DNA of 36,006 nucleotides from an uncultured Candidatus Thioglobus sp. (GTDB taxonomy: Bacteria > Pseudomonadota > Gammaproteobacteria > PS1 > Pseudothioglobaceae): assembly GCA_905612405.1 (NCBI GenBank), contig CAJQRX010000041.1:1-36006 (forward strand), given 5' to 3'. The position numbers were made by a program, and so were the translations under genes. Below the pieces are notes generated by a model. That model saw only the letters and a program-made list of their open reading frames with translations, was not told the DNA's origin and ran no database searches. Of the stretch, positions 1 to 36,006 are shown in pieces; within the stretch, counting starts at the first letter, position 1, and every line of letters starts with the position of its first letter.

Positions 1-211
1 TTTAGATAAATTGACAATTGTCAGAAAGTTAATTGATGAAAGAGGTCTCAGCACAAGACTTGAAGTTGATGGTGGCATTAAAGTTGACAACATTCAAGAA
101 ATTGCAGCAGCTGGTGCAGATACATTTGTCGCTGGGTCAGCAATTTTTAATACTGAAAATTACAAATCAACGATTGACAAAATGCGCGAAGAACTTTCTT
201 TAGTTAAATAG
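1..211 (+). CDS. rpe: Ribulose-phosphate 3-epimerase, C-terminal part
   Basis: The reading frame is open from the window edge (first full codon at base 2) and stops with TAG at 209-211, so only about the last 69 residues are present. Rpe interconverts ribulose 5-phosphate and xylulose 5-phosphate in the pentose phosphate and Calvin cycles. The visible part carries the family's C-terminal phosphate-binding elements: LEVDGGIK, then [15 protein letters not shown], close to the E. coli Rpe ending. A TTG at 11-13 is an internal Leu codon, not a start. With the phosphoribulokinase and tpiA further right, it fits a Calvin-cycle organism, although rpe is also universal for pentose metabolism. Confidence 0.93.
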
Positions 212-228
212 CCATTCAGAAAAAATTT

Positions 229-274
229 AGACAATCTCAATAGCCAGTTGTGAGAAAATATTGTCTTTGTTTTT
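229..274 (+). terminator. Possible rpe terminator hairpin
   Basis: Just after rpe, AGACAAT (229-235) pairs with ATTGTCT (260-266), and CTCA (236-239) pairs with TGAG (251-254), with an AAAAT-type bulge. A T-rich run (267-274, TTGTTTTT) follows. The stem is AT-rich and bulged, so this is a moderate-to-weak intrinsic terminator. It would separate rpe from the metY operon. Confidence 0.4.
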
Positions 275-287
275 AAACTGAGCATTT

Positions 288-1589
288 ATGGGAAAGTCAT
301 CCTTTTTTGGTCCTGAAACAATATCTTTGCATTCTGGTTATCAACCAGAACCGTCTTTTGGAAGCAGAGCTGTTCCTATATACCAAACCACTTCTTATGT
401 TTTCGATACAGTTGATGATGCTGCGGCTCTTTTCAACATTGAAGAAGGTGGTCACATATATAGCCGAATGACTAATCCAACGGTAGCGGTTCTAGAGCAG
501 CGAATTGCTGCACTTGAAGGCGGCGTAGGTGCTATTTGTACTGCCTCAGGCATGAGTGCACTTTTTGTTACTTTTATGAGCCTTTGTTCTGCTGGAGATC
601 ACATTGTGAGCGCGTCACAAATTTATGGCTCAACAGCAACACTTCTAAAGCACACTCTTAAAAGGTTTGGTATAGAGTGCACCTTCGTTTCTATAAATGA
701 TGAAAAAGCACTAAAAGCGGCAATACAAGAAAACACTAAACTTGTATTTTGCGAATCAATAGGGAATCCTGGGCTTGAGGTTTCCGACCTTCCTAAAATT
801 GCTAAAATTGCTCATCAAAATCACTTGCCACTTGTTATTGATGCTACTTTTGCAACGCCTGTGTTATGCAAACCTTTGGAGCACGGCGTTGATGTTGTTG
901 TTCACTCAGTCACTAAATGGATCGGTGGTCATGGGGTTGCTGTTGGAGGTGTCATTGTCGATGGCGGATCTTTTGACTGGGGGTCTAGTAAAAAACACCC
1001 AACGCTAACAACGCCTTATGAACCATTTCATGGTATAAACTTTTGGGAAGAATTTGGTCCATCTGCCCTATCGATGAGAATTAGAGCAGAATCAATGCGT
1101 GACTTTGGTCCAGCAATGAGTCCTCATAGTGCATTTTTATTTCTTCAGGGAATAGAAACTCTCACTCTTAGAATGAACCAGCATGTCAAAAATGCGCTTA
1201 AGCTTGCTAAGTGGCTCCTAGAACAATCGGCTGTTATGTGGGTTAACCACCCAGATTTGCCAGAAAATCCAACTTATGAAATTGCTCAAAAGCTATTTCC
1301 AAATGGTGCTGGCTCTATGCTTTGCTTTGGAGTCAAAGGGGGCAGAGAAGGTGGTGCGGCATTTATCAATGCACTAAAACTATCATCGAATTTAGCAAAT
1401 GTTGGTGATTCAAGAACCTTAGTTCTTCATCCAGCTAGTACAACGCACTCGCGCCTTGATGACGAAGCAATGAAAGCAGCTGGAAGTAGCGCTGACTTGA
1501 TACGCGTGTCTGTTGGAATAGAATCTGTAGCAGATATTATTAATGACTTTAAATCTGGCCTTAAAGCAGTAGAAAAGGCAACTTCATAA
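288..1589 (+). CDS. metY: O-acetylhomoserine sulfhydrylase (MetY-type)
   Basis: 433 aa, a full-length PLP-dependent Cys/Met-metabolism (fold type I) enzyme. It replaces the acetyl group of O-acetylhomoserine with sulfide (giving homocysteine) or methanethiol (giving methionine) in the cytosol. Visible signatures are the SRMTNPT region near residues 59-65, the IDATFATP stretch before the active site, and the PLP lysine in HSVTKWIGGHG at K210. The length matches MetY rather than the shorter MetB/MetC enzymes (about 380-400 aa). The start has no clear Shine-Dalgarno sequence, but the protein begins with the usual MetY N-terminus (ETISLHSGYQPEP). Its TAA stop overlaps the next ATG (TAATG), so it is translationally coupled to an acyl-CoA catabolic set. 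That neighbourhood hints at methanethiol or sulfur recapture as its job, which is an inference. Confidence 0.92.
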   Translation: MGKSSFFGPETISLHSGYQPEPSFGSRAVPIYQTTSYVFDTVDDAAALFNIEEGGHIYSRMTNPTVAVLEQRIAALEGGVGAICTASGMSALFVTFMSLCSAGDHIVSASQIYGSTATLLKHTLKRFGIECTFVSINDEKALKAAIQENTKLVFCESIGNPGLEVSDLPKIAKIAHQNHLPLVIDATFATPVLCKPLEHGVDVVVHSVTKWIGGHGVAVGGVIVDGGSFDWGSSKKHPTLTTPYEPFHGINFWEEFGPSALSMRIRAESMRDFGPAMSPHSAFLFLQGIETLTLRMNQHVKNALKLAKWLLEQSAVMWVNHPDLPENPTYEIAQKLFPNGAGSMLCFGVKGGREGGAAFINALKLSSNLANVGDSRTLVLHPASTTHSRLDDEAMKAAGSSADLIRVSVGIESVADIINDFKSGLKAVEKATS

Positions 1590-2380
1590 TGAATATTGTT
1601 GTTGATGGAGATAATATCTTTGCGGCTACTGGCGGCTGTGTATTTGACCCTAAAAAACCAACTGTAGTATTTGTTCATGGAAGTGGTCTAGACCACAGAT
1701 CTTGGGCCCTTCAAGCGAGATGGTTTGCTTTTCATGGTTTTTCAGTATTCGCACCTGACCTTCCTGGTCATAGTCTTTCGGAAGGCATGCCTTTAAAAAC
1801 AGTTGAAGAGATGGGTAAATGGCTCGTAAAAACTCTTAAATTAGCGGGATGTGAGTCTATACATCTTGTTGGACATTCTCAAGGATTTCTTGTTGCTTTA
1901 GAGGCAGCTAGCGCTTTAGGGTCAAAACTAAAAACATTAACCGCTGTTGCAACTGCTGCATCAATACCTGTTAATGAATCTCTAGTTGAAGCGGCTAAAA
2001 AAACACCTATTGATGCAGCCGATATGTTGCTCAAATGGGGGTTTGGCTCTCAATCACAATCAGGCAGTAGTGCTGTACCAGGCATGCAGCCCATAGGGAT
2101 TGGCCGACAAATAATGGTTAATAATCCTCTAGCAGAAGATCTTATTGCTTGCACTGAATATAAAAATGGCATAAATTGTGCTAAAGGAATTAACACTCCT
2201 TCTAATGTTATTGTCGCAACAGAAGACAAAAATACACCTCTTAAGTTCGGCTTAGAATTAGCTAAGCTACTCAATGCTGAGACCACAACTATTGCTAATG
2301 CTGGCCACATGCTCCCAATAGAGTCTCCAAAAGATACTCTTGATGCCATTAAATCATTCATTTTAAAAAACTCTTCATGA
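1589..2380 (+). CDS. Alpha/beta hydrolase, substrate unknown
   Basis: 263 aa, a complete alpha/beta-hydrolase fold. The oxyanion-hole motif HGSGLD lies at about residues 30-35, and the nucleophile elbow is GHSQG with Ser97. The probable acid is Asp213 (ATEDKNTP) and the catalytic His is His240 (NAGHMLPIE). No signal peptide is seen, so it is probably cytosolic. It sits between metY (TAATG overlap) and the FadN-like gene (ATGA overlap), so it is almost certainly in the same operon. A thioesterase or ester-cleaving role on an acyl-CoA pathway intermediate would fit, but the sequence alone does not fix the substrate. Confidence 0.85.
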   Translation: MNIVVDGDNIFAATGGCVFDPKKPTVVFVHGSGLDHRSWALQARWFAFHGFSVFAPDLPGHSLSEGMPLKTVEEMGKWLVKTLKLAGCESIHLVGHSQGFLVALEAASALGSKLKTLTAVATAASIPVNESLVEAAKKTPIDAADMLLKWGFGSQSQSGSSAVPGMQPIGIGRQIMVNNPLAEDLIACTEYKNGINCAKGINTPSNVIVATEDKNTPLKFGLELAKLLNAETTTIANAGHMLPIESPKDTLDAIKSFILKNSS

Positions 2381-4674
2381 TAAATCAAATTAAAAAAGTA
2401 GGCGTCATTGGCGCTGGAACAATGGGTGCTGGTATTGCTGGTCAAGTTGCAAATGCTGGGGTAGAAGTCTGGCTTCTTGATCTTCCTAGTGAGGGTCAGA
2501 ACGTAAATATGCTTGCGAATAAGGGACTTGAAAGACTTAAAGATCCAGACATGCCTGGACTTATGAGTAAGGAAGCAGAAAGCCTTATAAAGATTGGAAA
2601 CACACGTGATCACTTCCATGAGCTGGAGGATTGCGACTGGATTGCTGAAGCTGTTGTAGAAAGACTAGATATTAAACAAGCACTTTACAAGCGACTTAAT
2701 GAAAACTGCAAAGAGTCAACAATCATTACATCTAACACCTCAACAATTCCAATTAGCCTACTGACAGAAGGAATGCCACACAGCTTTTGTGAACGTTTTG
2801 CGATCACTCACTTTTTTAATCCCGTTCGCTTTATGAGACTCTTAGAGCTTGTGAGAGGAGAGCAAACCAGGAAAGATGTAATAGATACACTTGATACGTT
2901 TTGTGAAACAATGCTTGGAAAGGGAGTTGTCTCTTGCTCTGATACACCTGGTTTTCTTGCAAATAGAGTTGGTGTTTTTGCAATTCAGTGTGCACTTCAC
3001 AAAGCATTTAAATACAAGCTTTCACCAACAGAGGCTGATGCTTTTTTTGGAAGGCCACTTGGTCTCCCTAAAACCGGGGTCTTTGGGCTTTATGATTTAA
3101 TTGGTATCGACCTTATGGCAGACGTTGCAAAAAGCCTTGAAAGCATCCTGCCAGAAAATGATCCTTTTCATGAATACTCATCGCCTATTCCCTTTGTCTC
3201 TGAAATGATTACTAATGGCCAAACTGGAAATAAAAATGACCAGGGTTTTTATAAGCAGGTTGGTGATGATAAAAAAGTAATTGATCTTTCTAATGGAAAC
3301 TATATTGACCATGAGCGCTTAAAAATGCCGTTGCTTGATAAGGCAGAAAAGCTCGGAGTAACTGCAATTATTAGCGACGAAAGTAGCTATGGTAACTATA
3401 TTTGGGATGTGCTCTCTGAAACTCTTTGTTACGCGGCCTCTTTAGTGCCAGAAGTCACTGAAGATCTTACTCAAATTGATGATGCAATGAAGCTAGGCTA
3501 TAACTGGGTCAGAGGACCATTTGAGCTAGTTGATGAAATTGGTATAGAGTATTTTATCAATAGGCTTCAAAGTAATGGAAAAGAGGTTCCCGACTTTCTT
3601 TTAAGTAGTGCTAACAAAAAATTTTATAGTAGCTCAAATTCAACACTCAGTGCCCTTTCTCCATCTGGAAACCCCACCCCAATTCTAAGATCAAAAGGTG
3701 TGCTTAGATTTTCTGAGGCTAGGCAAACTTTAAAGCCGGCTAATTCTAATGAGTCTGGTAGTTGGTATGAATATGAAGGTGCTGCAATTGTTGAGTTCCA
3801 TTCAAAAGCTAACGCGCTTGATAGTAAAAGCCTAGATATGATTTCTGATGCCATTATTGAGTCTGAAAAGAAAGGACTTCGGGGTGTAATAATTCACAAC
3901 GACTTCCAACACTTTTCTTGTGGAGTGAGTCTATGGAGCGTTAGAAACTGCTTTGAAAAAAACGACTTTAATGGTCTAGATGCATTTCTAACTTACTTTC
4001 AAAATACTATGCTGCAAATGAGAAACTCAAAACTTCCAGTTATTGCAGCGCCTGTTGGAATGTCAATCGGTGGAGGGTTTGAAGTTGTGCTTCATGCAGA
4101 TCATGTAGTTAGTCATGCAAACTCGGTTATGGGTCTTGTTGAATCTTTTGTAGGGGTCGTGCCTGCTGGTGGAGGGTGTAAAGAGACGCTTTATCGATGG
4201 ACAGAAAAACTTGAAGATTCTAAAAAAGGTGCCTGGAAAGCTTTTATGAATATTGGTCTAGGTAGAAAAGCTAACTCACCGCAAGAGGCTGATGGTCTAT
4301 CAATGCGAAGGCCTGATGATGTTTTTCATATGAACCGTGATCGTATATTAAATATTGCTCTTTCATCACTTGATGATACTAAAAAAGCAGGTAAAAGAAA
4401 GCCGCTTACTCTTTCTGGGAATGAGCAATTTCAAGAGATGCTTGAGTGGCTTGAAGTAAATCATAATAAAGGGATGCTTACACCGCATGATGTGACTGTT
4501 GGAACCGAAATTGGGAGAATTATGTCTGGTGGTGAATGTTCTGCTGGAACTATCTTTACTGAACAAGAAATTCTAAATGCTGAGCGCTCCTCCTTTATAA
4601 CTCTTGCTCAAACCCAAGAAACTCAAGCAAGAATAGTTTCCATGCTAGATAATGGCATTACTCTTAGAAATTAA
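2377..4674 (+). CDS. 3-hydroxyacyl-CoA dehydrogenase / enoyl-CoA hydratase (FadN-type)
   Basis: 765 aa, with two domains in the order dehydrogenase then hydratase, as in FadN and the reverse of FadB/FadJ. The NAD site is GAGTMG at residues 12-17, and the catalytic region holds His145 (HFFNP) and the HCDH C-terminal domains up to about residue 420. The crotonase domain runs from about residue 460 to 690. It keeps a Glu at both usual catalytic positions: GGGFEV, and LVESFVGVVPAGGG. Both activities therefore look intact: hydration of enoyl-CoA and oxidation of 3-hydroxyacyl-CoA. It starts inside the hydrolase stop codon (ATGA) and ends 11 nt before the acyl-CoA ligase. No thiolase gene is adjacent, which is unusual for a plain beta-oxidation operon. 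Confidence 0.9.
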   Translation: MINQIKKVGVIGAGTMGAGIAGQVANAGVEVWLLDLPSEGQNVNMLANKGLERLKDPDMPGLMSKEAESLIKIGNTRDHFHELEDCDWIAEAVVERLDIKQALYKRLNENCKESTIITSNTSTIPISLLTEGMPHSFCERFAITHFFNPVRFMRLLELVRGEQTRKDVIDTLDTFCETMLGKGVVSCSDTPGFLANRVGVFAIQCALHKAFKYKLSPTEADAFFGRPLGLPKTGVFGLYDLIGIDLMADVAKSLESILPENDPFHEYSSPIPFVSEMITNGQTGNKNDQGFYKQVGDDKKVIDLSNGNYIDHERLKMPLLDKAEKLGVTAIISDESSYGNYIWDVLSETLCYAASLVPEVTEDLTQIDDAMKLGYNWVRGPFELVDEIGIEYFINRLQSNGKEVPDFLLSSANKKFYSSSNSTLSALSPSGNPTPILRSKGVLRFSEARQTLKPANSNESGSWYEYEGAAIVEFHSKANALDSKSLDMISDAIIESEKKGLRGVIIHNDFQHFSCGVSLWSVRNCFEKNDFNGLDAFLTYFQNTMLQMRNSKLPVIAAPVGMSIGGGFEVVLHADHVVSHANSVMGLVESFVGVVPAGGGCKETLYRWTEKLEDSKKGAWKAFMNIGLGRKANSPQEADGLSMRRPDDVFHMNRDRILNIALSSLDDTKKAGKRKPLTLSGNEQFQEMLEWLEVNHNKGMLTPHDVTVGTEIGRIMSGGECSAGTIFTEQEILNAERSSFITLAQTQETQARIVSMLDNGITLRN

Positions 4675-4685
4675 CAGTCGAGACT

Positions 4686-6299
4686 ATGAATAAAAATCCT
4701 GCTAATTTTGTGCCCCTAACCCCTATTTCTTTTTTACATAGAACTGCGGACATTTATGCAGATCATCCATCCGTTGTCTATGAAGATAGGACTTATACTT
4801 GGAGTCAGTCTAGAGAGAGATGCGTTAGAATTGCCTCAAGTCTAAAAAGTTATGGCATAAAGTCAGGTGATACTGTCTCAGTACTGGCGTTTAATACTCC
4901 CGAAATGTTTGAATCACATTTTTCCATTCCAATGGCTGGCGCAATACTAAACACCATCAATATTAGACTGGATGCTGCAACAATTGCATACATTTTTGAC
5001 GATAGCAATGCAAAAGTTCTCTTTGTTGATAGAGAGCTCTTTGCTGTTGCATCTGAGGCCCTTTCTATGGCTTCAGTTAGTCCAAAAATAGTAGTAATTA
5101 ATGACTCTTTCGCTGAATCACAGCCAGAAATTGCCTCGGATATAACAGATTATGAATCCCTTGTTGAGAATGGAGATCCTCAATATAACTGGCAAATGCC
5201 TAATGATGAGTGGAGTCCTCTTTCGCTTAGCTACACCTCTGGAACAACTGGGAAGCCTAAAGGTGTCGTCTATCATCATCGTGGTTCATATTTAATGAGT
5301 ATGGGCACTGTCATTGGCTGGAATCTTCCAAACCACCCTGTATATCTTTACTCTGTTCCATTATTTCACTGCAATGGCTGGGGCCATGCCTGGACAATGG
5401 CTGCGCTCGCTGGGACAATTATTTGCCTTAGATCCTTTGCACCAGAAAGAGTATTTAGCCTGCTTGAAAAACACAAAGTAACGCATTTTGGTGGGGCCCC
5501 TATAATGCTTAATATGCTTGCTAATGCCCCTAAGGAATCGCAAAAGTCTTTCGATAGGGAAATTAAGGTAATGACTGCAGGTGCACCGCCCCCAGCAAAA
5601 GTTCTTGAAAGCATGATGAAACTAGGATTTAATGTTATGCATGTGTATGGCCTGACTGAAACGTATGGACATATCCTTCAGGCAGCGCCTCAAGCCTCTT
5701 GGCTTAATAAGAGTCCAGCTGAGCTTGCTAAGCTAAGCTCAAGGCAAGGAGTAAGATTCCCAATGACTGAGGATGTTAGCGTCATCGACCAGGATACTGG
5801 GCAGCATGTTCCGCATGACGGTGAGGCAATTGGTGAAATTGTTATTCGCTGTAACACCTGCATGATGGGCTATTGGAACAACCCTAAGGCAACAGAGGAG
5901 GCTTTTGCAGATGGCTGGTTTCATAGTGGTGACCTAGCAGTTATCCATAGTGATGGGTACATTCAAATTAAAGATCGATCAAAAGATATCATTATATCGG
6001 GTGGTGAGAATATTTCTTCCGTTGAGGTTGAAAATGTCCTTTACCAACACTCTGCAGTTGGAGAAGCAGCAGTTGTAGCAATGCCAGATGAAACTTGGGG
6101 AGAGGTGCCATGTGCATTCGTAGAACTGAAGTCTGGCCAAGAGGCAACTGAAGATGAACTTATAGTTTTTTGCAAGAACAATATGGCTAGATTTAAAAGA
6201 CCAAAAAAAGTTGTTTTTGGGCCGCTCCCAAAAACTGCGACTGGAAAAATTCAAAAACACGTGCTCAGAGCATCGGTTAAAAAACTGGGAGAAGAATAA
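4686..6299 (+). CDS. Acyl-CoA ligase, DmdB / medium-chain acyl-CoA synthetase family
   Basis: 537 aa, an ANL-superfamily adenylating enzyme that activates a carboxylic acid to its CoA thioester using ATP. Motifs in order are YTSGTTGKPKG (P-loop A3 motif), FHCNGW with W232, YGLTETYG (A5), FHSGDLAVIHSDGYI with RSKDIIISGGENIS (A7-A8), and the catalytic lysine K521 in ATGKIQK. The internal signature (MAGAILNTINIRLD) and the length are those of the group that contains methylmercaptopropionate-CoA ligase DmdB and AlkK-like medium-chain ligases. The choice between these cannot be made by eye. Its TAA stop overlaps the dehydrogenase ATG (TAATG), so the ligase and dehydrogenase are made together, as for DmdB and DmdC. 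Confidence 0.88.
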   Translation: MNKNPANFVPLTPISFLHRTADIYADHPSVVYEDRTYTWSQSRERCVRIASSLKSYGIKSGDTVSVLAFNTPEMFESHFSIPMAGAILNTINIRLDAATIAYIFDDSNAKVLFVDRELFAVASEALSMASVSPKIVVINDSFAESQPEIASDITDYESLVENGDPQYNWQMPNDEWSPLSLSYTSGTTGKPKGVVYHHRGSYLMSMGTVIGWNLPNHPVYLYSVPLFHCNGWGHAWTMAALAGTIICLRSFAPERVFSLLEKHKVTHFGGAPIMLNMLANAPKESQKSFDREIKVMTAGAPPPAKVLESMMKLGFNVMHVYGLTETYGHILQAAPQASWLNKSPAELAKLSSRQGVRFPMTEDVSVIDQDTGQHVPHDGEAIGEIVIRCNTCMMGYWNNPKATEEAFADGWFHSGDLAVIHSDGYIQIKDRSKDIIISGGENISSVEVENVLYQHSAVGEAAVVAMPDETWGEVPCAFVELKSGQEATEDELIVFCKNNMARFKRPKKVVFGPLPKTATGKIQKHVLRASVKKLGEE

Positions 6300-8053
6300 T
6301 GTCAAACTATACCGCGCCTGTTGAGGATATGAGCTTTGTATTAAAGGAAGTTGTTGAGATTGAAAAACTTTGTAATGAAACTGGCCTTGACACTTCAACA
6401 GTTGACATCATTGATACAATTTTAGATGCTGCCGGCAAGCTTGCAAAAGAAGAAATAGAACCGATTAACAAAACTGGAGACTCAGAGGGTTTAAAAATTG
6501 ACAGCTCTGGCAAAATTACAACTGCAAATGGTTTTAAAGAGGCATACCATCACTTTGTGGAGGGAGGTTGGGGGTCGTTACAATTCTCGCCTAACTATGG
6601 CGGACAAGGAGTTCCCTTTGTTGTCGCTGCAAGCGTTCAAGAGATGTGGCATTCGGCGAACATGTCATGGGGCTTGTGTCCACTTCTTACTCAAGGTGCA
6701 GTTGAAGCAATAACTCTTAATGCAAATGAGGAACTCAAGCAGCGCTATCTTCCAAAACTTATATCTGGTGAGTGGAGTGGAACGATGAACCTTACTGAAG
6801 GTGATGCGGGGACAGATGTCGGCGCACTTAAAACGCGCGCAACTCCAAATGGTGATCACTACTTACTCCATGGTCAAAAAATTTATATCACTTGGGGTGA
6901 GCACGACATGTCTGAGAATATCATTCATTTAGTATTAGCCCGACTGCCAGATGCACCTGAAGGAGTTAAAGGAATTTCATTATTTTTGGTTCCTAAGATA
7001 CTTGTTAATAATGATGGCTCCCTTGGAAAACCAAACGACCTAAAGGCATTATCAATCGAACATAAAATTGGAATTCATGCGTGTCCCACATGTGTCATGA
7101 GCTATGGTGACGAAGATGGGGCAATTGGCTACTTGGTTGGCGAAGAAAATAGAGGTATACAGTGCATGTTCACAATGATGAATAATGCAAGACTCACAGT
7201 TGGACTCCAGGGAGTATCAGTTTCAGAACGCGCATACCAGCAAGCTCTTAGTTTTTGCAATGATCGGGTTCAGGGCATTGCTCCAGGCTATGAAGAACCT
7301 GGTCCAATCATTAGACATCCTGATGTGCAAAGAATGTTAGCAAATATGAAATCAATAACCGAAGCATCCAGAGCTTTAGCCTATTCTGCTTGTGCCGAAG
7401 TTGACTATTCTGGAAGCGACCTACCAAAAGAATCACTAGAAAAACATAAAAGAAAACTTGGAATTCTAACGCCAGTTGTAAAGGGCTGGTGCACTGAAAC
7501 TGCACAAGAGGTTGCCTCCGTCAGCCTTCAGTGTCATGGAGGAATGGGCTATGTTGAAGAGACTGGAATTGCTCAGATTTTAAGGGATGCACGCATACTT
7601 CCAATCTATGAAGGCACCAATGGAATTCAGGCAATGGACCTCGTTGGTAGAAAAATAATTAGTGATGGTGGGCATGGAATCACTGAGCTGATATCAGAGA
7701 TGAAAGAGTGCTCTAATAGTAAATCATTGGCAGAGTTGGTTTCAAACTCACAGATAACAAGGTATGCTAAATCTCTAGATGATCTTGGAACTGCTACTTC
7801 AATAATTCTTAACAATTCTAAAGATAGCACTCACTCTGGAAAGATAGCTTTTGATGCTTTAATGATGCTTGGAACGATTGCGGGTGCCTGGCAAATGCTT
7901 AAAAGCCTAGAAAGAGCAAAAAATGCTTCAGAACACAACTCTGTATCTTCTGAATTTTTAGAGGAAAAGACCGACACAGTTAAACATTATTTAGACTTTA
8001 TCTTGCCAAGATATTTAGCTAACTTTGCGACAATATGTGCAGTCTCTGAGTAA
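6299..8053 (+). CDS. Acyl-CoA dehydrogenase, long (DmdC-like) family
   Basis: 584 aa, a flavin-dependent acyl-CoA dehydrogenase that introduces a trans-2 double bond into an acyl-CoA and normally passes electrons to ETF. It begins with the APVEDMSFVL motif typical of the roughly 590-aa group, which includes methylmercaptopropionyl-CoA dehydrogenase DmdC. That group has an extra C-terminal helical domain (here about residues 460-584). FAD/substrate motifs are TEGDAGTDVG (166-175) and QCHGGMGYVEE (411-421). The catalytic base is Glu438 in YEGTNGIQ. It is the last gene of the metY operon and converges on the SOUL gene 15 nt later. Fatty acyl-CoA or methylthiopropionyl-CoA are both possible substrates. 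Confidence 0.9.
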   Translation: MSNYTAPVEDMSFVLKEVVEIEKLCNETGLDTSTVDIIDTILDAAGKLAKEEIEPINKTGDSEGLKIDSSGKITTANGFKEAYHHFVEGGWGSLQFSPNYGGQGVPFVVAASVQEMWHSANMSWGLCPLLTQGAVEAITLNANEELKQRYLPKLISGEWSGTMNLTEGDAGTDVGALKTRATPNGDHYLLHGQKIYITWGEHDMSENIIHLVLARLPDAPEGVKGISLFLVPKILVNNDGSLGKPNDLKALSIEHKIGIHACPTCVMSYGDEDGAIGYLVGEENRGIQCMFTMMNNARLTVGLQGVSVSERAYQQALSFCNDRVQGIAPGYEEPGPIIRHPDVQRMLANMKSITEASRALAYSACAEVDYSGSDLPKESLEKHKRKLGILTPVVKGWCTETAQEVASVSLQCHGGMGYVEETGIAQILRDARILPIYEGTNGIQAMDLVGRKIISDGGHGITELISEMKECSNSKSLAELVSNSQITRYAKSLDDLGTATSIILNNSKDSTHSGKIAFDALMMLGTIAGAWQMLKSLERAKNASEHNSVSSEFLEEKTDTVKHYLDFILPRYLANFATICAVSE

Positions 8054-8068
8054 TTTATTTGCTAGTTA

Positions 8069-8590
8069 TTAGCTTTTTATCCTAACCATTAGTTCGTTTT
8101 TACGAAACATTGGAAGCGCCCATGGTGAATTAAATTGAGCAACCATAAAGCCTCCTTTTGCTTCAATCTTATTTTTTAAAAGTAGCTCAGAAAGTTTTTT
8201 TTGATAATCCATGCTGCGAGATTCAGTAGCCCAACCCCCAAAAGATAAAACCGCGACTTCACCAAGACTCTCTTTCTGAATTGAAACTTCACTTGTGTTG
8301 GCTTTAGGAAGGTCGATCATGGAGTGTTCTTTGGGCATTACAAATGAAATGTTATAAGACTTTAGTCCCTCAGAAGGGCAGTCTGCAATGACAGGTGCGG
8401 TCATGGCAATTTTCATTTCTTTATCATTGCCGCCAAAAATATAGCTTGCAATTCTTCTAAATCCAGAAGAAGTTGAGCTCTTGTAGTCAGCTTGAACTTT
8501 TGTTGTGGCGATCAACATATCACTATAGTGCCGAACTTCAAAGCCTTTATGTTTAGAAATTATTTTATAATCAAGGGTTTCAATTGCCAT
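8069..8590 (-). CDS. SOUL-family haem-binding-type protein
   Basis: 173 aa, covering a SOUL domain throughout. The N-terminal pattern (YKIISKHKGFEVRHYSDMLIA), the FRRIASYIFGGN segment and MKIAMTAPVI are the family's hallmarks. Family members have been linked to haem or porphyrin binding, but the role in bacteria is not established. No signal peptide or membrane segment is seen. It is the last gene of the lipid-modification cluster, 14 nt after the DUF1295 gene. Similar operons in other proteobacteria often carry a SOUL gene, so it probably supports the same process. Confidence 0.85.
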   Translation of the reverse strand: MAIETLDYKIISKHKGFEVRHYSDMLIATTKVQADYKSSTSSGFRRIASYIFGGNDKEMKIAMTAPVIADCPSEGLKSYNISFVMPKEHSMIDLPKANTSEVSIQKESLGEVAVLSFGGWATESRSMDYQKKLSELLLKNKIEAKGGFMVAQFNSPWALPMFRKNELMVRIKS

Positions 8591-8604
8591 TTTTTTAGTT
8601 TGAG

Positions 8605-9489
8605 TTATTTTTTTCCAAAATAAGGAATCAGTATTGGTGTGTTGTTCTTGTATTCAAGATATCCCTTGTCATTGCCCCATTTTTTTTCAGCTTTTTCTTC
8701 TAAAAAAGGTAGGCCGCTTATTTTAGTTAAAAGAAGGTAGACAAAAATTGGTGAAACAAGAGTTAAAAATTGCCAACCAGAAAGCAACGGTAGCGACATT
8801 ATCGCAATGCCAGTCCACAGAACAATCTCTCCAAAATAGTTTGGATGGCGTGATATAGACCATAAGCCAAGCGTTATAAACTTATCCTTATTTTCAAGGA
8901 TCTTACTAAAACTCTTTTTTTGCTTATCTGCAACAGCCTCGAAAGTAAATCCTAAAATCCAGATGGCAAATCCTGCCATAAAGAATAAGTCAAGAGTCAC
9001 TTGCTGATTTAAAATAATAATAGTAACAGCATTTACTGTCGTTAAGAAAACCCACAAGGCTGAAAGAGTCCATGTCATTAAAAACTTTGGCAGTGACTTC
9101 TTTATCTCTCTAAACCTTTTGTCTTCTCCACTTTTAACTATTCTTATATAGAGAAATGTGCCAAGTCGTAGCGTCCAAATTGATACAAAAATAGCCACAA
9201 TAGTTGAGCGTATTGATATTTGCTGTCCTGAGTTTAGGAGCGCAAAAATTGCAGTGGCTATGACTAGAAGGGTTGCGATCATGCCTGTAAAGTCAAAATA
9301 TTTTTCTGAGCTCGTAATAAGCGAAGGGATTGCAACTATCCAGTGGACAATAAAGCTAACACCGGCACATAAAAGTATAGCTGGTACTCCATAAAGAACA
9401 GCGCCCTCGACTGTTGCAGCATTTGCAACAAAATAGGCTGTCAAAATACATGCAACAATAGCGGCTAGATCTTTAAGATTATCTTTCAT
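8605..9489 (-). CDS. DUF1295 membrane protein (steroid 5-alpha-reductase-like fold)
   Basis: 294 aa, a polytopic inner-membrane protein with about six or seven hydrophobic segments. The C-terminal region holds SRHPNYFGEIVLWTGIAI, the signature shared by DUF1295, isoprenylcysteine methyltransferases and 3-oxo-5-alpha-steroid 4-dehydrogenases. Such proteins bind NADPH or SAM at this motif and act on membrane-embedded lipids, but the reaction of DUF1295 is unproven. Its ATG overlaps the stop of the upstream methyltransferase (ATGA). The position in a fatty-acid modification cluster suggests reduction or modification of an acyl chain, which is an inference. Confidence 0.85.
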   Translation of the reverse strand: MKDNLKDLAAIVACILTAYFVANAATVEGAVLYGVPAILLCAGVSFIVHWIVAIPSLITSSEKYFDFTGMIATLLVIATAIFALLNSGQQISIRSTIVAIFVSIWTLRLGTFLYIRIVKSGEDKRFREIKKSLPKFLMTWTLSALWVFLTTVNAVTIIILNQQVTLDLFFMAGFAIWILGFTFEAVADKQKKSFSKILENKDKFITLGLWSISRHPNYFGEIVLWTGIAIMSLPLLSGWQFLTLVSPIFVYLLLTKISGLPFLEEKAEKKWGNDKGYLEYKNNTPILIPYFGKK

Positions 9490-10523
9490 AATGGCTTCTC
9501 AAAAAGGTAGTGGGAAACACCCCACTCTGATCCATGATTAAACCCAAAAAGAACCTCACATGACATGAAAAAAATTCGCCATCTTTGAAACCAAATATTT
9601 GCTTCGTCTTTACCGTAAGTTTTTTCGAATAGTTTAAGCACTTCAGCTTTATTTTTATCCATCTTGTTAAGCCATGCGAGCGAGGTTTTTTCATAGTGTG
9701 TTCCTTCAACTCTCCAGTCTTGTTCTATCTTCATTTTGTCTGGGAAGCTCATTAAAAGACGATGTGAAGGCATTTGTCCCCCACTAAAAAACTCTCTAGC
9801 CATCCAGTCCCCCTCGTCTTCATCTTCAAACGGGTATGCAATTTTATCATGTGAGAAGATATGAACAAAAAGTTTTCCTTCTTGATTAAGCCACCCACTG
9901 ACTCTCTTTAGAAGCTCGTCATAGTTGCGCATATGTTCAAACATTTCAATAGAGACCACTCGATCAAACACCTTATCGATTGAAAAATCATTCATGTCTG
10001 CAGTTATAACTTTGATATTTTTTATTTTAAGTTTCGCACATTTTTTTTCAATGAATTGTCTCTGATCATTTGAATTACTAACAGCAGTAATTTTGCTATT
10101 AGGAAAATTTTGTGCCATAAAAAAAGTCAAAGAGCCCCATCCACAACCTAGCTCTAAAATTTGTTGCCCATCAGAAAGTGCTGCCCTTTCACTAGTTAAC
10201 TTTAACATCTCAACTTCTGAGTCATCCAAAGTCGAGACTCCCTGCGGCCAGTACCCAGAACTGTATTTTAAATTCGATCCCAGTACTAATTCAAACAGCC
10301 TTGGCGGAACTTCATAGTGTTGCTCATTTGCTTTTTCAGGAACTAACGCAACTGGACTCTTATTTAAAGAGGCAATCCATGATGAGTGTCTATTTTCCAT
10401 CTCCTGCTGACCAATGCTCGTTGCCTCTAAGAGTCTTTGAGCACATAAGCGCTTTATACCAAGCCTAATAAGTGCGTCTGGTAATAAGCCATTTTCTGCA
10501 AGTTTTATTAATAATTTAATCAT
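9486..10523 (-). CDS. SAM-dependent methyltransferase, cyclopropane-synthase family (second paralogue)
   Basis: 345 aa. The start is the Met opening MIKLLIKLAENGLLPDALIR, a common N-terminus of this subgroup. The longer open frame would overlap the upstream gene. The SAM motif is ELGCGWG (residues 124-130), preceded by KANEQHYEVP and LKYSSGYWP, with EMFEH following. It is closer to the class that includes plant coclaurine N-methyltransferase than to classical Cfa. Relative to E. coli Cfa, the bicarbonate-site His and Tyr are kept (VHIF, HYEKT) but the Cys is Ser. It probably methylates an unsaturated phospholipid acyl chain. It lies 4 nt after the first paralogue and overlaps DUF1295 by ATGA. 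Confidence 0.85.
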   Translation of the reverse strand: MIKLLIKLAENGLLPDALIRLGIKRLCAQRLLEATSIGQQEMENRHSSWIASLNKSPVALVPEKANEQHYEVPPRLFELVLGSNLKYSSGYWPQGVSTLDDSEVEMLKLTSERAALSDGQQILELGCGWGSLTFFMAQNFPNSKITAVSNSNDQRQFIEKKCAKLKIKNIKVITADMNDFSIDKVFDRVVSIEMFEHMRNYDELLKRVSGWLNQEGKLFVHIFSHDKIAYPFEDEDEGDWMAREFFSGGQMPSHRLLMSFPDKMKIEQDWRVEGTHYEKTSLAWLNKMDKNKAEVLKLFEKTYGKDEANIWFQRWRIFFMSCEVLFGFNHGSEWGVSHYLFEKPL

Positions 10524-10527
10524 TTTT

Positions 10528-11817
10528 TTAGTATGTAATTTTAGTATTTTGAGAGTCAGGTTTGGCAAATATAAACTGAAAATCACCAATTAAGTTTTCA
10601 AGAAATCCTGCTTCACAGTAGACTAGATAAAAAATCCAAATTCTTATAAAAGGATCTGAAAAACCAAGCTCTCTTACTTGCGGTAATACTTTTTCAAAAT
10701 CTTTACGCCAGATCTCGAGTGTCCTTGCATAATGAAGCGTTATGTCTTCAGAATCAACCATAATTAAGTCTGTTTTCTGTTTGATTGCTTTTTCAACTTG
10801 AGCTACTGAGATTAAGCATGAGCCAGGGAAAATATATTTTCTTATAAAGTCTACTGAATTTTTATAGGCATCAAAGTCTGGATCGTTATACGTTATTCCT
10901 TGAAGCGCCATTAGACCATTTTTCTTCAGTAATGAAGAGGCTTTTTCAAAGAAGCCAGGCACGTAGTCAGACCCAACAGCCTCAATCATTTCTATCGAAA
11001 CAATCTTGTCAAAAGAGCCCTCAAGCTCTCTATAGTCTTGGTTTAATAAAGTTATCTTATTGTCTAGATTTTCTTGACTAACTAAATCAGCAACATAATT
11101 AAACTGATTATCTGAGATAGTCGTAGTTGTAACTTTACAGCCATAATTTTTAGCCGCATGAGTTGCAAAACTCCCCCACCCTGTTCCAATTTCAAGGACA
11201 TGGTCATCACTATTAAGGTTCAGTTTTCGACAGAGCCTATCCAATTTTTCTATTGAAGCATCGTGCATGCTTGACTTCTTATTTAGAAAAATACCGCTTG
11301 AGTAAGTCATGGTTGAGTCAAGCCATAGCTGGTAAAAATCATTACTCAGATCATAGTGCGCCAAAATATTACTCTTGCTTCCTTTCAGGGTATTTTGTCT
11401 AAACTTATGGATTATTTTAGTGATTGGATTTGTTAATCTTGCAAGTCCAGACTCAAGACCTTCCATAGTTTTTTTATTTCTAATAATAAGCTGAATTAAC
11501 TGGACCAAGTTATCTGCAGACCAATAACCAGCAGTGAAAGCTTCTGCCGCACCATTGGTGCCGCCACTTCCTAAAAAAACATAAAACTCTTGAGATGAAA
11601 CGGTTAAAGTAGCCTTAAGTTCTGATTTGGGTATGCCAAATACGTGAATTTCAGAGCCATCAATTATTGTCAGTTCACCTGTTTTTAAGCCTTTAAGTTT
11701 TTTAAATAAAATCTTTTTAAAGAAAGAAGTCATTCTGGTGCTTCTTTGCATTTCTTGAATATTATTTGCTAGGCCATCAACTGAAAGTCTATCTTTATTT
11801 TGAATTTCTTGGGTCAT
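10528..11817 (-). CDS. Cyclopropane-fatty-acid-synthase homologue (possibly a non-cyclopropanating methylase)
   Basis: 429 aa, from an ATG that overlaps the DUF1365 stop (ATGA). Residues 1-145 are the Cfa-type lipid-binding N-terminal domain, and the rest is a class I SAM methyltransferase (VLEIGTGWGSF at 207-217). Compared with E. coli Cfa as I recall it, the bicarbonate-site positions are C139 to S174, E239 kept as E279, H266 to Q306, I268 kept as I308 and Y317 kept as Y363. Cfa adds a methylene to cis double bonds of membrane phospholipids. The changed Cys and His may mean that methyl transfer is not followed by ring closure, giving a methyl-branched unsaturated acid, as for UfaM in furan-fatty-acid synthesis. 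That is inference. Confidence 0.85.
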   Translation of the reverse strand: MTQEIQNKDRLSVDGLANNIQEMQRSTRMTSFFKKILFKKLKGLKTGELTIIDGSEIHVFGIPKSELKATLTVSSQEFYVFLGSGGTNGAAEAFTAGYWSADNLVQLIQLIIRNKKTMEGLESGLARLTNPITKIIHKFRQNTLKGSKSNILAHYDLSNDFYQLWLDSTMTYSSGIFLNKKSSMHDASIEKLDRLCRKLNLNSDDHVLEIGTGWGSFATHAAKNYGCKVTTTTISDNQFNYVADLVSQENLDNKITLLNQDYRELEGSFDKIVSIEMIEAVGSDYVPGFFEKASSLLKKNGLMALQGITYNDPDFDAYKNSVDFIRKYIFPGSCLISVAQVEKAIKQKTDLIMVDSEDITLHYARTLEIWRKDFEKVLPQVRELGFSDPFIRIWIFYLVYCEAGFLENLIGDFQFIFAKPDSQNTKITY

Positions 11818-12578
11818 AGTTTGTCTGGATGAGTAAAAAATGGAGCTCTTTTTATATAGAGCATAAATGCTTGCCAATGGATTCTATATACAACCATCAG
11901 TGTGATAAATGGAAACCTAGAAATTGCCTTAATAAGACCTGCGTTTGAAAATGCACGCCTCTTTAGGCTTAGTGAAACATTAAAAACCTTTTTACCGTCT
12001 TTAAAGTTTTTCATTTGGACATTTAAAGAGTTTTCAGGATGTGAAAAAAACCACTCGTAGTCATGGTCCATTCCCCAAAAAGGGCTCACATGTAGTTGTT
12101 TTTTAGGAGATGCAGTAAGGCCTGGCTTATTATCATTTTTAGTCTGCTCTTCTATAATGTAGGCATGCCTTTCTTTCCATGGTGTGTTTGTTACTTCAGC
12201 CATTATGGCCTCAACTTTTTGGTCTAAATCATCAAAACAGTAATAGAAACTTACTGGGTTAAAACAATGTCCAAAGTACCTCAAGTGCGTTAGTAGTCTT
12301 ATAGGTCCATTAAAAACTTTACCCGTTTTTTCATGTAGCGTTTTTCGTACCGCACTATCTAAGTCCAATTCTGGATCTCCATGGTAGTCCTTCCTCTTAA
12401 ACGAAACAAGTGCAGGCTTATTAATGTTCCAAAGAAGGGATGGCTTCATCGTAGATGCTAAAGATGAGATGTCGATATAGGCCATGAAAATTGGGTATGA
12501 GAAAAAACGCTTAAACGGTGTATGGCGCTGATGACTAATCGTCCCCCAATATAGTTGATGATTTTTAGAGAGCGTCAT
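11814..12578 (-). CDS. DUF1365 family protein
   Basis: 254 aa, a member of DUF1365, which is found in lipid-modification operons beside a flavin oxidoreductase and a Cfa homologue. Family features visible are the N-terminal HQRHTPFKRFFSYPIFM, the central HLRYFGHCFNPVSFYYCFD, and the later HVSPFWGMDHDYEW. The several conserved His residues suggest a metal or catalytic site, but no activity is established. No signal peptide is evident. It is coupled by ATGA overlaps to both neighbours. A role in oxidation or modification of acyl chains would fit the context. Confidence 0.85.
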   Translation of the reverse strand: MTLSKNHQLYWGTISHQRHTPFKRFFSYPIFMAYIDISSLASTMKPSLLWNINKPALVSFKRKDYHGDPELDLDSAVRKTLHEKTGKVFNGPIRLLTHLRYFGHCFNPVSFYYCFDDLDQKVEAIMAEVTNTPWKERHAYIIEEQTKNDNKPGLTASPKKQLHVSPFWGMDHDYEWFFSHPENSLNVQMKNFKDGKKVFNVSLSLKRRAFSNAGLIKAISRFPFITLMVVYRIHWQAFMLYIKRAPFFTHPDKL

Positions 12579-13822
12579 AATGCCTTATCAAAAAAACTAC
12601 AAACATCAAGGGCGCTATTTACGCCATCCTCATGAAAGCCATTTCCCCAATATGCTCCACAATAAAACGTGTTATTTACGCCACTTATTTGATTCTTTTC
12701 TTTTTGTGCTTTAACGCCCTTGACCGTGAAAAGAGGGTGATGATAGACTAAAGTCTTAATTATTTTGCTTGTGTCAACCTCTCCATTACTATTAAGGGTT
12801 ACTAAAAAATCAGTCTTAGACTCTAACGATTGCAAAATATTCATGTTATAAGTTAGCGTAACGGGCTTGCTTTGATCGCCGCTCAAAAGATAATTCCAAC
12901 TGGACCATGTTATTTTCTTTTTAGGCAAGATAGAAGAATCTGTGTGAAGTAGCGCAACATTTTTTTGATAAGGCAAAGATCCTAAAATTTTCGTTTCTTC
13001 CTCGCTAGGGTCCTCTAATAATGACAATGCTTGGTCACTGTGTGTTGCAAATATAACTTTATCAAACTGATGAGAAGCATCGTCTTTTCCAAAAAAAACT
13101 TCAACGCTATCTTTACTTCTCACAACTTTTAAAACTGGGGTTGATAGTAAAATTTTATTTTTAAATCCTGCAGTTATTTTTGGTATATAGGCTTTTGAGC
13201 CGCCCTTAATTACGAACCATTGAGGACGATTAAATATTTGAAGTAGGCCATGATTTTTGAAAAATCTAATATAAAAAACTGCTGGCATTTCTGTTGTTTT
13301 TGCAGCTGCTGTAGACCATATAGCAGCACCCATTGGGATTATATAATTTTCAATAAAATTCTCACTAAATTTATGGGCCATCAAAAAATCATAAATTGTT
13401 GTTGACTCGCTGAGGGTATTTAGCTTTGCCACTGAGATGCGATTAAACCTTAATATGTCTTTAAGCATCAACAAAAAAGAGGGCCTAAAGATATTTAGGC
13501 GTTGCGCAAATAAGGAATTTAAAGAGCCTCCAGAATATTCAAGGTTTTTTTCTGGTGCCTTAACGCTAAAACCCATAGAGGTTTGTTGTGTATCAACTTT
13601 GAGTTTTTGAAGAAGCTTTATAAAATTAGGATATGTGTTTTCGTTATAAACAATAAAGCCAGAATCAATCAGCCACTTCTTTTTATCTACCTCAATTTGA
13701 TGGGTATGGGTGTGTCCACCAATGTAATCATTGGCCTCTAAGATAGTAACATCATGTTCTTTGTGAAGAAGATATGCCGCTGTTAGGCCAGATATCCCAC
13801 TTCCAATAATAGCAATTTTCAT
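12575..13822 (-). CDS. FAD-dependent amine-oxidase-family oxidoreductase (lipid cluster)
   Basis: 415 aa, first gene of the lipid cluster. The Rossmann dinucleotide motif GSGISGLTAA is at residues 7-16, followed by EANDYIGGHTHT, which places FAD, and the FIVYNENTYPNF segment typical of this subgroup. The family resembles phytoene desaturases and monoamine oxidases. Homologues adjoin cyclopropane synthase genes in many proteobacteria, including the sigma-E/ChrR-controlled operon of Rhodobacter sphaeroides. A fatty-acid desaturase or oxidase role on a methylated acyl chain is the likeliest guess. The start ATG is the first in frame and lies about 13 nt after the predicted transcription start. 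The TGA stop overlaps the DUF1365 start. Confidence 0.86.
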   Translation of the reverse strand: MKIAIIGSGISGLTAAYLLHKEHDVTILEANDYIGGHTHTHQIEVDKKKWLIDSGFIVYNENTYPNFIKLLQKLKVDTQQTSMGFSVKAPEKNLEYSGGSLNSLFAQRLNIFRPSFLLMLKDILRFNRISVAKLNTLSESTTIYDFLMAHKFSENFIENYIIPMGAAIWSTAAAKTTEMPAVFYIRFFKNHGLLQIFNRPQWFVIKGGSKAYIPKITAGFKNKILLSTPVLKVVRSKDSVEVFFGKDDASHQFDKVIFATHSDQALSLLEDPSEEETKILGSLPYQKNVALLHTDSSILPKKKITWSSWNYLLSGDQSKPVTLTYNMNILQSLESKTDFLVTLNSNGEVDTSKIIKTLVYHHPLFTVKGVKAQKEKNQISGVNNTFYCGAYWGNGFHEDGVNSALDVCSFFDKAL

Positions 13823-13841
13823 ATCATTAAATCAAATATGT

Positions 13842-13872
13842 ATTATAGAGCCCCCCTTATTAGGCTAGATAC
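13842..13872 (-). promoter_or_regulatory. Likely promoter of the lipid-modification operon
   Basis: Read on the minus strand there is a perfect -10, TATAAT, at 13847-13842, about 20 nt before the first ATG. The -35 is poor at 17-nt spacing (ATCTAG) and at 19-nt spacing (GTATCT). A promoter that needs an activator, such as a MerR-type regulator acting on a long spacer, would fit. No sigma-factor or regulator gene is present nearby. Confidence 0.4.
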
Positions 13873-13876
13873 ATAT

Positions 13877-13897
13877 CATAACCAACATTTGGTCATA
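13877..13897. promoter_or_regulatory. Inverted repeat, candidate operator
   Basis: ACCAA-CAT-TTGGT (13881-13893) is a perfect 5-bp inverted repeat. Outer bases extend the symmetry imperfectly to 7 of 9 positions per arm (13877-13897). Its centre is about 52 bp upstream of the predicted start of the lipid operon, a typical activator position. The opposite-facing rpsB promoter is more than 100 bp away. Confidence 0.3.
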
Positions 13898-14005
13898 AGT
13901 ATTTTTAAAAGGCGTAATTATAAAGGGTGTTTTTTTGAGTTGTATGTTTTTTTAGTGAAGAGGGTTGTGGATGGCTTTATATAAAGGAATTAGGGAAAAT
14001 AGGCT

Positions 14006-14034
14006 TTGCTTAATTCAAAAAAATATGGGATAAT
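14006..14034 (+). promoter_or_regulatory. rpsB-tsf promoter
   Basis: TTGCTT at 14006-14011 and GATAAT at 14029-14034 are separated by exactly 17 nt. A TGG directly before the hexamer makes it an extended -10. Transcription would start near 14041, leaving a leader of about 150 nt before rpsB. Confidence 0.7.
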
Positions 14035-14040
14035 CGTCGC

Positions 14041-14192
14041 CTTTCAGCCAATATGAGCTGGAAGAAGGGCTAACTAGATGTTTATAAAGTTAGTATTTTA
14101 ATGTATCACACAGAGCCCCAATATTAGCCAGGGTGCCTTTTTAATAAGGTTGGTTGATAGGCAATGTGGAAGTCTTAACCCAGGAGAAAAAT
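14041..14192 (+). promoter_or_regulatory. rpsB 5' leader with possible autoregulatory structure
   Basis: This makes up most of the only stretch over 300 nt without a gene (13823-14192). Short hairpins are visible: CAGC (14045-14048) with GCTG (14057-14060), and CTAACT (14070-14075) with AGTTAG (14088-14093). An alternative pairing is GGGCT (14067-14071) with AGCCC (14114-14118). E. coli rpsB has a structured leader through which S2 represses its own synthesis. A similar role here is inferred from position and length. The strong Shine-Dalgarno AGGAG (14182-14186) sits 6 nt before the ATG. Confidence 0.4.
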
Positions 14193-15044
14193 ATGGCGAA
14201 AGCGTCAATGAAAAAAATGTTAGAGGCAGGTGTTCATTTTGGTCACAGGTCTCGTTTTTGGCATCCAAAAATGGAGCCTTTTATCTACGGAACACGAAAT
14301 GGTGTTCACATAATTAACCTAGAAAAAACCCTACCACAATTCAACGATGTGCTCAACTTTGCAAGCAAAACTGCTGCTGCTGGTGGGTCAATCCTTTTTG
14401 TTGGTACGAAGAGAGCGGCAAGCAACATTATTAAAGAAGAGGCAATTCGATGTGGAATGCCTTATGTCAACCATCGCTGGCTAGGCGGCATGATGACAAA
14501 TTATAAAACTATTAAAGCTTCTATTAAACGCCTTAAGGATCTTGAATTTCTTGCAGAAGAAAACTTTTCCCAATTTACAAAAAAAGAAGCGCTCATTATG
14601 TCCAGAGAGATGGAAAAACTTGAGAGAAGTCTTGGTGGAATTAAAGACTTAGGAAGCATTCCTGATGTTATTTTTGTAGTTGATATTGGTCATGAAAAAA
14701 ATGCAGTTCGTGAAGCTCACACTTTACAACTTCCAATTATTGGCGTTGTTGACACAAACCACAGCCCGGAAGGAATTGATTATGTTATAGCAGGAAACGA
14801 TGATTCAATAAGAGCCATTGGTTATTATGCTAGAGAAATTGCTAATGCGATACTAGAGGCTAAAGCTTCAATCGTAGAAACCAAAGCTGCAGTTAAGAAA
14901 TCTGCGCCTGCTGCTAAGACTGAAGCTGTTGCTGAAGATAAGAAGCCTGCTGCTAAGACTGAAGCTGTTGCTGAAGATAAGAAGCCTGCTGCTAAGAAGC
15001 CTGCTGCTAAGAAGCCTGCTGCTAAGAAGGCAGATACTGAATAA
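14193..15044 (+). CDS. rpsB: 30S ribosomal protein S2 with Lys/Ala-rich repeat tail
   Basis: 283 aa. The start is the ATG at 14193, because AGGAG precedes it and the protein then opens with [18 protein letters not shown], the standard S2 N-terminus. An upstream in-frame ATG would add 13 unrelated residues. The core, to about residue 228, is a normal S2 ([56 protein letters not shown]). The remaining 55 or so residues are a low-complexity tail of [14 protein letters not shown] and AAKKP units not found in E. coli S2 (241 aa). S2 binds the 30S body late in assembly and recruits S1. It is co-transcribed with tsf 33 nt downstream, the usual rpsB-tsf pair. Confidence 0.96.
14907..15029 (+). repeat. 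In-frame tandem repeats encoding the S2 tail
   Basis: Two identical 39-bp units (14907-14945 and 14946-14984), each starting CCTGCTGCTAAG, are followed by three 15-bp units CCTGCTGCTAAGAAG (14985-14999, 15000-15014, 15015-15029). All are multiples of three, so copy-number change by slippage would keep the frame. The repeat units are identical at DNA level, which suggests recent duplication. Confidence 0.95.
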
Positions 15045-15077
15045 ATAGCTATACAGAGTATATATAGGAGACAAATT

Positions 15078-15956
15078 ATGGCAATTACAGCCGCTTTAGT
15101 TAAAGAACTAAGAGAAAGAACTGGTGCAGGCATGATGGACTGCAAAAAAGCATTAGTTGAGACCAATGCAGATTTGGAGGCGGCAATTGATTTAATGCGC
15201 GCATCTGGAGCAGCAAAAGCTGCGAAAAAAGCTGGTCGCGTAGCCTCTGAAGGGCTTGTAAACGTTACTATCAGTGAAGACAAAATGCACGCTGCAATTC
15301 TTGAGGTTAATTCTGAAACAGACTTTGTAACTAAGGGTTCAGCCTTTATTGACTTTGTTGATACTTTAGGCGCTCTAGCATTAAAGAACAAACCAGAATC
15401 TGTTGAAGTCTTTTCAAAGCAAAAACTAGACTCAGGTGTTACTGTTGACCAGGCGAGAGAAGAAATAATTGCTAAAATTGGTGAAAATGTTTCAGTTAGA
15501 AGAGTTCAAATTGTCAGCACTGAAAATGGTGTTTTGGGCGCATACAAGCATGGTGAGAGAATTGCTGTTCTTACAGTGTTATCATCAAATGATGCAGAGC
15601 TTGCAAAAGATGTTGCTATGCATATTGCAGCCTCTAAGCCAGAATGTGTAAGTGAGGACCAGCTCTCAGTGGAACTTCTTGAAAGAGAAAAAGCAATTTT
15701 TATTGAGCAAGCAAAAGAAAGTGGCAAGCCTGACAATATTATTGAAAAAATGATCGTTGGCAGAATGAAAAAATTTGTCAACGAAGTTACTCTTTATGGT
15801 CAGTCTTTTGTTAAAGATCCAGATACAACAGTTGGTGCTTTAGTGAAATCTAAAAATTCAGAGGTTGAGTCTTTTATTCGATATGAGGTTGGTGAAGGCA
15901 TAGAGAAAAAAGAAGATAATTTTGTTGAAGAGGTTATGGCCCAAGCTCAGAGTTAA
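15078..15956 (+). CDS. tsf: Translation elongation factor Ts
   Basis: 292 aa, the guanine nucleotide exchange factor for EF-Tu. The N-terminus MAITAALVKELRERTGAGMMDCKKAL is the UBA-like domain. The core contains the TDFV motif in EVNSETDFVTK (about residues 74-84), which contacts EF-Tu. An AGGAG-type ribosome binding site (ATAGGAGAC) lies 8-9 nt before the ATG. It is the second gene of the rpsB-tsf operon and is closed by a strong hairpin terminator. No anomalies are seen. Confidence 0.97.
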   Translation: MAITAALVKELRERTGAGMMDCKKALVETNADLEAAIDLMRASGAAKAAKKAGRVASEGLVNVTISEDKMHAAILEVNSETDFVTKGSAFIDFVDTLGALALKNKPESVEVFSKQKLDSGVTVDQAREEIIAKIGENVSVRRVQIVSTENGVLGAYKHGERIAVLTVLSSNDAELAKDVAMHIAASKPECVSEDQLSVELLEREKAIFIEQAKESGKPDNIIEKMIVGRMKKFVNEVTLYGQSFVKDPDTTVGALVKSKNSEVESFIRYEVGEGIEKKEDNFVEEVMAQAQS

Positions 15957-15971
15957 AACTAAAACTCTTCA

Positions 15972-16000
15972 AAAAAAAGGCGCCTAAGGCGCCTTTTTTT
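15972..16000. terminator. Strong bidirectional intrinsic terminator
   Basis: GGCGCC (15979-15984), loop TAA and GGCGCC (15988-15993) are flanked by an A-run on the left and a T-run on the right. This gives a stem of up to 13 bp with T7 on the plus strand and T8 on the minus strand. It lies between the converging tsf and MMPL genes and can stop transcription from both sides. Confidence 0.92.
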
Positions 16001-16020
16001 ATAATTAAAATTTACATTAC

Positions 16021-18474
16021 TTACATACTGGTCTTGTCTTTAATAATTAACTTCATTATTGCAGGCATCAAGAAAAAGTCTGCCAACACAGCGACTAAAA
16101 TTGCACTGGCTGTTAAAACACCAAAGTCAAACATGTTATTCATTTGTGAAAAGGTCAGCACAAGGAAACCAAGGGCAAGAACTATAGACGTTAATGTAAT
16201 AGCTCTTCCGGTACCAAGCAATGTAAGCCTTACGGCCTTATCAACATCATTATATTTAAGCTCGTACCTTCTAAAGTTGTGCATAAAGTGAACGGTATCG
16301 TCAACAGCAAGTCCAAGTGCTATTGCACCAATTAACAAAGTAAACATATCAAGAGGCATTTTAAAAACAACCATAATTGTTGAAAGAAAAATTATAGGCA
16401 AAATATTTGGAATCATACTAATTAGACCAATTTTTAAGTTGCCTATTAATAGCACCATAAGAATGGTGATTAATGAAAATGCAAGCACATAACTAAACGC
16501 ACTACTATAAATCGCCTCTTCAAAAGTTACAGTCATCAAAGTTCCAATTCCTGTGAAAGTAACTTTAGCAAGAGAGCCAAACTTTTGGTCTAGATAGACT
16601 TGTGCACTATCGATAAAAATATTAGCCTCAAGAGAGTCAATAAAAGGAGTTTTTAAGGTTAGTCGAGCTTTGGAGTAATTTGCATCTACAAGGCTAGAAA
16701 GATCATCATTACCACTACTTTCAAAAAGCAAAAATTCCTGGGCAATCAAATCAGGATCGTCAGGAATAGCATAATACTCTTCACGATTTTCATTAAGCGC
16801 TCTATTTGTTTCCTTAATAACATCAATATAACTAATAACCTTTCCAACAAACATGTTTCCTGTTGAGATGGAATTTATATTTTGGGAAACGTCATCAATT
16901 ACTCTTAAAAGCTCTGGGTTATAAAGGCCGTTTGTTTCTCCAGTATCAATAATGACCTCAAGCGTCAGGGAGCCCTTAAGGTTTTCGTCAACTGCCTCAG
17001 TTGCAATGCGAGCAAAGTTATCTTCTGGAAGCCATTGAAGTGGAAAGTGTGAAAACCTTAGTTGTGATGCAACTATAGCTGCGCAAATTATTAATACAGC
17101 ACTTACCGACACTATTAGTTTTGGGCGTCCAGTTGCAAAAACACTTATACCAATCAGAGATCTATCCATTAGAGTTTGACCTTCTTTGTCAGAATTAGTC
17201 TTAAGCGTTTTAACTCTAGTAATAGATATTAAGGCCGGCAGGAAGATGAGGGTAAAAACCAAACCAATCATTACACCACTACTGGCAAAAATACCAAGGT
17301 CGGCTACTGGCGCAACTCCAGAAAAAGAGAAGGACCACAAGCCAACAGCTGTAGTAATAGAAGTCATTATAATCGCAAGTCCAGAGTGGCCCATTGCATA
17401 CCTCAGAGACACTTTTTTATCGTTTGTTTTTGAAAAGTCTTTATAGAAAACAGCCAATAAATGTATGGAAGCACTAGTCACCACTGCCAGCAAAAAGGTT
17501 GGCATAATTTGGGTAGCCATTGTAAAGGGAGCTGAGAATACTGACATTAATGAGACGGTTGTTATAAGCGTCAGAGATACGCAGGCTAATGGCAATATAA
17601 CACCTGAAATACGCCTAAATAGAGCAAACAAAACAATCATAATAACAATCATCATTAAGCTAATAAAGATAACTGAATCGTTCATTAAGGCTTGCTTGAA
17701 AATTCCCGCAATTGCCGCTGAACCTGATAAGTATATTTCAAAATTATCATCATCAAAACGCTGCATAATGCTCTGTGTTTTTGAAATTATTTCGTCGTTC
17801 TCAACATCAGTTAAATAAACCCTCTGTCCGCCCAAACTATCATCATCAAACTCTAGGCCATCATCAAACTCTAGGCCATCATCAAACTCTAGGCCATCAT
17901 CAAAATCAAGTTTTTCTACCTCATTTGATATCCCATTATTGGAGTATGTTTCTGTGTCTATCGTAACAGTAGTCATAGTGTAGTCCTCACTGTAAAGTGA
18001 GTTTTCATAGAGACTATTGTTGATGACTGTTTCTTTTAGTTTAAGTAATTGCGCCTTAGTTTCAGGAAGGCTGTCGATTAAAGGCTCAACAATTAACTCG
18101 CCCTCAATTCCATAAGTATTTCTAGCGTTTATTAGGGAGTCAACGCCCTTAATATTTGGGAGTTCACTCTCTAGGGCATCATGGAAACTATCAAGTTTCT
18201 TTAAGAAGCTTAAGTCAAAAATGTTTTCAGTTTTTACTGCGATCATTAACTTTTCATCTCTACCAAACTGGTCTCTAAATATGTCGTACTCAACACGCAT
18301 TGGGTCTGTTTTATGTAAAAACCCTTCGGTAGTAGTGTCAATCTTTAAGGATGGTAGTTGTGAGCCAAGAGCGGCCACAAGAAGAAAAATAACTAGTATT
18401 GTTTTCTTTGCATTTTCAAAAAGCCAATCAGAAAATACCTCTATTTTTGCTTCAGTTTTTGTTCGCCAATTCAT
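16021..18474 (-). CDS. RND-superfamily (MMPL-type) exporter
   Basis: 817 aa, an inner-membrane protein with the two-fold RND layout. TM1 is near residues 28-46, followed by a large periplasmic loop, a block of five or six helices (about 260-420), a second single helix, a second large loop and the final helix block. The motif GLAVDDTVHFMHNF in the second half is typical of the MMPL/SSD-like RND branch, which moves hydrophobic substrates (lipids, hopanoids, siderophores) and not of AcrB-type drug pumps, which are over 1000 aa. No membrane-fusion or outer-membrane partner gene is adjacent. The first periplasmic loop has an acidic repeat of DDGLEF units. The substrate is unknown. Confidence 0.88.
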   Translation of the reverse strand: MNWRTKTEAKIEVFSDWLFENAKKTILVIFLLVAALGSQLPSLKIDTTTEGFLHKTDPMRVEYDIFRDQFGRDEKLMIAVKTENIFDLSFLKKLDSFHDALESELPNIKGVDSLINARNTYGIEGELIVEPLIDSLPETKAQLLKLKETVINNSLYENSLYSEDYTMTTVTIDTETYSNNGISNEVEKLDFDDGLEFDDGLEFDDGLEFDDDSLGGQRVYLTDVENDEIISKTQSIMQRFDDDNFEIYLSGSAAIAGIFKQALMNDSVIFISLMMIVIMIVLFALFRRISGVILPLACVSLTLITTVSLMSVFSAPFTMATQIMPTFLLAVVTSASIHLLAVFYKDFSKTNDKKVSLRYAMGHSGLAIIMTSITTAVGLWSFSFSGVAPVADLGIFASSGVMIGLVFTLIFLPALISITRVKTLKTNSDKEGQTLMDRSLIGISVFATGRPKLIVSVSAVLIICAAIVASQLRFSHFPLQWLPEDNFARIATEAVDENLKGSLTLEVIIDTGETNGLYNPELLRVIDDVSQNINSISTGNMFVGKVISYIDVIKETNRALNENREEYYAIPDDPDLIAQEFLLFESSGNDDLSSLVDANYSKARLTLKTPFIDSLEANIFIDSAQVYLDQKFGSLAKVTFTGIGTLMTVTFEEAIYSSAFSYVLAFSLITILMVLLIGNLKIGLISMIPNILPIIFLSTIMVVFKMPLDMFTLLIGAIALGLAVDDTVHFMHNFRRYELKYNDVDKAVRLTLLGTGRAITLTSIVLALGFLVLTFSQMNNMFDFGVLTASAILVAVLADFFLMPAIMKLIIKDKTSM
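17841..17910 (-). repeat. 18-bp tandem repeat inside the exporter gene
   Basis: The plus-strand unit CATCATCAAACTCTAGGC occurs three times without change (17841-17858, 17859-17876, 17877-17894), followed by a partial fourth copy (17895-17910). On the coding strand it encodes repeated LEFDDG units. The length is a multiple of three, so copy-number changes keep the frame. Confidence 0.93.
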
Positions 18475-18539
18475 TTTATTTTAAAGTTAGTTACAATATT
18501 GAGTATATAGGGGCTTCATAAGAAACTTAAAGCCTGCAT

Positions 18540-18568
18540 ATTATATGTTAGACATTAAAGGGTAAAGT
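18540..18568 (-). promoter_or_regulatory. Possible promoter of the exporter gene
   Basis: On the minus strand a perfect TATAAT lies at 18545-18540, about 65 nt before the exporter ATG. No good -35 is seen at 17 nt (ACTTTA). The assignment rests mainly on the -10 match, which is weaker evidence in AT-rich DNA. Confidence 0.3.
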
Positions 18569-18609
18569 TGGAATTCTAAAGATAGAGACTCGAGAGTTAG
18601 AGGGCTTTT

Positions 18610-19521
18610 TTATAGCGGCTCTATGATGGCTTTTGGTTTACTTTCTTGGTCTTGATTATTTTTCATTGCTCGCCAAGAGACATAAAGGCCACTAAGAATA
18701 ATGATGATTAATCCAAGAATAGCTTGAATATTTGGCACAAAACCAAAAATTAAATAGCTCAAAATAATAGCAACTACAATCTCAAAATAATTAAAGGGGC
18801 TCAGCTCTGAGGCGCTCGCAAATTCAAATGCTTTAATAATCATAAAGTGGGAAGTTGCAGCAAAAAAACCCATTGCAGCACCCATTAATACCGCTTTTAA
18901 ATCAGGTATTACCCAATGAATTGCTGCTAGTGGGGTCATTATCAGTAGGCCCACGATTGCAGAGTAAAACAAAGTCAAAACTGGTGGCGCACGAAAAGAT
19001 AGTTTTTTAGTTATGATAATATAAAGGGCATAGCAAAATCCTGCGACTAAGGCAAATAATAAAGTCGGATCAAACTGTTCACTATCAGGCTGAAGAACCA
19101 CAATAACACCTATAAATCCTATTAAAACGCCCACACCAATAAATAAATCGAAACGCTCTCCTAAAATAAAAGGCGAAAGGATTGCAACAACCAGGGGTGA
19201 GATAAATAAAAGTGTAAGTGCTTCTGGGATATCGTTGGTTACAATAGCTGCAAAAAAGAACAGTGTTGCTAAAGTTAGCATCAGGCCCCTTAAAAACTGA
19301 AGGCTAGGATTTTCAGGAACAGAAAACAGCTTAACTTTTTGCCAGATTATCATTGGCAACAACCAAATAGCATGGAAAAAAAATCGCGTCCATGTGATTT
19401 GTGTTACTGGATAGTCCATTTCACTTAAAAGCTTAGCAAAAATATCCAAGAAAGGAACAATTGACATTCCTAAGAGCATCAAGCCTATTCCTTTAAGTAC
19501 TTTTGTATTTGTAAGTTTCAT
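18610..19521 (-). CDS. DMT-superfamily (EamA) permease
   Basis: 303 aa with about ten hydrophobic segments arranged as two EamA repeats (about 10-145 and 155-290), the usual drug/metabolite transporter layout in the inner membrane. The first repeat contains DIFAKLL and WTRFFFHAIWLLP, as in S-adenosylmethionine/RhaT-like and riboflavin-type relatives. The substrate cannot be predicted. The C-terminus is a short charged cytoplasmic tail (NNQDQESKPKAIIEPL). It lies 86 nt after tRNA-Leu on the same strand and may share its transcript, because no terminator is apparent between them. Confidence 0.87.
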   Translation of the reverse strand: MKLTNTKVLKGIGLMLLGMSIVPFLDIFAKLLSEMDYPVTQITWTRFFFHAIWLLPMIIWQKVKLFSVPENPSLQFLRGLMLTLATLFFFAAIVTNDIPEALTLLFISPLVVAILSPFILGERFDLFIGVGVLIGFIGVIVVLQPDSEQFDPTLLFALVAGFCYALYIIITKKLSFRAPPVLTLFYSAIVGLLIMTPLAAIHWVIPDLKAVLMGAAMGFFAATSHFMIIKAFEFASASELSPFNYFEIVVAIILSYLIFGFVPNIQAILGLIIIILSGLYVSWRAMKNNQDQESKPKAIIEPL

Positions 19522-19561
19522 TAAATCGGAATTAAGAAAGAGTGATGATTGTACATAACAA

Positions 19562-19662
19562 CCTTGAGGGGCTGTCTGAATAACACTCGAATGAAAAGAA
19601 CTAAATTTGGTGCCGTCGGACGGAGTCGAACCGTCACAGCTTGCGCTACAGCCCCCTCAAGG
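19562..19662 (-). repeat. Inverted repeat: tRNA-Leu anticodon arm and its trailer
   Basis: CCTTGAGGGGCTGT at 19562-19575 (plus strand) matches the minus-strand tRNA anticodon arm CCTTGAGGGGGCTGT (19662-19648) except for one missing G. In the transcript the trailer copy therefore reads as the complement of the anticodon arm, starting 33 nt beyond the CCA end. The function is unknown. Confidence 0.8.
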
Positions 19663-19692
19663 CTGCGTGTCTACCAATTTCACCACGACGGC
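19608..19692 (-). tRNA. tRNA-Leu (anticodon GAG)
   Basis: 85 nt including an encoded CCA. The acceptor stem GCCGTCG/CGACGGC pairs perfectly over 7 bp. The D region is TGGTGAAATTGGTAGACACGC. The anticodon stem CAGCC/GGCTG encloses loop TTGAGGG, giving anticodon GAG (plus-strand 19656-19658). A class II variable arm follows, then T stem GACGG/CCGTC with TTCGACT. It reads CUC/CUU leucine codons. It follows secG by 5 nt, the arrangement seen in many gammaproteobacteria. Confidence 0.96.
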
Positions 19693-19697
19693 TTTAA

Positions 19698-20027
19698 CTA
19701 ATTGCTTGGAATTTCGCTTGTGTCTGAATCAATCCCGTCATCAGTCATAGTTGTCTGTGACATAATACTTTGGTCTGTTTCTGTTGCTGACCTTTCATTT
19801 GAAGCGAAGTAAGCCAGACTTATACTTGTTACAAAAAAACCAATAGCCATGACTGCAGTTAATTTATATAAAAATGAATGCGCGCCTCGAGCTCCAAAAA
19901 CTGAGCCTGCTGCTCCAGAACCAAATGCAGCGCCGGCATCTGCTCCCTTTCCATGTTGTATTAATATTAGCCCAACTAGCCCAAGAGCCAACAACACATG
20001 AATTACTAAAATTATTTGAAATGTCAT
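19698..20027 (-). CDS. secG: Preprotein translocase subunit SecG
   Basis: 109 aa. The start is the ATG at 20027, which gives MTFQIILVIHVLLALGLVGLILIQHGKGAD, the canonical SecG opening. The longer open frame would run back into tpiA. Two transmembrane segments (about residues 3-21 and 52-70) flank the conserved cytoplasmic GKGADAGAAFGSGAAGSVFGARG loop. SecG assists SecYE and the SecA cycle in protein export. The tail after about residue 78 is acidic and poorly conserved. It starts one nucleotide after the tpiA stop and is followed by tRNA-Leu. Confidence 0.95.
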   Translation of the reverse strand: MTFQIILVIHVLLALGLVGLILIQHGKGADAGAAFGSGAAGSVFGARGAHSFLYKLTAVMAIGFFVTSISLAYFASNERSATETDQSIMSQTTMTDDGIDSDTSEIPSN

Positions 20028-20028
20028 A

Positions 20029-20775
20029 TTAACCTGCCTTACATATTTGTAAAAAATCTTCTGCTTTAAGTGCAGCTCCGCCAATTAGCCCGCCATCAAT
20101 GTCTGGGCAAGAAATTAACTCCACAGCATTGCCTGCATTCATACTTCCACCGTATAGTATAGGTGTTTTTTGAGCAATATTTTCACTACTCTCGCCTAAA
20201 AGGTTTCGTATAAATAGGTGAACAGCTTGCGCCTGTTCTGGTGTTGCTGTCATGCCAGTTCCTATTGCCCATACTGGCTCATAAGCAACAATAATATTAT
20301 GAAAAGAATCAATACCAAGCAGCTCTATAACAGCGTTAATTTGCTCCTCAACTACTGTCTCAGTTTTTCCAGACTTCTTATGCTCCAGAGACTCTCCAAC
20401 ACACAAAAGAGGGGTCATTCCAGCGTCTAACGCGGCCTTCGTTTTTTTGGCAACGACTGAACTTGTTTCGCCGTATAAGCTCCGCCTTTCCGAGTGCCCA
20501 ACAATAACGTGCTTTGCACCAAAATCCTTTATCATATCGGCGCTAATTTCACCAGTAAATGCACCTGATGCGTTTATATTGATGTTCTGGGCGCCAAGTT
20601 TTAAATTACTGCCTTCAATCAAAAGCTCAACTTGTGACAAATATGGAAAAGGAACACAAACCAAAACCTCTGCATTAACGCCTTCCATTCCAGACAATAT
20701 TCCACCAATTAGACTCTTAACTGAGTCTTTACTGGCGTTCATTTTCCAGTTTCCAGCAATAATCGTTTTGCGCAT
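20029..20775 (-). CDS. tpiA: Triosephosphate isomerase
   Basis: 248 aa, a full-length TIM barrel that interconverts dihydroxyacetone phosphate and glyceraldehyde 3-phosphate in glycolysis, gluconeogenesis and the Calvin cycle. Catalytic residues are Lys11 (GNWKMN), His94 (VGHSERR) and Glu166 (AYEPVWAIGTG). The phosphate-gripping GGSMNAGNA and GGLIGGAAL loops are near the C-terminus. It heads a tpiA-secG-tRNA-Leu transcription unit, with secG beginning one base after its stop. Confidence 0.97.
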   Translation of the reverse strand: MRKTIIAGNWKMNASKDSVKSLIGGILSGMEGVNAEVLVCVPFPYLSQVELLIEGSNLKLGAQNININASGAFTGEISADMIKDFGAKHVIVGHSERRSLYGETSSVVAKKTKAALDAGMTPLLCVGESLEHKKSGKTETVVEEQINAVIELLGIDSFHNIIVAYEPVWAIGTGMTATPEQAQAVHLFIRNLLGESSENIAQKTPILYGGSMNAGNAVELISCPDIDGGLIGGAALKAEDFLQICKAG

Positions 20776-20804
20776 ACTTTATTAGCCGATACAAAAAGAG
20801 GGCA

Positions 20805-20833
20805 ATGTTACTCTAAAATACGCACAAAATCAA
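20805..20833 (-). promoter_or_regulatory. Candidate tpiA promoter
   Basis: On the minus strand, TTGATT (20833-20828) and TAACAT (20810-20805) are exactly 17 nt apart, about 30 nt before the tpiA ATG. The -10 matches the consensus at four of six positions. Confidence 0.4.
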
Positions 20834-20869
20834 TTGCAAAGTAGGCCTTAGCGCACTCCAGTGGAGTCT

Positions 20870-22939
20870 TTACTTAAGACTTGGCATTTCACGCATAAAC
20901 ATCGCTTTTTGTATTTCTTGCTCAGGCTCCTCAAAATTTTGCGCGGCAAGATGGCCTAAAAAGACTGCATCTGCTATTAAGCCAGGAGACTCAGCATCAC
21001 CTATTAACTGAATATGTTTTGTTTCTCCCTTTTCAGCGCTATTTTCTTGCTCAATAAGTTGATCATAGAGGGTAGTATTTGGAATACGCTCTGTAACCAT
21101 TACTATTGCTGCGCACTTTAAAAAGGTTGTTTCTCCAGTAAATATACATTGAAGGCTAAGATTGCTTCCTTCAGCCTTATCTATGGTCTTATTGCAAATT
21201 ACTTTAACGCCACTAACAAGAAGCGCTTTCTGAATCCTTTTTTGCTCTAAGGTTGACTCTGTCCATGGAGATACAACACTGGCTGGGGTAATAAAAATTA
21301 TTTCCTGATGATCAGAGCTCAAATGATCTGCAATAACTCCTGCTAAATATCCCTGCTCATCATCATAAACAACAATAGGCCCGCTTAGGTCTTTACTCTC
21401 TGTTATTGCCTCTTCTGGGGTTAGCACCTTTAGTGACCCTAAGCCTAGAATTGGTTTTCTTCTGCTTCTGCCAACACCATCTTTACGCCAACTTGAACCA
21501 GTAGCTAGAAATATATTATTAATTCCAAGTTCATTTATATGCTCGAGGGTCAGTTCACTTTCTTTGTAAATTTCAATATTATTTTTTTGTTGTATCTCAT
21601 AAAGCCTATTGTCAGATACTCGCTTCCAGGCAGAAAGCCCCTTGAGGCCAGATTCAAAAAGCACCCTGCCTCCTAATTTATTATCTGCCTCAGCTAAAGT
21701 AACATGATAGCCGCGTCTTGCAAGCTGCATACTGCACTCTAATCCAGAAGGCCCAGATCCAATAACAAGCGCTTTTTGGTCTGTCTTTTTAGGCTTAATT
21801 GATTCTGGATCCCAGCCCCTTCTCCACTCTTCTCCCATAGTGGGGTTTTGAGTGCAGCGTATTGGTACTGCGAAATTATCACTCGACACACAAATGTTAC
21901 AGCCAATACATTCTTTAATTTGATCAGTATTTCCAGCTTTAATTTTGTTAGGAAGATAAGGGTCTGCTATTGAAGGCCTCGCCGCACCAATAAGATCTAG
22001 GGCTCCACGCTCAATGAGACTAACCATTAGGTCTGGGGATGTTAGTCGCCCAACACCAACTACTGGCTTTGTTGTTATGCTTTTAACAAATTCAACATAT
22101 GGAATTTGGTAGCCTTCGTTTGGCTCAAAACGAGAAGTTTGCGAGTCATTAGCCCAATCAGAAACATTAACGTCCCAAAGGTCAGGAATCTCTGCCAGCA
22201 TTTCTACTACAGCCCTGCCTTCTTCAAAGAATTGCATTCCATCTGAACCCTTAAGCTCATCAACAGCAAACCTAAAAGCTACTGCACAAGTATCTCCAAC
22301 AGCGTCTTTAGTTTCTTCAAGCAGTTCACGTGTTAGGCGCACGCGGTTTTCAATACTGCCACCATACTCATCAGTCCGGTCGTTAATTTCTGGAAGCAAA
22401 AACTCCTGAGTAAGGGTCATACCATGGCCTGCATAAACATAAATAATATCAAAGCCCGCAGCTTTTGCGTTTAATGCAGCATTTCGGTGCCACCTCCTAA
22501 ACTCGGCAATATCTTTTTTATTCATGCGCCTAGTTTGTTTAGGATAAATAAGGTCTATTGACTGGCTTACAGGTGAGATAACTGGAAGTCTTGAATATAA
22601 GTTAGCAGCATGGTTTCCATTGTGGGCTAGTTCTATGGCTGCAAGAGCGCCATGCTCATGAACAGCCTCTGTCATAAGGCTTAGCGCTGGAATATCCCTT
22701 TTGTCCCAGATTCTTTGTTCAACATATGGCGCCAAATCCGAGCTAGGGTGTATTTCAGACTCCTCAGTACTGACCACTCCCCATCCACCTTTTGCCTTTA
22801 GGGCTCTCATTGCTGCGTGTGCTTGTGGTCTTTGATGACCCATACCACAACAATGAGGAACTTGATAAAAGCGATTTTTTGTAACGACAGGGCCAATTTT
22901 TACAGACTCAAAAAGTCTACTATAAGGGTTATTTTTCAT
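20870..22939 (-). CDS. TMADH/histamine-dehydrogenase-family iron-sulfur flavoprotein
   Basis: 689 aa, full-length and colinear with trimethylamine dehydrogenase (TMADH), which oxidatively removes an alkyl group from amines and reduces ETF. Residues 1-350 form the FMN TIM barrel. They include Cys30 (QVPHC), the position of the covalent 6-S-cysteinyl-FMN, and the triad Tyr169, His172 and Asp265. Cys344, Cys347, Cys350 and Cys362 (C-x2-C-x2-C-x11-C) bind a 4Fe-4S cluster. The C-terminal part holds GSGPSG (394-399) and a second nucleotide-binding fold. Of the TMADH aromatic cage, Trp262 is kept, but Tyr60 is Glu60 and Trp355 is replaced by Asp354. The substrate is therefore probably not trimethylamine. 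A histamine- or diamine-type amine fits better. The gene is divergent from dnaA. Confidence 0.9.
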   Translation of the reverse strand: MKNNPYSRLFESVKIGPVVTKNRFYQVPHCCGMGHQRPQAHAAMRALKAKGGWGVVSTEESEIHPSSDLAPYVEQRIWDKRDIPALSLMTEAVHEHGALAAIELAHNGNHAANLYSRLPVISPVSQSIDLIYPKQTRRMNKKDIAEFRRWHRNAALNAKAAGFDIIYVYAGHGMTLTQEFLLPEINDRTDEYGGSIENRVRLTRELLEETKDAVGDTCAVAFRFAVDELKGSDGMQFFEEGRAVVEMLAEIPDLWDVNVSDWANDSQTSRFEPNEGYQIPYVEFVKSITTKPVVGVGRLTSPDLMVSLIERGALDLIGAARPSIADPYLPNKIKAGNTDQIKECIGCNICVSSDNFAVPIRCTQNPTMGEEWRRGWDPESIKPKKTDQKALVIGSGPSGLECSMQLARRGYHVTLAEADNKLGGRVLFESGLKGLSAWKRVSDNRLYEIQQKNNIEIYKESELTLEHINELGINNIFLATGSSWRKDGVGRSRRKPILGLGSLKVLTPEEAITESKDLSGPIVVYDDEQGYLAGVIADHLSSDHQEIIFITPASVVSPWTESTLEQKRIQKALLVSGVKVICNKTIDKAEGSNLSLQCIFTGETTFLKCAAIVMVTERIPNTTLYDQLIEQENSAEKGETKHIQLIGDAESPGLIADAVFLGHLAAQNFEEPEQEIQKAMFMREMPSLK

Positions 22940-23130
22940 TGATTAGTTATCCGGTTTTAACAATCGTATTTTCTATGATTAATTAACTAAATTATATAGA
23001 TATGGCACTAATAAAAAATAACAAATATGCAGGTCTAAATATCAACCTACTCTAACAAAGGCTTTAATCATCTTTAGGCTTATTACAGGTATCATTAGTA
23101 CATTGTTTTCCTATTTTAACCTTCATTCTT

Positions 23131-24444
23131 ATGTCTCAAACTTGGGTCCAGTGTCTAGAATCGCTAAAAAATACACTGCCGTTAGGTGAGTTCAGTGTAT
23201 GGGTTAAGCCTTTAAAAGCAGCTGAAAGAAATGAGACTCTTTACCTCTATGCGCCCAGTGCGTCTGCACTTAAGTACATAAATAACCATAAAAACCTTGA
23301 AGCAGCAATTATTCTCGCAGTCTCAGAGTTTGATCGCAAACTGAAAGTGAGGTTTGGCGTTGTTGATTCAAGTAAAAAAATTGCTGGCCAAACCAAACAT
23401 CACACAACTCCGCTATTCCCAGAATACACTTTTGACAGTCTAGTTTTGGGAAGCGCTAACCAAGTTGCCGCTCTTGCAAGCAGACAAATTGCAGAGAAAG
23501 TTGGCGCCTCCCCATACAATCCTTTTATTATTTATGGCGAGTCTGGTCTTGGAAAAACTCACTTAATGCAAGCTGCAGGACACCTGGCGTTAGAAAAAAA
23601 TCCAAACACAAAAATAATTTACGTTCCACTAATGGATTTTGTAAGAAATATTACAACCAGCCTTAGGCACAATACAATAGAAAATGTTAAACTTTTTTAC
23701 CAATCTGCTGATTTGTTATTGGTTGATGATATTCACTTAATAGCTGGTAAGGATAAATCACAAGAAGAATTTTTTCATATTTTTAATTTTTTATTTAGTA
23801 CAAAAAAACAAATCATCTTTACATGTGACCAGCCGCCTAAAAACATTAAAGATCTCGAAAACAGACTTAAAACTCGTTTTTCACAAGGTTTAAATTTACA
23901 GCTTTCACCTCCAGAACTAGAAATGAGGGCCGCTATTCTATTAAAGAAGTCCCAAAACCCTCAAATATCACTAAATCTTAGTGAGGATATTGCTCTTTTT
24001 ATAGCAAGCCATGTTGTTTCAAATGTTCGAGATCTAGAGGGGGCGCTTCTAAAACTAAAGGCGTTTGTCGATTTTTCTCAAATAGATCATTCTTTCATAA
24101 CTAAAGATGTTGTTGAGGGAGCTTTGGGCGATCTAATTAAACCAAAAAAACTTATTATTGAAGTAAATGAAGTTCAAAAGACAGTTAGCAAGTACTATGG
24201 AATAACGGTTTCTGATTTAATTTCAAATTCGCGAAAACAACACTTGGTCAAAGCCAGACAAATGGCAATTTACTTATGCCATGAATTAACTTCTTTGTCA
24301 CTAGCAAAAATTGGTCAAAATTTTGGAAATAGGGACCACTCAACAGTTTTGTATTCCTGCGAAAAACTAAAAGGGCTTATGAATACAAACGAAGAGATTA
24401 AAAACGATATTGAAAACATAACAATTAAAATTACTAACTTATAA
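23131..24444 (+). CDS. dnaA: Chromosomal replication initiator DnaA
   Basis: 437 aa, an AAA+ ATPase that binds DnaA boxes and melts oriC. Domain I is residues 1-78. Domain II, the linker, is only about 20 residues, so the protein is shorter than E. coli DnaA (467 aa). The AAA+ domain begins at about residue 97 with Walker A GESGLGKT (136-143), Walker B LLLVDDIH and the arginine-finger segment TRFSQGL. Domain IV carries SRKQHLVKARQMAIYL and the DNA-binding signature GNRDHSTVLYSCEKL. No clear Shine-Dalgarno precedes the ATG, but the N-terminus aligns with the family. It heads the dnaA-dnaN-recF-gyrB block. Confidence 0.97.
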   Translation: MSQTWVQCLESLKNTLPLGEFSVWVKPLKAAERNETLYLYAPSASALKYINNHKNLEAAIILAVSEFDRKLKVRFGVVDSSKKIAGQTKHHTTPLFPEYTFDSLVLGSANQVAALASRQIAEKVGASPYNPFIIYGESGLGKTHLMQAAGHLALEKNPNTKIIYVPLMDFVRNITTSLRHNTIENVKLFYQSADLLLVDDIHLIAGKDKSQEEFFHIFNFLFSTKKQIIFTCDQPPKNIKDLENRLKTRFSQGLNLQLSPPELEMRAAILLKKSQNPQISLNLSEDIALFIASHVVSNVRDLEGALLKLKAFVDFSQIDHSFITKDVVEGALGDLIKPKKLIIEVNEVQKTVSKYYGITVSDLISNSRKQHLVKARQMAIYLCHELTSLSLAKIGQNFGNRDHSTVLYSCEKLKGLMNTNEEIKNDIENITIKITNL

Positions 24445-24650
24445 ACAAAAAATTATAAGTTGTGTTGTTGATAAGAATCAAAACATCTTATAATTAGAAC
24501 AATGACTAACAATAGTGTAAAAATAAAACTGTAGATATCAACAAGATATGCACCACTTATACTATTGATTTTATTAAGAAAAAATTAGAAATTAACAGAA
24601 AATAAGTGCACTAATAATAATAATAATTAATTTATAAAGACAGACAGCCT
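24445..24650. other. Candidate replication origin (oriC), dnaA-dnaN intergenic region
   Basis: This is 206 nt of very AT-rich DNA between dnaA and dnaN. Two DnaA-box-like 9-mers face each other: TTATCAACA on the minus strand (24474-24466, one mismatch to TTATNCACA) and ATATCAACA on the plus strand (24535-24543, two mismatches). No perfect box is present. Near dnaN, five TAA triplets (24612-24626) resemble both an unwinding element and DnaA-trio sequence. Strand switching of gene blocks around dnaA supports an origin here. The divergent region upstream of dnaA (22940-23130) is the main alternative. Confidence 0.45.
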
Positions 24651-25754
24651 ATGAACACAGAATTAAGCGTTGAAGAATTAATTGAACCATTACAAACTGT
24701 AATTGGAGTTGTTGAAAAGAAACAAACTCTACCAATACTCTCACATGTGTTAATTCAGTTAAAAGATAAGACTCTAACTCTTACGACGACAGATATGGAG
24801 CTAGAAATAAGCGCTTCCAGTGAAATAAAAAGTGAAACAGAAATAACCTTTACAATATATGCAAAAGATCTAATAGATATTGTAAGAAAACTCCCAGAAA
24901 AAACTAAGATTAAATTTAAGATTGAAGAAAATAAAGTTTATTTAAATGCAAATAAAAATACATTTGAATTAAATACATTCAATCATTTGGATTTTCCCGC
25001 GCTTCCTAAAACTCAAAACACAACTGTAATAAAAATCAAACAAGAGGCACTGAAAGAACTAATAGAAAACACAAGTTTTTCTATGGGAAATCAAGATATA
25101 AGGGCTTATTTAAATGGGTTATTTTTTGAATTAAATAAAGACTCTTTAACTGTTGTAGCAACTGATGGTCACAGACTCTCAATTGGTGAGGTGAAACAAA
25201 GTAATAATTTGGAAGAAAGAAAAACAGTAATTCTGCCAAGAAAAGCAGTATTAGAACTTACCAAGCTTCTGAACAAAAGCACTCAAGATATGGCAGAAAT
25301 CCATCTTTCAGATAACTACTTCTCACTAGTAGACACAAATACTAAAATTATCAGCCGGCTAATTGATGGAAACTTTCCGAATTATAAACAAGTGATGCCG
25401 ACTGACTTTAGCAACACCATTGTTATAGATCGAGCAGATTTTTTATCTAGCCTTCAACAAGCATCAATTTTTGTTGACGAGAGAACCAAGGGTGTAAAGC
25501 TCGTTTTTAGAGATGATAAGCTTAGTATTTTTTCACATTCAGAAAGGGGAAGAGCTGAAACACAAATAGAAGTAACAAAGCAAGAAAAAGAACTTGAAAT
25601 CGCCTTTAATATTCACTATTTAATTTCTGTATTAGAAAAACTGGCCTCTAAAGAAGTCAACATGGTTATACCTGGCGGCGAAAACAAATCTTGCCTACTA
25701 AGTGCTATGGGTGATGAAAGCTATCAATATATAATCATGCCAATGAGAATCTAG
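24651..25754 (+). CDS. dnaN: DNA polymerase III beta subunit (sliding clamp)
   Basis: 367 aa, the family's usual length, with three clamp domains of about 120 residues each. The clamp dimerises around DNA and tethers polymerase III. Family motifs are KKQTLPILSHVLI (residues 23-35), TDGHRLSIGEV in domain 2, IDGNFPNYKQVMP, and the C-terminal ending YIIMPMRI, which forms part of the clamp-binding pocket. It lies downstream of dnaA across the candidate origin, and recF follows after 13 nt. Confidence 0.97.
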   Translation: MNTELSVEELIEPLQTVIGVVEKKQTLPILSHVLIQLKDKTLTLTTTDMELEISASSEIKSETEITFTIYAKDLIDIVRKLPEKTKIKFKIEENKVYLNANKNTFELNTFNHLDFPALPKTQNTTVIKIKQEALKELIENTSFSMGNQDIRAYLNGLFFELNKDSLTVVATDGHRLSIGEVKQSNNLEERKTVILPRKAVLELTKLLNKSTQDMAEIHLSDNYFSLVDTNTKIISRLIDGNFPNYKQVMPTDFSNTIVIDRADFLSSLQQASIFVDERTKGVKLVFRDDKLSIFSHSERGRAETQIEVTKQEKELEIAFNIHYLISVLEKLASKEVNMVIPGGENKSCLLSAMGDESYQYIIMPMRI

Positions 25755-25767
25755 AACAAGTTACTAA

Positions 25768-26853
25768 ATGGCAATAATTGAGAAACTACATGTCGCAAGA
25801 TTTAGAAACTTAAACAACCAGTATCTAGAACCGAACAAAAATATAAACCTAGTTCTGGGATCTAATGGCCAAGGAAAAACCAACTTTATTGAGTCGCTGT
25901 ATTATTTAGGGCACAATCGATCATTTAAGTCAAAAAACATAAAAGACGTTATTCCTTTTGATGAAGAACTTGTACAAATAAATGCAATAATCGATGGTGA
26001 GAAAACCACTTTAAATAAATCAAGAAGTAAAAGCACTATTGTAATTGGTGATAAGAAAATTACTAGTAACAGTCTCTTAAGTCAACACCTACCAACACAA
26101 ATTATTTCTCCTGATAGAGGGTTTATAGTCGGCGGAACTCCAAAACTGAAAAGATCTTATCTTGACTGGGGTGTTTTTCACAACAATAAAGAGATACTAA
26201 AAACATACAAATCATATAACAAAACCTTAAAAAATATAAATGCAATTCTAAACGGTAATAACCAAAACCAACTTAATGAATGGTTTTCAAAATACTCTTT
26301 ATTATCTGTTGAAATCTCTAATGCTAGAATAAACTATATACAAAAACTGACAAAAATGCTTAAAGAGAGTTCATTGAAAAAACTTGAAAGTTTTGTTGAA
26401 TCAACTAAAAGCTTGGAATTTGTCTTACAGACAGGATGGACAAAAGATGTTGATGGTCTAAACCATAACGAAATTAATCAGTATCTCCAAAACAACAAAA
26501 ACTCTTTTATAAGAACAAAACACTTGGGGTATGGCCCTCATAGGGCTTCAGTTGATTTCTACCTAGACAAAAAAAATGAGGGGTTTCTTTCAAGAGGTGA
26601 GCAAAAAAAGCTATCAATTGTATTTTGGATGCTTCAAGTACTTGTTTTAGCCAAAGAAAACTCGGCCCCAGTTGTTCTAATTGATGATATTTCTTCAGAG
26701 CTTGATCAAAATAAAATTAATTCAATACTTGATTTTTTAACAAACCTGAATATTCAAATATTCATAACTGATATTGGAAATAAAGAACTGCCTTTGGACC
26801 CCAAAAAAACAAATATTTACCGCATTGAAAAGGGTGTTATTGTAAGCGCATAA
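25768..26853 (+). CDS. recF: DNA replication and repair protein RecF
   Basis: 361 aa, an SMC-like ATPase that helps load RecA at single-stranded gaps with RecO and RecR. Walker A is GSNGQGKT at residues 31-38. The ABC-type signature LSRGEQKKLSI and the Walker B/D-loop PVVLIDDISSELDQ are in the C-terminal third. The start follows dnaN by 13 nt with no strong ribosome binding site, so translation is probably coupled. The sequence is rich in Lys and Asn, as expected for an AT-rich genome. Confidence 0.95.
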   Translation: MAIIEKLHVARFRNLNNQYLEPNKNINLVLGSNGQGKTNFIESLYYLGHNRSFKSKNIKDVIPFDEELVQINAIIDGEKTTLNKSRSKSTIVIGDKKITSNSLLSQHLPTQIISPDRGFIVGGTPKLKRSYLDWGVFHNNKEILKTYKSYNKTLKNINAILNGNNQNQLNEWFSKYSLLSVEISNARINYIQKLTKMLKESSLKKLESFVESTKSLEFVLQTGWTKDVDGLNHNEINQYLQNNKNSFIRTKHLGYGPHRASVDFYLDKKNEGFLSRGEQKKLSIVFWMLQVLVLAKENSAPVVLIDDISSELDQNKINSILDFLTNLNIQIFITDIGNKELPLDPKKTNIYRIEKGVIVSA

Positions 26854-26896
26854 GTAAAAAATTTCTTATAACAGTAACATGAAAAATGTTATATGA

Positions 26897-26928
26897 TTTA
26901 TCGATAAAGTTACTACCCGTGGTATAAT
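26897..26928 (+). promoter_or_regulatory. gyrB promoter with adjacent palindrome
   Basis: TGGTATAAT at 26920-26928 is a perfect extended -10, 24 nt before the gyrB ATG. No standard -35 is present at 17 nt. Instead a perfect 12-bp palindrome, TTTATCGATAAA (26897-26908), covers that position and could be a regulator site. Confidence 0.5.
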
Positions 26929-26943
26929 AAATTCATTTTTTAA

Positions 26944-29340
<2,397 letters not shown>

Positions 29341-29370
29341 TTAACAAAACTCCCCCGTGATTTAAATTCA

Positions 29371-29399
29371 AGCTGTTATGAATTTATTTATTAACAGCT
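29371..29399. other. Stem-loop after gyrB
   Basis: AGCTGTTA (29371-29378) and TAACAGCT (29392-29399) form a perfect 8-bp stem with a 13-nt AT-rich loop. No T-run follows, so it is not a classical terminator. It may be a processing or transcript-stabilising hairpin, or an operator for the phosphoribulokinase gene that starts 51 nt later. Confidence 0.45.
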
Positions 29400-29450
29400 C
29401 GACTAACTTTGTAAGATAATAAATATAGTTTTCTTATAATTGGTGGGGCT

Positions 29451-30311
29451 ATGTCAAAAAAACATCCTGTAATTGCCATAACTGGCTCATCTGGCGCTGG
29501 AACATCGACTGTCAAAAATGCCTTTAATCATATTTTTTCACGAGTGGGTGCTAAGCCAGTAATTATTGAAGGAGACAGTTTTCATAAGTTTGATCGTAAG
29601 CAAATGAAGAGTGTCATGAAGGTCGAAGACAAGAAAGGAAATAAATATTTTAGTCATTTTGGTCCAGAGGCAAACCACTTTGATTTTATTGAGAGTACAT
29701 TTAGAGATTATGGTGAAAAAGGCCATTGCAATCGTCGTTTCTATATTCATTCTGATGAAGAAGGCGCCCCCTTTGAAAAAAAAGCTGGAGAGTTTACTGA
29801 TTGGGAAGATGTCGGTAGAGACAGCGACCTACTTTTTTATGAAGGTCTTCATGGTGGTGTTAAAGATGGAAATATAGATGTCGCAAAATTTGTTGATTTA
29901 TTAATAGGGGTAGTTCCTGTAGTAAATTTAGAATGGATTCAAAAAATTCATAGAGATAAGGAGCAAAGAGGGTACTCGGCTGAGGCGACAGTAGATACAA
30001 TTCATAGAAGAATGTGGGACTACATTACTTACCTCACACCTCAGTTTTCCAGAACACATATTAATTTCCAGCGCGTTCCCACGGTAGATACTTCAAACCC
30101 TTTTATTGCAAGAGACATACCCACTCAGGACGAAAGTTTTGTAGTTGTTAGATTCCAAGATCATAAGTACTGCGATTTTGTTTATTTACAGGATATGGTT
30201 GCAGGCTCTTTTATGTCACGGCCAAATACTTTAGTTGTTCCAGGAGGCAAAATGGGGTTTGTAATGGAGCTAATATTAAGAGAACAAATCGAAAAGATGT
30301 TAAACCGTTAA
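29451..30311 (+). CDS. prk: Phosphoribulokinase, class I (proteobacterial type)
   Basis: 286 aa, ATP-dependent phosphorylation of ribulose 5-phosphate to ribulose 1,5-bisphosphate, the RuBisCO substrate. The P-loop GSSGAGTS starts at residue 12. IIEGDSFHKFDR supplies the catalytic Asp region, and LLFYEGLHGG, QKIHRDKEQRGYS and RRMWDYITYLTPQFSRTHINFQRVPTVDTSNPF are class I hallmarks. The length matches the octameric bacterial enzyme. E. coli has a Calvin-independent homologue (PrkB), so this gene suggests but does not prove carbon fixation. TATAAT (29435-29440) and a G-rich ribosome-binding stretch GGTGGGG lie just before the ATG. It converges on leuS. Confidence 0.93.
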   Translation: MSKKHPVIAITGSSGAGTSTVKNAFNHIFSRVGAKPVIIEGDSFHKFDRKQMKSVMKVEDKKGNKYFSHFGPEANHFDFIESTFRDYGEKGHCNRRFYIHSDEEGAPFEKKAGEFTDWEDVGRDSDLLFYEGLHGGVKDGNIDVAKFVDLLIGVVPVVNLEWIQKIHRDKEQRGYSAEATVDTIHRRMWDYITYLTPQFSRTHINFQRVPTVDTSNPFIARDIPTQDESFVVVRFQDHKYCDFVYLQDMVAGSFMSRPNTLVVPGGKMGFVMELILREQIEKMLNR

Positions 30312-30334
30312 AACTACTCCCAACATATATAATT

Positions 30335-32794
30335 TTATCTAACAACTACATTTATAAGCTTGTTTGGGACAACAATAACTTTAATTATTTCTTTGCCTTC
30401 TATATGCTTGCTAACGCCTTCGTCAGCCAAAGCTAATTCCTGAACTTCTTGATTGTCAGAGTTTAATGGAATCATCATTTTCGCTCTTAATTTTCCATTA
30501 ACTTGGGCAATGATTTGTATAGTGTCTTGAATAAGTGCAGATTCGTCAAAAACTGGCCAATTAGTATCTACTACAGCCTTTTTCCCACCCAGTAAAAGCC
30601 AAAGGTGGTGGCATAGATGAGGAATTACTGGGCTAAGGCACTTGACCATGATTTCAATTGACTCTTTCCTAACAGCAACGCCTTTTTCAGACATGTCTGT
30701 AAATTTAGACAAAGTATTGTTAAGTTCCATCATAGTCGCTATAGCGGTATTGAATGAATGTCTTCTACCTAAATCATCACCAACTTTTTTGAGTGCTAAA
30801 TGAGTTTTTTTCCTAACTTCTTTTTGCTCATCAGTTAGGTCTTCAAGATTAGACTTAGCGGTTTTATTGCCTTTATTGGAATCTACAAACCCAGTAACAA
30901 GACGATAAAATTTGTTTACAAACCTATAAGCACCCTCAATCCCGGTGTCCGACCACTCAAGATCTTGGGTTGGGGGAGCTGCAAATAGTATAAAAAGCCT
31001 TGCTGTATCAGCACCATACTTAGCAATCATTTCTTGGGGGTCAACTGTATTCCCTTTTGATTTGCTCATTTTAGCGCCATCTTTCAAAACCATCCCTTGT
31101 GTAAGAAGGTTTGTAAAAGGCTCATTCGCTTCAATTACCCCCTCGTCACGTAATAGTTTTGTGAAAAAACGCGAGTATAAAAGGTGTAAGATCGCATGCT
31201 CAATTCCACCTATATATTGATCTACAGGAAGCCAATAGTTGGCCCGCTCATCTAAAATAGCATTACTTTGATCAACACATGTGTACCTTGCAAAGTACCA
31301 AGAAGACTCAAAAAAAGTATCAAAAGTATCTGTTTCTCTATTGGCCTCTGCACCACACTTAGGACACAATACACTATAAAAATCAGGCATCTTTTTTAAT
31401 GGAGAGCCAACGCCATCAAGTTCAACATTTTCAGGAAGTCTCACAGGAAGGTTTTCGAGGCTTTCAGCAACATCCCCACAAGAAGGACAGTTAATTATTG
31501 GTATTGGGCAGCCCCAGTAGCGCTGTCTTGAAACGCCCCAATCTCTAAGACGATAATTAGTCTTTAGTTCTCCCATTTTTAAGGTTGAAAGCTTCTCACT
31601 AATTGCAGTAAACGCCTGGTCAAAGTCTAAACCGTTGAACTCGCCAGAGTTTATTAGGATTCCTTTTTCAGCGTAAGCTGCTTCACTCGTATCTACATTG
31701 CCATTCAGGTCAGAAATTACATTAACGATGGATATACTATATTTTTTTGCAAACTCATAGTCCCTTTGGTCATGAGCTGGAACGCTCATTACCGCTCCTG
31801 TTCCGTAACCCATAAGAACAAAATTTGCTATCCAAATTGGAGTAGATTCACCTGTGATTGGGTGAACACAAGTCAGTCCAGAGTCAACGCCTTTTTTCTC
31901 CATTGTTTCAATGGCTGCTTCAGCTGTTTCCATTTTTTTACACTCTTCAAGAAACATCTGAATCTCATTACTACTTTTTCCAGCCTTAATAGCAAGAGGG
32001 TGTTCTGAAGCAATTGCAAGGTAAGTAACGCCTAATAAAGTATCAGGTCTTGTGGTATAAACAGTTAGTGCGTCAGAATCAGTAAGCTTAAATTTAATAT
32101 CAAGTCCAACAGATTTACCAATCCAGTTCGTTTGCATCATTTTTACAGCATCTGGCCAGCCGTCGAGTTTTTGAATGTCCGCAAGAAGCTCTTCTGCATA
32201 ATCAGTTATTTTCATATACCACTGAGAAATCTCTTTCTTTTCAACGGGCGCGCCAGATCGCCAACCACAACCATCAATTACTTGCTCATTGGCTAAAACT
32301 GTTTGGTCTACAGGATCCCAGTTTACGACTGCTTTTTTCTTATATACAAGGCCTTTTTCAAACAATCTCACAAAAAACCATTGTTCCCAGCGATAGTACT
32401 CTGGATGACAAGTTGCTAACTCCCTTGACCAGTCATAACCAAACCCAAGCTCTATAAGCTGTTCTTTCATGTGCTTAATGTTTTCATAAGTCCACCCTGC
32501 AGGAGGAACCTGGTTTTTTATAGCAGCATTTTCAGCAGGCAGTCCAAATGCGTCCCAGCCAATAGGCTGCATAACATTCTTTCCTAGCATTTTTTGGTAT
32601 CTTGAAATTACATCACCAATACTATAGTTTCTAACATGGCCCATATGCAGTCTTCCAGAAGGATAAGGCAGCATTGAGAGGCAGAAGTACTTTTCTTTAC
32701 TTGTATCCTCAACCACAACAAATGAATTATTAGTATCCCAATACTGTTGCGCTTCTTTTTCAATTACAGCTGCGTTATATTCGTTTTGCATCAT
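30335..32794 (-). CDS. leuS: Leucyl-tRNA synthetase
   Basis: 819 aa, a class I synthetase that charges tRNA-Leu, including the tRNA-Leu(GAG) in this window. The HIGH motif is HMGH at residues 50-53 (PYPSGRLHMGHVRNYS). The editing domain has the TTRPDTLLGVTYLAIA signature, and the KMSKS motif is in GAKMSKSKGNTVDPQE. Zinc-type Cys clusters are visible in INCPSCGDV and VLCPKCGAEA. Two adjacent ATG codons are possible starts. It follows pyrD by 15 nt on the same strand and is probably co-transcribed with it. Confidence 0.97.
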   Translation of the reverse strand: MMQNEYNAAVIEKEAQQYWDTNNSFVVVEDTSKEKYFCLSMLPYPSGRLHMGHVRNYSIGDVISRYQKMLGKNVMQPIGWDAFGLPAENAAIKNQVPPAGWTYENIKHMKEQLIELGFGYDWSRELATCHPEYYRWEQWFFVRLFEKGLVYKKKAVVNWDPVDQTVLANEQVIDGCGWRSGAPVEKKEISQWYMKITDYAEELLADIQKLDGWPDAVKMMQTNWIGKSVGLDIKFKLTDSDALTVYTTRPDTLLGVTYLAIASEHPLAIKAGKSSNEIQMFLEECKKMETAEAAIETMEKKGVDSGLTCVHPITGESTPIWIANFVLMGYGTGAVMSVPAHDQRDYEFAKKYSISIVNVISDLNGNVDTSEAAYAEKGILINSGEFNGLDFDQAFTAISEKLSTLKMGELKTNYRLRDWGVSRQRYWGCPIPIINCPSCGDVAESLENLPVRLPENVELDGVGSPLKKMPDFYSVLCPKCGAEANRETDTFDTFFESSWYFARYTCVDQSNAILDERANYWLPVDQYIGGIEHAILHLLYSRFFTKLLRDEGVIEANEPFTNLLTQGMVLKDGAKMSKSKGNTVDPQEMIAKYGADTARLFILFAAPPTQDLEWSDTGIEGAYRFVNKFYRLVTGFVDSNKGNKTAKSNLEDLTDEQKEVRKKTHLALKKVGDDLGRRHSFNTAIATMMELNNTLSKFTDMSEKGVAVRKESIEIMVKCLSPVIPHLCHHLWLLLGGKKAVVDTNWPVFDESALIQDTIQIIAQVNGKLRAKMMIPLNSDNQEVQELALADEGVSKHIEGKEIIKVIVVPNKLINVVVR

Positions 32795-32809
32795 TAATTT
32801 TATAATTTT

Positions 32810-33748
32810 TTAATTTAAAGTAAGAGAGCCAACTAAAGACTGGACATCTTTTAAGTTATGCTCTAATAGATATTTACTAATTCCTTCATTTATTTCTTGG
32901 CAAACAAGGGGGTCATAAAACAGCGCAGTTCCAATACCAACTGTGTCTGCTCCAGCAATAATGAACTCAATCGCGTCCTTAGCCGACACAATTCCGCCCT
33001 GACCAATTATAGGAATATTATATTTTTTACTGACCTGGTAAACCTGATGAACTTTTAAAAGCGCAATCGGTTTTATCGCAGGACCAGAGAGCCCACCCTG
33101 ATTATTTCCTATTACTGGCTTTTGCTTTTCAATATCAATTGCCATGCCCATGACTGTGTTTATAACCGCGAGCCCGTCACTTCCAGCCTCAATACACCTC
33201 TTTGCATTAGATGCAATGTCTGTTTGATTTGGCGATAGTTTTGTAATAATTGGTTTAGACGTGTTTTTTCTACAAATCTCGACAACTCTAAAAGACATCT
33301 CTGGATCATTTCCAAAAGCAACACCACCCTCTTTTACATTTGGACATGAGATGTTTATTTCAATAGCATCAATATCAGAATCATCAAAATGCTTTGCAAT
33401 CTCACCGAATTCCTCAACAGTTGAGCCAGAAATATTAATAATGAACTTAGTTTCCGTTTTATCTAGCCCTGGCATGATGTCATTTATGACTGCATCAGTG
33501 CCTGGGTTTTGAAGGCCAATAGCATTGAGCATTCCGTTAGGAGTCTCAGCAATTCTATGAAGCCTGTTTCCAAGGCGTGTCTCTAGAGTAGTTCCTTTTA
33601 AGCAAACCGCACCAACATCAGAATTAGAGAAGCCCTTGATTCGTGTGTACTCTTCACCAAACCCAACACACCCTGAAAGCAAAATGATTGGTGAGTTTAA
33701 TGACATCCCACAAAAGCTTGTTTTAAGATTATTTTGCATTGTCGCCAT
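32810..33748 (-). CDS. pyrD: Dihydroorotate dehydrogenase, class 1B type
   Basis: 312 aa, an FMN TIM-barrel enzyme oxidising dihydroorotate to orotate in pyrimidine synthesis. The family is shown by KTSFCGMSLNSPIILLSGCVGFG, NISCPNVKEGG with the catalytic base Cys, LSPNQTDI, NNQGGLSGPAIKP and IGQGGI. A catalytic Cys in place of Ser, and the absence of an N-terminal membrane helix, mark class 1, and the length and pattern fit class 1B, which normally partners with PyrK (FAD/2Fe-2S). No pyrK is in the window. The coordinates give the longest frame. A start at the fourth codon (ATG 33739-33737) is attractive because the first ATG is part of a TATAAT -10 box. Confidence 0.92.
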   Translation of the reverse strand: MATMQNNLKTSFCGMSLNSPIILLSGCVGFGEEYTRIKGFSNSDVGAVCLKGTTLETRLGNRLHRIAETPNGMLNAIGLQNPGTDAVINDIMPGLDKTETKFIINISGSTVEEFGEIAKHFDDSDIDAIEINISCPNVKEGGVAFGNDPEMSFRVVEICRKNTSKPIITKLSPNQTDIASNAKRCIEAGSDGLAVINTVMGMAIDIEKQKPVIGNNQGGLSGPAIKPIALLKVHQVYQVSKKYNIPIIGQGGIVSAKDAIEFIIAGADTVGIGTALFYDPLVCQEINEGISKYLLEHNLKDVQSLVGSLTLN

Positions 33749-33765
33749 TATACTTTTATGGCGAC
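33741..33765 (-). promoter_or_regulatory. pyrD -10 box inside an inverted repeat
   Basis: GTCGCCAT (33741-33748) and ATGGCGAC (33758-33765) form a perfect 8-bp inverted repeat with a 9-nt spacer. On the minus strand TATAAT occupies 33752-33747, so transcription should begin close to 33740. That is at or beside the second candidate pyrD ATG (33739) and would give a leaderless message. The repeat could be an operator for pyrD and the divergent bioD. Confidence 0.45.
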
Positions 33766-33798
33766 TTAGGGGTTGATAACTTCGTCTAAAATGTCGCT

Positions 33799-34440
33799 AT
33801 GAATGGAGTTTTTATAACAGGCAGCAATACAGAGGTTGGAAAAACTACTGTAGCTATTGAAATTATTAAGCATCTTAGTAAGACAAGACAAGTCAAGGTT
33901 AGAAAGCCTGTTGAGACAAACTGTGATCTAGTAGATGGAAAATATATCCCAAAAGACGCTATTGTGCTAAATGATGCATGCAATTCAAACGAGCCTTTAA
34001 ATATAGTGTGTCCTAATTGTTTTGCTCTTGAGGCTAGCCCTGAAGAGGCTAGTGCAAAAATTGGAAAGACTCTTAGTTTAGAGGACTTAGTGAAAGTCTG
34101 TAATAATCAAGTGGGAGACAGTTTTGTTTTGGTAGAGGGGGCAGGTGGTATCTATTCTCCAATTGCAGATAGGTCGCTTAATTCTGATCTTGCTGTTTGT
34201 CTTCAGCTTCCTGTCATCATTGTTGTTCGAGACGAGTTAGGGGCTGTTAGTCAAGGGTTAATGGCTATTGAAGCCGCAAAGAAAAATAATTTAAAGGTTG
34301 GATGTCTTGTGTTAAACGAAATTAATTCAAATTCACTTTCTAATAAAGATTCTCTCATTGGGTACACAGATGTTCCAATACTTCCATTTTCAAAAGGTAA
34401 TTTGGAGTTTTTCTATTCTGAAATTGAAAGATTAATCTAA
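33799..34440 (+). CDS. bioD: Dethiobiotin synthetase
   Basis: 213 aa, catalysing ATP- and CO2-dependent ring closure of diaminopelargonate to dethiobiotin in biotin synthesis. The N-terminal P-loop GSNTEVGKTT (residues 8-17), the catalytic Lys36 in VRKPVETNC, and VEGAGGIYSPI (Mg/ATP region) are all present. It stands alone, with no other bio gene adjacent. It diverges from pyrD and its last 9 bp overlap the 3' end of sspB on the opposite strand. No clear Shine-Dalgarno precedes the ATG. Confidence 0.93.
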   Translation: MNGVFITGSNTEVGKTTVAIEIIKHLSKTRQVKVRKPVETNCDLVDGKYIPKDAIVLNDACNSNEPLNIVCPNCFALEASPEEASAKIGKTLSLEDLVKVCNNQVGDSFVLVEGAGGIYSPIADRSLNSDLAVCLQLPVIIVVRDELGAVSQGLMAIEAAKKNNLKVGCLVLNEINSNSLSNKDSLIGYTDVPILPFSKGNLEFFYSEIERLI

Positions 34441-34791
34441 GATAGTTAGGTTCGGCTTCTTATTTTTTTGATCAAGAAGCTCTGATTTGTTATCAAAAAA
34501 CATTCCTTCGCCATTTTCTTTAGCATAAATAGATAATACCGCACTGCATGGCACGGTGATTTTTTCAGACCTTCCATTAAATCTCGCCTTAAAGCTAATA
34601 GACTCATTGGTTATTACTCGGCCTTCTGTTGCTGAGGAGGCAATGTTTAAAACAATCTTACATTCACTTGCAAAGCCTTCAGGAACTGAAACACCAGGTT
34701 TTTCAGAGTTAACTAGTATATGAGGCGTAAAACTAGAGTCCTCTATCCAATCACAGTATGCTCGGATTAGATAGGGGACTACGCTTGACAT
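34432..34791 (-). CDS. sspB: ClpXP adaptor SspB
   Basis: 119 aa, smaller than E. coli SspB (about 165 aa). It keeps the substrate-binding domain (PYLIRAYCDWIEDSSFTPHILV; VLNIASSATEGRVITNESISFKARFNG; IPC-type strand VPCSAVLSIYAKENGEGMFF). SspB delivers ssrA-tagged, ribosome-stalled products to ClpXP. The linker is short and ends in KKPNLTILD, at the position of the ClpX-binding tail (E. coli LRVVK), but with an acidic last residue. It follows sspA by 8 nt in the petC-sspA-sspB order. Confidence 0.9.
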   Translation of the reverse strand: MSSVVPYLIRAYCDWIEDSSFTPHILVNSEKPGVSVPEGFASECKIVLNIASSATEGRVITNESISFKARFNGRSEKITVPCSAVLSIYAKENGEGMFFDNKSELLDQKNKKPNLTILD

Positions 34792-34799
34792 GGGTTTTA

Positions 34800-35432
34800 T
34801 TAATTGAAGTCCTTCTCAGCAAAAGTTAGGCTTTCATGAAAGCCTTCTTTTTCAAAAAGCCTGTTTGCATATTCCATAATTGGCTTTGCTTTTTTACTAT
34901 CCAAAGATATACCTAAAAGATCAAGACGCCATAAAATAGGCGCTATACAGACATCAACAAGAGTCATTGACTCGCTTTTAAAATAAGGCTTATGAGAAAA
35001 TAAAGGCAATAGTTCTATAAGGTTTCCTTGCAAAGTTTTTCTTGCGGCCTCACTTTCTTTTTTTGGGCCATGTAGAATTTTTTCTACAAGCTCGTACCAG
35101 CAGCCTTCTGATCTTGTGAAACGATAAATTAGAAGTCGTTTTTCAGCTTTTTCAATAGGGTCGACTGGGAGAAGAGGAGGGAAGGGAAATCTTTCATCTA
35201 GATATTCCATAATTACAGAGAGATCATATAAAACCATTCCCCTGTCAAAAAGGGTTGGAAGAGTTTCACAAGGATTGAGCTCTAAAACTTCTTCTGGCAT
35301 TTCATCAAACTTAAGCTCTATCACCTCGCGCTCAATTAACTTATGAGCCATAATAAATCGAACTACATGTGACTCAAGCTCTTCAGAAGCAGCATAGAGG
35401 GTTGTTGAAGACGGATTAGGTTTAGATAGCAT
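34800..35432 (-). CDS. sspA: Stringent starvation protein A (SspA)
   Basis: 210 aa, a glutathione-S-transferase-fold protein that associates with RNA polymerase and affects stationary-phase and stress transcription. The thioredoxin-like N-domain carries SHVVRFIMAHKLI, and LNPCETLPTLFDRGMVLYDLSVIMEYLDERFP includes the cis-Pro. The helical C-domain runs from about residue 90. Its position between petC and sspB is the conserved gamma/betaproteobacterial arrangement and supports the call over a generic GST. Confidence 0.93.
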   Translation of the reverse strand: MLSKPNPSSTTLYAASEELESHVVRFIMAHKLIEREVIELKFDEMPEEVLELNPCETLPTLFDRGMVLYDLSVIMEYLDERFPFPPLLPVDPIEKAEKRLLIYRFTRSEGCWYELVEKILHGPKKESEAARKTLQGNLIELLPLFSHKPYFKSESMTLVDVCIAPILWRLDLLGISLDSKKAKPIMEYANRLFEKEGFHESLTFAEKDFN

Positions 35433-35451
35433 AGTTTTTGTACCAAATTAT

Positions 35452-35481
35452 AAAAAAATAGCCTTGCCTATTAGAGCAAGG
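35452..35481 (-). terminator. Intrinsic terminator after petC
   Basis: Read on the minus strand, CCTTGC (35481-35476), an 8-nt loop and GCAAGG (35467-35462) are followed by a T-run (35458-35452). It ends the petC message 30 nt after its stop codon and separates it from sspA. Confidence 0.75.
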
Positions 35482-35510
35482 GGATGTAAAGATAAAGATT
35501 GTATCAGAAA

Positions 35511-36006
35511 TTAATCGCGTGGCCTCCAGATGCCGTACTTAACATCTTTCCAATACTCCTTCTTAAGCATATAAGTAAGAATAAACAGTATGCCTAGGAA
35601 TAGTAATACCCATTTTCCTAGCTTTAGACGGATTAGTTTTGCTGGCTCTCCAACATAGTCTAAGAAATTTGTTATATCAAGAACGCTTTGGTCGAACTCT
35701 GCCACAGACTGACTCTCTCTTAATGACCATAAGACATCGGGCATAGACGCATTTACCAGAACTTTATTGTTTACGCCAAAAATTCTCTCTTCATCATCAT
35801 AAAAGCTTCGTAGGTAAGTATAAATCCAGTCAGTTCCTTTAGATCTTGCAACTAGTGAAAGGTCAGGTGGAACACCACCAAACCATTTTGAAGCGCCCTC
35901 GTCTGGCATAGCTGTAGTAATGGTCTCTCCTACTTTATTTCCAGCAAACATTAGGTTTTTAGCAACCTGCTCTTCGGTTAGGTTTAGGTCCTTAGCAATT
36001 CGATTG
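35511..36006 (-). CDS. petC: Cytochrome c1 of the bc1 complex, C-terminal part
   Basis: The frame stays open to the window edge (it begins NRIAKDLNLTEEQVAKNLM), so about 165 residues are visible and the N-terminus with the haem CXXCH motif lies beyond. The haem Met ligand region is TTAMPDEGASKWFGGVPPDLSLVARSKG, and RSFYDDEERIFGVNN follows. The single C-terminal membrane anchor is LGKWVLLFLGILFILTYML, followed by the positive tail ending YGIWRPRD. Cytochrome c1 passes electrons from the Rieske protein to soluble cytochrome c in aerobic or thiosulfate/sulfide-driven respiration. Confidence 0.94.
   Translation of the reverse strand, partial: NRIAKDLNLTEEQVAKNLMFAGNKVGETITTAMPDEGASKWFGGVPPDLSLVARSKGTDWIYTYLRSFYDDEERIFGVNNKVLVNASMPDVLWSLRESQSVAEFDQSVLDITNFLDYVGEPAKLIRLKLGKWVLLFLGILFILTYMLKKEYWKDVKYGIWRPRD

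Follow-up and report, generated by a model that had tools for sequence, protein, structure and literature searches.

The closest described relatives of the protein studied here are the histamine dehydrogenases of Nocardioides simplex (HADH; PDB entry 3k30) and Rhizobium sp. 4-9 (HDH; 6de6), which are about 49% and 45% identical to it, respectively, and share its fold, Cys30, the Tyr/His pair, the cluster cysteines, and Trp262, Glu74, and Asp354 of the substrate pocket (numbered as in our protein). They differ in having Gln at position 60, Asn at 110, and Tyr or Phe at 174, where our protein has Glu, His, and Met, and Asp265 is replaced by Cys in 6de6. The accessible part of a previous report lists Gln65, Trp267, and Asp358 as substrate-site residues of the HADH cage (PMC10180351), and our alignment agrees with this and with an initial annotation of the DNA, which gave histamine dehydrogenase Gln, Trp, and Asp at the cage positions.

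Another relative, the 6-hydroxypseudooxynicotine (6-HPON) amine dehydrogenase Pno/HisD (6l6j; 47% identity), has in common with our protein Glu60, an acid at 74 (Asp), and a bulky aliphatic residue at 174 (Leu; Met in ours) but carries Val at 354 and Ala at 30 with FMN that is not covalently bound; it occupies another place in the tree and belongs to a nicotine pathway. In the portion of the source available to us, Pno of strain S33 is described as oxidizing a secondary N-methylamine and reducing ETF (PMC7688666). Trimethylamine dehydrogenase (TMADH; 2tmd/1djn) aligns over 678 residues (Z 51.3, 2.5 A) and has Cys30, the triad, and the cluster in common, but it is only 35%–36% identical, has an aromatic bowl of Tyr60/Trp264/Trp355 where our protein has Glu60, Trp262, and Asp354, and lies outside in the tree.

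A putative amine dehydrogenase gene beside dnaA

The gene lies in a stretch of 36,006 nucleotides from an uncultured Candidatus Thioglobus sp. that was analyzed as a whole and is called the window below. Its frame (22939..20870, minus strand) is complete with an ATG start at 22939 and encodes 689 amino acids, and a phmmer E value of 5.8e-206 for this protein means that the match is not due to chance. The features are as follows:

20870..22939, minus strand: TMADH/HADH-family FMN/4Fe-4S amine dehydrogenase, predicted N-methylamine dehydrogenase (689 aa)
21923..22915, minus strand: old-yellow-enzyme-type FMN barrel (Pfam Oxidored_FMN, residues 9–339)
22850..22852, minus strand: Cys30, where TMADH/HADH have their 6-S-cysteinyl FMN link (alignment, codons)
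22760..22762, minus strand: Glu60, part of the cage; TMADH has Tyr60, HADH Gln65, and HisD 6l6j Glu here (alignment)
22718..22720, minus strand: Glu74, third pocket acid; Ser74 in TMADH, Glu79 in HADH, Asp in HisD (alignment)
22424..22435, minus strand: Tyr169 and His172 of the catalytic triad (alignment, codons)
22145..22156, minus strand: Trp262 (cage) and Asp265 (triad) (alignment, codons)
21854..21910, minus strand: 4Fe-4S cysteines 344, 347, 350, and 362 with cage Asp354 at 21878–21880 (alignment)
21050..21772, minus strand: nucleotide-binding domain (Pfam Pyr_redox_2, residues 390–630)
20029..20775, minus strand: triose-phosphate isomerase (tpiA), downstream neighbour, separated from the stop codon by 94 bp (conserved synteny)
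23131..24444, plus strand: DnaA, divergent neighbour (ORF/domain calls)

The codons give C30, E60, E74, Y169, H172, W262, D265, C344, C347, C350, D354, and C362, all of which, apart from E74, had been named in the initial annotation, and these residues align with HADH 3k30, HDH 6de6, HisD 6l6j, and TMADH 1djn. The two cage positions are not misaligned: Position 60 is free of gaps, and Asp354 matches Asp358 of HADH ungapped, while the loop at 354 lacks one residue relative to TMADH, which leaves the Asp opposite either Trp355 or the next Glu depending on the aligner. An AlphaFold model of the protein (mean pLDDT 86) has 3k30 as its best match (TM 0.93, around 48% identity), followed by 6de6, HisD 6l6j, and TMADH (35%); VIA-align, which served only for ranking known relatives, gives these four Z scores that differ by no more than about one unit. 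The protein thus has the FMN barrel and nucleotide-binding domain of the TMADH/HADH family in one chain together with Cys30, the Tyr-His-Asp triad, and the four 4Fe-4S cysteines, and sequence and model together indicate an FMN/4Fe-4S amine dehydrogenase of this family that is nearest to HADH and not to TMADH. The earlier statement that it follows TMADH almost residue for residue was too strong, given 35%–36% identity over the fold compared to around 48% with HADH.

The gene is real and, with a dN/dS of 0.03–0.10 in comparisons with those six of seven relatives for which dS is finite, maintained under strong purifying selection (the comparison with genome G006 had infinite dS and gave no ratio). 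The host genome (1.09 Mb, 68% complete, with the window as contig C41) has near-identical counterparts of the locus in an uncultured SUP05 cluster MAG (L032; 99%) and in Ca. Pseudothioglobus aerophilus (L033; 94%). It encodes RuBisCO, ETF, and two MttB-family genes, and a phosphoribulokinase gene lies inside the window. The carbon-fixation genes fit the proposal that the host is a chemoautotroph, but the title of a 2015 paper by Marshall and Morris reportedly calls the related strain PS1 a mixotroph, so that this label tells only part of the story. No relative of the window protein was found on viral contigs.

Tyr442 of TMADH, presumably the ETF-docking residue, is Arg in the window protein and likewise in HisD; we discarded it as a test of ETF docking since HisD carries Arg and yet the related Pno reduces ETF. 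Electron transfer to ETF, as initially proposed, is nonetheless consistent with the ETF genes in the genome and with the ETF reduction reported for the homologue Pno in the accessible part of its description (PMC7688666).

Cage residues and position in the tree

Both cage acids had been suggested to define a separate substrate class. Among 123 distinct rows of this family branch (including the window protein), however, Glu60 is present in 111, Asp354 in 119, and both in 109, with Glu74 alongside the pair in 97 of the 123. An earlier count over 126 ingroup rows including the window protein (E60 in 114, D354 in 122, both in 112) had left out the reference rows, L027, L028, and the 41%-identical paralogues, and removal of three duplicates led to the 123. 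The pair is invariant in 22 rows of the same genus (window protein included) and in one further row of the same family, and it spans differing gene contexts. Since 109 of 123 rows carry both acids and Asp354 is common to HDH as well, the pair is the ordinary state of this branch and no special signature.

What sets the group apart from HDH is Glu60 and not Asp354: The window protein has the Trp and Asp of the HDH cage but Glu in place of Gln, whereas 3k30, 6de6, and five HDH-type proteins of Roseobacter-type genomes (L208, L209, and L221–L223; L224, one of four candidates, came out in a wrong frame and was not counted) carry Gln60, Ile69, Phe72, and Asn110 and retain Asp354. The 41 rows of alignment A3 were chosen by hand, and its list of invariant positions is not a sample statistic. 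Glu60 is not an exclusive mark, as Gln60 occurs in three relatives outside the HDH clade and Met60 in two. The window protein is not of the HisD type either, with which it has Glu60 in common but from which it differs at Cys30 and Asp354.

A tree of 70 rows (IQ-TREE, PMSF; supports given as bootstrap/SH-aLRT) agrees with this picture. The window protein and other Pseudothioglobus proteins fall inside a clade of 27 rows (100/99) together with proteins of Ruegeria, Leisingera, Roseovarius, Hyphomicrobiales, and others, while HADH, 6de6, L208, and L209 form a separate clade (100/99) without it. TMADH and one Pseudothioglobus paralogue (L124 of genome G016) stand outside (100/100); no dimethylamine dehydrogenase (DMADH) sequence was among the rows. 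Eleven loci had been dropped from the sample as duplicates or fragments (L001, L020, L026, L032–L035, L037, L038, L057, and L075). The copy of locus L036 (7977–10050) lies within Pseudothioglobus at a branch length of 0.002 on a contig filed as Candidatus Neomarinimicrobiota, which is probably misbinned.

This placement, together with 49% identity compared to 35%–36%, supports the view that histamine dehydrogenase is a nearer relative of the enzyme than TMADH is. A role in the oxidation of free trimethylamine or dimethylamine would fit the marine setting, the shared fold (Z 51.3 to 2tmd), and the retained Cys30, triad, and cluster cysteines, but we regard it as highly improbable: TMADH and L124 lie outside the clade at full support (DMADH itself is unplaced), Tyr60 and Trp355 are lost, and G016 carries a Tyr60 TMADH-type paralogue in addition to this gene. 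The group moreover seems to have another route for trimethylamine, as marine tmm and tdm sequences are described as related to Ca. Thioglobus singularis in the part of that study we could access (PMC5520151). The paralogue of G016 (L124, 8504–10696 on contig C21) is sister to TMADH at 100/100 and has Tyr60 and an RWE cage motif, with a second ETF pair around 2.4 kb downstream on the same contig. In some genus members, a different paralogue with 41% identity (L120, 9300–11453; L135, 7766–9919) shows changes in both cage and triad (Val60, Leu172, and Phe or Tyr169), and its L120 copy lies near a sulfatase/PehA-like gene.

A histamine, agmatine, or polyamine dehydrogenase that oxidizes a primary amine of a diamine-like cation deserves more weight. 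HADH is the best solved relative (49%), and Trp262, Glu74, and Asp354 correspond to its Trp267, Glu79, and Asp358 in an acid-rich pocket. Some more distant Glu60 relatives (L063, L065, L069, L072, and L100) have a hydrolase of the arginase family, a gamma-glutamyl-amine-synthetase-like protein, or an aminotransferase encoded nearby, and one Leisingera has an annotated agmatinase upstream. Nevertheless, HADH and HDH form their own clade (100/99) with Gln60, Asn110, and Phe or Tyr174 where the window protein has Glu60, His110, and Met174, and the gene neighborhoods described below speak for a different kind of amine.

Gene sets of relatives outside the genus

Gene order was read at 80 named loci and then in 20 further neighborhoods, 15 of them of this clade. 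The second draw covered 394 genomes of one family, which we call Roseobacter-type because two of its loci equal Rhodobacterales loci (L196 = L048 and L202 = L042). Counts of the gene directly downstream omit the genus loci and these two duplicates and set aside one clade row and seven other rows whose contigs have no downstream gene.

At the 30 assessable clade loci outside the genus, the gene directly downstream encodes a Rieske oxygenase of the kind known from Stc2/GbcA systems in 19 cases, an MttB-family protein in 8, and neither in 3. The window is without such a Rieske gene. In other clades, neither partner is found directly downstream at any of 59 loci (51 with neither and 8 with another TMADH-like gene; Fisher p 8e-20, a value that ignores shared ancestry). 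The second draw alone gave a Rieske or MttB partner in 12 of 13. Partners lie on the same strand at a gap of -124 to 18 bp, where negative values stem partly from the choice of the longest-frame start. Across 31 clade loci, we further found genes for BetI-like regulators (19), PotB (15), a PotD-like binding protein (13), a class-III aminotransferase (11), and BCCT transporters (3).

The Rieske protein of L047 has its nearest PDB match in 3vca (239 bits, compared to 137 for CntA), which we take to be the stachydrine demethylase Stc2, and falls under the curated cut-off for GbcA with 287 of 670 bits. All 18 full-length clade Rieske copies have a CxxC pair, which the part of a published account available to us gives as a mark of some group-V Rieske enzymes (PMC10952381). 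The quaternary-amine gene link is not wholly confined to the clade, as only the directly downstream order is: L065 and L200 each have a distant Rieske gene (22%–32% identical to the Ruegeria one) immediately upstream of a Tyr60-type family gene, and the cluster of L069, from another clade, contains Rieske and MttB genes. At loci L205–L207, TMADH-family genes form tandem arrays of three or four (Tyr60/Glu265 type and Glu60 types), some of these loci with PotABC-like transport or aminotransferase genes. A Tyr60-type member (Tyr262, Glu265) stands beside a Glu60 one in L065, L200, and L205–L207, which suggests a split between tertiary and secondary amine steps.

In the PotD-like binding proteins of the clade, the positions of PotD Trp34, Tyr37, Trp229, Trp255, and Tyr293 are retained in 13 of 13 copies, whereas Asp168, Glu171, and Asp257 have no counterpart in any of the 13; we take these residues to be the aromatic cage and the three polyamine-binding acids of PotD. 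Because the aromatics are kept and the three acids are lost, this pattern speaks against a polyamine as the ligand and favors a compact quaternary ammonium enclosed by aromatic side chains, though one acid may remain in the form of an Asp at the place of Tyr85. Together with the quaternary-amine gene sets of the relatives, it weakens the diamine or polyamine substrate first proposed for the enzyme. In addition, three genomes of the Roseobacter-type family hold both this type of gene and a separate HDH that is 78% identical to 6de6, and no Rieske or MttB gene was seen within seven genes of two HDH-type loci (L208 and L209). Altogether, we consider oxidation of histamine, agmatine, or polyamines rather unlikely. 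The agmatinase annotated in Leisingera caerulea (L119, 4986–5957) lies with a second binding protein upstream of the gene set and possibly hints at a guanidino compound.

A dimethylglycine/sarcosine-type demethylase that ends glycine betaine breakdown would account for the GbcA-like Rieske, BetI-like regulators, BCCT, and betA/betB around members, and mtgC of the MtgBCD route for glycine betaine is reported from SUP05 genomes in the accessible part of PMC12478193. This assignment strikes us as improbable, since the compared pocket positions include no Lys or Arg for a carboxylate but three acids instead, and since the aminotransferase and PotABCD-like transporter would be unexpected for glycine betaine.

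Genus loci and a predicted demethylation step

In the genus itself, dnaA lies beside the gene at 15 of 21 loci read and fmt-argH-hemC at 4 of 21; these 21 omit L036 (Dpp-type transporter and peptidase upstream), both G023 and G010 (1.5 kb flanks each), and G007 (fragments). No relatives of Rieske, MttB, Pot-type, BCCT, or class-III aminotransferase proteins are present among the 29 called frames of the window, and no pathway link was seen between the amine dehydrogenase gene and tpiA, which takes the downstream place. By contrast, the Rieske gene of the relatives recurs in G026, where it starts 2 bp after the gene, shows 55% identity to its Ruegeria counterpart, and is interrupted by an in-frame stop in that MAG, and in G016 the gene follows betB-betA (betaine-aldehyde and choline dehydrogenase) on one strand. 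A linked partner is likely ancestral and the location beside dnaA acquired later, because linkage to Rieske or MttB genes prevails in the clade outside the genus.

Many Pseudothioglobus genomes contain several distant Rieske genes, and other than that of G026 the genus Rieskes are 23%–36% identical to the Roseobacter-type one. MttB-family matches number 2 to 10 per genome (some of them fragments) in 19 genus genomes (G000–G018), and there are none in 11 genomes of other families. We dropped the idea that the genus copies are orthologues of the linked MttB, as the best are 36%–41% identical and none exceeded the limit in the genome of the window, which is 68% complete. A mandelate-racemase-family gene adjoins the amine dehydrogenase gene in G016 and G032, and the proline-betaine epimerase HpbD was considered as a candidate for it; this was dropped as well, the G016 copy scoring below cut-off for sugar-acid dehydratase models and having top PDB entries without a named function. 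Elsewhere in the window, an EamA-family transporter gene (18610–19521, minus strand) lies two genes downstream and keeps this place in dnaA-type genus loci, and two overlapping minus-strand genes (9486–11877) both resemble cyclopropane fatty acid synthase models, with scores that stay under the cut-offs.

We favor, at a probability of roughly 0.6, the reading that the enzyme is an ETF-linked N-methylamine dehydrogenase that continues the demethylation of a quaternary amine, with the substrate being predicted. The role of the window gene itself would follow from its kin, as none of the Rieske or MttB partners stands beside it. Removal of the first methyl group would fall to a Rieske oxygenase or MttB-type methyltransferase in relatives, and the flavoenzyme would then remove an N-methyl from the tertiary and/or secondary amine that is left. 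The protonated amine may be held between Trp262 and the three pocket acids (Glu60, Glu74, and Asp354) while a hydride would pass from the N-methyl carbon to FMN at Cys30, by homology with TMADH, HADH, and Pno; electrons would leave one at a time via the 4Fe-4S cluster to ETF, and hydrolysis of the iminium would give formaldehyde and the demethylated amine. Homology does not fix which C–N bond is cut in the window enzyme because Pno cleaves the chain side and frees methylamine. Where present (11 of 31 loci), the class-III aminotransferase may take the final primary amine. The Ca. Pseudothioglobus gene seems mostly to have left this setting and to persist beside dnaA and tpiA under purifying selection.

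More tentatively, and in our view possible rather than probable, these genes could belong to a widespread, as yet uncharacterized marine pathway that degrades a quaternary ammonium compound whose nitrogen has no carboxylate close by, choline-like or another cationic osmolyte. Rieske and cobalamin methyltransferase would be interchangeable in its first step, followed by the Glu60 flavoenzyme and then the aminotransferase; residue 60 would act as a switch of amine class, with Tyr in enzymes for tertiary amines and Glu or Gln in those for amines that bear N-H, and Ca. Pseudothioglobus would keep the flavoenzyme step beside dnaA. The literature that we searched, with subscription papers thinly covered, yielded no description or assay for the clade, its Rieske pairing, or the SUP05 gene.

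Seawater is rich in methylated amines and betaines, and many enzymes of their final breakdown lack an assigned role. If our reading is true, genes now named “NAD(P)-binding protein” or “FAD-dependent oxidoreductase”, for instance in plasmid records, would gain a testable role, and one residue would part these enzymes from histamine dehydrogenase in widespread marine sulfur-oxidizing mixotrophs.
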